48,681 nucleotides of DNA. Source: a virus. The notes under the pieces were generated by a model that was not told where the DNA came from, did not search any database, and worked only from the letters and a program-made list of their open reading frames with translations. The stretch is taken from positions 1-48,681 of IMG/VR virus record IMGVR_UViG_3300036398_001822; one strand, given 5' to 3'. Made by a program: the position numbers and the translations under genes. Shown in pieces: positions 1 to 48,681 of the stretch (the stretch's first letter is position 1; each line of letters opens with the position of its first letter).

Positions 1-1173
1 AAGAATATCAACCGGTGTTGAACCTTGATTAGACCCGTACAAATATCCAGATGCTAATATTCTTCCACCAGTATAAGTTCCACCATCAATTTTATATTCA
101 ACAGAACTATCAAGACCAGCATCATTCCAAGTTCCACCAACAGATGTTCCAGATGCTCTTACTTGCCAGTTATAAGTTGCATTATTTGTAATACCAAGAA
201 TTGAAAGTGCAGTTAGAATTACAATTGCATCCAATCTATTTGGTGTTGCTTTAAGGCGAATTGATATAACTGTATAATAAGTTCCTGCCGTTGTTAAATC
301 GACTGGTGTTTGAACAGGTGTTCCAACTGCCTGCTGCAATCCACGCAGTTCATAACCACCTTCTGAGATAACAGTAGAACAAACCTGTTTGAGTGTGCTT
401 GCACTAGTTGTAATTCCAGTGTTAGCAATCTCATATCTCAAAGGAAGAGATGCTGTTGTAATATAAGTTGATTGAATTAAGTTTGCGTGATGAAATGAGT
501 GTGCATGAATAAACTTTCCATCAATTACGAATCCAAGTCTTACTGTACCAAGTCCCAGCCACTCAATATCCATCCAAAGAATTTGTGCTTTGGAGATATC
601 TAATGTAATACCAGAAACACCAGTTCCATCTAATTTATCAATATTCCAATCAGATTGTGCAACTGAAGTTGAAGTTCCAGTAGATAAACTTCTTTCTACA
701 AAATAAGGTGTTGTTCCATTAATTTCAAAATACATTCCGTTATCAGCACCAAAATATCCAACTCTTTGTCTTAAGTTTGTTTTTGGTGTAGCAGGAATGA
801 AAGTATTTAAAACAAGTAATGATTTCCCTGGTTGATAAGAGAATACTTTTGTAGTTTCTCTAATAACAGAATCACCACTTGTAGTTCCAATTCCAATATT
901 GACTAATCCTTGAGCAGTTACAAATCCAACTGTAGAACCAGTTCCTACAATCAAACTATTCCAAAGATTGTTGTCTCCATATCTATGAGAGGAATCAAAT
1001 AAGGTAAGTGGTTGAGATGTTCTAGTTCTTCCAAAAGCATCTGGATTTACACTTACAGGAAATCTATTATAGTTATCAACAACATTTCCATCCCTCGTTG
1101 CGATTAAGGGAACCTCAAAAAGTGTTCTTTCTTGATTTAGAAAGTCTTGTTCATTTTTATTCCACTGTGCCAT
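1..1173 (-). CDS. Virion structural protein, C-terminus cut off by window edge
   Basis: The frame is open from an ATG at 1173 to the left edge (391 codons, no stop), so the true C-terminus lies outside the window. The protein starts MAQWNKNEQDFLNQERTLFE and continues with Ser/Thr/Gly-rich beta-type sequence such as DSSHRYGDNNLWNSLIVGTG and VGYFGADNGMYFEINGTTP. This style is typical of large cyanophage virion proteins. It lies three bases downstream of the 102-residue gene in the late cluster. Assignment as a structural protein rests on composition, position and resemblance to cyanophage virion proteins. The exact role (fibre, tail or head decoration) cannot be read from the sequence. Confidence 0.7.
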   Translation of the reverse strand, partial: MAQWNKNEQDFLNQERTLFEVPLIATRDGNVVDNYNRFPVSVNPDAFGRTRTSQPLTLFDSSHRYGDNNLWNSLIVGTGSTVGFVTAQGLVNIGIGTTSGDSVIRETTKVFSYQPGKSLLVLNTFIPATPKTNLRQRVGYFGADNGMYFEINGTTPYFVERSLSTGTSTSVAQSDWNIDKLDGTGVSGITLDISKAQILWMDIEWLGLGTVRLGFVIDGKFIHAHSFHHANLIQSTYITTASLPLRYEIANTGITTSASTLKQVCSTVISEGGYELRGLQQAVGTPVQTPVDLTTAGTYYTVISIRLKATPNRLDAIVILTALSILGITNNATYNWQVRASGTSVGGTWNDAGLDSSVEYKIDGGTYTGGRILASGYLYGSNQGSTPVDIL

Positions 1174-1176
1174 AAA

Positions 1177-1485
1177 TTACTCACCCCACGATAATCTTTC
1201 TGGTCTGTATCTTTCTGCGTTTTTAACTTTTATAGAAGTAGATTCTGCTGGATAGATATTATGAACTATCGCTCCAGGATATTCTTTTTGCAGTTGCTCT
1301 GCAAGTTGATTTTTATCCATCATCTTACCTTCAACTTCCATACGATATAATCTTCCTTGCCAAACTACATCTGCAAGAAAAGATTCGGTTGCTGTCTCTG
1401 GTTGAGATGAATTCATATAGAGATTTCCATTGAAATCTCCAGCAATATTGATACTTTCTGAAATGAATTGTTGAAAAGATTTCAT
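1177..1485 (-). CDS. Small protein with T4-type capsid targeting sequence (possible internal head protein)
   Basis: This is a 102-residue protein beginning MKSFQQFISES. T4 internal proteins begin MKTYQEFIAEA, a capsid targeting sequence that the prohead protease gp21 cuts after the (L/I)xE motif. Here I8-S9-E10 falls at the same register as I8-A9-E10 in T4. The predicted mature part (about residues 11-102) is short and soluble, with a GDFNGNLYMNSS stretch and a charged C-terminus (NAERYRPERLSWGE). The gene lies one base after the composite protein's stop and just before a virion protein gene, so it is probably late-expressed. Targeting is inferred from the N-terminus; the mature part is unrecognised. 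Confidence 0.6.
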   Translation of the reverse strand: MKSFQQFISESINIAGDFNGNLYMNSSQPETATESFLADVVWQGRLYRMEVEGKMMDKNQLAEQLQKEYPGAIVHNIYPAESTSIKVKNAERYRPERLSWGE

Positions 1486-1486
1486 T

Positions 1487-2911
1487 TTAGTTGCAGTTCC
1501 AACGACGGAGGGCTTTGTTGATTCTGGAATCTGGATCTCTTGCAGTTTTTGTGGAAGTCAGTTTTGATTTCATTCCAGACATACGACGGCAGAATGAAGC
1601 ACGACGTTTTGCTCTTTTACCTTCTGGATTTTTTTCAGTTACTGCAGTTTGAAGTTTTGAACCTGGATTCTCGCGACGATATGCATTAACTGCTTTTTGA
1701 CTTAAACCATCAGTCTTATCTTGACGATTAACTTTTTGCCAGTCTTCCGATAATCCAAAGTCTGCTCTCCAGTTTGAATATTCCTCTACCTTCATTTCAC
1801 CACTATCGATATAATCTGCGGCAGCATCAATATAATCTGCTGCTTTAGTAATTTTTGATTGAACCCACGCTTCAATATTACCTTCGCCCTTCATTTTTTT
1901 ACGAAGTCTCTTTGCAGCAGAGATGATTGTAGAAATTTCTGAGCGAGCCATTGAGTGCTCATGATCATAAGACTCTGGAAAATTACCAGGATGTACAGTT
2001 GCGATATTATATTTTAATTGATTAGTTGTTAGTGCTGAAGGAATTGAGAACATATCCCAATACTTTGGTCCATATTTGCACTCACTTCTAGTTTCATCTT
2101 TTTTGCATTTTGGACAATATCTGATCATTGATTGTTCCTCCTTTACTGGTACACAATTTGGGACCATTTTTTTACCTTTTTTCTTCATTCCTTCTTGCTT
2201 ATATCCATCCCAACAATCTTCTGATTTAGTTCCCCAGTTAGCAGCACCAACCTTACGGCACTTAACCAATGCTCCTGATGCATATGCACTTGGCCAAACA
2301 TCATATCTAGATTTTACTTTTTGATAACAAGCATCTTTCTTACCACTACCCTTGCCTGGTTTATCTTTAACTTCTTGTAAGTTCATTTCTTCAGTTCTTA
2401 CGTTTGTTGGTTTAGCGCCACCAGTTTTTTCTGGTTGATTTGGATCTAATCTATTTTTTCTTCTTCTTGCCGCCTCTTCTTCATCTTTAGACAAAGATCT
2501 TTTCATTTTTGAACTTCCGCATTTTGGAGTAGAAGTTTGACCTGGTTGACGGGCACAAGGTTTACCTGCCCATTTTCCACCTAACTGAACCCACCCCCTT
2601 TTACCATCAGATGATTTAGATTTATTAAACCAATCGTGAAGACCTTGATCCCCAGAAGTAGTTTCTTCTTTCACATCCTTAAACTTTTTATGATGCTTTT
2701 TAGCATCTGACTCCATTTTTTTCAAACGAGTATAATAATCTGGAATTTCATCTAGATGTTGAAGAGCAATATCTGTAGCAAGATCTTTATCTCTAGTATG
2801 CTCGTGCTCAATAGGAATTCCCATTTCAAGTTGCTTTCTTATGAAAGAAGCATCTAAGCGATGTTTCTTCGCAATTTCTTCAACTGTTTTATGGGGTTTG
2901 ACCTTATGCAC
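1487..2911 (-). CDS. Composite lysine-rich multi-module phage protein (DUF5661-like start, DUF6321-like end)
   Basis: The 474-residue protein appears to be assembled from several short modules seen in cyanophage proteins. Residues about 1-75 (MHKVKPHKTVEEIAKKH ... ALQHLDEIPDYYTRL) resemble DUF5661. About 95-175 is a GKRGW/GKPCARQPGQTSTPKC Arg/Lys-rich module. About 190-260 has paired Cys/Trp motifs (DACYQKVKSRYDVWPSAYAS, EDCWDGYKQEG). About 265-282 has a zinc-ribbon-like CPKC plus SECKYG. About 345-370 is an AWVQSKITKAADYIDAAADY helix. The C-terminus from about 395 (KVNRQDKTDGLSQKAV ... RRWNCN) resembles DUF6321. The start is a GTG at 2911. It sits after gp16, where T4 has gp17. Function is unknown; basicity and CxxC motifs suggest nucleic-acid contact. 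Confidence 0.6.
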   Translation of the reverse strand: MHKVKPHKTVEEIAKKHRLDASFIRKQLEMGIPIEHEHTRDKDLATDIALQHLDEIPDYYTRLKKMESDAKKHHKKFKDVKEETTSGDQGLHDWFNKSKSSDGKRGWVQLGGKWAGKPCARQPGQTSTPKCGSSKMKRSLSKDEEEAARRRKNRLDPNQPEKTGGAKPTNVRTEEMNLQEVKDKPGKGSGKKDACYQKVKSRYDVWPSAYASGALVKCRKVGAANWGTKSEDCWDGYKQEGMKKKGKKMVPNCVPVKEEQSMIRYCPKCKKDETRSECKYGPKYWDMFSIPSALTTNQLKYNIATVHPGNFPESYDHEHSMARSEISTIISAAKRLRKKMKGEGNIEAWVQSKITKAADYIDAAADYIDSGEMKVEEYSNWRADFGLSEDWQKVNRQDKTDGLSQKAVNAYRRENPGSKLQTAVTEKNPEGKRAKRRASFCRRMSGMKSKLTSTKTARDPDSRINKALRRWNCN

Positions 2912-2926
2912 AATAATAAAAAATTA

Positions 2927-3349
2927 TTACTCTTTATTATTTAGAAAACCTTGTTTGAGTAGTTTTGAAAGTTCTGATGTAGATCCAACAAATACCGCAT
3001 TGTTTGTAACGTTATTGGTTGTTTTAACTACATCTTCTTCAACATCTTTAAGTTTCTTTTGAAGATCAATTAGTTTATCTGTAACATCTCCAACAGATTT
3101 AATTAACTGACCTGCAACTTCATATGCTCTTGGACTCCCTCCCTCTCCAGCAAGTTCCATTATTCCATTAATCGCCTCTTGACCCTTCTCAATCAATGAA
3201 TACAAATTTGCACGAGTGTATTCATAGTCTTTTTTTATGTCGTCAGACTTTAATGGTGCAATATTTAATTGCTCTTTTACTTCGTCTACTTCGACTATTT
3301 TACTCTCGATGTTGAGAGCATCGTCCAATCCCTCATAATTATTCTTCAT
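2927..3349 (-). CDS. 16: Terminase small subunit gp16
   Basis: The 140-residue protein has the cyanophage gp16 core DYEYTRANLYSLIEKGQEAI ... SPRAYEVAGQLIKSVGDVTD followed by a lysine-rich coiled-coil segment (KLIDLQKKLKDVEEDV). In T4-like phages gp16 recognises concatemeric DNA and stimulates the large terminase gp17 at the portal during packaging. An upstream TTG would add three residues, but the ATG at 3349 has a GAG five bases upstream and is preferred. It follows gp15, as in T4. The usual next gene, gp17, is not in the window; the composite protein follows instead. Confidence 0.85.
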   Translation of the reverse strand: MKNNYEGLDDALNIESKIVEVDEVKEQLNIAPLKSDDIKKDYEYTRANLYSLIEKGQEAINGIMELAGEGGSPRAYEVAGQLIKSVGDVTDKLIDLQKKLKDVEEDVVKTTNNVTNNAVFVGSTSELSKLLKQGFLNNKE

Positions 3350-3354
3350 AATTC

Positions 3355-4152
3355 TCAAATATCAGTTTGTTGTGTTGGACTAAATGTTTTTGAGTCCGAA
3401 AAATCTAACCATTCCTCATCAAATCCAAAATTATCACCAGGTTCTGCATCGTAAGGATCTGGTTGAACAGTGTATCTAACTTCTCTCTTAGCAGTTTGTC
3501 TATTCGCATCGGTATACATATCAACCTGAACCTTACGAATAAGACCATCAGTGGTATCTGCAATAGGACCAAACAGATATGCTTTTACTGTAAAATTGAA
3601 AGTATAGATCAAAATTCTTCTTGTAGAAAAATCACCTTCATAATCATCGGTAAAAGATACATTATCTAAAACAACAGGAATATCCCTCTTTTCCCCAATT
3701 GAATCAACTAAATCTACAGTTAGATTAAATGAAGGTTGGAAATAAGGCAAAATTTGCTCAACAACTTGTAGAGCATCATCTTGAAGTTTGGTCATTAGAT
3801 TCAATTGGAATCCAATATTATATGGAACTGGAAGAAAAACCTTCTTAAGATTTGACCCATCACATGCTCTAAATGTTTGTGTTACATTTGCTTTTCGAGT
3901 CGGATCATATTGAATGGAATTCATTTCAAATGCCAGTCTAGGCAAAGTCATGGCAATTGGTTTATTAAGTTCAGGTTGCTGCTCAATTCTTGCTAAGAAT
4001 TTTTGAATGGGTCCATATGCTAACGGAACCTTCATCTCACTAATACTATCTCCAGAAGAATCTTTATGTCGTATATAAATTTCATTAAATAATGTGCCAA
4101 AGGCAATTACTGTTCTTCTTATTATTTCATGATAATAATAGTTTCCTAACAT
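3355..4152 (-). CDS. 15: Tail completion / sheath stabiliser protein gp15
   Basis: The 265-residue protein is close in length to T4 gp15. It starts MLGNYYYHEIIRRTVIAFGT and contains the segment QKFLARIEQQPELNKPIAMT and the block VPYNIGFQLNLMTKLQDDAL, characteristic of the cyanophage gp15 tail sheath stabiliser. In T4, gp15 forms the hexameric terminator ring of tail tube and sheath and joins the tail to the gp13/gp14 neck. The start codon overlaps the gp14 stop (TAATG), which suggests translational coupling. Order gp13-gp14-gp15-gp16 matches T4. Confidence 0.9.
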   Translation of the reverse strand: MLGNYYYHEIIRRTVIAFGTLFNEIYIRHKDSSGDSISEMKVPLAYGPIQKFLARIEQQPELNKPIAMTLPRLAFEMNSIQYDPTRKANVTQTFRACDGSNLKKVFLPVPYNIGFQLNLMTKLQDDALQVVEQILPYFQPSFNLTVDLVDSIGEKRDIPVVLDNVSFTDDYEGDFSTRRILIYTFNFTVKAYLFGPIADTTDGLIRKVQVDMYTDANRQTAKREVRYTVQPDPYDAEPGDNFGFDEEWLDFSDSKTFSPTQQTDI

Positions 4153-5543
4153 TAGAAGGTCCCAAATGGATTAGATTCTGTGAAATCGATGATGCCGTCC
4201 GCAGCATTTTCAATTTCTATATTTTCACTATATTTATCATATAGATCCCAATTATTATAAGATTGTACCGAATATATTGCACTAGATGCTGCTCCAACAA
4301 CAAGTTCTCCAGGATAGAATCCTTTAGTTGTGACGTTATCTACAAAAGAAACCTTAAGAATCTTAGTATCACTATCCCAATATTTAACACGAGCTCTTGT
4401 TCCAGAACTCGATCCAAATACTTCCTCATTAAACAGATAAGTTCCAATTCCAGATAAAACTGGTGGTGGAGCAATGATAACTGTTGGGGCAACAGTATAT
4501 CCAGAACCAGGATTTACAATCCTAATAGAACTAATTGATTGTCCAGCACCAACTATTGCGATAGCAGATGCTGTCTGTCCAGAACCAACAGATCCAACAA
4601 TGCTCACTATTGGTGAATTTACATATCCAATACCATTGTTTGTAACATCAAATTTCACAATTCCACTTCTAATAGTTTCAATAGAACAAGTGGCTAATGC
4701 ATCAGATCCACCTCCTCCAACTATAGAAATTATTGGCGCAACTGTATATCCTGCACCAGCATTTGTAAGTTGAATAGACTGAATTGAATAAACTCCAGCT
4801 CTAGAGGTTGTAATTGCTACAGCAGATGCATTTATGCCACCTATTGGTGCGGATGAAATTGCTACAGTTGGAGTAGTTGTATAATCATATCCATCATTGT
4901 TTAAAAATATTTGACGTATATATCCAGTACCAATTGTCGATGTAGCTTCTGCTGTAGATCCTAAACCAATTAATTGTAATGTGCTGATATATCCCTGATC
5001 TTCTATTTGCGTATCAATTTCATCAATACTTGTATCAATGACCTCATCTTCATATTCAAATAGTTCACATCTCAATTCATAGACATATAACTTACCTAGT
5101 TGATAAAAATTGACTTCATGCTCTACAAATTTTACTTCAAAAAGTCTTTGTCCCAATGGAAAATAAACCAAATCTCCTTCCCTTGGTCTTGAAGCAAGAA
5201 CAATTTCATCATCATTTAAACCATCTAAAAATGGAGATATAAAGTCTTCAAAACGTTCTTTTGAAATAATCAGACTTAATTCATCCTTTAAACTAACACC
5301 AAATTTAGTTAATAAGTCTCCCTGACCAGTATATCCATCATAGTTATTAATATATGCTTCAATTGCGAAATTATCATCAAATCTTGATGATTGGATTTCT
5401 TTTAAGATAGTTTGTTTCCTTACAAATTTTCTGGGTATATAAGTCACCTCTATACCATAAATTCTCAACTGCTCGTTAATTAATTCTTGAACGAGTCTCT
5501 GTTCATTTTGTGATCCCTGTAAGAAAAATGGATTAAGAGTCAT
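4152..5543 (-). CDS. 14: Neck protein gp14, expanded by GxGY repeats
   Basis: Residues 1-185 match the cyanophage neck protein gp14 (start MTLNPFFLQGSQNEQRLVQE, then GYTGQGDLLTKFGVSLKDEL and REGDLVYFPLGQRLFEVKFV). T4 gp14 is about 256 residues and, with gp13, closes the filled head. This protein is 463 residues because about 190-400 holds several repeats of the type GAGYTVAPIISIVGG / GSGYTVAPTVIIAPP. The C-terminus (YNNWDLYDKYSENIEIENAA ... NPFGTF) returns to the gp14 pattern. The stop overlaps the gp15 start and the start overlaps the gp13 stop. The repeat insertion probably forms a surface beta domain. Confidence 0.88.
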   Translation of the reverse strand: MTLNPFFLQGSQNEQRLVQELINEQLRIYGIEVTYIPRKFVRKQTILKEIQSSRFDDNFAIEAYINNYDGYTGQGDLLTKFGVSLKDELSLIISKERFEDFISPFLDGLNDDEIVLASRPREGDLVYFPLGQRLFEVKFVEHEVNFYQLGKLYVYELRCELFEYEDEVIDTSIDEIDTQIEDQGYISTLQLIGLGSTAEATSTIGTGYIRQIFLNNDGYDYTTTPTVAISSAPIGGINASAVAITTSRAGVYSIQSIQLTNAGAGYTVAPIISIVGGGGSDALATCSIETIRSGIVKFDVTNNGIGYVNSPIVSIVGSVGSGQTASAIAIVGAGQSISSIRIVNPGSGYTVAPTVIIAPPPVLSGIGTYLFNEEVFGSSSGTRARVKYWDSDTKILKVSFVDNVTTKGFYPGELVVGAASSAIYSVQSYNNWDLYDKYSENIEIENAADGIIDFTESNPFGTF

Positions 5544-6385
5544 TATCCAATAAAGTCGTAAGGTGGAAGTTCATAATCCATAGACATTCTCTGTCTAATA
5601 CTTTCTATTTCTTTCTCAGCATCGTCATATATTTCTCTACCATTTAGTTCAATTCCTCCAGGAAGCTTAACTCCTCTGAATTTAATTAAATTTTGTCCCC
5701 ATTGTCTTTTCATTAATGCAGTTAAATAACGCTTCAAGAAACTATCGTTATAAACTCTAGTAAAATCATTTGGGTCTAAAATTCTATAGCAATCAATTAC
5801 AATAAATGTATCTTTTGCCTTTGAATCCCAATCTATATCCAAATATAATCTATCTTGCCTTTTATTAAATCTAATTTGTTTGTCAGTAGAAAGGAGGAAG
5901 TCAATATCTTCAAGGTAAGTTTTTACCATTGCATATTGTAAAAGTTCAACGGAATTAAAATAATATAAATCATTTAGGAATAATTGATATTTAATGCTCC
6001 ACATACCAGCGGAGATTGAACTAGTATCAAATTTAAAGATTTTTTCTATACCTATAACACTATCAGGAACCTGAATGAAGTTAGAATTCTCATAAAAATT
6101 AAAAGTTGTTGAACCTATACCAGATATATTTCCAGTTGTTGTAGTTGTTACAATTCCAACTCCATTTGTACCTTTTGCTTTTCCTCTATCAATATCTTCT
6201 TGAGTGATTTTGTATTTCAAATACATTCTTTCCACACCATCAAAGTGTCTTTCCTGGAAATATTGTAAAGCATCATCAACTAAGTCATCAATTTGTTCAT
6301 CCGCCAAATTAATTTCTAGTACTGGAGCACCTAACTGTCTTAAGCAATAATCAATAAGTTGTTGTCTACTTGCCGGTTTTGACAT
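5543..6385 (-). CDS. 13: Neck protein gp13
   Basis: The 280-residue protein starts MSKPASRQQLIDYCLRQLGA and contains NLADEQIDDLVDDALQYFQE and a C-terminal VYNDSFLKRYLTALMKRQWG block, which are the signature segments of T4-like gp13. T4 gp13 (about 309 residues) forms the neck connector under the portal. A longer frame to 6421 exists, but the ATG at 6385 starts the conserved segment directly after the upstream stop, with AGGA upstream. The stop overlaps the gp14 start, consistent with coupled neck genes. Confidence 0.9.
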   Translation of the reverse strand: MSKPASRQQLIDYCLRQLGAPVLEINLADEQIDDLVDDALQYFQERHFDGVERMYLKYKITQEDIDRGKAKGTNGVGIVTTTTTGNISGIGSTTFNFYENSNFIQVPDSVIGIEKIFKFDTSSISAGMWSIKYQLFLNDLYYFNSVELLQYAMVKTYLEDIDFLLSTDKQIRFNKRQDRLYLDIDWDSKAKDTFIVIDCYRILDPNDFTRVYNDSFLKRYLTALMKRQWGQNLIKFRGVKLPGGIELNGREIYDDAEKEIESIRQRMSMDYELPPYDFIG

Positions 6386-6387
6386 TT

Positions 6388-6840
6388 TTAATAGGATCCT
6401 CCATCTATAACACTTGCCCAAGAGGGAATTCCTGAGCTATTGGTTGAAAGTATATAGTTTGTTTCCGATATTGCTGAAAAAGTTGATGCAGTAGAAACGA
6501 GTTGATCATTGGCATCAAAATAAGCGATTCCATATGGTTCGCCCGCTGGATAATAAAATGATTGTCCAACAGTAAGAATACCTGTTACATTGGCGTTTCT
6601 AGCAGTAAATTCATCAAATCTTAAATCATCGCTGATATATAAATCGCCATCAATATATACATCATTTTTAAAGGTTGCAACTCCAACAAATGTCGATATC
6701 CCACTCACATTTAATTGAGTGACGGATGCTATACCACCAATAACATTAAATGATGTTGCAGATGAATCTGACGATCCTCCAAGACTCGAAACTACTTTAA
6801 TTGTATTTTGTTGTCCAACTCTAACTTTGATATCGGACAT
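6388..6840 (-). CDS. Fibre-like virion structural protein (150 aa)
   Basis: The protein starts MSDIKVRVGQQNTIKVVSSL and contains VSGISTFVGVATFKNDVYID and TGILTVGQSFYYPAG. Such V-G-I-S-T/V-T-G-I-L repeats are typical of trimeric beta-structured fibre or whisker proteins of cyanophages. It lies between the large tail proteins and gp13, where T4 has gp11, gp12 and wac. It overlaps the upstream structural gene by one base and precedes gp13 by two. The exact role is unknown. Confidence 0.65.
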   Translation of the reverse strand: MSDIKVRVGQQNTIKVVSSLGGSSDSSATSFNVIGGIASVTQLNVSGISTFVGVATFKNDVYIDGDLYISDDLRFDEFTARNANVTGILTVGQSFYYPAGEPYGIAYFDANDQLVSTASTFSAISETNYILSTNSSGIPSWASVIDGGSY

Positions 6841-7181
6841 TATCGAGTAACTCCTTCTCTTACAAGAACCATTCCTTCAATTACTCTTGTTTTTACCCCA
6901 GATTTGGTAATCACAACATCATAAACGTATCTTCCAGGTTTTAAACTTTCAGTTTGGCTGGAAGTTAGAGAAATGGTTATTTTACCCAAAGATGCTGGAG
7001 AAGAAATTAATGTTGTAAAAGTAGTTGCCGTCGAACTTCCAGCATATTTTCTCATTTGAGCAGAAACTGTATAGTCAGATAAATCAAGAGAGGAGTTTGA
7101 ATCACTTTCTTCCAAATCGAATGTTTGATTAAAGTCTGCTCCAGAGTTAACTACAATATTACTGACATATACTGCCGCCAT
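6840..7181 (-). CDS. Small beta-rich virion protein (113 aa)
   Basis: The sequence MAAVYVSNIVVNSGADFNQT ... LKPGRYVYDVVITKSGVKTR ... VLVREGVTR reads as a small beta-sandwich of the type found in tail-fibre adaptor or decoration proteins. It overlaps the following fibre-like gene by one base and has a TATAAATA late promoter about 24 bases upstream of its ATG, so it starts a late sub-operon with gp13-gp16. Known cyanophage relatives are annotated only as structural or hypothetical. The domain interpretation is inference. Confidence 0.6.
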   Translation of the reverse strand: MAAVYVSNIVVNSGADFNQTFDLEESDSNSSLDLSDYTVSAQMRKYAGSSTATTFTTLISSPASLGKITISLTSSQTESLKPGRYVYDVVITKSGVKTRVIEGMVLVREGVTR

Positions 7182-7204
7182 TTATCTTTTTAAGCTCTAC
7201 TTTT

Positions 7205-7212
7205 TATTTATA
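7205..7212 (-). promoter_or_regulatory. T4-type late promoter TATAAATA
   Basis: The minus strand reads TATAAATA, a perfect match to the T4 late promoter core, about 24 bases upstream of the 113-residue virion gene. It overlaps the stop codon of the preceding small gene. It probably drives the fibre-like genes and the gp13-gp16 neck genes. Confidence 0.65.
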
Positions 7213-7384
7213 TCTCGATAGAACCTATAGATTTAATAACCTCTTGTTGCTTTAAGTATAGTTTGCAATACATCTTTGAAAACTTTTTCAATTCTTCATG
7301 ACTAAGTTCATCAATCATTCTTGAATACTTTTCAAATTCAAACATTTTATCTATACATTCAAGTTCAATATCATTTAGATCCAT
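7208..7384 (-). CDS. Small conserved cyanophage protein (58 aa)
   Basis: From the ATG at 7384 the protein is MDLNDIELECIDKMFEFEKY... and is helical and acidic at the start, lysine-rich later (EELKKFSKMYCKLYLKQQEV). A longer frame to 7420 would overlap the upstream gene more, so the internal ATG is preferred. It overlaps the 67-residue gene by 14 bases. It resembles small helical proteins next to the large tail gene in other T4-like cyanophages. Function is unknown. Confidence 0.6.
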   Translation of the reverse strand: MDLNDIELECIDKMFEFEKYSRMIDELSHEELKKFSKMYCKLYLKQQEVIKSIGSIEI

Positions 7385-7574
7385 TAATAATCTCCTTAAG
7401 TAATGATTTAATCTCATCAATATCTTTTTTCATTTGATCAAGCTCTCTTTTCTGAGAATCTCTATTGTTTAAACTATTTACGTACTGGGTGTATGAATAA
7501 TTATCACAATTAATTATAGCACCCGAGATCTCATCGCGGTATAAGTTCGGGTGCCCTTTTACTGGTATCATCAT
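7371..7574 (-). CDS. Small protein with C-terminal coiled coil (67 aa)
   Basis: The protein MMIPVKGHPNLYRDEISGAI ... has a short globular N-terminus (a K-G-HPNLYRDE-GAI motif seen in small phage proteins) and a C-terminal coiled-coil stretch from about residue 40 (KRELDQMKKDIDEIKSLLKE). Its start overlaps the end of the 2430-residue gene by four bases, so it is translationally coupled to it. It could be a small virion component or assembly factor for that protein. No experimental function is known to me. Confidence 0.6.
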   Translation of the reverse strand: MMIPVKGHPNLYRDEISGAIINCDNYSYTQYVNSLNNRDSQKRELDQMKKDIDEIKSLLKEIINGSK

Positions 7575-10500
7575 CTAATTGCAATACTCCTTAAATCTTT
7601 GAATCTTGGTGCATACGCTTGATTAGTTCCAGACATTACAATCTTAATTGTATATCCAGTGAACTCCCCAAGATTGTTAGCAGTAAAATCATATTCTAGG
7701 AACTGATTTTCCAAACTTGATGGTACAAATGTATCTGGTAATCCGCTGTTATTTGCGGGATTAATTACATCTGGATATCCATCTTGGTTAGCATCAATAG
7801 TTAGATTATTATATCCAGGGAACAATTCAAATGATTGTTCAACTTCACTAGAATCTGGTCTAATCAAACTGTATAGGACTCTAAAGTCCGCTGATGCGTG
7901 TCTGTATGCACCTATAATTACTTTCAGTGATGTTGCTGGTTGAGATAGTCTTACTGTATTTGAAACGTATACAGCAGCATGTGGATCGTCTAAGAAAGAG
8001 TTAACTCTATTATCCACAATGTAATTAGAGACTGGACTATTCAATCTGCTGCTAAGAAGTTGTGCAAAACAATTCTTCCAGAAGATCATTGGTGAAAGAT
8101 TATTATCAGATGTTGATAGATTTATCTTCGCAGTAAATGATTTGTTTCTCAGTAATCCACCAAGATAAGTCTGCTCATTAACATTTGAGCAAATAATTCT
8201 TGTAGAAGAAAGTTTGTTTTCAACTCCAATTTCAACATCTTCGTATCCTTGATCTTGGAATGAAATTTCAGAACCATCCACACTTGTTCCACTTACAGAT
8301 CTAATTTGTGCCGAAACTTCAGTTGACGCTCCAGGAACCAATGTTGCTATTACGGGAATGATATTATCATATTGAATATTCTCTGTTGCCTGTACTAAAC
8401 TTCCACCGCCAGAGTATTCTGCACTAAATGATAGTTGTGGTGTAGAATCTAAACTTGCGTCAGAACTTCTGTCAGTTACATTTGAATCAAAGTTTGATCT
8501 ATCAAATTCAATGTAGTAACTATCAATATCATTACCAACGTCACTGATATCATGAGTTTTATTAATTCTCCTCAGAGAAACTCCACTTACTTCATACTTG
8601 TAAACTGTAGAACCTGATGGATGATCCAGGATCAGAGTGGAATCAACTCCTCTTGTGATAGTTAAGAGCTGTCCTACACCAATACTTTCATATCTTATGA
8701 TTTCATTTTCAATCTTAATATAACCTGGATTGGTAGCACTAACTATTACTCCCTCAAATGTTGTGAAGTTTGATGTTGAAGCAACACTAACAGAAGTTCC
8801 AGTTGATTCAAGTGTTGCCGACAATGTTGTTGGGGCAACGTCTGATTCTACATTATAAAGTGTTAGTTTATTGTTAGCTGCGTACATTCCATGATCAAAA
8901 TGGTTTACTTTCATAAAGTTACCATTATAAATTCCACCTACAGCAGTTGAAGATAAAATAGAAGTTCCTGCAGCAGATATTGCTGTATTGGAGTTATCAT
9001 AATAGACCAATGTGGAAACACCGACAGTTGTGAATGATTGACCTTGGACGTTGGAAATGTATAAAGTATCTAAACCAGTAATTCCAGTAATTGTTATTCT
9101 TGCATTATTTCCAGATGCTGGCGAAACATCAGATGTTGTAATTCCAACAACATCACCAACTGAATACCCATTACCACGAGCAGTAGTAGGAGTTACTGCA
9201 GTAATAACTCCGTTTGTTGCAGTTATGTTTAGTCTTAAACCAGACCCACTACCTGAGATAGCATAGGTTCCAACATTTGATGTTGTAGTGTAGTTTGATC
9301 CTCCAGTTGTAATACCAACAGTAGCTACTGAACTTCCGGTTCCAACAATATAACCATAATTGTATGGTTTAACAACTTCACCAATCTTTCTTCCAGTTGT
9401 AAGAATTCCAATCATATTACTATCGGTTGTGGTTGTTATGCCGATAGCAAATCTCTTAGGTAGAGTTGTGATTGGATTATTTTGAAGAGTAGGAACATAT
9501 CCATTACTCTCATTAAGAGTTGGGTTGTGGAACAGCACACTTCCAGATGTTGCTACGAAGTCAGCTTTATAAAGTTTGAACTTAAGATCCTGATATTGAT
9601 TTGCTGTCCAAATGGATCCGTTTTGTGACTTGAACAGACTTCCGATAGCGAACTGTCTGGTATAACGTACACTTTCTGCATCTGGTAATGTCGCAGTATT
9701 TACTGTTCTTTCACCCATTTCAGCAATCCAAACTTCGTATTGATCGGATTGTGGTGCTAGAAGAACAATTGCATATTCTAAACCAGGGGACAGGTAGATT
9801 GGATAATCAAATGTAACTTTTGTTGCTACAGTCGCATCGCTAGAAGTTTCAATTTGCTCTGGCTTAAGGGTAACGGGATTTCCAATAACCGTTCTAGTTG
9901 GAGTGCCCAATTCAACTGTCCTAACCTCAACAGTTAGTGGGGAATTATTTTGGTCCTTATTAGCAAAATAGATATCTACAGCAGTCAAGTATGCACCATT
10001 TGAATCATCATTTGGAGAATTTCCATTTGTATCTTCTATGCTACCACCCACTGAGAATGATTGTGCTAGAGGATCAATAAAAGTTCTAGTAGTTATTAGC
10101 TGTCTAGTAATATTTGTTATTGTATCAGTTGTTGTAATTATTCTTTGTCTACTTTCCCAGATTCCCTCTGCTCTATAAACTGTTTCTGCGGACGAAATTA
10201 AGTTACTACCAGGTAGGGGAATTTGGTTAGTTGAACTTGATGTTAACTTATAAACCTTTGATCCAGTTGCAATTCTTACTGGTGGTGTTGGATTTGTATT
10301 GGGATCTCTTAAGAAAAATGCCCCCTGAAGATCGCCATAATTATCAGAAATTAATCTGATATCCTTTACATATGCAACTGCGCCACTTGTCTGACCAACT
10401 AGTTTCATACCTGTGGTGATATATCCAGAGTATAGCCCTTGTGCTTCTTGGCACAGAGAATCAATATCAACATTCAAAATTTTCGATGTTGCACTATACG

Positions 10501-13500
10501 TCGATGGGATATTTTCACTCTTAACATATGGGTTGATATTATATGTGGTTGATGGGGAGCTAAATGGACCTTGCTTGTGATTAGGTGCAGCAACTCTAAA
10601 CTGGATAAGAGGACTATATAAACCTGATGCAGATGAAATCCAACCAGTAACTGTTTCACCTACAGAGAATGCTTTTGAAGCACCATAGTTCTGTAAAGAT
10701 GAATTAGTAGCAATTTCGATTAATTTTGGAACAAAATCAACTTGACTATTTCCATCTAAGAATTGATATACTCTTGTAAGTGGTTTCAGATTAACCGCAT
10801 CAAATGCGGTATTACGAGATCTCATAAAGAGTTCTGTGCCACTAGATACAAGTATATCTTCAATATTGGTACTAGATTCTATATTAGTAGTAGTTTCAGT
10901 ATCAATAGTAGTTCCAGCTCTGCCTCTGCGAGGACCCCTAACTCTTCTTCTTCGACGTTCAACAGAACTTAACCACAGCAAATTAGTTTGGTTAATAGTT
11001 ACATCACCAAGTCTAATTGTTCTTACCCAACTATCACTTGATGGATTGAGTTTAACTGTTCCACTATAAGAAACGACATGGAATGGGTTTACATTCTCCA
11101 CCCTTGTTGCTAATGGTTGCTCAATCCAACCAATAGAATTATACTTTAACGTAATCACATCGTTTGTTTTTTGAACATTAGGATCGTAAAGTGTAAAGTT
11201 AGTACTTAAGTCCAATGTTTCATTAGTAAATGCTTCTGCAGATACTGGAAGAAGATTGATACTATTTCTACTAATTTGAGGTATTAGTTCCGAATTAACA
11301 CTATCAACCTCTATAGAAGACGCTGCAACATTTATCAGGTCACTATTCTTAAAGTCATCGACAAAAAATCCCGTTTTGAATCTATTAAATCCTTGAGCAT
11401 CTTGAATTTGTAGAGTTTGAGTGTTTAATTCAAGAAGAGACAATGAAGTAACTCTTTCAAGATTTTCTACCCTATTCTCAATTAACCCAATATCTCGCAT
11501 TGTGTATCTTCTATTATCCACAAGAGAAACAGAAGCATCCTTTGGATTGTATAGGTATGGTGGAAGAGCAATAGTGGCAATTTCCATCACATCATCCGAT
11601 TTTGATGGTGCTTTTGGATCTATAGATGGAGTTCCCTGAAGAACTATAAAATTGCCCAGTTTATCCAGATACAATTTATCAATTCTTCCTAAGTAGAAAC
11701 TATAACCAACTAGAGCACCTTCATTTGGTGAAAGAATTAATTTTGGATCTGTTCCAAAAGATCTTGATGCAAAATCAAATGGGGAGGAAGTTGCTGAAGT
11801 GAAAGGAGATACTCTTGGTCTGAAATCTAAAGTATCAGAAGCTCTTAGGTTATTTGCCCCAATAGTTGGAATATCAGATCCATATCTTGCGGCATCATAA
11901 CTATTAACTGTAAATACATCCCCTGTATCTCCAGTTGGTACTTCATAATAATCAAAAACTACCAACATTTTCTTTGTTGGGGCAGACTCTCCTGCGTTTC
12001 TTATAAGTTTCGAATAGTCGTAATATTGTTCTTTTTGACCCTTATCCAGGGTAAATTTACTGGTAATATTTTTATAACTACCTGCAGTTATTGATTGTAA
12101 CTGAGTATTGATATTAGACTCTTCAAATTTAATATTTTCTCCTTCAACAAATCTATTAGTATTCAGATATACGATACCCAAAGTATTTGCTGAAGGCTTA
12201 GATACAATTCTAGCAATTGCCTTACTAGATTCTCCCGTTATATTTTCACCAATAATTGCATTTGTATCAACATTAGAAATAGAACTAAACGTAACAGTAT
12301 CTAAAGTTGGGGTAGATGTGTTTAATGACTCATAAACTGCTATGACTTTAACAACGTCTGGATAATTTAAAGAGATCTCCTCATCCTGAACTCGCAATCC
12401 ATAGAATTGATTATAATCCAATCCATCATTAATCGATGTGCTGATTCCAGTTCCGGATTCTGGATACTTAGAATACACTACATTGATAGTTTTACTTCTA
12501 GTGAATTGCTTTAACTTACTTTGAACGCCGTTTTTAATAAATGTTGCATTAATAGCAGCAATATCTTTATTTTCAATATTTGAAAATGTTACCTGATTAT
12601 TTGATAGAGTTACTTTATCTGGGGTTAAGCTTTCGGTAGTTCCATCAGAGTAGTGAATGGAATATCTTTCCTCATCAAATGGTTGGAATCTAGCAATCGA
12701 TGAAGTTATTCCCAAATCAAAGTTACCTGTATCAACAGTAAGAGTATTCGATGAAGGAGTCAATACAGAATTAGATTGTGCAGTAAATGTTAATAATGAA
12801 TCACTTAAATTTGTAGAAGAAATATTCGAGTTTGGTAATTGGGCATAGAGATATCCTTTATCTTCATTTCTAATCTTTGGTGCACCAATTGAAAAAGTAG
12901 TGGTTGTTTGTGAAATTGGAAGCCCACCATCACATATTCCAGATACCGAACTTATACCAACAAGAGTCATTCTTGTTCCATCGGCAGATACTGACTGAAC
13001 TCTGTTATAAGTTTCAGTATTAAATCCTACTCTTTGATACCTGATAATTGCATCTGAAGAAATTCCAGAGAAAATCTTACCTGCTGCAGAAACAGAACCA
13101 TTGGACTCAATAGTAATTGTATCTGTCGGAGAAAATCCAAAAGCTGGTGCTTTATCAAGTTGAGTATCTGCTACGAATGCAGTTGAGAAACCAGAAACAG
13201 AAGTTGACTGGAAAACCGATTTAATATCGCTTGATGAATATGTTTTTATTGATTTGATAGATCTTGGATATAGTTCTAACCCATTGATTAAAATTTGCTC
13301 GCCAACAATAAAACTACCAGAAGTTTGTCTAATAGAAATGGTATCTGATCCAGACCCAGCAGCAGTTGCATATCCACTAGCACCGCTACTCTTACCTTTA
13401 ATAATAGAAGTTGCTGGAAGTTGTACTGCAGAAACACCTTGATTTAATACTAACTGTGTATACGTCTGAATATCATACAGATACAAATCCCAATTTGTAG

Positions 13501-14863
13501 AACTTCCGCTATATGCAGCATCAGTTAAATTGCAAGAATATACTCTTGCATCTCCAATTTTTACTCCAGTTCCAGATATTGTAGATTGCTTTCTATTGTT
13601 ATAAAGTTCAACAGATTCCTTTAATTTTGGTGCACCAGTGATATTGTTAATTATAACCAAATTACCCATTTCAAATGGAATGTTCACATCAGAAATAGTT
13701 TGAGTAGTTCTTGGTTTAGGAACGTCTACAACTTCTATTCCTGTCTTTTCAATATCATATCCTCTAACATATGCCTTTCCGGGAGAAAACTTAATACACA
13801 TTAAGTCATCTGATGGAGTATTTCCTTGTTCTGTCTTTTCATCACTGAAATATACACCATCATTACCAAGTCTATTATTCAGAGAATTATTTAAAGAAAA
13901 TTCAAAAGGATCAACTACATAGTCTCCAGATTCATCATAAGTTCTCTGTGCAAGATAATCTCTTATAACCGAATATTGGGACTTAGTTTCAATCTTCTTT
14001 ATATTTCCATCTTGAACTCTTAAAAGTTCTATAAAGTTTGTATCAGATGCAATATCAGTTAAAAGTTTCTTTTGTAGTACTAGAGATATTTTAAATCTAT
14101 CTGCTCCAGGTGCAGCATAATTTGTAAATCCCTTAGCGTTATCATACAGGGATGGATCATCTTTTGCAGTAATGATCTCTTCATTAACTATTAATCCAAC
14201 TCTATAAGATGGAGTATTGGCATAATAATCCAATACAATTGTCTGTTTAGGAACTCTTACAAAAGTTCCCCTAACAAAATAGATACCTTCACCAATAGAT
14301 GCGGCAGATCCAGTTGCCGTTGCACCATTTGTAATTGTTGTTGCGAAGGTGGTTCCTGCAGTTATAACGTTTCCGTTATATTCTACGTTTTCGGATGCGG
14401 TTAAAGACTCACCATTTTGAAATTGGCTAAAAGTAAAATCGTTATTAGAATCTTGATATTTTACATACAGCGTAGTATATTCTACTTCTGAATTAGGAAG
14501 TTGGACTAATTGTATTGTAGCAGTTACGCCAGAAATACTTCCCGTAATTTTTTTACCTACAAAATTATTAATATAGTCTGAAATATTAACACCAAATGCC
14601 GTTGGATTCAATTTAACAGCATAAAACTGCCCATCGTAAACTATATTTCCAGGGATCACCATTGACCCCTCTTTAAAGATATGACTTCCGAAAGATTCTA
14701 TTTGATCCTGGAGTATTGATTGTAAAGTGTTTAATTCCCTTACCTGTACAGGTCTTCCAGGATTAAACAAAACTTTATAATAATTCTTGTCTTTAGCACC
14801 AATATTGGGCTCATTAAAATCATCATAATAAGGACTTACATTAAGATTAGTTTTTTGAGCCAT
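7571..14863 (-). CDS. Giant virion protein with DUF4815-type N-terminus (2430 aa, gp10 position)
   Basis: The N-terminus MAQKTNLNVSPYYDDFNEPN ... DKNYYKVLFNPGRPVQVREL matches the DUF4815 family, which begins large tail-associated proteins of T4-like cyanophages. The gene occupies the place of T4 gp10 (baseplate pin), between gp8 and the fibre-like genes. The middle has an arginine-rich patch at about residues 1302-1316 (ERRRRRVRGPRRGRA). Further on are GxGY-type repeats (TTGGSNYTTTSNVGTYAISG) and a C-terminal domain with FRVLYSLIRPDSSEVEQSFE and the end RFKDLRSIAIR. It probably forms a peripheral baseplate or fibre structure. It starts three bases after the gp8 stop. Confidence 0.8.
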   Translation of the reverse strand: MAQKTNLNVSPYYDDFNEPNIGAKDKNYYKVLFNPGRPVQVRELNTLQSILQDQIESFGSHIFKEGSMVIPGNIVYDGQFYAVKLNPTAFGVNISDYINNFVGKKITGSISGVTATIQLVQLPNSEVEYTTLYVKYQDSNNDFTFSQFQNGESLTASENVEYNGNVITAGTTFATTITNGATATGSAASIGEGIYFVRGTFVRVPKQTIVLDYYANTPSYRVGLIVNEEIITAKDDPSLYDNAKGFTNYAAPGADRFKISLVLQKKLLTDIASDTNFIELLRVQDGNIKKIETKSQYSVIRDYLAQRTYDESGDYVVDPFEFSLNNSLNNRLGNDGVYFSDEKTEQGNTPSDDLMCIKFSPGKAYVRGYDIEKTGIEVVDVPKPRTTQTISDVNIPFEMGNLVIINNITGAPKLKESVELYNNRKQSTISGTGVKIGDARVYSCNLTDAAYSGSSTNWDLYLYDIQTYTQLVLNQGVSAVQLPATSIIKGKSSGASGYATAAGSGSDTISIRQTSGSFIVGEQILINGLELYPRSIKSIKTYSSSDIKSVFQSTSVSGFSTAFVADTQLDKAPAFGFSPTDTITIESNGSVSAAGKIFSGISSDAIIRYQRVGFNTETYNRVQSVSADGTRMTLVGISSVSGICDGGLPISQTTTTFSIGAPKIRNEDKGYLYAQLPNSNISSTNLSDSLLTFTAQSNSVLTPSSNTLTVDTGNFDLGITSSIARFQPFDEERYSIHYSDGTTESLTPDKVTLSNNQVTFSNIENKDIAAINATFIKNGVQSKLKQFTRSKTINVVYSKYPESGTGISTSINDGLDYNQFYGLRVQDEEISLNYPDVVKVIAVYESLNTSTPTLDTVTFSSISNVDTNAIIGENITGESSKAIARIVSKPSANTLGIVYLNTNRFVEGENIKFEESNINTQLQSITAGSYKNITSKFTLDKGQKEQYYDYSKLIRNAGESAPTKKMLVVFDYYEVPTGDTGDVFTVNSYDAARYGSDIPTIGANNLRASDTLDFRPRVSPFTSATSSPFDFASRSFGTDPKLILSPNEGALVGYSFYLGRIDKLYLDKLGNFIVLQGTPSIDPKAPSKSDDVMEIATIALPPYLYNPKDASVSLVDNRRYTMRDIGLIENRVENLERVTSLSLLELNTQTLQIQDAQGFNRFKTGFFVDDFKNSDLINVAASSIEVDSVNSELIPQISRNSINLLPVSAEAFTNETLDLSTNFTLYDPNVQKTNDVITLKYNSIGWIEQPLATRVENVNPFHVVSYSGTVKLNPSSDSWVRTIRLGDVTINQTNLLWLSSVERRRRRVRGPRRGRAGTTIDTETTTNIESSTNIEDILVSSGTELFMRSRNTAFDAVNLKPLTRVYQFLDGNSQVDFVPKLIEIATNSSLQNYGASKAFSVGETVTGWISSASGLYSPLIQFRVAAPNHKQGPFSSPSTTYNINPYVKSENIPSTYSATSKILNVDIDSLCQEAQGLYSGYITTGMKLVGQTSGAVAYVKDIRLISDNYGDLQGAFFLRDPNTNPTPPVRIATGSKVYKLTSSSTNQIPLPGSNLISSAETVYRAEGIWESRQRIITTTDTITNITRQLITTRTFIDPLAQSFSVGGSIEDTNGNSPNDDSNGAYLTAVDIYFANKDQNNSPLTVEVRTVELGTPTRTVIGNPVTLKPEQIETSSDATVATKVTFDYPIYLSPGLEYAIVLLAPQSDQYEVWIAEMGERTVNTATLPDAESVRYTRQFAIGSLFKSQNGSIWTANQYQDLKFKLYKADFVATSGSVLFHNPTLNESNGYVPTLQNNPITTLPKRFAIGITTTTDSNMIGILTTGRKIGEVVKPYNYGYIVGTGSSVATVGITTGGSNYTTTSNVGTYAISGSGSGLRLNITATNGVITAVTPTTARGNGYSVGDVVGITTSDVSPASGNNARITITGITGLDTLYISNVQGQSFTTVGVSTLVYYDNSNTAISAAGTSILSSTAVGGIYNGNFMKVNHFDHGMYAANNKLTLYNVESDVAPTTLSATLESTGTSVSVASTSNFTTFEGVIVSATNPGYIKIENEIIRYESIGVGQLLTITRGVDSTLILDHPSGSTVYKYEVSGVSLRRINKTHDISDVGNDIDSYYIEFDRSNFDSNVTDRSSDASLDSTPQLSFSAEYSGGGSLVQATENIQYDNIIPVIATLVPGASTEVSAQIRSVSGTSVDGSEISFQDQGYEDVEIGVENKLSSTRIICSNVNEQTYLGGLLRNKSFTAKINLSTSDNNLSPMIFWKNCFAQLLSSRLNSPVSNYIVDNRVNSFLDDPHAAVYVSNTVRLSQPATSLKVIIGAYRHASADFRVLYSLIRPDSSEVEQSFELFPGYNNLTIDANQDGYPDVINPANNSGLPDTFVPSSLENQFLEYDFTANNLGEFTGYTIKIVMSGTNQAYAPRFKDLRSIAIR

Positions 14864-14866
14864 TTT

Positions 14867-16426
14867 TTAAAATTCCAGGATAATTTTAACGTCTTCTTTT
14901 TGTCTAGAACTTCTTGTTACAGTGGGTCTATTATCAATATAAATTATGTCCCCTGACTTATTATTTATCTCAGGATTGGAAAGACCGTTTGTAAATTGAA
15001 CTCCAAGATTTATAATTTTGTTTGAAATTGTTGTGGTAATTCCCGAGAAAGAACTATCAACAGATGCATTGAACCCACCACCAACTTTAACTATCTGATT
15101 TACATTATTAAAATCTAAAACTTTTCCTGTAGTGCTTAGACCAATATAGTCTGTCTGATCAAAAGTATTTGGGTTGAAATATAGTGAGCGATCTCTATAA
15201 TATTTTAAAACTTTCGTTTCCGAGTCATATGAAGCAACGTATCCAACTGCAGTTCCATTAGTTACTGCTTGTTGAATTTTATCTCCTACAGAAATAGTTC
15301 CAGTTGGAGTTCCACTTAACCTTAATGCATAAGTTCCAGAAAACTCATTTGATGTAAAATTAGTCGTGTTTATTCCAGTAGTATCAAAAACTTTTGGATT
15401 CTTTAAGATTCCTACCTGAGCAAATTTGCTATCAATTGGAAAATCCTTTGTCGAATCATCAAATCTAGCATAAATTAAAATTTTATCTGCACCCAGTTCT
15501 TTGTAAATATCAAATCCGTGCCCTTTTGAGGGGGGAATAACTGGGATTAGTTCTGCGTATTGTCCAGGAACTGTCGATGTTCCTAAGTCAACTAAACCAT
15601 AAGTATAATTTTTTCCACCAGAAGTTACTATAGTATCAGTAATTTTTCCAGATGAATCAACTTCTACAGTGACTGTAGCGCCTGTTCCATCTCCAATAAT
15701 ATTACATGATTGTCCTGATTGGAGAGAATAACCAGAACCGCCAGATTGAATGTAAACCTTCTTTATTTGATTATCATTTAAACTAGAATTTCCATTTTCC
15801 CTAACCGCAACAACTTGAGGATCTGTAGAAGTATCCCAATCATTTGGAACTGTAATATACTCAATTGAGTCGAATTTTATAATATCACTTGGTGAAATAG
15901 TATAAAGATACTTCCAAACATAACCATCTCCACTTTCTCCTGCGGGAGATGGTTCTAAATCGGTAAAGGTTGGTTCATCTTGGGATGCATTTCCAGTTGT
16001 ATTAATTCCAGATGATCCATTATCAATACAAATGTAAACTCTGTAATCTGAGTTTACAACATAGTAATTAGCATCATACAATCTCATAGACCCAGTTATG
16101 GGTGATGGATTTACCACACTATAATCTGGGCGATACATTTCGTATTTTGTACCTTCAACCCAATCTATTCTTTTTACTACTCTTCTTACGTTTGCACTAG
16201 TAATTTTTTTACCAAAAAGAATCGTTGATTCATAATGATTTAGATAATCAATATTATCAGTTGGATTTGGTGGTGTAGTATTCCAGTTGGAGTTCCTACC
16301 AAATCCAGAAGCGGTTGGATTTGATAATCCAACAAAAACATAATATGAATTTGAAGAATCCTGAACGGAATCCACAAAACTGGATGCGTTCAGAATTCTA
16401 AACTGATCTGTTACAAGTGCAGACAT
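14867..16426 (-). CDS. 8: Baseplate wedge protein gp8
   Basis: The 519-residue protein starts MSALVTDQFRILNASSFVDS and has YYVFVGLSNPTASGFGRNSN, VVKRIDWVEGTKYEMYRPDY and GDGYVWKYLYTISPSDIIKF, all conserved in T4-like gp8. T4 gp8 is about 334 residues and dimerises in the baseplate wedge with gp6, gp7 and gp10. The extra length is in the C-terminal half, which contains a GGSGYSLQSGQSCNIIGDGT repeat like those in gp14 and the giant proteins. A perfect TATAAATA lies 20 bases upstream of the ATG. The gene order giant-gp8-giant parallels gp7-gp8-gp10 in T4. Confidence 0.87.
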   Translation of the reverse strand: MSALVTDQFRILNASSFVDSVQDSSNSYYVFVGLSNPTASGFGRNSNWNTTPPNPTDNIDYLNHYESTILFGKKITSANVRRVVKRIDWVEGTKYEMYRPDYSVVNPSPITGSMRLYDANYYVVNSDYRVYICIDNGSSGINTTGNASQDEPTFTDLEPSPAGESGDGYVWKYLYTISPSDIIKFDSIEYITVPNDWDTSTDPQVVAVRENGNSSLNDNQIKKVYIQSGGSGYSLQSGQSCNIIGDGTGATVTVEVDSSGKITDTIVTSGGKNYTYGLVDLGTSTVPGQYAELIPVIPPSKGHGFDIYKELGADKILIYARFDDSTKDFPIDSKFAQVGILKNPKVFDTTGINTTNFTSNEFSGTYALRLSGTPTGTISVGDKIQQAVTNGTAVGYVASYDSETKVLKYYRDRSLYFNPNTFDQTDYIGLSTTGKVLDFNNVNQIVKVGGGFNASVDSSFSGITTTISNKIINLGVQFTNGLSNPEINNKSGDIIYIDNRPTVTRSSRQKEDVKIILEF

Positions 16427-16445
16427 TTGAATATAGTTTTTTCTA

Positions 16446-16453
16446 TATTTATA
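16446..16453 (-). promoter_or_regulatory. T4-type late promoter TATAAATA upstream of gp8
   Basis: The minus strand reads TATAAATATAG in the 32-base gap between the giant gene and gp8, 20 bases before the gp8 ATG. The core is identical to the T4 late consensus, which is read by the sliding-clamp-dependent gp55/gp33 RNA polymerase in T4. Confidence 0.7.
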
Positions 16454-16458
16454 TTAGG

Positions 16459-19400
16459 TTACAAAGTCTTTTCAATTGGACCAATATTTCTAAGACCATA
16501 ACCTCTTCTTTGGATAGTTGGGAATGTTGATAATCCAGAGTCAACTCTATAAGAGGAAACAGTCAGAGATATTGGTGAAGAAGATCTAGAGAATCCAGAT
16601 AACTTACCCCAGGAGAATTTACCAACAGATGGTCCTGTTGTTGCGATTCCAACTAAGGTTGATGTAGATGCAACGTTGCAAGTAATAATTCCAACAGAAG
16701 AGTTAAATGCGCTAATATGGTAAACATTATCTAAGAAAGATGTTCCAACACCAACTACATTAGAGTCATTATTAATGATCGATGTTACTCCCTGACCAAC
16801 AAATGTATTAAAGATGTAGATTGGTTGCCCAGTTGAAAGATTTGTAAATGGTGATAATGTAGGATCTAAAGTAAACTTAATCGCCAAATCCGTTCCAATT
16901 CCAGAAGTAGTTTGAATTCCGGTAATATCTCCAGAGAATCCTTGAACAGTAGTTATATTAGATACATTTTCATATACGGGATCTGATAATGGAACTAAAA
17001 CTTGAGGAATAATAGTTGTGGTATATCCAAAACCAGGATTTGTAATTGATACTGTTGAAAGAGATCCATTTACTATGCTTATAGATGCAGTTGCAGTGAT
17101 TCCAACCCCAACATTAACTGATGGTGGTGCAGAAATACTTACAGTTACTGCCGATCCAACGTATCCACTACCTGCATTATTAATTACCAGAGATGAGATT
17201 GTTCCTGCGGAAGAAACAATAGCGGTTACAGCGGCAGACACTGGATCTGCTGCCCCAGATACGATAAATGCATCAAATTGAATGTTTCCTGGCGACACAT
17301 TTTCATAATTAAAGAACTGTGCGTCATCAACATAAACTAAACTATCTGAAGAACTGAAATTACCAATAATCTTTGCTGTGGGATAAATTTGTGGTTCTAT
17401 AGAATCTCTTGCTTTGGAGACTATTCCACCATCAATAACCTTATCAACTTTTTGCTTAGTCCAACTAATTGGTTTTTGATTTACAGTATCAATTCCCTGT
17501 AAAGTGTACAGATTCGTTTGAATCTTATCCGATGATGAAATATCAGTAATTACTCTTGTGTCTTGAGTAACGGTGGATTGTAGTAGAGAGTTATTACTAT
17601 AAACTCGGACATCATCACCAATCTTTAGAGTTTCATTTACATCGCGATAAACGCTATCAGAAGAACTTCCTCTGTAGAAGAATATTGAAATGTTATCTTC
17701 TGGTTTTGGTGCTTCAGTGAATGTAAATGAAGTTCCACCTGTGAACTGATATGCAGTTTTTGGTTCCTGTAGAATTCCATTAATAAAGATAACTAATAGT
17801 GCATCAAAATCAATTAGTTGTGAATCGGGATCTGAAGAATTCTTTTCAAAACTGAGAAGTTGGGAGTTATAGAAGAGTGGGAATCTTGTTCTAGATCCAT
17901 CTTGATAATCCTTAACAGAATCAATATAATCTAACTCACCAAATTGCCATGCTCCAAATGAATCAGTAAATGTGTCTAAAATTGTTAATTGGAATTCAGA
18001 TACTGGTGATGGTAAACCGAAGTCTGTAACTAGTCCCACTGGAGTAATTACATCACCCTTCTTAAATCCATATCCAGATCTAGAAATGCTAAATCCAGTA
18101 ACTTCAAATAGAGTAGATCCAACACCAACGGTAGAACTTGCACCAACTTCAACATTTAGAAGTAGTCCAACTCCAGTTTCAGTTGTTGTACCAATTCCTG
18201 CTCTAGAAACTCCAATTACAGGAAGATTTTCATAATTTGGTGCGGAAATATTGATAGTTGGAGTTGTATACCCAGAACCACCACCAACAATATTAAATGC
18301 TAGAGTTCCGCCAGCACCAACTGTTGCGCTAATAGTTGCTGCAGTTCCTGTATGACCAAATTCAGTGATAGCAATAGAAACAGGGTTTCTATAACCAGAT
18401 CCATAATTACCAGTTGAACCTATACCGATAGCGACAATAGATCCACCAGCGCCAACTATTGCAGTAACCGATGCACCAACCAGAGGTGCATATCCAACAC
18501 CTGGAGTTGATCCAAGTGATACAATAACTCCACCCCTTGGGAGTTGGTTCATATTTACATCAGATTCCGAAATAATAATTGATCCGTTAGTAGATGTAAT
18601 TCCAGAGAAAACAATGCTACTAATTCCAACGTTAGTATTTTCAATAATGCTATAGTTATTACTCAAGTTATTTGATGTGGTTGGTGTTTGGAAGACACCA
18701 TTTATAAGCACAATACCATTTCCACCAGTTGTACCGAATCCAACTGTGCTTATTCCTTGAGTAGATAATGTGTAAGTTTGACCTACACCTGTGAAGTTTT
18801 CTGAAATATCATCGAATAATTGATTTGTACTATAATCTTTTCTAAGGAAAACTCTTCCATTAAATGTAGACCTTGCTTCAGCAAGATTATCTACATCAGG
18901 TCCCAGTTGGTCCTCAATAATACCTTGTGGGGGACTGACGAAGAAAATTTCATTTCCAGAAATATTGAAAGATCCACGATAAACATCTACTGTAGAAGAA
19001 TCTGCGTGTGTGGTTGCAGATGACCCAACAAATCCTCTTTGTACTTGTACAAGAGGTACAGATCCAGTGAATGAAATCGGTCCAGACGTGGTTGTACCAA
19101 GTCCAACACTATTTACTTTCATATATTCATTATCAACTTTGATAATATCGTTAATATTAATGGAACTAATTCCACTCAAAGCAAAAATGCTAGAAGCAGA
19201 TCCAATAGGGGAACCATTGTTTATGGTCTTACTAATCAGTGCATATGAGATTGGATATTGAATGATATTATCAAGTGAAATTATTGACTTTTCATTCTTC
19301 TTAGCCATCTCTAACTGGTGAGCATTTCCTTCACCAAGAGAAGTAAATGTTACGCATATTCCAGCAAAAGCATATTCTCTTCTGGTTGATAATTTAAATG

Positions 19401-22400
19401 TATCATTATTAACCTTATATGCAAAAACTGTGGTTGGTAATCTATCAGTGACTACACCAACGGAATTTAAGGTAGACCCAATTCCAACTGATGTTGCACC
19501 TACACCTAAGAATGTAGATGTTGGTCTGTAGATAAGTTCTTCTCCAGTATTGAAGAAGTGATTATCAATAGAGAACTCACCAGTTGCTGCATTTAAAATT
19601 GTGGAGTCTTTTGGATCAAACTCCTTCATAAAGATTGGATATCCTTGATAGGTTAAATCAAAATTAAGTCTGTTTAGATTTTCACTATTTAATCCATAAT
19701 AATTTGCAGTATGAAGAGAATTGATTATACTTGCATACTCTAAATTATTTGGTTGATTGATTTCATCAGCAATTTTATAGAACTTCTCATTGAAAGAGAG
19801 AATTTCAAATGATCCAGAAAGATTTTGGTCTGGATAGAATACCAGACTTGCTGTTGATCCGGAAATGTTTCCACCAAAAGATCCTATTCCTGAGGTGCTT
19901 CCTACAGATAAGAATGGATATTGTACTGTATAAGTATCAGATCCATCAGAAATCATCATTATCTGATGTAAAGCACTTGTTTCTCCAATACTTACCTTTA
20001 CAACAGATTTTACTGATGTGAATAGAGTCGTATCAAGAGAAATAATTGTGGATGCTGAAGAGACAGTTGAAAAATCAGAAACATAGTTTACAGTTCTTTC
20101 AAATCCATCAATTTGCCCTGTCTTCTTAAATCTATAAGTTCCTATTCCAGATGCTGTGGTATTGAATCCAATATTCTTACTTCTAACAATAACATTATTG
20201 GAAGATGTATTTGTGTAATTGAGAGTTAGCACTCCACCCGAAATTGAAGCACCGAAGGATCCAATAAAGTTTCCAGTATATTCGCTATTGGAATCAAAGT
20301 AAAACTCAGTTAAGTTTGTATTGGTACCATCATGATCAACATATAGTTCAACATAATTCATCTCATTGGTTATTGTGTCTAATACGTGAATATTAGAATA
20401 GAGGGTTTCAAACGATGAAATATTTTTTGAAATCAGAGAAGTTGTTATTCCTGAAGATACGTTTGCATTGGATCCAATTAGATCAACAAATCCTACAGAA
20501 TATGTTCCAATTCCTGAGAAGAATGTTGAGAAATTATCAGATAGAATCTTAATCTTATAATCTGTATTATATGGATCATAAGGTGTAAATTTGAGGTTGA
20601 ATTCTCCAGTCTGATCAACATATCCTTCAACATCACCAACCTTACCTTCTAAGTTGCTGATACTTGCCTTCTCTAAAGTATAAACATCTTCATCATCGTT
20701 GATAACAACCAATTCTGTAAATTGAACCTGACTATAATCTAGGCTTGTAATCTGAACAAGATAGTTATTGTATTTGGTTGATTTGTTTATGGGAAGGATG
20801 TTAGCAAAAGTTTGAACATCACCTTCAGAGCTAGAGAATTGTGAACTAATATCATCAATTGAAAGAACACGATTAGTTCTACACTCAACATAGTCTGCTA
20901 ATTTTATGTTGCTGAATTTCAAGAATCTTGAAGTGGATCCTACAGTATCAATATCAACAACTAGGTCAATATTATTAATTGTATCCACTCTACTTTCATC
21001 GATGATATCATATAAAATTGTAGTAGATTCTGTTACATTGGTAGATCCGCTACCGACACTTTGAGTAATTGTTGTATCTGCGAAATTTTTTAATCCAATT
21101 GGGTGTAGAATACTATTAACTGGGCTAACAATATCAACCCACTCTTGATTACTTCTAACTGAGTAGGAAAGATTTTGGTAATAATCATTATCTGGAGTTA
21201 CTTGACTATCTTCATCTAATTTTCCAGTATTATCAGACCAACCAATTTCTTGAGTTGATCCATAACCAACACTGAAGTTTCCAGTATTTGTTCCTACATT
21301 ATCAATAGTAGCAATATTTCCCGACTGAACTCCACGAACTACTTGTCCAGAAGCAATTTTATAACTTCCAGATACTTTAATATAATTTTGATCATCTTGG
21401 GTTACTCTTAGATCCTGTATTTCAAATCCAGTTTCATTTCTAACAGATAATTGCTCACCAATAATGAAAGGTGAATAAGTCTGAGTAACTTCAAATTGTG
21501 GATAGTTATTAGAATTTATTATAAAGCTGGAAGAATCTTGGACGGTCTTAGCAATACCTACATTTGTAGAAAGACCCGCCAGATTATATTCTAATTTTCT
21601 TGGTAAGAGAGTTCCTGCATTTTCATAGACACTAACAGTGAAAAATTCATATCCATAATCTTCAGAATTAAATCCATCGCCATCAGTGCCGTACTTCTGA
21701 ACACCCTCTACGTAGATTTTATCTCCGACAGAGAAAGGTTCAGTTCCAAATCCACTCAGAGGAGTTACAAGATAGCAAGTAATTATTCCCGAAGAAGATC
21801 CTGTTATAGTTTGAATACCAATACCATTGGTATTGTTGATTGCTTTAATTGTAACTGGGGTAGATGGGAGTCCTTTTGGTTCCTGTTCAATATCTACAGA
21901 GATAACAGATGTTCCTGAAAGATTTGCTACAAGGAGACCAGAATCAATTTTAGAACCAGTCTCACTATCAACAATAATTAAGTTTGGAGCACTGGTGTAA
22001 TTTCTTCCATTATTGGTTATTTCAATAGAAGAAATTGTATTTGAGTTTTTAATTGTAAGTAGGGATGGTATTGTAGCAGTTGGTCTTAAAGTTTTGTCGG
22101 ACGGATACTCAAATCCTTCATTTACAATTCTTGTTTGATTTACTTTTCCAACTGAGTCTGATTTTGCGATTACATAGGCACCCTTTCCATTAGCGGAGTC
22201 TGATCCTACAAATGATGGAATCTTTTTAAATCCTATTCCTGACGATATGGATCTAATTTTAGAAATACCACCAGAAGCAGTGCTAGAAGTAGTTCTATAT
22301 TCAATAACATCACAATCTGAATAATTATAGTTCAGATTTTCTGGTAACTGCTGAAGGGATACTACAAAGGTGGTTTCACCAACACCAGAAATATTGTATG

Positions 22401-25400
22401 AACCATTATAAACACTATCTACAAATGCAATTTGAGAGTAATTAGTAACTTCAGTGTCTGCAGTGCTAATATAACCAGACTTTTCTAAGTTATAGAACAA
22501 CTTAGAGGGAAGTTCATTGTTATAGTTTATAGTCAACGATGCTGTTGAAGATAAACCTACTGTCCCAACTCCAGAAACAGAGAAAGAATTCGTAGATCCA
22601 ATAGAAACAAATTCATCTTTAAAAGTTTGATCGTAGAATACTTTAAACTTATATCCAGATAAAGAACTATCTGATAAGTCAAATACTACATTATTATTAG
22701 CAACTACATTTAATGGTGGGTTAATTGGAGATAATTGATGAGTAGCTGCTGGAGCATTTGTTATATCAATAAAGAGTGGATCCGTAGTTGTAGCATCTAC
22801 TAAAGTATCACATAACTTAATGTTATCGTTATCAACTTTATAAACATAGTAGAATCCAGTTGTTAATCCAGTAGCAGGTGCTGTACTTGAATATATGACC
22901 TTATCACCAGTATTAAAGATATGATTTTGTATTGTAATTTGATTTGTTACCGTATTGATTCCCGCAGAATCAAATGATACTGGATTAATTATGATTCTTT
23001 CTCTAACGGAATCATATTTTACCTTGATTGATGTTGAAGTTCCAATACCAACCGAAAGATTTGGTTTTACTTCCAAATCAACCTTGTCTCCAGATAGTAG
23101 ACCATGTGAGGTAGAAATTGAAACAGTTGATTTAATGCTATCAATATCTCCTTTTATCTGCTCAAAATTAGACTGAATTGAATATTGATAATTATCATCA
23201 CCATTACTTCTAAAGAATAGACCATTTGTTGAAGTGGTTAATCCAATTTGAGTAACAATTCCAATATGATCAACAGATTTTTTAATCACATATACTACTT
23301 GCTGATCTCCAGAACTTGGGAGATTAAATGTAGCACTTGTAGATGTATTAGATACTGAGATTGGTGAAGAGGATGATAATTTTCTAAAAATTACTTGCTG
23401 ATTATTTGCAAATGGATGATTGGGTAGGTAAATGGATTGTGTTGGGATTGAGGTTGGAATATTGCGGGTTCCAATTACAAAAGTGGTTGAGAATCCAACT
23501 CCAGAAGTGGTTCCTAAACCAACAGATTGTTTGGGGTTGAAGTAATAGGTGTCATTTACTTTAGAATCAAAATAAGAAACTGATTTATTAATTGTAAATG
23601 TATTTGGTATATAATTTACCGTTGTCGTTGCAGTATGTGCAGATCCAGTAGACTCTCTCACAACTCTCAGAACACTATCTTCATTGAAGATGTTGAGAAC
23701 TGATAAAGTCTCTCCTTCAATCTTTATAGAACTTCCTATGGAAATATTGTCAGGAATTCTATTAACGTAAATATCCGTAACTACTCCAGCAACACTGTAT
23801 ACTGGGATATCTTTTGATAGTGAAGAAGTATAAGATGTAACTCCTATTTGAGTAAAACCATTTAATGGAGAAAGTTCTGTTGAGAAACCAGAAACTGTTA
23901 CATAATCCAAGTTATTCAATGAATGATATGGGTCAACTGTTACTTTTACTTGTGCCCCACTATCCCAAGTGAAAACAACATCATCGTAAGAAGTTACATT
24001 AGTGTTAATGTTATCAATTCTCTTACCAGTTAACTCAGAAATTTGAGCAGAAAGTCCAGATCCTCCAGTATTGTCTTGGTTGAATTCTACAGAATCTCCA
24101 ACCTTATATTCATCACCTTCATTGATTATTTCATATGAAGTAATTGAACCAGAAGATACTGACTCCACAATTGTTAGTTGATCAATAACATCATTAGATT
24201 CAATAATGAAATCATTACCAGCAAATTCTTCATTTACTTTGTATGGTAGTGTATTTCTAATCAGACCAGATTCATTGAAATCAAAAGTTTGATCTAGATT
24301 ACTATTCTCCGAGATAAACTTAGATCTGTACTTATTACCAATAAAATATGGGAATTGTCCAACAACATCTCCGTAGATATCCTCTTCAGAAGTAGCAAAG
24401 TATGCATAAACACCATTTGGAAACTCTGGGGTTACACAATATCTTCCATTATATTCATCAAGATCTCCAGTATTAGTAAATACATAGTCTTCTACGAAGA
24501 ATCCAGGATCAAAACCATTTGGTCTATTTTGAACATTTGTTGTGTTCAAAGAATATCCAGATATTAATCTCTTAATTTCTGAGTTATCATCACTAGCATT
24601 AGAATATCCATAAGAACCATAAATTGGGTTTCCATCATATGCCCATCCAATAATTGGTGAGTGTTGAACTCCACTATCCGCAAATTCATCTTGAATCTTT
24701 TGTGAATATCCAGATACCGTATACTGTAAATTATTCAGTGATGAAATAAGGATATCATCAGCAAGTTCTCTTATATCATCTTCTTGTCCATATAAAACAT
24801 TCTTATTAACAGTTAATGATCTTACTTGTGCATTTAAAACTTCATTTCTTCCAGATGATTCAACAACAAGTGTAGTATTGGATGCACCATATCCCGTACC
24901 TGGATTTATGATAACAACATCTACAAGTTTATTATTAACAATGACTGGTTTAATAGTAGCACCAGTACCACTACCATAGATCTTAATTTCTGGTGTGGAA
25001 TAATATTCTGACCCACTATATTGGACATTAACATCTTCGATGCGTCCATTTACAACAACAGGTTTTAACTGAGCGTTTTTACCATTCTTAATAAGAATTT
25101 TTGGTTTCTTGTGTAGATTTAAAATATTTGATCCATAATCAGATCCATTTTCATAAACATAAACGTCAACGATACTACCCTTTACAATTGGAGTAGATAC
25201 AATTTGACCAACGAATTGTGTGCTTCCAATACCAGCAGTGCTGTATTGAACCGATAGGGAAATTTCTGGATAACTGAAAATTTGATAACCCGATCCAGTG
25301 CTTTCAAACTTTACGTAATTCTTTCTCAAGTAGTTTGACGTGTTTGTTCCTGCTACTCCAGCATTTGCAATTTTAAAAGTATCATTATCTACTTTGAGAA

Positions 25401-28374
25401 TGTAGTATTGATTTGATGTAGATACTCCAGAAATAGCAACAGGAACAGTTGTACCAACTCCAACAGTAGTAGAGTATATAACTAGATCTCCATCAGAAAA
25501 ACCATGATTCTTAAAGTATACTGTGCTATTAACAGTTGAAATTCCAGATGGACTTACCAGAAGTCTTCTGTTCTCATATCCACTTCCTGGATTAGTAACC
25601 TTAATCTGAGTTAAGGTCTTTTTAAGATCAGTTTCAAATTTGTGAATACCAGAATTTCCTATGGTGGTGAATCCTACAGTATTAATTCCTGCTAGGTAAT
25701 CAGATACAGTTTGATAAATCTGGATAGTGGTATCACTAATATATTTTGTAAAATATGTGGCTCCCTTTTTCAGGGTAATACCACTATCAGCATCAGATCC
25801 ATTAAATGTACCTATACCTATTGATTGGTTGTTTACTGGATTATATGTTATTTGTTGCCCATTAACAAGACCATGAGCCTTTGTAAAGGTTATAGTTTCG
25901 CTGGAAGTATCTAAACCGCCACCAAATCCAATCTGTCTAGCATCAAATTCTATTGCTCTTTTTCTTGTTTCAATTACTGGTTCAAATGTTGCACCCTTAC
26001 CATTTCCACCTGTAACTGCAATTGATACGATTGCATCAACATCAAAGTCTTGGGGATTTACATAAACCTTCTCAAAGGATCCTCTAACAACAGGTTGGAG
26101 GAGAGCATTGCCTGAAGATGGTTCTAATAAAGGTGGGTTTATTACATCAAAATTTGTCCCACCATTTAAAACCTGAACCGATTCTAATGAACCGTAGTAA
26201 ACCTTATCGTTTGTTTTATATCCACTAATTTCAACACCATTGACTAACATTCCAACGAATGATACTGGTGTTGGATCTGAATCCCCATCCGCAATATTAA
26301 CATTCAGTGGGAATTTTCTTAGAATCTTTTGTGGAGAGATAACCGATTCTTTTTGACTATTTAAAGTGAAATTATGAGTTCCTGATGTAAGAGGACCAAA
26401 TTGAACATAATTATCAGACCCTATAAAGGATCTTGATATGTACAATCTAATTTGACGCTTATCATTAATTACTTCGACATAATAAGTTCCCTCAGATAAT
26501 CCTGAGATTGGAGTTTCTGATGGTTTGTAGTAGATCTCAGATCCTGTCTGGAAGGAAACTTTATCCAAAAAGTTCAGAATGGAATAATTTCCCGTTGTTA
26601 CATCTTGACCAGAAACCGAAGATGCATTGTAACTGAATATTCCAATAGAAATCTGATAAGATGGAAGCGAGTTAGAGGCTACGTAAATGTATTCATCACC
26701 TTCAGTATAAACATTCTGAACATCACTGGTTAGATCAGAATACTCTAAAGGTACCTGAGAAGAAGTTGCAACTGATAATTTTCTTCTAATATCGTAATTG
26801 AAACTTTGATTGAGTGTGAATGTTCCGTTTGTTGTGATTTGTTTACCATTAATTTGAGTTACAACCAAATCGGAAGCATCTAGAGTCTCACTATTTCTAC
26901 TTAAGATATCAATAACATCTCCAACTTTCAAGCTGGACTTATCCACATCACTCTTTAAAGTGACTTGTGATATGGTTCCAGATGCAAAAGTAGAAATTTG
27001 ATATCTTGAACTGGTGTTATATGTCCAACTATTAGCAAAAATTTCTTTATATGTTGGATTGTCTACTGGGTTCTCAATAATTTCACCCAAATTTTTAACT
27101 GAAATTTCTTCACCAGCATCAATTGGTGATGATTGTGATATAGAGTTAAAGTCTGATAGAACTCCAGTGATCCTTAACTCAACAAGATTTTCTGAATTGC
27201 CGTCTTCAAATCCATAATAAGTTTCATCCGAACGAATATTTTCTGTAGGATTTATTTGCTCAACGATACCCGAGCATCCAAAAAATTGATTTATGCTCTT
27301 GCTAGTGTATTCAATTACATTATTTCCAGAATAAAGTTTTCCCGATTGTGGGAATCCAATAGTGGAATCTACAGTAATAACTTCGGATCCAATTGGAGCA
27401 CGCTGAACTACTTTGGTACTTCCAGTAATTCCAAATTTTCCAGTAATGGTTGGGAAAGAATCATCATAACCAATGAAGAGTAAAAGTTTATAATAAACTT
27501 TATCTCCTCTCCTGATGACTTCTACTTCAGATACGGATGCGCTTGTATTAGCATCTGTACTTTTCTTAATCGTTTGTCCTGCTAGTAGAACAGGATTACC
27601 TGAAATTCTTTCTGCAACAACTACTAATCTTCTTACATAAGTTGCTGAAGATGGTTTAATCAGTGAATTTTCAAGATTAATAATCTTTGGAGTTTCTCCA
27701 AATAAAACATTGAATAGAATTCTAAATGATTCTTCAGTACCTTTTGATTGATATAATGTTCTTGCTTCCTTTACAAAATTTCCTACGTTTAACTCAGGAG
27801 CAAAATCTAAGTTTTCTAGTCCTGGTGTAAATGTATACTTGAGATTATTATAAAACTCTTTTAAAAATAATGAACTTAAATTAATTACTGAAGTATTTGA
27901 ATTGTGCTCCGAACCATTAGAAGTTTCAAAAATCAGATCGCCAACATAGTTTGATGTATTGTTGGGAGTAATACCTGCATTATATGTTGTAATTCCACTA
28001 AATCCACGGATACAACCAGTAAAAGTATTTGTTGTAATACCAGTGTATGTGATGATCTCATCATCAATCTTTAACAAACCGTAGGACTGTGGAAATCCTT
28101 TTGTACTGGATACTTGAATCGTTGCAGAAGATGCTGAAATATCCGAACTTAAAGTAGTTGATCCAACTACAACCTCCGGAGTCAGATTGTCTAATTTGAT
28201 ATATTCGTCTAAATTCTCAGCAATATCTACAGGACCGCCTTGGTATTCCTGAGAAATGTAATATTGCTTTAAAAATTCGGCAGCCTTTGGACTTTCATCT
28301 AATATAAATTCTGGAAGTTGACTATCAATAACTTGCTGTATTTTTACCCTAGATTCAAAACCAGTTTGTATCAT
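16459..28374 (-). CDS. Giant baseplate-type virion protein (3971 aa, gp7 position)
   Basis: This open frame of almost 12 kb lies between gp6 and gp8, the position of T4 gp7 (about 1032 residues). The N-terminus MIQTGFESRVKIQQVIDSQL ... ESPKAAEFLKQYYISQEYQG is conserved at the start of the corresponding cyanophage protein. The body is a long series of beta-rich repeats, many of the type FxSHGLxxGDxVxY and GSGYTxxPxVxI. A YHYH-like motif (GWAYDGNPIYGSYGYS) begins at about residue 1243. The C-terminal part has FIVSGAADPVSAAVTAIVSS and repeated GxGY. It probably forms the outer wedge arm with attached surface domains; equivalence to gp7 is by position and N-terminus. Confidence 0.75.
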   Translation of the reverse strand: MIQTGFESRVKIQQVIDSQLPEFILDESPKAAEFLKQYYISQEYQGGPVDIAENLDEYIKLDNLTPEVVVGSTTLSSDISASSATIQVSSTKGFPQSYGLLKIDDEIITYTGITTNTFTGCIRGFSGITTYNAGITPNNTSNYVGDLIFETSNGSEHNSNTSVINLSSLFLKEFYNNLKYTFTPGLENLDFAPELNVGNFVKEARTLYQSKGTEESFRILFNVLFGETPKIINLENSLIKPSSATYVRRLVVVAERISGNPVLLAGQTIKKSTDANTSASVSEVEVIRRGDKVYYKLLLFIGYDDSFPTITGKFGITGSTKVVQRAPIGSEVITVDSTIGFPQSGKLYSGNNVIEYTSKSINQFFGCSGIVEQINPTENIRSDETYYGFEDGNSENLVELRITGVLSDFNSISQSSPIDAGEEISVKNLGEIIENPVDNPTYKEIFANSWTYNTSSRYQISTFASGTISQVTLKSDVDKSSLKVGDVIDILSRNSETLDASDLVVTQINGKQITTNGTFTLNQSFNYDIRRKLSVATSSQVPLEYSDLTSDVQNVYTEGDEYIYVASNSLPSYQISIGIFSYNASSVSGQDVTTGNYSILNFLDKVSFQTGSEIYYKPSETPISGLSEGTYYVEVINDKRQIRLYISRSFIGSDNYVQFGPLTSGTHNFTLNSQKESVISPQKILRKFPLNVNIADGDSDPTPVSFVGMLVNGVEISGYKTNDKVYYGSLESVQVLNGGTNFDVINPPLLEPSSGNALLQPVVRGSFEKVYVNPQDFDVDAIVSIAVTGGNGKGATFEPVIETRKRAIEFDARQIGFGGGLDTSSETITFTKAHGLVNGQQITYNPVNNQSIGIGTFNGSDADSGITLKKGATYFTKYISDTTIQIYQTVSDYLAGINTVGFTTIGNSGIHKFETDLKKTLTQIKVTNPGSGYENRRLLVSPSGISTVNSTVYFKNHGFSDGDLVIYSTTVGVGTTVPVAISGVSTSNQYYILKVDNDTFKIANAGVAGTNTSNYLRKNYVKFESTGSGYQIFSYPEISLSVQYSTAGIGSTQFVGQIVSTPIVKGSIVDVYVYENGSDYGSNILNLHKKPKILIKNGKNAQLKPVVVNGRIEDVNVQYSGSEYYSTPEIKIYGSGTGATIKPVIVNNKLVDVVIINPGTGYGASNTTLVVESSGRNEVLNAQVRSLTVNKNVLYGQEDDIRELADDILISSLNNLQYTVSGYSQKIQDEFADSGVQHSPIIGWAYDGNPIYGSYGYSNASDDNSEIKRLISGYSLNTTNVQNRPNGFDPGFFVEDYVFTNTGDLDEYNGRYCVTPEFPNGVYAYFATSEEDIYGDVVGQFPYFIGNKYRSKFISENSNLDQTFDFNESGLIRNTLPYKVNEEFAGNDFIIESNDVIDQLTIVESVSSGSITSYEIINEGDEYKVGDSVEFNQDNTGGSGLSAQISELTGKRIDNINTNVTSYDDVVFTWDSGAQVKVTVDPYHSLNNLDYVTVSGFSTELSPLNGFTQIGVTSYTSSLSKDIPVYSVAGVVTDIYVNRIPDNISIGSSIKIEGETLSVLNIFNEDSVLRVVRESTGSAHTATTTVNYIPNTFTINKSVSYFDSKVNDTYYFNPKQSVGLGTTSGVGFSTTFVIGTRNIPTSIPTQSIYLPNHPFANNQQVIFRKLSSSSPISVSNTSTSATFNLPSSGDQQVVYVIKKSVDHIGIVTQIGLTTSTNGLFFRSNGDDNYQYSIQSNFEQIKGDIDSIKSTVSISTSHGLLSGDKVDLEVKPNLSVGIGTSTSIKVKYDSVRERIIINPVSFDSAGINTVTNQITIQNHIFNTGDKVIYSSTAPATGLTTGFYYVYKVDNDNIKLCDTLVDATTTDPLFIDITNAPAATHQLSPINPPLNVVANNNVVFDLSDSSLSGYKFKVFYDQTFKDEFVSIGSTNSFSVSGVGTVGLSSTASLTINYNNELPSKLFYNLEKSGYISTADTEVTNYSQIAFVDSVYNGSYNISGVGETTFVVSLQQLPENLNYNYSDCDVIEYRTTSSTASGGISKIRSISSGIGFKKIPSFVGSDSANGKGAYVIAKSDSVGKVNQTRIVNEGFEYPSDKTLRPTATIPSLLTIKNSNTISSIEITNNGRNYTSAPNLIIVDSETGSKIDSGLLVANLSGTSVISVDIEQEPKGLPSTPVTIKAINNTNGIGIQTITGSSSGIITCYLVTPLSGFGTEPFSVGDKIYVEGVQKYGTDGDGFNSEDYGYEFFTVSVYENAGTLLPRKLEYNLAGLSTNVGIAKTVQDSSSFIINSNNYPQFEVTQTYSPFIIGEQLSVRNETGFEIQDLRVTQDDQNYIKVSGSYKIASGQVVRGVQSGNIATIDNVGTNTGNFSVGYGSTQEIGWSDNTGKLDEDSQVTPDNDYYQNLSYSVRSNQEWVDIVSPVNSILHPIGLKNFADTTITQSVGSGSTNVTESTTILYDIIDESRVDTINNIDLVVDIDTVGSTSRFLKFSNIKLADYVECRTNRVLSIDDISSQFSSSEGDVQTFANILPINKSTKYNNYLVQITSLDYSQVQFTELVVINDDEDVYTLEKASISNLEGKVGDVEGYVDQTGEFNLKFTPYDPYNTDYKIKILSDNFSTFFSGIGTYSVGFVDLIGSNANVSSGITTSLISKNISSFETLYSNIHVLDTITNEMNYVELYVDHDGTNTNLTEFYFDSNSEYTGNFIGSFGASISGGVLTLNYTNTSSNNVIVRSKNIGFNTTASGIGTYRFKKTGQIDGFERTVNYVSDFSTVSSASTIISLDTTLFTSVKSVVKVSIGETSALHQIMMISDGSDTYTVQYPFLSVGSTSGIGSFGGNISGSTASLVFYPDQNLSGSFEILSFNEKFYKIADEINQPNNLEYASIINSLHTANYYGLNSENLNRLNFDLTYQGYPIFMKEFDPKDSTILNAATGEFSIDNHFFNTGEELIYRPTSTFLGVGATSVGIGSTLNSVGVVTDRLPTTVFAYKVNNDTFKLSTRREYAFAGICVTFTSLGEGNAHQLEMAKKNEKSIISLDNIIQYPISYALISKTINNGSPIGSASSIFALSGISSININDIIKVDNEYMKVNSVGLGTTTSGPISFTGSVPLVQVQRGFVGSSATTHADSSTVDVYRGSFNISGNEIFFVSPPQGIIEDQLGPDVDNLAEARSTFNGRVFLRKDYSTNQLFDDISENFTGVGQTYTLSTQGISTVGFGTTGGNGIVLINGVFQTPTTSNNLSNNYSIIENTNVGISSIVFSGITSTNGSIIISESDVNMNQLPRGGVIVSLGSTPGVGYAPLVGASVTAIVGAGGSIVAIGIGSTGNYGSGYRNPVSIAITEFGHTGTAATISATVGAGGTLAFNIVGGGSGYTTPTINISAPNYENLPVIGVSRAGIGTTTETGVGLLLNVEVGASSTVGVGSTLFEVTGFSISRSGYGFKKGDVITPVGLVTDFGLPSPVSEFQLTILDTFTDSFGAWQFGELDYIDSVKDYQDGSRTRFPLFYNSQLLSFEKNSSDPDSQLIDFDALLVIFINGILQEPKTAYQFTGGTSFTFTEAPKPEDNISIFFYRGSSSDSVYRDVNETLKIGDDVRVYSNNSLLQSTVTQDTRVITDISSSDKIQTNLYTLQGIDTVNQKPISWTKQKVDKVIDGGIVSKARDSIEPQIYPTAKIIGNFSSSDSLVYVDDAQFFNYENVSPGNIQFDAFIVSGAADPVSAAVTAIVSSAGTISSLVINNAGSGYVGSAVTVSISAPPSVNVGVGITATASISIVNGSLSTVSITNPGFGYTTTIIPQVLVPLSDPVYENVSNITTVQGFSGDITGIQTTSGIGTDLAIKFTLDPTLSPFTNLSTGQPIYIFNTFVGQGVTSIINNDSNVVGVGTSFLDNVYHISAFNSSVGIITCNVASTSTLVGIATTGPSVGKFSWGKLSGFSRSSSPISLTVSSYRVDSGLSTFPTIQRRGYGLRNIGPIEKTL

Positions 28375-28375
28375 A

Positions 28376-30298
28376 TTACGACCTCGTTAATTCTCCGTTT
28401 GAATAGCTTGACCTGTAAGAATCTTGTGTAAACACAACTCCAGATATATCGTCACCAGAAGCAATTACGTCCTTAACCATATTTATTGTGCTTTTTGAAA
28501 CATCAAATGAGACATAAAGATTCTTCAATCCAATGATATCGTTTGATTCTGGGAATGCCTGTATTTCAATAATATCGTCTTGAATATCGGTTGAAGTGAT
28601 ATTCAGTGTACCTAATAATATCTCTCCAGTTTCATAATTAACTGTTCCTGCAGATTGAACAATAACGGATGTTTTAATTGTAGAATCTGTGCCTACTCCT
28701 GAAAGAACAGTATAGGGTTTAACAATAGAAATAATTCCAGTCTTAAGATCGGAGTTTGGAGTATCTGTGAGATAAACGGTATCGGATTCTCCAAAAATCT
28801 TGAATCCAGTTGATTTGATATTATATCCTGCAGGATTTACATGGAATCTGTTTCCATAGCATATTTCATACTGAGCAAGTTGATTCAGTTTTGCTTTCAG
28901 ATCTCTTCTAATTCTAACTTTTGTAATGTTAGATGTGATCGCACTATCTGTAGAATCAATTACTTGTAAAATCTTACTGTACTTAAATCTACCACCAAAT
29001 GCATTTAGATTTGGTGAACCTGCATAAGTTGTGAGGGAATTTACAACTCTGTTCTTAAGATCTTCTACAGTTGAAACTTGTGAATAGTTGTAGTAGATTG
29101 ATGAATCTATTTCAACATATAAAACTTGAAGATCTACGATTTGTGGTTCAATTCCCGCTACCGTATATTGCTTAAGTTTATTTTGAATTTGTTGCTTATT
29201 AAAGTCCGATACATAAGTACCATTTTTTGGTTTAATACTGATCAAGACTTTTCCATATTGTGGTGGATCCAAATCTTCACCACCAACAACTGCTACTGAT
29301 TCTGTATCTGGGTATATTTTAGATTTTAATATTGCCTCATAATCTCTTCCAGTTACAGCTCTATATTGAGATGAATAGATTCTTGGTGCGAAATATTTTA
29401 CAGAGTCTATACTTTCAATATCAGATCCATTTTGGGATCTTTGATTTGTTGTAACTGTAATTGTGTTTGTTGGAATAATTGTATTCCCACTAGCATCCTT
29501 TAAAGATCCTGCGAAGGAGAAACCACTCACGCCGTTGCCTTCTTTTCCATCAGTCACAATATAGGTAACTGTAATTACGGACCCATTTTCAAGTTTCTTA
29601 CCAAAAAATCCATCACCAAAAAGAATCTGATATTTCTCATCCTGCACTTCTTGAAGCAGATAGATCTCTGAAGTTGAATTAATATCAAAGATATTATCTG
29701 CTAGAGAATATTCTCTACCTAAACCAGTATCGCTGGTACCCTTCACATAAACAACAATTGTTGATGAATCGATGAATGAATTATCTAAAATAAATTTCTG
29801 ATCAAGAGAACCATCAACGACAAATTGCTTACGAAGGAACGTTCCTTCGCTAATTGTGAGGTTGCTAAACGTTGCAGTTCCATTGACTACTGATGAAGAT
29901 ATATTCTCCGAAACTGAGAAAGTATATGATGTTCCTTCTGCACTACCAGTGCATACCAGACCCGCCTGTAAGGTTAGTGTTGGGGTTGTTGAAGAAGTAC
30001 TAACCTGAAAGGAAACAACTGCCTTAGAGGCGGTTCTGGAACGTGGTACATATCCAATATTTCTTGCTAGAGATACAACATTCTCTCTTACTGTTGCAGA
30101 ATCTAAGAAAGATTCATTTACAACTAAGTTAGAGTTGAACGCTGTGATATATGTGTTATATGCTAACGTATCAATCAGAACTGAGAAATTGGAACCCTCA
30201 AAGTCAAAATCTGTAAAGGAAGAATTTGCCCTAAGGTAATCCTTAATTGAAGTTCTGATCTGATCAAAGTCTAAATTTGAAAACTTAGTAAAAGGCAT
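28376..30298 (-). CDS. 6: Baseplate wedge protein gp6
   Basis: The 640-residue protein (T4 gp6 has 660) starts MPFTKFSNLDFDQIRTSIKD with NSSFTDFDFEGSNFSVLIDT and VVSLARNIGYVPRSRTASKA, the signature of gp6/baseplate J-type proteins. Later it has REYSLADNIFDINSTSEIYL, FGDGFFGKKLENGSVITVTY and APRIYSSQYRAVTGRDYEAI. In T4, gp6 dimers form the inner ring that joins wedges. It starts one base after gp25 ends and ends one base before the giant gene starts. Confidence 0.92.
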   Translation of the reverse strand: MPFTKFSNLDFDQIRTSIKDYLRANSSFTDFDFEGSNFSVLIDTLAYNTYITAFNSNLVVNESFLDSATVRENVVSLARNIGYVPRSRTASKAVVSFQVSTSSTTPTLTLQAGLVCTGSAEGTSYTFSVSENISSSVVNGTATFSNLTISEGTFLRKQFVVDGSLDQKFILDNSFIDSSTIVVYVKGTSDTGLGREYSLADNIFDINSTSEIYLLQEVQDEKYQILFGDGFFGKKLENGSVITVTYIVTDGKEGNGVSGFSFAGSLKDASGNTIIPTNTITVTTNQRSQNGSDIESIDSVKYFAPRIYSSQYRAVTGRDYEAILKSKIYPDTESVAVVGGEDLDPPQYGKVLISIKPKNGTYVSDFNKQQIQNKLKQYTVAGIEPQIVDLQVLYVEIDSSIYYNYSQVSTVEDLKNRVVNSLTTYAGSPNLNAFGGRFKYSKILQVIDSTDSAITSNITKVRIRRDLKAKLNQLAQYEICYGNRFHVNPAGYNIKSTGFKIFGESDTVYLTDTPNSDLKTGIISIVKPYTVLSGVGTDSTIKTSVIVQSAGTVNYETGEILLGTLNITSTDIQDDIIEIQAFPESNDIIGLKNLYVSFDVSKSTINMVKDVIASGDDISGVVFTQDSYRSSYSNGELTRS

Positions 30299-30299
30299 T

Positions 30300-30701
30300 T
30301 TATCTTGCTGCCTCTAAGATAAATGAATATTGCTGCGTAGGAATTTCCTGCCCAATAATATCAAAAGATACAGTAACATCGAAGTTATTAGTATCTGGGG
30401 ACGGTTCCACAATTACTCTAACATCAGTGACTCTTGGTTCAAAATTCCGAACAGTATTGATAATTTGATCTCTGATTACACTCGCAGTACCATAATCAAC
30501 GAAATCAAATAAACTTGAACGAACTTTTGAACCAAGAACAGAATTAAAGAATCTTTCAGTTGGAATTGTTTCGACCAAATTACGAATAGAACGCATGATC
30601 GCACGTTCATTCTTCAGAACCGGCAGGTCCTTAGTAACAGGATGCGGTTCAAAGGATAAACTAATATCTTTGAAGGATCTAGATATCCTTGTAACGGTCA
30701 T
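30300..30701 (-). CDS. 25: Baseplate wedge protein gp25
   Basis: The 133-residue protein (T4 gp25 has 132) has the GPW/gp25 fold pattern: LSFEPHPVTKDLPVLKNERA near the start, IRNLVETIPTERFFNSVLGS in the middle and the EPR motif (NFEPRVTDVRVIVEPSPDTN) towards the end. gp25 sits at the sheath-baseplate junction and initiates sheath assembly. A CATAAATA late-promoter-like octamer lies about 22 bases upstream. It is the first gene of the gp25-gp6 unit. Confidence 0.92.
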   Translation of the reverse strand: MTVTRISRSFKDISLSFEPHPVTKDLPVLKNERAIMRSIRNLVETIPTERFFNSVLGSKVRSSLFDFVDYGTASVIRDQIINTVRNFEPRVTDVRVIVEPSPDTNNFDVTVSFDIIGQEIPTQQYSFILEAAR

Positions 30702-30722
30702 TGGACATAAAATTTCTTTATT

Positions 30723-30730
30723 TATTTATG
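30723..30730 (-). promoter_or_regulatory. Late promoter-like octamer upstream of gp25
   Basis: The minus strand reads CATAAATA followed by AATAAAG, one mismatch from the T4 late consensus. It lies between the stop of the 80-residue gene and the gp25 ATG. Confidence 0.5.
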
Positions 30731-30731
30731 A

Positions 30732-30974
30732 CTATTTCCAGGGAGAACCGTACATTGCATCGGTTCCATACTCCCAGTCATCATAATCTTCATCGTTTCT
30801 AATTTTCTCATGCAACTCAACTTGTTTTTTGAGATCATGCTTTGGTGCTAGATCGTGCATAACCTCTTGAATGATTCTTTTTTGTTGTGGGTAATTGTAA
30901 TCTGTGATGAGTTTTGAGGTTCCCCACATCTCATACATGTAATTTGAATCTCTATCTACGGGTAGATTTGACAT
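30732..30974 (-). CDS. Conserved cyanophage protein (80 aa) between speD and gp25
   Basis: MSNLPVDRDSNYMYEMWGTS ... QQKRIIQEVMHDLAPKHDLK ... WEYGTDAMYGSPWK is a small acidic soluble protein of the kind found next to gp25 in T4-like cyanophages. There is no recognised domain. It lies downstream of a hairpin that separates it from speD and has an AT-rich leader with AGGAG 8 bases before the ATG, a good ribosome binding site. It could be a small virion component because it is linked to baseplate genes, but this is inference. Confidence 0.6.
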   Translation of the reverse strand: MSNLPVDRDSNYMYEMWGTSKLITDYNYPQQKRIIQEVMHDLAPKHDLKKQVELHEKIRNDEDYDDWEYGTDAMYGSPWK

Positions 30975-31017
30975 TGTGTTAGCTCCTGTTTTACAAATAT
31001 AAAACAGAACTTTTATA

Positions 31018-31037
31018 AAGGAGGTTGCTATCTCCTT
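31018..31037 (-). terminator. Hairpin terminator after speD
   Basis: An inverted repeat AAGGAG-N8-CTCCTT sits between the end of speD and the 80-residue gene. On the minus strand it is followed by TTATAAAAG, a weak U-tract. It probably ends or attenuates the speD transcript. Confidence 0.55.
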
Positions 31038-31045
31038 ATTTCTAT

Positions 31046-31372
31046 TTAACGCTCTACTTCTCTCAGAGAATAAGAGTCCGTGTCAAGATATTTAAGTATC
31101 TCTAACGCAATCAAACGTGGATTTCCTTCGCCACAAGTGTAAACATCTACCGCTAGACAACCATTCTCTGGCCAAGTGTGGCAAGAAACATGACTTTCTG
31201 CAAGTGCGATCACAACAGTACATCCTTGTGGAAGAAAGCAATGAGAAAAAGTGTTCAAAATCGTCATCTTAGCGCGATTTATGCCTTTGATCATGACGTT
31301 TTGTAGAGATTCAACGTCATTGATCAGATCAAATTTAACATTATACACCTCTAACAGAAGGTGCTTACCCAT
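31046..31372 (-). CDS. speD: S-adenosylmethionine decarboxylase proenzyme SpeD
   Basis: The 108-residue protein is the bacterial class 1B SpeD type. The motif AESHVSCHTWPENGCLAVDV contains the Glu59-Ser60 self-cleavage site (numbered from the ATG at 31372) that makes the pyruvoyl cofactor, His65 (after SC) and the acidic/Cys residues (C72, TCG near residue 79). The enzyme decarboxylates S-adenosylmethionine to provide aminopropyl groups for spermidine. speD is a known auxiliary gene in cyanophages. A TTG five codons earlier extends the frame, but the ATG is preferred. A late-like AATAAATA lies 37 bases upstream, suggesting late expression. Confidence 0.93.
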   Translation of the reverse strand: MGKHLLLEVYNVKFDLINDVESLQNVMIKGINRAKMTILNTFSHCFLPQGCTVVIALAESHVSCHTWPENGCLAVDVYTCGEGNPRLIALEILKYLDTDSYSLREVER

Positions 31373-31408
31373 TGAAAACTTTTCCAACTCAAATTTCTGT
31401 TAAAAATT

Positions 31409-31416
31409 TATTTATT
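31409..31416 (-). promoter_or_regulatory. Late promoter-like octamer upstream of speD
   Basis: The minus strand reads AATAAATA then AATTTT, one mismatch from the T4 late consensus, 37 bases upstream of the speD ATG. It overlaps the stop codon of the upstream gene. Confidence 0.4.
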
Positions 31417-32005
31417 GTACATAAAAACCCTGTCTAAAGTAGTCAGGATCCTCAATGAAGGGCATATTTTCTATCTTTTCACCATCCCAAACAGGAATCG
31501 CAACTGAATTACCGTACCTAAAATCAGGATTTCTTCGAAAATGTACTTCAATTAGATTTTTACCAATAAATTCGCAGTTTATCCACTCATAATTGCCCTT
31601 TAAGTCTTTTAAAATGTCGGGAAATTCAACATTTCTATCAACTTTTTCCCATTTTTTCCACTTATAGTAAGGATCATTGGGGTCACGAGTGCCAAGTACG
31701 ATTAAATCCGCCTTTTGATGGTGAAAATCAACACTTAAATGCTCTCCTTCAAAGATCTCACACCAAAATTCAGAAGGATGTATGTGATCCGTGTATTGTT
31801 CTAACCATTCTTTACGAGCAAAACGCCCCATGCCCATCAAATTGAAGGATGGGCGCACAATATAAAAGTCGGGTCTGGGAACTGTGGTACCAACAGGACC
31901 ACAAGTATAACCCAAAACCCGACTTAGAAATAATTTATTGTAAACCCAGAGGTCTGATGGATGTATTTGATTCCATTCATCATTACCATCTAGGTAATAC
32001 ATCAT
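31412..32005 (-). CDS. Conserved cyanophage protein, possibly ATP-grasp-like (197 aa)
   Basis: The protein starts MMYYLDGNDEWNQIHPSDLW. It contains FYIVRPSFNLMGMGRFARKE at about residues 48-67 and HPSEFWCEIFEGEHLSVDFH at about 76-95. The first resembles the glycine-rich nucleotide loop, and the second the ExxxGxxxSVD segment, of ATP-grasp ligases. Related proteins occur in other T4-like cyanophages. Its start codon overlaps the stop of the 51-residue gene (ATGA). If it is an ATP-grasp enzyme, its substrate is unknown; the fold call is inference from motifs. Confidence 0.5.
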   Translation of the reverse strand: MMYYLDGNDEWNQIHPSDLWVYNKLFLSRVLGYTCGPVGTTVPRPDFYIVRPSFNLMGMGRFARKEWLEQYTDHIHPSEFWCEIFEGEHLSVDFHHQKADLIVLGTRDPNDPYYKWKKWEKVDRNVEFPDILKDLKGNYEWINCEFIGKNLIEVHFRRNPDFRYGNSVAIPVWDGEKIENMPFIEDPDYFRQGFYVQ

Positions 32006-32157
32006 CCTTTCCCCTGCCCTCTATATTTTTTACGAGCTTTATTACGAGAAGACGCAGCATACTTAGTTCCGTATCCATTTCCTTGACGAGATTTCTTAGG
32101 AGGTCCAGGATTATAAGAACCGTTCTTAGTTGGTCCAACCTTTGATTTTACAGCCAT
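32002..32157 (-). CDS. Very basic 51-aa conserved phage protein
   Basis: MAVKSKVGPTKNGSYNPGPP ... TKYAASSRNKARKKYRGQGK reads cleanly from the ATG at 32157 to the TGA at 32002. It is rich in Lys, Arg, Gly and Pro, has few hydrophobic residues and is probably disordered. It resembles small basic proteins of other cyanophages. It is translationally coupled on both sides (one-base overlap upstream, ATGA overlap downstream). High charge suggests binding to nucleic acid or a structural partner. Confidence 0.65.
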   Translation of the reverse strand: MAVKSKVGPTKNGSYNPGPPKKSRQGNGYGTKYAASSRNKARKKYRGQGKG

Positions 32158-32321
32158 TAATTTTCTCCAATAATTTCAGTTTCAATTTCTTCAGGGCGTG
32201 GAGAACCTGTCTGATAAAATTCAATCGCCAGGTCCTCCATAATATCGAAATATTCTTGCTCTGTAAGACTTGAGTAAATCTTTCTCCCCTTACAGATAAT
32301 ATTGTAAGAATCGTTAGACAT
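32157..32321 (-). CDS. Small acidic conserved cyanophage protein (54 aa)
   Basis: From the ATG at 32321 the protein is MSNDSYNIICKGRKIYSSLT ... QEYFDIMEDLAIEFYQTGSP. The LTEQEYFDIMEDLA..FYQTGSP segment is the kind of motif seen in small T4-like cyanophage proteins. It overlaps the glycosyltransferase stop by one base (TGATG), arguing for this start rather than the longer frame. Function is unknown. Confidence 0.65.
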   Translation of the reverse strand: MSNDSYNIICKGRKIYSSLTEQEYFDIMEDLAIEFYQTGSPRPEEIETEIIGEN

Positions 32322-33079
32322 CAAATAATCCTTGATTTTTCGTGACCGACTCTGATGCGAGGATCGCACCAAATTTCAAATCCTGCTTCTTTTGCATCCA
32401 AACAGAACGATACATCTTCTCCACACATATCCTGAACTTGACCAGACTCAAAGACTTGCATCTTAGGAGCAAACCATGGATACTTCATCTCCGAATGTTC
32501 AAATACACCGTTTTTAATCAGAACCCAACCAAAACCAGTGTAGTCAACTGTGAAAGGCTTACGACGCTTTGAGATGCTATCAACGGTTTCATGATTCATC
32601 ACTCCACCATTACCACGGAAATCATCTTCATCCAACCAGTGCGCCACTGAGGTTGTGTGACCGTCCTCTGTAGCATACCAACCAGCAGCGATATCCTTTT
32701 CCATTAGAACTAATTGCCAGAATTTTTCTGTATTGAAAACAATATCAGAATCAATCCAAAGTTGCCAATCATATTTAAGTTTTCCATCCCAGGGAATCTG
32801 ATCAGGTCCACGCAGTACATTCGCACCTAAACATTTGCATCGAGCAAAGTTTACCATCGATGAATAGTCCTGCGAGATCTGAATGCTTGCCCCCGATTGC
32901 ACAAGGTCAAAACACAGTTGCACGAAGTTCTTTAAGTATGTGTAAGATACACCTCTACCAGGAAGACAAAAAACAATTGACTTTCCTTTTACCATTTCTT
33001 TTGCCAGATCATAGTCCCATTCTTGTGTGGGTGATGCGACTACGGGCGATTTTGCTTTTACTGTAAATCCTTTAGCCAT
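32321..33079 (-). CDS. Putative glycosyltransferase (GT-A fold, GT2-like)
   Basis: The 252-residue protein has a Rossmann-like start (SIVFCLPGRGVSYTYLKNFV), a DxD-type metal/nucleotide-sugar motif in WQLWIDSDIVFNTEKFWQLV at about residues 105-125, and a late GEDVSFCLDAKEAGFEIWCD motif with RIRVGHEKS at the C-terminus, where GT-A enzymes place the catalytic base and a conserved His. Similar proteins occur in T4-like cyanophages. It could modify virion proteins or host surface sugars. It heads the coupled chain of small genes leading to speD. Confidence 0.72.
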   Translation of the reverse strand: MAKGFTVKAKSPVVASPTQEWDYDLAKEMVKGKSIVFCLPGRGVSYTYLKNFVQLCFDLVQSGASIQISQDYSSMVNFARCKCLGANVLRGPDQIPWDGKLKYDWQLWIDSDIVFNTEKFWQLVLMEKDIAAGWYATEDGHTTSVAHWLDEDDFRGNGGVMNHETVDSISKRRKPFTVDYTGFGWVLIKNGVFEHSEMKYPWFAPKMQVFESGQVQDMCGEDVSFCLDAKEAGFEIWCDPRIRVGHEKSRII

Positions 33080-33130
33080 AAGATAAGTTGTTTACTTCAG
33101 TATCATACTCTATTATGTAGAAGAAGTCAA

Positions 33131-33301
33131 TCAGTCTCTTTCTGATAAAACGACTTCGTTACCCTCTAAGGTAAACTTAACTTCTGTGTCTTCGTACCAT
33201 GAAAGATCGTTTATGATCTGCTCAGGTATTACAAGGTAGTATTCACCGTTAATTGGATCGACTTGTATCGTCTCAAAAATATCTCCGGAATTTTTTTTCA
33301 T
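33131..33301 (-). CDS. Small AbrB/MazE-like protein (56 aa)
   Basis: The frame MKKNSGDIFETIQVDPINGE YY-LVIPEQIINDLSWYEDTE ... FTLEGNEVVLSERD runs from the ATG at 33301 to the TGA at 33131. The pattern 'x-VIPEQII-x-LxWYEDTEVxFxLEGNEVVL' fits the swapped-hairpin AbrB/SpoVT fold, in which dimers bind DNA, but it lacks a strong basic N-terminus. A consensus TATAAT lies 28 bases upstream. It may be a small regulator or may have lost DNA binding. Confidence 0.6.
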   Translation of the reverse strand: MKKNSGDIFETIQVDPINGEYYLVIPEQIINDLSWYEDTEVKFTLEGNEVVLSERD

Positions 33302-33498
33302 TTCAGTATATGATTGAACCTTTTCTGCTATTATATATTCTCCGGGATTTTTTGAATAGAGAGATATTGAAAGGTCGATCTGGGTCGTTTATAGCTTATG
33401 GGGACCCATTCATTATAACACGGGGGCGGGGTAGGGGACCGCAACCCCCCACCCACTGCCGATCACGAACGAATAAGACTGCCCCCACGAACAGCGGG
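33302..33498. other. Intergenic stretch marking the base-composition change
   Basis: This 197-base region has no gene. The first part is AT-rich and contains TATAAT (33330-33335, minus strand) for the AbrB-like gene. From about 33421 the sequence becomes strongly GC-rich, beginning with a G-run/C-run dyad (GGGGGCGGGG ... CCCCCC, about 33423-33451). It is the left border of the GC-rich gene island. Confidence 0.6.
33330..33335 (-). promoter_or_regulatory. -10 TATAAT for the AbrB-like gene
   Basis: TATAAT on the minus strand, 28 bases before the ATG at 33301. It has no dyad operator upstream. Confidence 0.5.
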
Positions 33499-33669
33499 TC
33501 ACCCCCGCCCCGCGAATGCCTCAGAGTACTGGGCGGCGATGGCGACGGCGGGCAGACCCCAGTGGATGTAGGCGGAGGGGCGGGAACCGTTCTTCAGTTG
33601 GTCGTGGCGGGAGATCCATTTGATCTGGCGGGTCTCCAGGTCAGAGCACATGCAGAGGGGGAAGCGCAT
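33499..33669 (-). CDS. Unknown small protein in GC-rich island (56 aa)
   Basis: From the ATG at 33669 the protein is MRFPLCMCSDLETRQIKWIS ... QLKNGSRPSAYIHWGLPAVA ... with three aromatic/basic clusters and two Cys near the start. The start is supported by a TACAAT -10 25 bases upstream. No family is recognised. The upstream frame extension runs through the promoter and is not credible. It is GC-rich like its neighbours. Confidence 0.6.
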   Translation of the reverse strand: MRFPLCMCSDLETRQIKWISRHDQLKNGSRPSAYIHWGLPAVAIAAQYSEAFAGRG

Positions 33670-33694
33670 CGGTCTGGGGTGGTGAACTGAGAGA

Positions 33695-33700
33695 ATTGTA
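33695..33700 (-). promoter_or_regulatory. -10 TACAAT of the 56-aa gene
   Basis: The minus strand reads TGTACAATTCTCTCAGTTC, a member of the CTCTCA leader promoter series, 25 bases upstream of the ATG at 33669. Confidence 0.55.
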
Positions 33701-33707
33701 CAGCATC

Positions 33708-33732
33708 GGGGGGCGGATCGCAACCCACCCCC
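33708..33732 (-). terminator. G-run/C-run hairpin after the winged-helix gene
   Basis: GGGGGTGGG on the minus strand can pair with CCGCCCCCC across a TTGCGA loop (with wobbles). It sits between the stop of the 86-residue gene and the next promoter. There is no U-tract, so termination is inferred from position. Confidence 0.45.
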
Positions 33733-33739
33733 TCACGAA

Positions 33740-34000
33740 TCAGATGCCTGCCATTGCGGCGACCAGCCGATCACGCTTGCGGATCGCTTCGGGCAGGATG
33801 AACCACTCATCACGCTTGCCGTTGGCGTGGCAGGTGGCGGCGAGGATGCGCTCCTGCTCCATGTCCACCATCAGGGCATGGATGGTGCCCTTGTGGCGGC
33901 GGGGGTCAAGACCCATAGAGCGCACCAGGTCGGAGCAGGTCATGGGGCCATCGTTGATCAGGTGAGTGCGGATGGCGGCGCAGATGATGGAGGTGAGCAT
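33740..34000 (-). CDS. Winged-helix-like small DNA-binding protein (86 aa)
   Basis: From the ATG at 34000 the protein is MLTSIICAAIRTHLINDGPM TC-SDLVRSMGLDPRRHKGTIH-ALMVDMEQERILAATCHANG .... A helix, an SDLVRSMG turn, a basic recognition-like helix (DPRRHKGTIHALM) and a two-strand wing (ERILAATC...DEWFIL) match the winged helix-turn-helix pattern. It has its own TACAAT promoter with a CTCTCA leader. It could regulate phage or host promoters; there is no family name I can give. The longer frame to 34054 crosses the promoter. Confidence 0.6.
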   Translation of the reverse strand: MLTSIICAAIRTHLINDGPMTCSDLVRSMGLDPRRHKGTIHALMVDMEQERILAATCHANGKRDEWFILPEAIRKRDRLVAAMAGI

Positions 34001-34026
34001 GGTTCGGGGTCCTGTGAACTGAGAGT

Positions 34027-34032
34027 ATTGTA
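34027..34032 (-). promoter_or_regulatory. -10 TACAAT with CTCTCA leader
   Basis: TGCTACAATACTCTCAGTTC on the minus strand, 26 bases upstream of the winged-helix gene ATG (34000). It overlaps the end of the upstream gene region. A weak right half of the dyad (GTCAGA, 34081-34086) lies at the usual distance. Confidence 0.6.
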
Positions 34033-34037
34033 GCAGG

Positions 34038-34205
34038 TCAAAAGGCGACCTCATGATCCCAGTAGAGATGCCACAGGGCGGTCAGAGTCTCCCGCTCCCG
34101 CTGCTGACGGTAGTGTGCCCAGGACTCGTGCTCAAAGGGACGCAGGGCGGCAGCGCGGGCAGCGGCGCAGCGCATCGCGTTGTCGGCCCAGGTGTGGTTG
34201 GTCAT
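34038..34205 (-). CDS. Unknown Ala/Arg-rich small protein (55 aa)
   Basis: The frame MTNHTWADNAMRCAAARAAA LRPFEHESWAHYRQ...DHEVAF runs from the ATG at 34205 to the TGA at 34038. It is helical and rich in Ala, Arg, His and Trp. The start is fixed by a TACAAT promoter 26 bases upstream. The stop abuts the next gene's promoter, showing tight packing. No family is recognised. Confidence 0.55.
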   Translation of the reverse strand: MTNHTWADNAMRCAAARAAALRPFEHESWAHYRQQRERETLTALWHLYWDHEVAF

Positions 34206-34231
34206 CGGTGGGGGAGGTGTCGGTTGAGAGT

Positions 34232-34237
34232 ATTGTA
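34232..34237 (-). promoter_or_regulatory. -10 TACAAT with CTCTCA leader
   Basis: TGCTACAATACTCTCAACCG on the minus strand, 26 bases upstream of the ATG at 34205. No clear dyad lies upstream. Confidence 0.6.
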
Positions 34238-34254
34238 GCAGATCGGGGGGGGGC

Positions 34255-34416
34255 TCACTGCCCGTTGGTGTAGTCTCCGATGATGACCCCGTTGCAGCGG
34301 ACCTGAGCGTAACCGTACTCTTCAGAGAGGTCCAGGCACAGGAGCCAGGCGCGGTCGGCGTCGGTGGTGGTGTTCTCCCAAGGAGCGGAGGGGCAGAACA
34401 CGTCGTAGCGGGTCAT
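34255..34416 (-). CDS. Unknown small protein (53 aa)
   Basis: The frame MTRYDVFCPSAPWENTTTDA DRAWLLCLDLSEEYGYAQVR...TNGQ runs from the ATG at 34416 to the TGA at 34255. It is acidic, with two Trp and three Cys. It has a TATACT -10 and an upstream dyad at the usual distance. No family is recognised. Confidence 0.58.
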   Translation of the reverse strand: MTRYDVFCPSAPWENTTTDADRAWLLCLDLSEEYGYAQVRCNGVIIGDYTNGQ

Positions 34417-34439
34417 GAGAGGTTGTCTGAACTGAAGTC

Positions 34440-34500
34440 AGTATAGCGGGTCGGTGGGGGGCATCGCGGCCCCCAGTGTGCGGTTCAGGAATTGGGCCAG
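34440..34500 (-). promoter_or_regulatory. Promoter with dyad operator for the 53-aa gene
   Basis: TATACT (34440-34445) lies 23 bases before the ATG. A dyad-like element (TGTGCGG-N10-GGGCCAG, 34477-34500) is 31 bases further upstream, overlapping the end of the upstream gene. It is a degenerate member of the series. Confidence 0.5.
34457..34474 (-). terminator. GGGGGC/GCCCCC hairpin
   Basis: A perfect 6-bp stem (GGGGGC-ATCGCG-GCCCCC) lies between the stop of the 65-residue gene and the next -10. There is no U-tract. It is probably a terminator or insulator. Confidence 0.5.
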
Positions 34501-34682
34501 AGGGCGTTGGCGATCTTATCAGCAGCGCCCTGCAGGTTGTCGCGGACGATCAGGCGGAGGATCTCAGCACCGTCAGGGGTGGCGTGCATCTGGCGGATCA
34601 TGCTAGGGGTGAAGCAATCCCAGGTGATCACATCAGCAGTCTGCAGGAGTTGGGCGTCGGCGTTGGAGATGGTGTGAGTCAT
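34485..34682 (-). CDS. Unknown small helical protein (65 aa)
   Basis: MTHTISNADAQLLQTADVIT WDCFTPSMIRQMHATPDGAE ILRLIVRDNLQGAADKIANALWPNS is helical with no recognised domain. The start is supported by a TACAAT -10 22 bases upstream, with a CTCTCA leader. The stop is followed by the G-run/C-run hairpin. Confidence 0.6.
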   Translation of the reverse strand: MTHTISNADAQLLQTADVITWDCFTPSMIRQMHATPDGAEILRLIVRDNLQGAADKIANALWPNS

Positions 34683-34704
34683 GGGGTTCGTTGCGGTTGA
34701 GAGT

Positions 34705-34710
34705 ATTGTA
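34705..34710 (-). promoter_or_regulatory. -10 TACAAT with CTCTCA leader
   Basis: TGCTACAATACTCTCAACCG on the minus strand, 22 bases upstream of the ATG at 34682. A GGCATGA ... TCATGCC dyad lies upstream at about 34743-34775, inside the next gene. Confidence 0.55.
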
Positions 34711-34715
34711 GCAGA

Positions 34716-34937
34716 TCAGGCGTCCCGTGCTGCTAGGAGCAGGGCATGAAATTTGTGGAATTCGTGGGTCATGCCAGGGGAGAGAGTCGGGCGTCCCTTG
34801 CTGCCGTGAGTCGGAAGGTGGAAGGTCTGGGGGATGCTAGGATGGGTCACCTTGTCGTGACTGCCCCCTGATTTGATGGTTGCTCCTGCCTTCAGGAACT
34901 GGCGGCGGGCGTCGCGTACCTTGATTGGGGATGCCAT
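34716..34937 (-). CDS. HicA-like small protein (73 aa), no antitoxin partner evident
   Basis: From the ATG at 34937 the protein is MASPIKVRDARRQFLKAGAT IKSGGSHDKVTHPSIPQTFH LPTHGSKGRPTLSPGMTHEF HKFHALLLA.... The pattern 'LKAGATxxxGGSHxxxxHP ... PTHG ... LSPGMTHEFHK' resembles HicA mRNA interferases (GSH motif with the catalytic His, then a PxH and a C-terminal helix). HicA toxins are usually paired with HicB; no HicB-like neighbour is seen. It may be a stand-alone double-stranded RNA-binding-like protein instead. The long frame upstream is not credible. Confidence 0.5.
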   Translation of the reverse strand: MASPIKVRDARRQFLKAGATIKSGGSHDKVTHPSIPQTFHLPTHGSKGRPTLSPGMTHEFHKFHALLLAARDA

Positions 34938-34950
34938 AGGAGGGTCGGGG

Positions 34951-35118
34951 TCAGTGGCGGTCGCTGATGTCCCACACGCCCCAGCCGCCGTTGGCGTGAG
35001 CGTCGCGGACTTCGATCGCCTGCTGCCTCTGGGCGCTGGTGTAGGTTGCCCAACCATCGCTGTTGAGGTCGTCGCCGTAGCAGGCATTCCAGATTAGGTT
35101 CGCTTCGGTCAGGGTCAT
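34951..35118 (-). CDS. Unknown small protein (55 aa)
   Basis: MTLTEANLIWNACYGDDLNS DGWATYTSAQRQQAIEVRDA HANGGWGVWDISDRH runs from the ATG at 35118 to the TGA at 34951. It has several Trp and an NGGWGVWD ending. It precedes the HicA-like gene by 13 bases, so the two may be co-transcribed from the TATACT promoter at 35140-35145. No sequence link to HicB is seen. Confidence 0.55.
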   Translation of the reverse strand: MTLTEANLIWNACYGDDLNSDGWATYTSAQRQQAIEVRDAHANGGWGVWDISDRH

Positions 35119-35139
35119 GAGTCGTTTGCTTTGGTTCCC

Positions 35140-35145
35140 ATAGTA
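35140..35145 (-). promoter_or_regulatory. -10 TATACT upstream of the 55-aa/HicA-like pair
   Basis: TATACT on the minus strand, 21 bases before the ATG at 35118. A weak dyad (CAG-ATTCAGAA-CTG) occurs in the usual operator position, about 35182-35196. Confidence 0.45.
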
Positions 35146-35187
35146 TAAGACCCCCAGCGGCGAACCGTGGGGGTCTGGTGGTCAGAT

Positions 35188-35355
35188 TCAGAACTGGATC
35201 GGATCGGCGGTCGGGGCGCTGATTGCCGCATAATGGGCGGCGCAGTCAGCGATGCCTGCCTGCTCAACGTCGCTGGTGATGGTATCCAGGATCTGCAGGA
35301 TGCTGTCCCCGTTGCTACCTTGGCGGAGCAGGGACAGGGCAAGGTCGCGGGTCAT
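35188..35355 (-). CDS. Small conserved phage protein (55 aa)
   Basis: From the ATG at 35355 the protein is MTRDLALSLLRQGSNGDSIL QILDTITSDVEQAG.... The 'ALSLLRxGxNGxxILxILDxI' motif resembles small proteins of other cyanophages. A TACAAT -10 lies about 52 bases upstream (35408-35413), a longer leader than its neighbours. Function is unknown. Confidence 0.6.
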   Translation of the reverse strand: MTRDLALSLLRQGSNGDSILQILDTITSDVEQAGIADCAAHYAAISAPTADPIQF

Positions 35356-35407
35356 TTGGAATTCGGGTAGAAAGGTTGGCGGAGTCTTTAGGGGCGCTGC
35401 CGTTCCC

Positions 35408-35413
35408 ATTGTA
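35408..35413 (-). promoter_or_regulatory. -10 TACAAT upstream of the 55-aa gene
   Basis: GATACAATGG on the minus strand overlaps the stop of the upstream 53-residue gene. A partial right half-site (ACCACA, 35462-35467) is at the usual operator distance. Confidence 0.45.
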
Positions 35414-35575
35414 TCAGCGTTCGAGTTGCGCCAGACTGCTAGGGGCGATGTGAGAGGGAGAACCACAGGAGCGGTAGAAGTCTACCATGCGGTCTGCCTC
35501 CTCTTTACTGGTGAACCACTGCGACCGCCACTCACAAGCGTTGTAGGGGGTCTGGTAACGGACTTCGAAGCGCAT
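35414..35575 (-). CDS. Small phage protein (53 aa)
   Basis: MRFEVRYQTPYNACEWRSQW FTSKEEADRMVDFYRSCGSP SHIAPSSLAQLER runs from the ATG at 35575 to the TGA at 35414. The 'RYQTPxxxxEWRSQWFTSxEEADRMVxFYRSCG' pattern looks like a compact alpha/beta domain found in small phage proteins. It has a TAGAAT -10 and a dyad operator upstream. Function is unknown. Confidence 0.6.
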   Translation of the reverse strand: MRFEVRYQTPYNACEWRSQWFTSKEEADRMVDFYRSCGSPSHIAPSSLAQLER

Positions 35576-35600
35576 GGGGTCGTTTGCTTGGTATGGAAGA

Positions 35601-35660
35601 ATTCTACAGGGTCAGCGGGAGACGATATCGCCTGCGGTGTGCAGTGCGCTTGCCGTCACA
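35601..35660 (-). promoter_or_regulatory. Promoter with dyad operator for the 53-aa gene
   Basis: TAGAAT (35601-35606) lies 25 bases before the ATG. The dyad (GTGTGCA-N10-CGTCACA, 35637-35660) starts 31 bases upstream of it, inside the upstream 38-residue gene. Confidence 0.5.
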
Positions 35661-35728
35661 CTGCGGATCGGTTCCAGCGGACCCCAGAGAGTGTAAGCGA
35701 CGCAACCCAGAACCAGCAGTTTAAACAT
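35612..35728 (-). CDS. Tiny hydrophobic peptide (38 aa)
   Basis: MFKLLVLGCVAYTLWGPLEP IRSVTASALHTAGDIVSR runs from the ATG at 35728 to the TGA at 35612. It has one hydrophobic N-terminal segment with a single Cys (residues 3-14) and could insert in the membrane. It lies in a chain of small genes with almost no spacer. Small membrane peptides of this sort occur often in phages. Function is unknown. Confidence 0.45.
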   Translation of the reverse strand: MFKLLVLGCVAYTLWGPLEPIRSVTASALHTAGDIVSR

Positions 35729-35761
35729 CAGAAATTTGCGATGGGAAAGTGAGAATCAGAA

Positions 35762-36022
35762 TCAGAAATCAAACACGTCGCCGTTAATCTCAGCGCGGTT
35801 GATCTTAGGGTCGTTCCACTTCACACCATCGGGAGTTTCTTTGGTGCCGAACTCATAGAATGCCTCAAGCAGATCCTCATAGCAGCAGATATCATTCTCA
35901 CGGATGAAGGTATAAATGCCCTCATCATTCTCAATCCAGAGCACAACATTCCAGGTCTCATAATTCGTCCAACCGTTATAGGTGCGGTCGGTGAGGTTGG
36001 TCTGGTAGGTGGTGGCGGGCAT
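35762..36022 (-). CDS. Conserved phage protein with NGWTNYETWN motif (86 aa)
   Basis: From the ATG at 36022 the protein is MPATTYQTNLTDRTYNGWTN YETWNVVLWIENDEGIYTFI REND.... The NGWTNYETWNVVLWIxND motif is a characteristic signature of small phage proteins of unknown function. The start is supported by a TATACT -10 22 bases upstream and an operator dyad. The longer frame to 36103 crosses these. It is acidic at the C-terminus. Function is unknown. Confidence 0.7.
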   Translation of the reverse strand: MPATTYQTNLTDRTYNGWTNYETWNVVLWIENDEGIYTFIRENDICCYEDLLEAFYEFGTKETPDGVKWNDPKINRAEINGDVFDF

Positions 36023-36044
36023 TGGGTTCGTTTGAACTGAAGTT

Positions 36045-36104
36045 AGTATAGGGGCAGGGAGGGGGGTCTGTGCCCCCCTGGTGGACAGTTCAGTAAGCGT
36101 CACA
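36045..36104 (-). promoter_or_regulatory. Promoter with dyad operator for the NGWTNYETWN gene
   Basis: TATACT (36045-36050) is 22 bases before the ATG. The dyad GTGGACA-N10-CGTCACA (36081-36104) starts 30 bases upstream and covers the stop of the upstream gene. A GGGGGG/CCCCCC hairpin lies between them. Confidence 0.6.
36061..36078 (-). terminator. GGGGGG/CCCCCC hairpin
   Basis: A perfect 6-bp stem with TCTGTG as the plus-strand loop, just after the stop of the 250-residue gene and before the next -10. There is no U-tract. Confidence 0.5.
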
Positions 36105-36842
36105 GCGGGCGTTGACTTCCTGCAGAAGTTTACCTACCTTGTCCTGCTGCAGTTTGATGACAACTTGACTGTTACGGTTTGCCTTACTGGCGCCCAGAAA
36201 TGCATTGATGCCGTTGTTACTGGTCACCCGCAAACGCAGACCGCAATCATACACATTCCCTTCAGCATCTACAAAGTACACCATGCGGGAAGATTTGCCG
36301 TTGCCTTTGAGAACAACAGAGTAACCCTTCTGAATGTAACCGACTGCAGGATGTTGCTCTGCAGCGAACACATAAAGTTCAGAAGTCTTGGTGTCGTTGA
36401 TCACCAGATCAAACCCAGCATTGTGCTCAATCAGACCACGCTGCAGAATCTCAATCACTTGTGCAGAGGTGAGAGAATCCAGGGAAAGTTCGCAGAGAGC
36501 ATTGAAACTGTCGCGAATCTTCAGCACAAATTCTTCATCAGAACGCAGCGATTCGGGCATCTGACGGAGTTCTTTCATGTTAGAAAGAAAGTGGTCAAAG
36601 GTATCACCCAGCACGTCATTGTAGGCGCTGGTGTTGAACCAATCAAACGAACCGTTGCTGATGCCTTCCTTACGCTTGATGCTGATCTTCTTATCACCAG
36701 CGACGGCATCTTCCTTACACTTAGTGCCGCCACGCTTCTCTACAGTTTCGCTGTAGATTTGCTTTTCATTCAGGATTTGAACGGTGAGGTCCTCATTCTT
36801 CACACCACCGTGATGAACAGAACCGTCAGTTTTGTAGGTCAT
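36090..36842 (-). CDS. Conserved phage protein, possible PD-(D/E)XK-type nuclease (250 aa)
   Basis: From the ATG at 36842 the protein starts MTYKTDGSVHHGGVKNEDLT VQILNEKQIYSE. It then has VEKRGGTKCKEDAVAGDKKI SIKRKEGISNGSFDWFNTSA at about residues 35-74. The order 'HHGGxKNE ... GGTxxKxDxVxxxKxxSIKxKxGxxxGSFDW' (acidic residue, then IKxK) suggests a PD-(D/E)XK endonuclease fold; the catalytic assignment is not proven. The C-terminal half has YVFAAEQHPAVGYIQKGYSV and RMVYFVDAEGNVYDCGLRLR, possibly a second domain. It follows the ligase-like gene. Confidence 0.5.
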   Translation of the reverse strand: MTYKTDGSVHHGGVKNEDLTVQILNEKQIYSETVEKRGGTKCKEDAVAGDKKISIKRKEGISNGSFDWFNTSAYNDVLGDTFDHFLSNMKELRQMPESLRSDEEFVLKIRDSFNALCELSLDSLTSAQVIEILQRGLIEHNAGFDLVINDTKTSELYVFAAEQHPAVGYIQKGYSVVLKGNGKSSRMVYFVDAEGNVYDCGLRLRVTSNNGINAFLGASKANRNSQVVIKLQQDKVGKLLQEVNARCDAY

Positions 36843-36903
36843 TTGTTTACCGTGATCGACACGGGCGAATAGAGTAGGTTGGGCAGTCCTCACCTCTGCC
36901 CTT

Positions 36904-36926
36904 GGGGGGTCCTCCTTCCTCCCCCC
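36904..36926 (-). terminator. GGGGGG/CCCCCC hairpin
   Basis: GGGGGG-TCCTCCTTCCT-CCCCCC between the nucleotidyltransferase gene (stop 36988) and the next start (36842). A second G-run/C-run pair is at 36952-36970. They are probably terminators for the upstream gene. Confidence 0.45.
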
Positions 36927-36987
36927 TGGTGAACATAGAATACCCTGGATTGGGGGGCAGGTCAACCCCCTGACCCATTAGCGTCGC

Positions 36988-37881
36988 TTATGCGACCTGA
37001 AACCGTCCGCTGTTGAAATTATGATAAGCGAACACCTCACGATTCACCAGTTTGAACATACCAAACTCATTGGTCATCACATAACCTTCGGCATCAATAC
37101 GGTTGCCATTGATGTATGCTGCAGGTCCGTCATTGCGGCAGATAAACAGGCAGTCATCTTTGATGCTCTTTACCAATGCCCACAAACGAATCAGGTTAGC
37201 GTCACAATCGAAATCTTCTGCGACGATCTGATCACCCGAACGGATGCAAGCGTTGATCTGCTGTTTGATCTTTGCTGCTTCCTTCTCACTCACGAACTGA
37301 GCAGTAGTAGACATTTGACGGGCAAAATCTACAACCTCTTTTACATCAGCGAACGACTCTTGATTGTGCAGAATGTAAGCATCAGGTTTGATGAACTTCA
37401 CCGTTTCAGTATCATTCCAGACGGCACGATCAGGCATTGCGACTGCATCACGAAGGTCGCTCTCAGCATAATAGCAAGTGTGAGGAGCGATGATAATCTC
37501 TTGAGAAACTACCTCACCAAACTTGTAAGTGATCGTATTGGGGCAATACTCATCACTACCGCCAAAACCAATAAAATCACCTTGAATGATAGCATTTGCG
37601 CGAGGCAGATAATCAAAGCAAGAATGCAGAATACGCGCAACTTCACCCTGATAGAATGCATCAATCTCTTCATGATTGTGTGCAATACGAATCTTTTTCT
37701 TGTTAAAGACTGCCTTGGTTCCTACAAAGAATTCACCACAGGCAGGGTCGATGCCCCATACAATGGCGGGAGCACCGTCGATCTTAACGGACAGGGAACC
37801 AGGATTCACGAACCAATCCAGAACGGACAGGTCGCCCGTGAGGATGGTATCTTCGGGGTGTTCGAGGTGGGTGTTCTTCAT
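36988..37881 (-). CDS. DNA/RNA ligase-like nucleotidyltransferase (297 aa)
   Basis: From the ATG at 37881 the protein starts MKNTHLEHPEDTILTGDLSV. The motif SVKIDGAPAIVWGIDP (K33-x-D35-G36) matches motif I of covalent nucleotidyltransferases, in which the Lys is adenylated. Then come GEFFVGTKAVFNKKKIRIAH and later EGYVMTNEFGMFKLVNRE (E265-G266, K277), matching motifs IV and V. ATP-dependent ligases and RNA ligases use this set. There is no obvious OB-fold domain. It resembles the DUF6267-type phage proteins as I recall them. The neighbour is the PD-(D/E)XK-like gene. Biochemical activity is inference. Confidence 0.65.
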   Translation of the reverse strand: MKNTHLEHPEDTILTGDLSVLDWFVNPGSLSVKIDGAPAIVWGIDPACGEFFVGTKAVFNKKKIRIAHNHEEIDAFYQGEVARILHSCFDYLPRANAIIQGDFIGFGGSDEYCPNTITYKFGEVVSQEIIIAPHTCYYAESDLRDAVAMPDRAVWNDTETVKFIKPDAYILHNQESFADVKEVVDFARQMSTTAQFVSEKEAAKIKQQINACIRSGDQIVAEDFDCDANLIRLWALVKSIKDDCLFICRNDGPAAYINGNRIDAEGYVMTNEFGMFKLVNREVFAYHNFNSGRFQVA

Positions 37882-37887
37882 GCTCTT

Positions 37888-37947
37888 AAGATACCAGGGA
37901 TTCAGGGGCAGCACAAGCGGTAGGGTGCCACCTTACGAACTGGCACA
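37888..37947 (-). promoter_or_regulatory. Promoter with dyad operator for the ligase-like gene
   Basis: TATCTT on the minus strand 37888-37893, and 30 bases upstream the dyad GGTGCCA-N10-TGGCACA (37924-37947), with perfect 6-bp half-sites GTGCCA/TGGCAC. The -10 is only six bases from the start codon, so a TSS near the ATG, or another -10, remains possible. Confidence 0.5.
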
Positions 37948-38079
37948 GGGTGACCCTCTACGGGGTCTGTGGCGTCTTATACTAAGGTCACAAGCGAAGG
38001 AGGGGCGGGGTAGCCCTGAAGACGAAAAAGGTCGCCACTGGGGCAGCTTTGAAATAGTAAGAAAGAAAGTATAAAAAAA

Positions 38080-38097
38080 GGGAGGCAATCGCCCCCC
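38080..38097 (-). terminator. Rho-independent terminator after the 115-aa gene
   Basis: The minus strand has GGGGGGC-GATT-GCCTCCC with one G-U pair, followed by TTTTTTT. This is a classical intrinsic terminator. Confidence 0.8.
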
Positions 38098-38103
38098 GAT
38101 TCT

Positions 38104-38451
38104 TTATGCGAACATGAACCCATCTTGGAATTCGTATTCATTGTAGACAGGAGAAGTTCCTGCCTGCCCGATGAACTTGTGGACGAACCAATTGAAGTTG
38201 CGTTGAAACACACATTCGCCCTTGATTCCATGCTCTTGAAGAATAGCATTCAGGCGCGATTTGGTGGTCACAGACTGATAACCACCGTCAAAGATTTGCA
38301 CGAAGTCATCACCAATGGTGGCGATGTGATTGCCGTGCAGGAACACTTTAGACTCTTGAGTTTCAGGGTCAAAGGTAACCTCAGTGTTGCCAGACTTCCA
38401 GTTGATGGAGTCACGAATGGCGGCGTTCATCTGCTGTTCGATCTTACGCAT
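38104..38451 (-). CDS. Conserved phage protein (115 aa)
   Basis: From the ATG at 38451 the protein is MRKIEQQMNAAIRDSINWKS GNTEVTFDPETQESKVFLHG NHIATIGDDFVQIFDGGYQS .... The 'IEQQMNxAI ... NWKSGNTEV ... VFLHGNxIA ... GGYQSVTTKSRLNAIL' pattern resembles small proteins of several phage groups. It is followed by a strong terminator and preceded by a CATACT -10 with a dyad operator. Function is unknown. The longer frame to 38472 is not favoured. Confidence 0.7.
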   Translation of the reverse strand: MRKIEQQMNAAIRDSINWKSGNTEVTFDPETQESKVFLHGNHIATIGDDFVQIFDGGYQSVTTKSRLNAILQEHGIKGECVFQRNFNWFVHKFIGQAGTSPVYNEYEFQDGFMFA

Positions 38452-38476
38452 TGGGGGTTTCCCTCTCAACAAATAC

Positions 38477-38536
38477 AGTATGGATCAGATCGGGGGCAAT
38501 TGCAAGGGGTCTTGTGCCACCTTGTGGACTGTCACA
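38477..38536 (-). promoter_or_regulatory. Promoter with perfect dyad operator for the 115-aa gene
   Basis: CATACT (38477-38482) with a possible -35 TTGCAA (38500-38505), and the dyad TGTGCCA-N10-TGTCACA (38513-38536) 31 bases upstream. It lies after the stop of the upstream 49-residue gene. It is the best example of the series. Confidence 0.7.
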
Positions 38537-38540
38537 TGGT

Positions 38541-38690
38541 TCAGGAAGTGTAGAGTGCGAAGTTGTACTGTTGCTGCAAACGAGTCAGAATGTCATCCCA
38601 GAACTCTTTATCCTCATCGTCATTGTATTGGTTGTTATCTTCAACCAAACGAATCAGATTGTTAAGATCGTCAGGAGTGAGATAGTTCAT
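38541..38690 (-). CDS. Small conserved phage protein (49 aa)
   Basis: MNYLTPDDLNNLIRLVEDNN QYNDDEDKEFWDDILTRLQQ QYNFALYTS runs from the ATG at 38690 to the TGA at 38541. It is acidic and helical; 'LTPDDLNxLIRLVED' is a motif like that of small cyanophage proteins. Its ATG overlaps the upstream stop by one base (TGATG), indicating coupled translation. Function is unknown. Confidence 0.6.
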   Translation of the reverse strand: MNYLTPDDLNNLIRLVEDNNQYNDDEDKEFWDDILTRLQQQYNFALYTS

Positions 38691-38845
38691 CAGACTTCAT
38701 CCCTCATTTCAGAAAGTTTGTCATACAATGCAGAAACATCTACATTCAGTTGTTCACTCACGAAACTCCAATCATCATGAAACTCAATGAGTGCCAGAAT
38801 GGCATCCAGTTCCTCAAATGTCAACGAAGTGAGAGTCATTGTCAT
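38690..38845 (-). CDS. Small phage protein (51 aa)
   Basis: MTMTLTSLTFEELDAILALI EFHDDWSFVSEQLNVDVSAL YDKLSEMRDEV starts at 38845. It is helical and paralogous in style to the following 49-residue protein (LTxxELxxIxxLIE). It overlaps the next start (TGATG), and its own ATG overlaps the upstream stop by one base. Function is unknown. Confidence 0.55.
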   Translation of the reverse strand: MTMTLTSLTFEELDAILALIEFHDDWSFVSEQLNVDVSALYDKLSEMRDEV

Positions 38846-38970
38846 CAGTAATCGTAGTTTGCGTTCAGGTACTCATTCACATCGAACTTTTCATCTTTCA
38901 GTTCGGGAATGTCCATGTCAAAGATCTCACCAGGAGCATCTTGAATCTCAGACCAGAGTTCATCAAACAT
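38845..38970 (-). CDS. Small acidic phage peptide (41 aa)
   Basis: MFDELWSEIQDAPGEIFDMD IPELKDEKFDVNEYLNANYD Y runs from the ATG at 38970 to the TGA at 38845. It is strongly acidic. It heads a coupled three-gene unit (41, 51, 49 residues) with a TACATT promoter and a dyad operator. It resembles very short acidic proteins of other cyanophages. Function is unknown. Confidence 0.55.
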   Translation of the reverse strand: MFDELWSEIQDAPGEIFDMDIPELKDEKFDVNEYLNANYDY

Positions 38971-38994
38971 GGTTTGTCTCTCAGGAACGAATGT

Positions 38995-39053
38995 AATGTA
39001 GCAGGAATCAGGAACGCTTGGTGCGCTTCTGTGCCACTTTCACAGGCGGCACA
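38995..39053 (-). promoter_or_regulatory. Promoter with dyad operator for the 41/51/49-aa unit
   Basis: TACATT (38995-39000) is 24 bases before the ATG. The dyad TGTGCCA-N10-CGGCACA (39030-39053) lies 30 bases upstream inside the 3' end of the 85-residue gene, where it encodes part of its C-terminus. Confidence 0.6.
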
Positions 39054-39265
39054 TCAGCATTCAGTTGTGCCAGCAGTTGATCCACAATGGTATCAACGAA
39101 CTGCAGAACAGTTTGCATCATCTTACGGGTCTTTTCTTTGCCATTGTTCTCATTGAACGAACGCACAGCAAACTGTACAATTCCCACAACGATTGCGGAG
39201 ATGGTAGCAACGTTGAAGATCAACGTGTCGATGAAAGTCCAGTAGAAAGTGTTGGTGGTTTTCAT
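39008..39265 (-). CDS. Single-pass membrane protein (85 aa)
   Basis: From the ATG at 39265 the protein is MKTTNTFYWTFIDTLIFNVA TISAIVVGIVQFAVRSFNEN .... Residues about 9-34 form a transmembrane helix, followed by a Lys-rich region (GKEKTRKMMQ), an amphipathic helix (VLQFVDTIVDQLLAQL) and a basic tail (AQKRTKRS). The tail is encoded by the downstream operator. Function is unknown; small membrane proteins can alter host envelope functions. Confidence 0.6.
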   Translation of the reverse strand: MKTTNTFYWTFIDTLIFNVATISAIVVGIVQFAVRSFNENNGKEKTRKMMQTVLQFVDTIVDQLLAQLNADVPPVKVAQKRTKRS

Positions 39266-39323
39266 AACAAATGGTGTGGGAGGTTGGTGTAGAGAATTCC
39301 TCAACCACGAATCAAACATAACA

Positions 39324-39349
39324 GGGGGGCAGCACGAATGCAACCCCCC
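39324..39349 (-). terminator. GGGGGG/CCCCCC hairpin with nested stem
   Basis: Outer GGGGGG/CCCCCC with an inner GCA-CGAA-TGC stem, between the stop of the 48-residue gene and the next gene. There is no U-tract. Confidence 0.45.
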
Positions 39350-39357
39350 TTGTACCA

Positions 39358-39504
39358 CTATCCCAACTGTCCCACGAACTCCTGAATATAATAATCCAGC
39401 GGCAATTCCAGACGGTTTGCCTCACTTTCCCATTCTTTCCATTCGGCTTCCGAAGCATCATTAATGAAGTCTTCGAAAGTATATTCAAAAGCGGGACCGC
39501 ACAT
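39358..39504 (-). CDS. Small acidic phage protein ending DYYIQEFVGQLG (48 aa)
   Basis: From the ATG at 39504 the protein is MCGPAFEYTFEDFINDASEA EWKEWESEANRLELPLDYYI QEFVGQLG. The C-terminus (LxLPLDYYIQEFV) matches that of the 60-residue protein at 42352-42534 (LEVTVDYYIQEFV), so these are paralogues. The start is supported by TACATT 25 bases upstream. Function is unknown. Confidence 0.6.
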   Translation of the reverse strand: MCGPAFEYTFEDFINDASEAEWKEWESEANRLELPLDYYIQEFVGQLG

Positions 39505-39528
39505 AATCAAAAACTCAGGAACGAATGC

Positions 39529-39588
39529 AATGTAGGACGGATTGGGCAGGAAGTCTAGGGGTCTTGTGCCACCTTGTAGACTGTCACA
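39529..39588 (-). promoter_or_regulatory. Promoter with perfect dyad operator for the 48-aa gene
   Basis: TACATT (39529-39534), a TAGACT at the -35 position (39552-39557), and the dyad TGTGCCA-N10-TGTCACA (39565-39588), 30 bases upstream of the -10. The dyad covers the stop codon of the upstream gene. Confidence 0.68.
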
Positions 39589-39790
39589 CCTCCGCCAATT
39601 GATTAATAATATTGCGGGCAAACTTCATGAAATCATAAGCAGTCACACCACCTTTGTGATTGTCGATAGCATAACCATCCAAAACATCGGTTTGATTATA
39701 CGTGTTCACAATCAGCAGGCAAGCATCATACAGTGCTGCAGAATGTTCTTCCTTGGAGTTAAACTGGAGAGCGTTGAAGGAAGGAAGCAT
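39584..39790 (-). CDS. Small phage protein (68 aa)
   Basis: From the ATG at 39790 the protein is MLPSFNALQFNSKEEHSAAL YDACLLIVNTYNQTDVLDGY AIDNHKGGVTAYDFMKFARN IINQLAEV. It is helical with one Cys. The stop lies within the next gene's operator. The start is supported by an aacata/TATGTT -10 and the dyad at 39849-39872. Function is unknown. Confidence 0.58.
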   Translation of the reverse strand: MLPSFNALQFNSKEEHSAALYDACLLIVNTYNQTDVLDGYAIDNHKGGVTAYDFMKFARNIINQLAEV

Positions 39791-39812
39791 CAGGAATCTC
39801 AGCGACGAATGT

Positions 39813-39872
39813 AACATAACCGATTTCCGCCCCCACCACAAGGGGGATTGTGCCACTTCTAGAATCGTCACA
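39813..39872 (-). promoter_or_regulatory. Promoter with dyad operator for the 68-aa gene
   Basis: TATGTT (39813-39818) is 22 bases before the ATG. The dyad TGTGCCA-N10-CGTCACA (39849-39872) lies 30 bases upstream, with an internal TTCTAGAA palindrome. Confidence 0.6.
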
Positions 39873-39937
39873 TATAACGCTAGCATTATATTGTATTATA
39901 ATATTATAACTGGTCCAGTTATAAAAGTGTCACAATA

Positions 39938-40087
39938 TCAGAATGGATCAAATTCCTTGGTGCTAGCATAGACTTCTTCGTCACCTTCAAGATCTAATAA
40001 TTCTTTCCAGTCTATATGTTCTACATCTAGATCATCATAACACATGATGTCTAAATGTACACGTACTAGGCGTTTCTGTGCTATCAT
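39938..40087 (-). CDS. Small acidic phage protein (49 aa)
   Basis: MIAQKRLVRVHLDIMCYDDL DVEHIDWKELLDLEGDEEVY ASTKEFDPF runs from the ATG at 40087 to the TGA at 39938. The 'CYDDLxxExIDWKELLDLEGDEEV' segment resembles acidic cyanophage proteins. It has a TACAAT -10 26 bases upstream. It is the first gene of the AT-rich patch, next to the HNH gene on the other strand. Function is unknown. Confidence 0.6.
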   Translation of the reverse strand: MIAQKRLVRVHLDIMCYDDLDVEHIDWKELLDLEGDEEVYASTKEFDPF

Positions 40088-40112
40088 AGTACTAGATGCA
40101 TATGTGTACTAG

Positions 40113-40118
40113 ATTGTA
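40113..40118 (-). promoter_or_regulatory. -10 TACAAT of the 49-aa gene
   Basis: GATACAATCTAG on the minus strand, 26 bases before the ATG at 40087. It overlaps the stop region of the 46-residue gene. Confidence 0.5.
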
Positions 40119-40259
40119 TCATGCATAATGACGATACGCGAGATCTTGATAATCATGCGCGTCTCGTGCATAGTCCTCGTCGAGCTCTTGTGTATAATAC
40201 TCTTCGAGATCCGCATAATCGTTTGTGTATGTGTAGTCGAGATCGTAATCGTCGTACAT
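40119..40259 (-). CDS. Acidic Tyr-rich micro-protein (46 aa)
   Basis: MYDDYDLDYTYTNDYADLEE YYTQELDEDYARDAHDYQDL AYRHYA runs from the ATG at 40259 to the TGA at 40119. It is made mostly of Asp, Glu and Tyr, which resembles DNA-mimic or other highly acidic phage proteins. The promoter sits in an inverted repeat (40262-40311), and the AGCTCGACGAG repeat touches the start. Function is unknown; DNA mimicry is inference from charge only. Confidence 0.55.
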   Translation of the reverse strand: MYDDYDLDYTYTNDYADLEEYYTQELDEDYARDAHDYQDLAYRHYA

Positions 40260-40261
40260 AA

Positions 40262-40311
40262 CTCGTCGAGCTTATTGAATACTAGTATATTGTAGCATAA
40301 AGCTCGACGAG
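40262..40311 (-). promoter_or_regulatory. Promoter inside a 12-bp inverted repeat
   Basis: CTCGTCGAGCTT (40262-40273) and AAGCTCGACGAG (40300-40311) are perfect inverted copies around 26 bases that contain TGCTACAAT (-10 TACAAT at 40289-40294). A further direct copy lies at 40332-40343 and a related one is in the coding region at 40176-40187. It is probably an operator for the 46-residue gene. Confidence 0.55.
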
Positions 40312-40404
40312 ATGCAAACTAGATGTGAGTTCTCGTCGAGCTTCTAGTACATATATATGCAATCTAGTTGATTTCTAGTCTAGCTTTATGTTAGAATACA
40401 AATA

Positions 40405-40773
40405 ATGTTTAGACTAGATTTTATAATGAGATCTCTACGAGAATTAAATCCACTTCTAGAAGGATATTGTGCGACTTATGATGGTAAGGTAATATCTAGA
40501 AAAAATAAAGTACTTAAGCAATTCAGAAGGAACAAACAGTCTAGGTGTCCCTATTTAAGTATCAGTGTGTGGGATAAGACCTCTGGTTTTGCAAGACAAT
40601 TCTTTGTACATCGACTTGTAGCGTATCAATATTGTGATTTAAATCTTGAAGATATAACAGGTCTTGTGGTTAATCATATCGATGGTAACCCTCATAATAA
40701 CCATGCAAAAAACTTAGAGTGGGTTACGCAAAAAGAAAACGTACTTAAGTATCACAGTAACGTTATAACATAA
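40405..40773 (+). CDS. HNH endonuclease (homing-type), only plus-strand gene
   Basis: The 122-residue protein ends with FVHRLVAYQYCDLNLEDITG LVVNHIDGNPHNNHAKNLEW VTQKENV. H69-R70, N90-H91-x-D93 and N103 fit the HNH_3 (PF13392-type) pattern of homing endonucleases. Residues about 19-40 (EGYCATYDGKVISRKNKVLK) resemble the NUMOD-type beta segment that precedes such nucleases. An alternative start is the ATG at 40426. It is the only gene on the opposite strand, in an AT-rich patch next to repeats, consistent with a mobile insertion. Confidence 0.8.
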   Translation: MFRLDFIMRSLRELNPLLEGYCATYDGKVISRKNKVLKQFRRNKQSRCPYLSISVWDKTSGFARQFFVHRLVAYQYCDLNLEDITGLVVNHIDGNPHNNHAKNLEWVTQKENVLKYHSNVIT

Positions 40774-41049
40774 TTGCATGAGGTCTGTGTGAATTTTTGT
40801 GTCGGTCTGGGGATATTTGCGGGGGTGGGGCTTGACGAACTGCGAGTCTTATGCTACGCTCGCTTAGCTCACAAGACCTGGAGGGGTTTATAAGGTACTG
40901 GAGGCATTTATAAGCATTTAGAGCACTTAGACCTGGAGGGGTTTATAAGGTACTGGAGGCATTTATAAGCATTTAGAGCACTTAATTCAAATAATACAAG
41001 GATATAACACTAACATTATACAACCAAACAAATCACACAAATATATTTT
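40774..41049. other. Gene-free region with tandem repeat
   Basis: This 276-base region after the HNH gene has no gene. It contains an imperfect stem-loop (GCGAG ... CTCGC near 40847-40862, overlapping a GTCTT/AAGAC pair), then the 55-bp tandem repeat and an AT-rich tail before the next gene stop at 41050. Confidence 0.6.
40875..40984. repeat. Perfect 55-bp tandem duplication
   Basis: Units 40875-40929 and 40930-40984 are identical. Each has two sub-units of the form CTGGAGG-N2-TTTATAAG, so the CTGGAGG...TTTATAAG motif occurs four times. On the minus strand each unit gives a TATAAATG close to the late-promoter octamer. It carries no gene. Its role may be a slippage product, a protein-binding array or a recombination site. 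Confidence 0.85.
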
Positions 41050-41262
41050 TTAATACATTTTTAATTGATTTTGTTGTTGAACAGTATCACAATCATTCCA
41101 ATGTCTAACTACTCCAGCAATGATAAAACAGTTGGTAATCAGATAGGTTGCGAAGATAATAGTACGAATGATTGCGATTCTATCAGACTCTTTATCACAC
41201 TTGGATGCTTTCTCACCTAATGACTTTGCCCACCATCTCCACAGTGTTTTTTTCTTTTTCAT
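41050..41262 (-). CDS. Conserved cyanophage membrane protein (70 aa)
   Basis: MKKKKTLWRWWAKSLGEKAS KCDKESDRIAIIRTIIFATY LITNCFIIAGVVRHWNDC... has a positively charged Trp-rich N-terminus and one transmembrane helix at about 30-52. The 'WRWWAKSLGEKASKCDxExD' segment resembles cyanophage membrane proteins. It is coupled to the upstream gene by an ATGA overlap. Function is unknown. Confidence 0.7.
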   Translation of the reverse strand: MKKKKTLWRWWAKSLGEKASKCDKESDRIAIIRTIIFATYLITNCFIIAGVVRHWNDCDTVQQQNQLKMY

Positions 41263-41507
41263 ACCTTACACATAACCTCTGAATACTTATCCTTTCTATA
41301 TCCTATAACCTTTAATTCATCCCATTGATAAGGATAACATAAGACAAGCACTCGGTTATTCTTATGAAGTGAACACGCTTGAAGATTAAGTTCATCTTTG
41401 GGAATAACTCTTGTCTCAATGGTAATATAAGATTGATCTACAAAGTAAACCCATCCTTCTACTCCTTTAGTCCATTGAACATAATCATTCAAACGTGGTT
41501 TATACAT
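41259..41507 (-). CDS. Conserved cyanophage protein (82 aa)
   Basis: MYKPRLNDYVQWTKGVEGWV YFVDQSYITIETRVIPKDEL ... NRVLVLCYPYQWDELKVIGY ... looks like a small beta-barrel (SH3-like) protein; the 'KPRLNDYVxWTKGVEGWVYFxDxxYITIE' segment resembles cyanophage proteins. It overlaps its neighbours on both sides. Function is unknown. Confidence 0.65.
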   Translation of the reverse strand: MYKPRLNDYVQWTKGVEGWVYFVDQSYITIETRVIPKDELNLQACSLHKNNRVLVLCYPYQWDELKVIGYRKDKYSEVMCKV

Positions 41508-41790
41508 AAGCAGCTTCTAATGGTGTGAGTTTAAGTTGCATTGCAGAGTATGGAGTTGTATCTTCAATCTTTACGCACTTACCAACGGTCTTACTATTAA
41601 CTGGGGCGAAGTATTCTTTTGTCTTTGAATTATAGAATCCCCAAATACACCGAACAGAAGCACCAAGGTTATAATCAAACTTACGAGTGTTGTGAATCCA
41701 GATTGCGGTAACATTACGCTTGAATGGAACTTGTTCATAATAATAACCTTTGGGTGCTTGATGTGGAAATTCAGGAATCACGGACTGCAC
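41500..41790 (-). CDS. Conserved phage protein (96 aa)
   Basis: MQSVIPEFPHQAPKGYYYEQ VPFKRNVTAIWIHNTRKFDY NLGASVRCIWGFYNSKTKEY FAPVNSKTVGKCVKIEDTTP YSAMQLKLTPLEAAYV begins with a GTG at 41790; a second in-frame GTG three codons later is also possible. The 'PEFPHQAPKGYYYEQVPFKRNVTAIWI' start resembles T4-like phage proteins. It overlaps the upstream 53-residue gene by 20 bases. Function is unknown. Confidence 0.6.
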   Translation of the reverse strand: MQSVIPEFPHQAPKGYYYEQVPFKRNVTAIWIHNTRKFDYNLGASVRCIWGFYNSKTKEYFAPVNSKTVGKCVKIEDTTPYSAMQLKLTPLEAAYV

Positions 41791-41932
41791 GGAGATACTT
41801 TGGATTGTAACCTAAAGACAGATAATTGTTTAACATTAGATCACACTGTTCTTTCGTCAGATTCTTTGCATCCTCTTCAATCAATGCCCAACCGTGAGAG
41901 AACAGTTCTTCAATACGATACAGTTGTGTCAT
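41771..41932 (-). CDS. Small conserved cyanophage protein (53 aa)
   Basis: MTQLYRIEELFSHGWALIEE DAKNLTKEQCDLMLNNYLSL GYNPKYLRAVRDS runs from the ATG at 41932 to the TGA at 41771. The 'LYRIEELxxxGWxLIExDAxNLTKEQCDxxLxxYxSxGYNPxYLRAVRD' pattern resembles proteins of T4-like cyanophages. Its ATG overlaps the upstream stop (ATGA). Function is unknown. Confidence 0.7.
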   Translation of the reverse strand: MTQLYRIEELFSHGWALIEEDAKNLTKEQCDLMLNNYLSLGYNPKYLRAVRDS

Positions 41933-42159
41933 GTGGTAAATGCCTCCAGAAGTCCAGACTCATATTCATCAACCAAAGCGAACTTTTGAGCGTTCACGAC
42001 TCTTTCCATAATGCGATCAGTGTAACGATCATCAAACATTTGCTCTCGTGAAAGAATCTCAAATGCTTCAGTATCAGACTCGGCAATCAGATTGATCAGA
42101 CCTCCATATTCGGAAGAAGGGAACGGCACCCAGTAGTCAACAATATACAGTGATTTCAT
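41929..42159 (-). CDS. Conserved cyanophage protein (76 aa)
   Basis: MKSLYIVDYWVPFPSSEYGG LINLIAESDTEAFEILSREQ MFDDRYTDRIMERVVNAQKF ALVDEYESGLLEAFTT resembles proteins of T4-like cyanophages (start 'MKSLYIVDYWVPFPSSEYGGLINxIAESD'). It is acidic and alpha/beta. It overlaps the 53-residue gene start by four bases. Function is unknown. Confidence 0.7.
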   Translation of the reverse strand: MKSLYIVDYWVPFPSSEYGGLINLIAESDTEAFEILSREQMFDDRYTDRIMERVVNAQKFALVDEYESGLLEAFTT

Positions 42160-42160
42160 T

Positions 42161-42352
42161 TCAGTTTGTTTTGGACTCCTTTATTTTAGTATAGGGATTA
42201 GTGTTTGTCAAGCAGCAGAGTTGTCTTTCAATTTCAAACTTAATAGGCAGTAGATGAGAAGCAAAGAAACCAGCATACTCTCCGTCTTGTAAAAGATTGT
42301 AGATATTTTCAGTTTGTTGAAGAGCAAAAATAAGTTTAGTTCTCTGATCCAT
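42161..42352 (-). CDS. Small conserved cyanophage protein (63 aa)
   Basis: MDQRTKLIFALQQTENIYNL LQDGEYAGFFASHLLPIKFE IERQLCCLTNTNPYTKIKES KTN is helical; 'YxLLxxxEYxxFxxxHLxxIKxEIERQL' fits a small cyanophage family. Its ATG overlaps the stop of the upstream 60-residue gene by one base. Function is unknown. Confidence 0.65.
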   Translation of the reverse strand: MDQRTKLIFALQQTENIYNLLQDGEYAGFFASHLLPIKFEIERQLCCLTNTNPYTKIKESKTN

Positions 42353-42534
42353 CAGACAAACTCTTGAATGTAATAGTCCACAGTTACCTCCAACTCCGCT
42401 GCTTTTTGCTCATAGAAGTTATCGGTGTATTGTTTAGCAGCAACCCATGCTTCATGATTGAATTGTTCAGTTTCAGAGTGCTTCATGAAATCCTCATATG
42501 CTTTAATGAATTGTTCAATATCTTCGTCGTTCAT
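42352..42534 (-). CDS. Small acidic phage protein ending DYYIQEFV (60 aa)
   Basis: MNDEDIEQFIKAYEDFMKHS ETEQFNHEAWVAAKQYTDNF YEQKAAELEVTVDYYIQEFV is helical and acidic. Its end is nearly identical to that of the 48-residue protein at 39358-39504, so the two are paralogues. It is coupled to the upstream membrane peptide (ATGA). Function is unknown. Confidence 0.65.
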   Translation of the reverse strand: MNDEDIEQFIKAYEDFMKHSETEQFNHEAWVAAKQYTDNFYEQKAAELEVTVDYYIQEFV

Positions 42535-42656
42535 TTCACTTGCTCCTGAGAATTTCCATAGTAGGAATCAATCATCTTCCGATCACGTTCAATCAGAAAA
42601 ATGTTCCATCCAATAATAAATCCAAATACAGCAATAATCAAGTAAGTCAGTTTCAT
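42531..42656 (-). CDS. Membrane micro-protein (41 aa)
   Basis: MKLTYLIIAVFGFIIGWNIF LIERDRKMIDSYYGNSQEQV K runs from the ATG at 42656 to the TGA at 42531. It has one transmembrane helix (3-22) and a basic/polar tail. Start and stop both overlap neighbours. Small cyanophage genes of this kind are probable membrane effectors. Function is unknown. Confidence 0.6.
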   Translation of the reverse strand: MKLTYLIIAVFGFIIGWNIFLIERDRKMIDSYYGNSQEQVK

Positions 42657-42904
42657 CAGCAAGCACCTGCCATCGGATTCACATTCACTTCTTCCGTGTT
42701 GAAACCGGTGACTTCATAACCAAGACCAATGCGCTCAGCACATTCACGCTCAAAATCACGCTTGGTGATGCATTTGGTGCTCATGGTATCCACACCTTGA
42801 AACTTGAGAACTTTGTAAAGGAACTGAGTGCTACCTTCGATGGGAAAGTAATCCACAACCATAGAAGGTTTTCCATCAATTTTGGAGGTGGAGATCAGTT
42901 GCAT
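42656..42904 (-). CDS. Small phage protein (82 aa)
   Basis: MQLISTSKIDGKPSMVVDYF PIEGSTQFLYKVLKFQGVDT MSTKCITKRDFERECAERIG LGYEVTGFNTEEVNVNPMAG AC is an unrecognised alpha/beta protein. It has a TATAAT -10 25 bases upstream and heads the coupled chain of small genes that runs to 41050. It overlaps the next start by one base. Confidence 0.6.
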   Translation of the reverse strand: MQLISTSKIDGKPSMVVDYFPIEGSTQFLYKVLKFQGVDTMSTKCITKRDFERECAERIGLGYEVTGFNTEEVNVNPMAGAC

Positions 42905-42928
42905 GGGGTGTCTCTCGATTACCTCTGT

Positions 42929-42987
42929 ATTATAGATCAGAACGACGGCACCACGTCGTAGCGTAGACCAGTTTGCGAAGTGTCCAT
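42929..42987 (-). promoter_or_regulatory. Promoter with dyad operator for the 82-aa gene
   Basis: Consensus TATAAT (42929-42934) 24 bases before the ATG. The degenerate dyad TAGACCA-N10-TGTCCAT (42964-42987) lies 29 bases upstream, inside the 3' end of the 67-residue gene. The leader contains AGGTAATCGAGAG, shared with two other promoters. Confidence 0.5.
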
Positions 42988-43140
42988 CTGCTCCCAGATC
43001 GTGTAAAGTTTATTATACAGTGCAGGAACACTTCCAAATTCCCGTGCGATTCGGTTCTCTTCACGCAGGTTAAGTTCCTGCAGTGCAGATAGAATTACAC
43101 CAATTTCATGAACATTCAATTGTACAGTCATTTCAGTCAT
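42937..43140 (-). CDS. Small conserved cyanophage protein (67 aa)
   Basis: MTEMTVQLNVHEIGVILSAL QELNLREENRIAREFGSVPA LYNKLYTIWEQMDTSQTGLR YDVVPSF contains ALQELNLREENRIAREFGSVPxLYxK, a motif like that of small cyanophage proteins. It is helical. It follows the exported-protein gene by a few bases. Function is unknown. Confidence 0.7.
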   Translation of the reverse strand: MTEMTVQLNVHEIGVILSALQELNLREENRIAREFGSVPALYNKLYTIWEQMDTSQTGLRYDVVPSF

Positions 43141-43144
43141 TTAA

Positions 43145-43507
43145 TCAGTCCCAAGATACATTTTCAAGAATAAAACCAGGCATCACATAAGTCCACCCAG
43201 ATCCACCAGGTTTATAATCCCACTTATATTCAAATTGATTGTGACTATCCCAAGTCATATATCCTTTCTCTTTATCAAAACGACCTTTGATCGTCAGACT
43301 ATGCTTATTAGAGAAAATGTTACGAGTGCGAAGTGCTCCGTTCGGTTCACGGGTTTCAATCACTACACAGACATCAGGATAGGTTTGAATTCCGTATTCC
43401 AAAATACAATTCGTTTCATACCGAAACGGACGGTATACTTTAGATTCAGTTTGCGCGAACGTAGGAGTCGCAAACAGAAGTGCAGCAGCAAGAAGAAGTT
43501 TTTTCAT
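43145..43507 (-). CDS. Exported small protein with signal peptide (120 aa)
   Basis: From the ATG at 43507 the protein is MKKLLLAAALLFATPTFAQT ESKVYRPFRYETNCILEYGI .... Residues 1-19 are a classical signal peptide (KK, LLLAAALLF, then TFA-Q), so the mature protein should be in the periplasm or outside the cell. Two Cys (34 and 47) could form a disulfide. The rest is a beta-rich domain with HNQFEYKWDYKPGGSGWTYV. A TTG before the ATG is not favoured. The ATG overlaps the upstream stop. It could act in superinfection exclusion or lysis; this is inference. Confidence 0.7.
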   Translation of the reverse strand: MKKLLLAAALLFATPTFAQTESKVYRPFRYETNCILEYGIQTYPDVCVVIETREPNGALRTRNIFSNKHSLTIKGRFDKEKGYMTWDSHNQFEYKWDYKPGGSGWTYVMPGFILENVSWD

Positions 43508-43734
43508 CAATAGTGTGCCTCGGAATAATCAAGTTGAGTAGAGTATTCAGCAATCTTATTATAGCATTTCACTCGCATTTCGTCATCAGCACCTTTCATA
43601 AAGGAAAAGCAATACTTCATACGCTGTTCAGGATGTGCATTGATTCGTGCGATCTCTGCTTGTTGCTTTTCACGATAAGAGTTGTAGGCAAACATCTCAC
43701 GATCAGCGAAGGGCATGGTGCGAGAGGGGTGCAT
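43507..43734 (-). CDS. Unknown small protein (75 aa)
   Basis: MHPSRTMPFADREMFAYNSY REKQQAEIARINAHPEQRMK YCFSFMKGADDEMRVKCYNK IAEYSTQLDYSEAHY is helical and unrecognised. It has a TATGAT -10 and a dyad operator upstream. It is translationally coupled to the exported protein (one-base overlap). Confidence 0.55.
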   Translation of the reverse strand: MHPSRTMPFADREMFAYNSYREKQQAEIARINAHPEQRMKYCFSFMKGADDEMRVKCYNKIAEYSTQLDYSEAHY

Positions 43735-43759
43735 CTGGTGTTCTCTTGATTACCTTGTA

Positions 43760-43818
43760 ATCATACTGCCTGCAGCAGGCGATTGGGAAAGAACTGTGCC
43801 ACTTGTGAATCTGTCCAC
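43760..43818 (-). promoter_or_regulatory. Promoter with dyad operator for the 75-aa gene
   Basis: TATGAT (43760-43765) 25 bases before the ATG, overlapping the stop of the upstream gene. The dyad TGTGCCA-N10-TGTCCAC (43795-43818) lies 29 bases upstream, in that gene's coding sequence. The leader has AAGGTAATCAAGAGAACACC. Confidence 0.6.
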
Positions 43819-44240
43819 CCGTTCTTCTCAAACAGATACTCAAGATATAAGGTTTCTTCCTGTTCCCGTGCTTCTATTTCATGTGGTTGATACCAATAGT
43901 CAATATCTTCCACACATTCTTTACCATAACACATTTTTCCGCGACGCATTCGCAGCGAACCGACCACCCACTGTCGCAGATGGACCAGTTCATGCAAAAG
44001 AGTTTTTATATACAACTCCTCCTCCATATGAGTCTGGAGTTCAATTATAAAGTGACGTGGGCGATAAAACTCACCAGCAACATCACAATACCCATAAACT
44101 CCTTCACGCTTTAGACCTCTATGAATAATATCCACATCGATCTGATGGCGTGGAAAGAATTTATTCAGAAACCAAGTGGTAACGTCCTCACAGAGGAGTT
44201 TAGAATAACCATATCCAGAAGTGTAAATGCTACTTTGCAT
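43761..44240 (-). CDS. HExxH metalloprotease-like protein (159 aa)
   Basis: From the ATG at 44240 the protein has a zincin motif: H83-E84-L-V-H87 in LYIKTLLHELVHLRQWVVG and a distal E in WYQPHEIEAREQEETLYLEY (about residues 117-136), as in SprT-like and related zinc proteases. Before it are GYCDVAGEFYRPRHFIIELQ. There are four Cys but no Cys-rich zinc ribbon, so this is not a complete SprT. It might process virion or host proteins. The longer frame to 44258 begins with TTG. The catalytic role is inferred from the motif. Confidence 0.65.
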   Translation of the reverse strand: MQSSIYTSGYGYSKLLCEDVTTWFLNKFFPRHQIDVDIIHRGLKREGVYGYCDVAGEFYRPRHFIIELQTHMEEELYIKTLLHELVHLRQWVVGSLRMRRGKMCYGKECVEDIDYWYQPHEIEAREQEETLYLEYLFEKNGWTDSQVAQFFPNRLLQAV

Positions 44241-44295
44241 GACCAATGAGAAAACCAAACAAAAGATGAAACAAAGAGAAGTTTCTCTCTACCAG

Positions 44296-44532
44296 TCATC
44301 GTGCGATCACATCAAGAGTTTCCATCATCATCAGCGAAAGTTCCATACGATTGTCTTCGTCAACTACAGGAATGTTTGTCTCAACAAACTCACTCACAAG
44401 TTCTTGAAGCAACTCAGTCATACGTTGGTCAGCATACACATAAGTAGCAAGTTCTCTCTTGAAACCATCACGCAGCAGTCGCAGAGACTTGGTAACAGTC
44501 AGTTCTTTGATTTCTTGAGCAGCGTCAAACAT
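44296..44532 (-). CDS. Small conserved cyanophage protein (78 aa)
   Basis: From the ATG at 44532 the protein is MFDAAQEIKELTVTKSLRLL RDGFKRELATYVYADQRMTE LLQELVSEFVETNIPVVDED NRMELSLMMMETLDVIAR. The 'LTxTKSLRLLRDGFKRELxTYVYxDxRxxELLxELVxEFVExNIPVVDE' pattern resembles cyanophage proteins. It is helical and acidic. The longer upstream frame overlaps the neighbouring gene and is not favoured. Function is unknown. Confidence 0.7.
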   Translation of the reverse strand: MFDAAQEIKELTVTKSLRLLRDGFKRELATYVYADQRMTELLQELVSEFVETNIPVVDEDNRMELSLMMMETLDVIAR

Positions 44533-44558
44533 TGGAGGAAAATAATAAAGTTGAACAA

Positions 44559-44909
44559 TCAGCGAGCGTAGAGATAACCACCTGCCCAATCTGCCTTTGC
44601 ATACAACCATTCACGCTGTTCAATCAGACGCAGATCGTAGCGAACACCTTTAGCAGGAGATTTCCAAGAAGCAGACTTGTACAATTCACCAGTCTTACGG
44701 TCAACAAAAGCGTGAACAGAGCGACCACCAGCAGAATCAATCATAATGACTTTGTGATACTTGCGACCCGACTCGATAATGTAGTCATAACCTTTAGGAG
44801 CGGCGTCCCTGAGAGCGTCACAGAGCATCAGAGTCCACTTGGTAACATTCAACTGGATGGTGTTCCTAGCGTCTTGCTGGGCAGCGTAGTCAGCGAAGGT
44901 TGCAGTCAT
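44559..44909 (-). CDS. Conserved phage protein (116 aa)
   Basis: From the ATG at 44909 the protein is MTATFADYAAQQDARNTIQL NVTKWTLMLCDALRDAAPKG YDYIIESGRKYHKVIMIDSA GGRSVHAFVDRKTGELYKSA SWKSPAKGVRYDLRLIEQRE WLYAKADWAGGYLYAR. The YDYIIESGRKYHKxIMxDSxGGRSVHAFVDxxTGxxYKxASWKxPAKGVRYxL ... ADWAGGYLYxR pattern resembles proteins of marine phages. A TATAAT -10 and a dyad operator support this start. Function is unknown. Confidence 0.75.
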   Translation of the reverse strand: MTATFADYAAQQDARNTIQLNVTKWTLMLCDALRDAAPKGYDYIIESGRKYHKVIMIDSAGGRSVHAFVDRKTGELYKSASWKSPAKGVRYDLRLIEQREWLYAKADWAGGYLYAR

Positions 44910-44930
44910 CGGTTGGTTGCGTATGTGCTT

Positions 44931-44990
44931 ATTATAGCGGCACCTAGGCACCGCTCAGAGCGTCACTGTGCCAGTTCTGTATCTGGCACC
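44931..44990 (-). promoter_or_regulatory. Promoter with dyad operator for the 116-aa gene
   Basis: TATAAT (44931-44936) is 21 bases before the ATG. The dyad TGTGCCA-N10-TGGCACC (44967-44990) lies 30 bases upstream, inside the 3' end of the 41-residue gene. A CCTAGG-centred pseudo-palindrome lies between them at the -35 region. Confidence 0.62.
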
Positions 44991-45088
44991 CAGTAGTCAT
45001 CATCATACAGGTATCCCATCCAATCTACAGGGTCAGAACCATAGATCTCAATCTCACGCAGTTCTTCAATCAGTTCAGACAGATCCAT
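44963..45088 (-). CDS. Acidic micro-protein (41 aa)
   Basis: MDLSELIEELREIEIYGSDP VDWMGYLYDDDYWVPDTELA Q runs from the ATG at 45088 to the TGA at 44963. It is acidic with three Trp. The start is supported by a TATAAT -10 23 bases upstream. Its 3' end is the operator of the next gene. Function is unknown. Confidence 0.55.
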   Translation of the reverse strand: MDLSELIEELREIEIYGSDPVDWMGYLYDDDYWVPDTELAQ

Positions 45089-45111
45089 CAGAAACCCTCA
45101 GATACTTTGGT

Positions 45112-45169
45112 ATTATAGCAGAAAACCCGCCTTGTGGGCGGGTCTTGTGACGGTTCAGAAAGCGTCAGA
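45112..45169 (-). promoter_or_regulatory. Promoter with dyad operator for the 41-aa gene
   Basis: TATAAT (45112-45117) 23 bases before the ATG. The dyad TGTGACG-N10-CGTCAGA (45146-45169) lies 28 bases upstream and covers the stop of the ParB-like gene. The terminator hairpin of that gene lies between them. Confidence 0.58.
45125..45143 (-). terminator. Terminator after the ParB-like gene
   Basis: A perfect ACCCGCC/GGCGGGT stem with a five-base loop, followed on the minus strand by TTTTC. It is probably an intrinsic terminator, although the U-tract is short. Confidence 0.6.
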
Positions 45170-46169
45170 GAGAAACGACGCCACCATCAGGATCGATATT
45201 AACTAACTGAGAGGGACGTACACCAAACTCAAAAGGCATCCAATTTTTATCTGCTTTAATGAGAACTGCCATTTCTTGAATTGCCTCGGCAAGTTCAAGA
45301 AACTCTCTCTTTTGTTCTTCAATCATTTTTTCAACGTCTTTTGCCTTAGTGCCATTTGGTGCAAAAAGATTCACGCGAGTGCGCCTTCCAGTTTCTTTAA
45401 AGTCTTTAAGAATATGGCAGAAGTTACGAGGTCCATGAGTGGCATTTGCAGTAGCAGCAAAGGTACGACCGTGAAGACCATCTTCGTCCAGTTTGCCTTT
45501 TGAAGCATATCCTTTCTGTTGAAGATATTCTGCTGCCTTTGCTTCCGAAAAAGTGGCAACAGAAGTGTCTGGATATGCCTTATCAAAGATACGATCAGTA
45601 ATCGTATTTACTTGGTCATTGGTAAAGGTGTGTTCGATGTTATTAATCCAACCTTTAATATCGACCTTGGAAACTGTCCGATTTGGATGACGTTTCACCC
45701 AAAGAATTCCTTTGGTAATAAAGTCATCGCGGGTTGCTTTCTTAGCTTGTGCATGGTTATTTGCTCCAAGACCAATCTCATCTTCAAGATCTTCTAAACA
45801 ATATCCTTCTTCCAATTCATAAACATCAAAAACCCAAGATTCTTGTTTACGAATTTTGAGAGCAGAAACGCGAGTGAATCCATCAATCAACTTATAGACT
45901 GCACCAACTTTTACAACAATAGGAGGAAGTTGATCGTAACGAATACCTTTAGCAAACTCACCGACCAGAGCATCAGTGTGTACAGTATCTGTACCTTCTG
46001 AACGTGCAGTATTCTTTTCAGTACCTCCACCAACATCAATTCTATCAATTTCAGAAATGATTGTGTTTACATATTTTCCAGACTTAAATTTTCGACGTGC
46101 TTCACGATTAGGAAGCATATCGATATTGGGAACTTCGCAACGAGCGATAGGAGTGTGATTTTGAGACAT
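45165..46169 (-). CDS. ParB-like nuclease-fold protein (334 aa)
   Basis: Residues about 74-105 (YDQLPPIVVKVGAVYKLIDG FTRVSALKIRKQESWVFDVY) match the ParB/Srx N-terminal fold with its LIDGxTRxxAL motif. After this come KKATRDDFITKGILWVKRHP and a helical C-terminal region (KAKDVEKMIEEQKREFLELA). Such proteins occur in many phages, some with DNA-nicking or CTPase activity. It lies in front of two DNA methyltransferase genes. A TATAGT -10 lies about 59 bases upstream. The terminator is at 45125-45143. Exact function is not evident. Confidence 0.65.
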   Translation of the reverse strand: MSQNHTPIARCEVPNIDMLPNREARRKFKSGKYVNTIISEIDRIDVGGGTEKNTARSEGTDTVHTDALVGEFAKGIRYDQLPPIVVKVGAVYKLIDGFTRVSALKIRKQESWVFDVYELEEGYCLEDLEDEIGLGANNHAQAKKATRDDFITKGILWVKRHPNRTVSKVDIKGWINNIEHTFTNDQVNTITDRIFDKAYPDTSVATFSEAKAAEYLQQKGYASKGKLDEDGLHGRTFAATANATHGPRNFCHILKDFKETGRRTRVNLFAPNGTKAKDVEKMIEEQKREFLELAEAIQEMAVLIKADKNWMPFEFGVRPSQLVNIDPDGGVVSL

Positions 46170-46227
46170 AGTAAAAGTGCAATTTGACTTAATTCAATAG
46201 GGCATCTGCCCTTCTGAACTGAATACA

Positions 46228-46233
46228 CTATAA
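46228..46233 (-). promoter_or_regulatory. -10 TATAGT of the ParB-like gene
   Basis: GGTTATAGTG on the minus strand, 59 bases upstream of the ATG at 46169. A partial right half-site (TTGTCACA, 46269-46276) occurs further upstream. A possible early promoter with a longer leader. Confidence 0.4.
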
Positions 46234-46260
46234 CCGATTGCTGGTCCCCCGTCAAGGGTC

Positions 46261-46974
46261 TTATTCGATTGTCACAGAATCTTCATACAACTGGAAAACG
46301 TCTCTCTTCTCACCGATTCCACGTACCGCCTTCTTCACACGCTCTTGCGTAATGTCAAAATACTGCTTGTCCATTTCAACACCAATAAACTTTCTACTGG
46401 TTTTCTTCGCAGCAATACCTACAGCACCACTACCCATACAAGGATCAAAAACAGTATCACCTCTCTGAGAACTTGCTTGAATTAATCTTTCCATTAATTC
46501 AATAGGTTTAGGTGTTGGGTGCCCTTTGTATTTTTCTGTAGCACATTTCCAAACTGCAGACTTGCACCTTTCATTAGGATTAAAATATGCTCCTTGCTTT
46601 CTAGCAAAAACACAATTCTCTATGCTTGAAATCCACATATACTGCCCATTCATGGGAGAAGGATTAGTTTTCTCCCATATACAGTGTCTCACAGATAGAC
46701 CATGATCTATCAATCTGTTGCGAATATGTGAGACTTGAACTGATCCACAAAAGATATAGATGCTTCCAGAAGTCACGCGCACGACTTCATCAATGAAATC
46801 ATCTAATGGAAATGTAATAATATCTGCATGACTTTTATCCAGATTTCTTAATCCACTACTCTTACGATTCACTTCATCGTATGGTATATCTGTAAGAGTA
46901 AGCGAAATGCTCCCATCAGCAAGTGAAGGGAGCACATTCATACAATCATCGTTATATAATTTTACATCGGTCAT
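46261..46974 (-). CDS. DNA methyltransferase, N4/N6 type with DIPY motif (237 aa)
   Basis: The catalytic motif IV is TDIPYDEVN at about residues 29-37; the usual form is (D/N/S)PP(Y/F), and here Ile replaces the first Pro. Motif I is FDPCMGSGAVGIAA near residue 200. IV before I gives the beta order. Other segments are SVQVSHIRNRLIDHGLSVRH, ISSIENCVFARKQGAYFNPN and GHPTPKPIELMERLIQASSQ (the PTPKP block that precedes motif I). It transfers a methyl group from AdoMet to DNA adenine N6 or cytosine N4. Target sequence and base are unknown. It lies between the ParB-like gene and the 128-residue gene. Confidence 0.8.
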   Translation of the reverse strand: MTDVKLYNDDCMNVLPSLADGSISLTLTDIPYDEVNRKSSGLRNLDKSHADIITFPLDDFIDEVVRVTSGSIYIFCGSVQVSHIRNRLIDHGLSVRHCIWEKTNPSPMNGQYMWISSIENCVFARKQGAYFNPNERCKSAVWKCATEKYKGHPTPKPIELMERLIQASSQRGDTVFDPCMGSGAVGIAAKKTSRKFIGVEMDKQYFDITQERVKKAVRGIGEKRDVFQLYEDSVTIE

Positions 46975-46989
46975 AGATTTTTTACTTAT

Positions 46990-47376
46990 TTACACAGCAA
47001 GGGCACCAGAAGGAATTTCAACGATTTCGGGCAGTTTGGTATCATCAAACTGATGCATATTATAGCACACCCACTCACCATTACGGAAGACATAAGCATA
47101 TTCTTCACTATTATCAGGAAGAAGATACTCACAGAGGTCAGCATCAAGGCGAGGAGGGCAATTCTCACCACGGGCAGAATAATACTCAGGTTGCTTATCT
47201 TCACCCCAGCAGACAGACATATCGCCACCATCAATCAGTTCGGAGGCAAGTTCTTTGCTGTTGTAGTGCGTCTTCAGAATGCGACCCAACCAGGACTCAT
47301 AACCATCCCAGTGGTGATAGGCAGAGAGAATAGAACCATCACGAAGTTCAATACCGATGCGAGCGCGGGTAGCCAT
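46990..47376 (-). CDS. Conserved phage protein with MATRARIGIELxDG start (128 aa)
   Basis: MATRARIGIELRDGSILSAY HHWDGYESWLGRILKTHYNS KELASELIDGGDMSVCWGED KQPEYYSARGENCPPRLDAD ... resembles proteins with MATRARIGIELxDGxxLSxYxHWDGYxxxLGxxL, widespread in phages. The C-terminus is acidic with DDTKLPEIVEIPSGALAV. The TATACT promoter and a dyad operator lie upstream. Function is unknown; it sits between two methyltransferase genes. Confidence 0.75.
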   Translation of the reverse strand: MATRARIGIELRDGSILSAYHHWDGYESWLGRILKTHYNSKELASELIDGGDMSVCWGEDKQPEYYSARGENCPPRLDADLCEYLLPDNSEEYAYVFRNGEWVCYNMHQFDDTKLPEIVEIPSGALAV

Positions 47377-47399
47377 CAGTGGTTTTCTTGAGTACCTTG

Positions 47400-48377
47400 T
47401 TAGTATAGGGCATCCATCAGGGCATTTGACTGCTGCTGTGCCAGTTCATCAACTGTCTCTTGAGCGATCCGAATTGCGTCTGGATTCACATCCATCGTGA
47501 TACAATTTCGCCCCAAACCAAAAGCAGAAATTGCTGTCGTTCCAGATCCACAGAAGGGGTCCAGAACCCATCCATCAGGCGGACAAGACGACTTTATGAT
47601 ACGTTCTAACAGTTTTAGGGGCTTTTGTGTGGGATATTTACGCTTATTCTGCTCACTTCTACTGATAAAGTATACATCATCCCATAAATTTTGCACTGGG
47701 ACACCCTTAGACTCATGAGAATAGATTTTTTTGTAAATGTTGTTGCTGCCGAAATGCAATAGACCCTGCTGGTCCAGATTTTCAAGTTTTTCCCTTGTTA
47801 TACGAAACCCATACTGAGGATTATAACCTTTATATTCATATCGGGCACATGGACGACTCTTTTCACCTGTTACTTTTGCGAGTGCGTAGTATCCTACCTC
47901 ATCTTTATTTTTAAAAGAGTTTGCAGCATAAACTGGATCAAGATCACCATACTCAACTTCAAAATATGGTTTTCCTTTTTGAAATACAACAATGCTGTCT
48001 ACAATATTACCCCAACCATTCTTTAGATTATTCTTTGGTCCACTTCTCTTCCAGGAAATGTTTGTGTAAAAAGCATCACGAACTTTACGATCTACTTTAG
48101 AAAGAACCAAAGCATTACCAATGAAGTTATTATGTGCATATAACCAACCATTCTTATTCAGTTTATCAAAACTGTTATTGATAACCTCAGCATACCAATC
48201 AATATAATCATCAAAGGAACTCCAAGTATCTGAGAATCCTTTCTCTTGACCGTCTTCTTCTTGCATTGTAAAGTCACGCTGCAAACCAAAGGGGGGATCC
48301 ATATAAACCAGATCAAATGTCTGATTAACCGTATTCAATTCTTCAACGGGTTTCTGGAGAATCTTAATTTCAGGCAT
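47400..48377 (-). CDS. DNA methyltransferase, N6-adenine type (325 aa)
   Basis: Motif IV is YMDPPFGLQRDF at about residues 30-41 and motif I is VLDPFCGSGTTAISAFG near residue 273, so this is also beta-type (IV before I), like many type III Mod-like and phage adenine methyltransferases. RKYPTQKPLKLLERIIKSSC precedes motif I. In between are HNNFIGNALVLSKVDRKVRD and SWKRSGPKNNLKNGWGNIVD. No restriction enzyme partner lies nearby, so it is an orphan phage methyltransferase, likely for protection from host restriction. It is preceded by the cp12 terminator. Confidence 0.85.
   Translation of the reverse strand: MPEIKILQKPVEELNTVNQTFDLVYMDPPFGLQRDFTMQEEDGQEKGFSDTWSSFDDYIDWYAEVINNSFDKLNKNGWLYAHNNFIGNALVLSKVDRKVRDAFYTNISWKRSGPKNNLKNGWGNIVDSIVVFQKGKPYFEVEYGDLDPVYAANSFKNKDEVGYYALAKVTGEKSRPCARYEYKGYNPQYGFRITREKLENLDQQGLLHFGSNNIYKKIYSHESKGVPVQNLWDDVYFISRSEQNKRKYPTQKPLKLLERIIKSSCPPDGWVLDPFCGSGTTAISAFGLGRNCITMDVNPDAIRIAQETVDELAQQQSNALMDALY
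47402..47460 (-). promoter_or_regulatory. Promoter with dyad operator for the 128-aa gene
   Basis: TATACT (47402-47407) is 25 bases before the ATG and overlaps the methyltransferase stop codon. The degenerate dyad TGTGCCA-N10-TGTCTCT (47437-47460) lies 29 bases upstream in the methyltransferase coding sequence. The leader has AAGGTACTCAAGAAAACCAC. Confidence 0.5.
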
Positions 48378-48416
48378 CAGCGAATCATTCTATCAATTCA
48401 TTTTATCATAAAAAAA

Positions 48417-48434
48417 GGAGGGTAGCAACCCTCC
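48417..48434 (-). terminator. Rho-independent terminator after cp12
   Basis: A perfect 7-bp GGAGGGT/ACCCTCC stem with a four-base loop, followed on the minus strand by TTTTTTT. It separates cp12 from the methyltransferase. Confidence 0.85.
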
Positions 48435-48439
48435 CAAAA

Positions 48440-48652
48440 TCAATCTTCGTAAATTCTACATTCAAGTGCATCAGGATTAGCATCACAATAGAGCTCAAAT
48501 GCGTTTGGATCATAATCATCATCAGGATGATTTGCCTTATATGCCTTCAATGACTCTAATTCTTCTTCTGTATGTCTCCGTGCTTGTGGAGAAATTGTAG
48601 GGTCACTCAGAAGATCCTCATCCTTCTGAATGTGTTGATCTATGTTGTCCAT
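48440..48652 (-). CDS. cp12: CP12-like Calvin-cycle regulator
   Basis: The 70-residue protein has N-terminal MDNIDQHIQKDEDLLSDPTI SPQARRHTEEELESLKAYK and ends ELYCDANPDALECRIYED. The C-terminal C56-x8-C65 loop followed by R-x-Y-E-D is the GAPDH-binding end of CP12 proteins. Cyanophage CP12 is known to inhibit the host Calvin cycle by binding GAPDH and PRK, diverting carbon to the pentose phosphate pathway. The N-terminal Cys pair of host CP12 is absent, as in phage forms. It is preceded by AATACT (48672-48677) and followed by a strong terminator. Confidence 0.85.
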   Translation of the reverse strand: MDNIDQHIQKDEDLLSDPTISPQARRHTEEELESLKAYKANHPDDDYDPNAFELYCDANPDALECRIYED

Positions 48653-48671
48653 TGGTTTGTATCGTGTTGAG

Positions 48672-48677
48672 AGTATT
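48672..48677 (-). promoter_or_regulatory. -10-like AATACT with CTCA leader upstream of cp12
   Basis: AATAAATACTCTCAACACG on the minus strand, about 19 bases before the cp12 ATG. It belongs to the CTCTCA leader series. The operator position lies beyond the window edge, so it cannot be checked. AATAAATA also resembles a late promoter. Confidence 0.4.
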
Positions 48678-48681
48678 TATT

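Follow-up and report, generated by a model that had tools for sequence, protein, structure and literature searches.

A small gene among the head and neck genes of a cyanophage

The window, that is, the whole stretch of 48,681 nucleotides analysed from the IMG/VR virus record IMGVR_UViG_3300036398_001822, carries near its beginning a small open reading frame (ORF) that lies among head and tail genes in the order gp13, gp14, gp15, small terminase, DUF5661/DUF6321, ORF 1177-1485 and PHROG 1645. Barring inserted genes, the same head-tail order is found in S-SRM01, where the insertion is an HNH gene, and in S-SZBM1, and nearly the same order in S-SCSM1. The features discussed here are as follows.

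1..1173, minus strand: virion structural protein of PHROG 1645 (E 1.1e-151), directly downstream of the ORF of interest and cut by the window end
1177..1485, minus strand: ORF of interest, with an ATG start, encoding a 102-aa member of PHROG 1742, a family with no function assigned
1456..1485, minus strand: codons 1-10, MKSFQQFISE, a putative T4-type capsid targeting sequence with a predicted cut after Glu10
1387..1455, minus strand: codons 11-33, a flexible linker past the predicted cut (AlphaFold2 pLDDT mostly below 50 for residues 10-32)
1180..1386, minus strand: codons 34-102, a compact strand-strand-helix-strand domain (AlphaFold2 pLDDT near 90 over most of it)
1487..2911, minus strand: 474-aa DUF5661/DUF6321 protein, directly upstream of the ORF of interest
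2927..6388, minus strand: small terminase, tail sheath stabiliser gp15 and neck proteins gp14 and gp13, upstream

The protein encoded by ORF 1177-1485, which begins MKSFQQFISESINIAGDF, matches PHROG 1742 over its full length (E 1.1e-38, residues 1-101). A homologue is present in 135 cyanophage records, and the closest one among named phages belongs to the freshwater cyanophage S-SRM01 (MW015081; 81% identity). Searches of Pfam, NCBIfam and PADLOC with the 102-aa protein gave no significant match; the best PDB sequence match of the family profile, replication protein A (E 0.5), was taken as chance. In the AlphaFold2 model, residues 1-32 are of low confidence and the compact domain starts at residue 34.

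Some other features of the window were noted. Beyond gp25 and other late genes, between positions 33000 and 40000, the G+C content, about 0.34 at first, climbs to 0.59 near 34-36 kb and is back down by 40 kb; this G+C-rich stretch has the appearance of a foreign insertion or of a module very unlike the rest. Two adjoining DNA methyltransferase-like ORFs (46261-48377; 237 and 325 aa), with DPPY/DIPY-type motifs, and a ParB-like ORF of 334 aa beside them (45165-46169) were recognized by eye.

The N-terminal tag and the proteins that carry it

In the T4 record, the internal proteins IPII and IPIII both start with MKTYQEFIAEA, and IPI starts with MKTFKEF. The original prediction, which aligned MKSFQQFISES with the former sequence and placed an (L/I)xE cleavage motif at residues 8-10, is borne out: 6 of the first 10 residues are identical to those of IPII and IPIII (M1, K2, Q5, F7, I8 and E10), residue 4 is aromatic in both (F in the cyanophage protein, Y in IPII and IPIII), and residues 8-10 form the I-x-E triplet ISE. 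The ten N-terminal residues of T4 IPIII are sufficient for packaging, and mutations indicate that targeting depends mainly on residues 4 and 7, and processing on residues 8 and 10 (PMC9026906). M1, K2, F4, F7 and E10 do not vary across 51 aligned PHROG 1742 homologues, with the caveat that contig members were found using peptide seeds or patterns that contained the tag. At position 8 the homologues have I, L or M; the M seen in some, for example in S-SCSM1, is a slight departure from (L/I)xE. In a tblastn search of the phage collection, where the query was used without tag seeding, the listed homologues likewise align from residue 1.

The likeness to the T4 tag is far above chance. In the complete genome of S-SRM01, 4 of 600 ORFs begin with the pattern MK[STN][FY]..[FY][ILM].E and not one of the 82,927 internal positions matches it, with 0.001 N-terminal matches expected from shuffled N-termini and 0.003 under a column-independent model. 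For S-SCSM1, two tagged N-termini were found against 0.0015 expected, and the positive control, the T4 stretch, yielded two matches (IPII and IPIII). The DNA form of the tag matched 30 times in 12 virus records, and the reversed pattern once. Within the window, ORF 1177-1485 is the only one with the strict tag at its start, but further tagged proteins were found in relatives. The four in S-SRM01 are mutually unrelated and comprise, besides the PHROG 1742 member, a cytidylyltransferase (MKNFHQFITEA), a 67-aa HiPIP-like protein (MKSFQEFLFEE) and a 447-aa protein (L013:30324-31667; MKSFSQFLEES) that has no Pfam or PHROG match and is a candidate head cargo.

A scan of IMG/VR with the degenerate DNA form of the tag returned at least 124 matches on at least 120 contigs. 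Among the 124 matches listed, 123 open an ORF of at least 50 aa or run off the contig, 117 sit at the first ATG of the frame, and the sequences past residue 10 fall into at least 49 unrelated families; a T4-like core gene, or another S-SRM01 gene chosen as a marker, has a relative in 83 of the 120 contig stretches listed. Tagged proteins with recognized domains include S-adenosylmethionine (SAM) lyases (PF23780; E 2.4e-17 in contig L149 and 5.6e-16 in L134), CTP-transferase-like and HiPIP-like proteins, a DPBB lytic transglycosylase, DUF5661 and DUF6321 proteins, and a methyltransferase with a match just under the curated cut-off. The tagged lyases, located at L149:1441-2151, L198:3997-4725, L134:4592-5110 and L107:5266-5835, are possible head-delivered anti-restriction enzymes. 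Those of L149 and L198 also bear a PHROG 1742-like domain C-terminally, and L149 thus combines the tag, the SAM lyase and this domain in a single chain.

Published virion proteomes place several tagged proteins in cyanophage particles. The NMNAT of S-SCSM1, a virion protein by mass spectrometry (PMC9602691), starts with MKSFLQFLKE. In S-CREM2, which has 219 genes and 52 detected virion proteins (PMC10665884, Table 3), the virion list includes 4 of the 4 proteins whose N-termini fit [M/V]K.[FL]..FL.E (hypergeometric p 0.003, an indicative figure, as the sample is small and the pattern had been adjusted with the data in view); these are the SAM hydrolase gp6, which is homologous to the tagged PF23780 lyases of the contigs, gp13, the kinase gp14 and the cytidylyltransferase gp154. 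The looser scan pattern gives equally indicative enrichments, with 3 of 4 proteins detected (p 0.042), the additional match being an undetected 55-aa protein, or 4 of 5 when the GTG-started gene is counted (p 0.012). S-CREM2 gp136 (MQTFSMFFSE) was also detected in virions, and the detected cytidylyltransferase of S-SZBM1 starts with a shortened tag, MRFRQFIIEA.

The window ends short of the gp21 region, and the evidence for a gp21 homologue comes from relatives: gp21-type proteases are encoded by S-SRM01, S-SCSM1 and S-CREM2 and, by annotation, by S-SZBM1. The gp23 proteins of relatives contain FLSE^A, FLAE^A, LLTE^A or ILTE^A, compared with FLTE^A in T4 gp23. These gp23 sites would be cut by the protease, and the predicted cut FISE^S in the 102-aa protein fits their context. 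The assignment of the N-terminus as a putative T4-type capsid targeting sequence is well supported at the sequence level because the residues critical in T4 are invariant in the family and the tag recurs on unrelated proteins, and because tagged proteins occur in cyanophage virions and the relatives have both a gp21 homologue and gp23 with a matching cleavage context.

A domain shared with DUF5661/DUF6321 proteins

Searches with hmmsearch detected a PHROG 1742-like domain embedded in many DUF5661/DUF6321-type proteins of other phages, usually encoded directly upstream. The stand-alone and embedded forms align with hhalign at 97.2% (E 3e-11), the PHROG 1742 profile also matches the embedded copies, and the predicted fold structurally matches DUF6321 proteins and the 517-aa ORF29 of S-SCSM1. 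The latter, a DUF5661/DUF6321 protein that is the counterpart of the 474-aa neighbour, contains the domain and was detected in virions. In the 474-aa neighbour of the window itself, an embedded domain was not found. Some homologues of this neighbour (in contigs L099 and L120) carry the tag.

The embedded copies display a conspicuous sequence context. An invariant E, which corresponds to Glu10 of the stand-alone protein, precedes the domain in 24 of 24 aligned copies. The second residue ahead of this E is hydrophobic in 22 copies, and the one following the E is A or S in 21. We infer that the protease that would cut the tag may also release these embedded domains. PHROG 727 and other DUF5661/DUF6321 head proteins hold the domain within a long multidomain chain, whereas the 102-aa protein is a tagged single domain. 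An additional stand-alone tagged copy of the PHROG 1742-like domain is encoded by Sf-FS3. In S-SZBM1 (L220:7504-8318), a small DUF6321-like protein (MKTFKQYITEA) adjoins the PHROG 1742 homologue, and both are tagged.

Possible roles in the head and beyond

The 102-aa protein shares with the T4 internal proteins the ten-residue tag (K2, an aromatic residue 4, F7, I/L/M8 and E10) and small size, and relatives of the window phage encode a gp21-type protease. As originally predicted, the mature part is unlike the T4 internal proteins: there is no sequence homology (the IPII region scores E 9.5), and the T4 proteins are basic (pI 9.0-9.7) whereas the cyanophage protein is acidic (pI 5.2, and 4.6-5.6 across the family). 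Furthermore, the T4 internal proteins are hypervariable, whereas the PHROG 1742 protein is conserved and placed among head-tail genes. The T4 head core proteins gp67 and gp68 have a role similar to the one proposed here, namely, prohead core targeting and gp21 processing; their N-termini are devoid of the tag, and a cursory comparison revealed no sequence similarity.

The reading that we favour, and consider probable, is that the T4-type targeting sequence belongs to a minor protein of the head interior (core), one that acts alongside its DUF5661/DUF6321 neighbour. During head assembly, residues 1-10 would bind the prohead core, mainly through F4 and F7 as the T4 analogy suggests, and a gp21-type protease would then cut after Glu10. 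The mature product of about 92 residues (10.5 kDa), a flexible linker followed by the compact domain, would stay in the head together with the neighbouring gene product, which belongs to a family that carries this domain in other phages. A fraction of the molecules may exit with the DNA.

The virion proteomes constrain the abundance of such a protein. The PHROG 1742 homologue of S-SCSM1, SSCSM1_30, has no entry among the 45 virion proteins identified by mass spectrometry (PMC9602691), and that of S-SZBM1, SSZBM1_191, has none among the 30 published virion proteins; in both cases, the neighbours were detected. Such lists may miss scarce small proteins, and both homologues give tryptic peptides of usable length. 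Because hundreds of copies, as of the T4 internal proteins, would be detectable and yet the protein is unlisted, it appears to be scarce, lost on maturation like T4 gp68, or absent. A core or assembly factor confined to the prohead, which would be targeted, cut and then lost or broken down ahead of head maturation, accounts for the two gaps in the lists, given that T4 gp68 is likewise absent from mature heads (PMC9026906), and such a role also suits a conserved, single-copy gene in a fixed position amid head-tail genes. We regard this as a tentative possibility, against which stand the domain relatives embedded in a virion-retained protein, ORF29 of S-SCSM1, and the compact domain itself, where no further conserved (L/I)xE sites were noted.

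The original prediction left open two roles, injected effector or head core protein, and of these the core or assembly role fits at least as well. An effector would be packaged, cut and ejected with the DNA to act in the host, for instance on RNA polymerase or a restriction enzyme, and there are precedents: T4 IPI-III, which bear the same tag, are injected GmrSD inhibitors (PMC12373910). Other tagged cargo includes SAM lyases, able to counter restriction, and that of L149 is fused to the PHROG 1742-like domain. The best fold matches of this domain are RNA polymerase binders as well, T7 Gp2 and RpoY, which have a similar small strand-strand-helix-strand fold and are among the best PDB matches (E 0.07 or worse). 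This likeness of the modelled domain is a lead only, with neither a significant E-value nor profile support for a Gp2-like RNA polymerase inhibitor: hhalign to the Gp2 family gave a probability below 1%, and with the embedded-domain model the Gp2 match was not recovered, RpoY alone appearing there, weakly. The effector role is so far unsupported because the PHROG 1742 protein is unlisted in two virion proteomes and is both acidic and strongly conserved, with a fixed place in the head-tail order; in particular, a conserved and syntenic rather than variable gene argues against a fast-evolving effector. Such a role is possible in our view, but less likely than not. We consider it quite improbable that the N-terminus is no packaging tag in these phages and instead serves some other purpose or reflects an inherited habit of sequence. 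The PHROG 1742 protein is missing from the two virion lists, but the rarity expected by chance, the lack of internal occurrences, the excess over the reversed pattern, the unrelated nature of the tagged cargo and the presence of tagged non-structural proteins in S-CREM2 and S-SCSM1 virions all speak for a tag.

Beyond the favoured role as a minor core protein, the more interesting result is the wider one, a head-packaging tag on many unrelated proteins of T4-like phages of aquatic bacteria, which is partially supported by the published virion proteomes. The head-carried proteins of marine and freshwater cyanophages are mostly unknown, and virion lists name kinases, SAM hydrolases and cytidylyltransferases without stating by which route they enter or whether they are contaminants. 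We give an even chance to the proposal that a single N-terminal code, MK[ST]F.[EQ]F[ILM].E, serves T4-like cyanophages and their relatives to load a wide range of proteins into the head, from which these would be delivered to the host, with the PHROG 1742 domain as a reusable module. The cargo would then include SAM lyases, nucleotidyltransferases, iron-sulphur, peptidase-like and ADP-ribosyltransferase-like proteins and the PHROG 1742 domain, and the module would come in three forms: alone behind the tag, as part of head polyproteins, where the same protease could cut it loose, and following a tagged SAM lyase in a fusion. If the tag predicts head cargo from sequence, virion lists can be turned into testable sets, and such a tag would point to the first phage proteins delivered into photosynthetic cells that rank among the most abundant on Earth. 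The tag has long been known in T-even coliphages; its extension to cyanophages appears unreported in the literature searched, which includes a review of T4 head work that treats capsid targeting and mentions cyanophage (PMC9026906).

Some minor observations concern tag-like sequences in other records. The virion of S-CREM2 is reported to contain a Cas9-like nuclease, gp12 (L216:7704-10313), whose residues 19-27 read RFASFMAEA. This tag-like sequence lies some way in from the N-terminus and could reflect a misannotated start or an internal variant. Tagged ADP-ribosyltransferase-like and HExxH-containing proteins were recognized by eye only, and proteins of both kinds are included in a cluster of five tagged genes (L204:6476-9422) on a 14-kb contig with T4-like genes.
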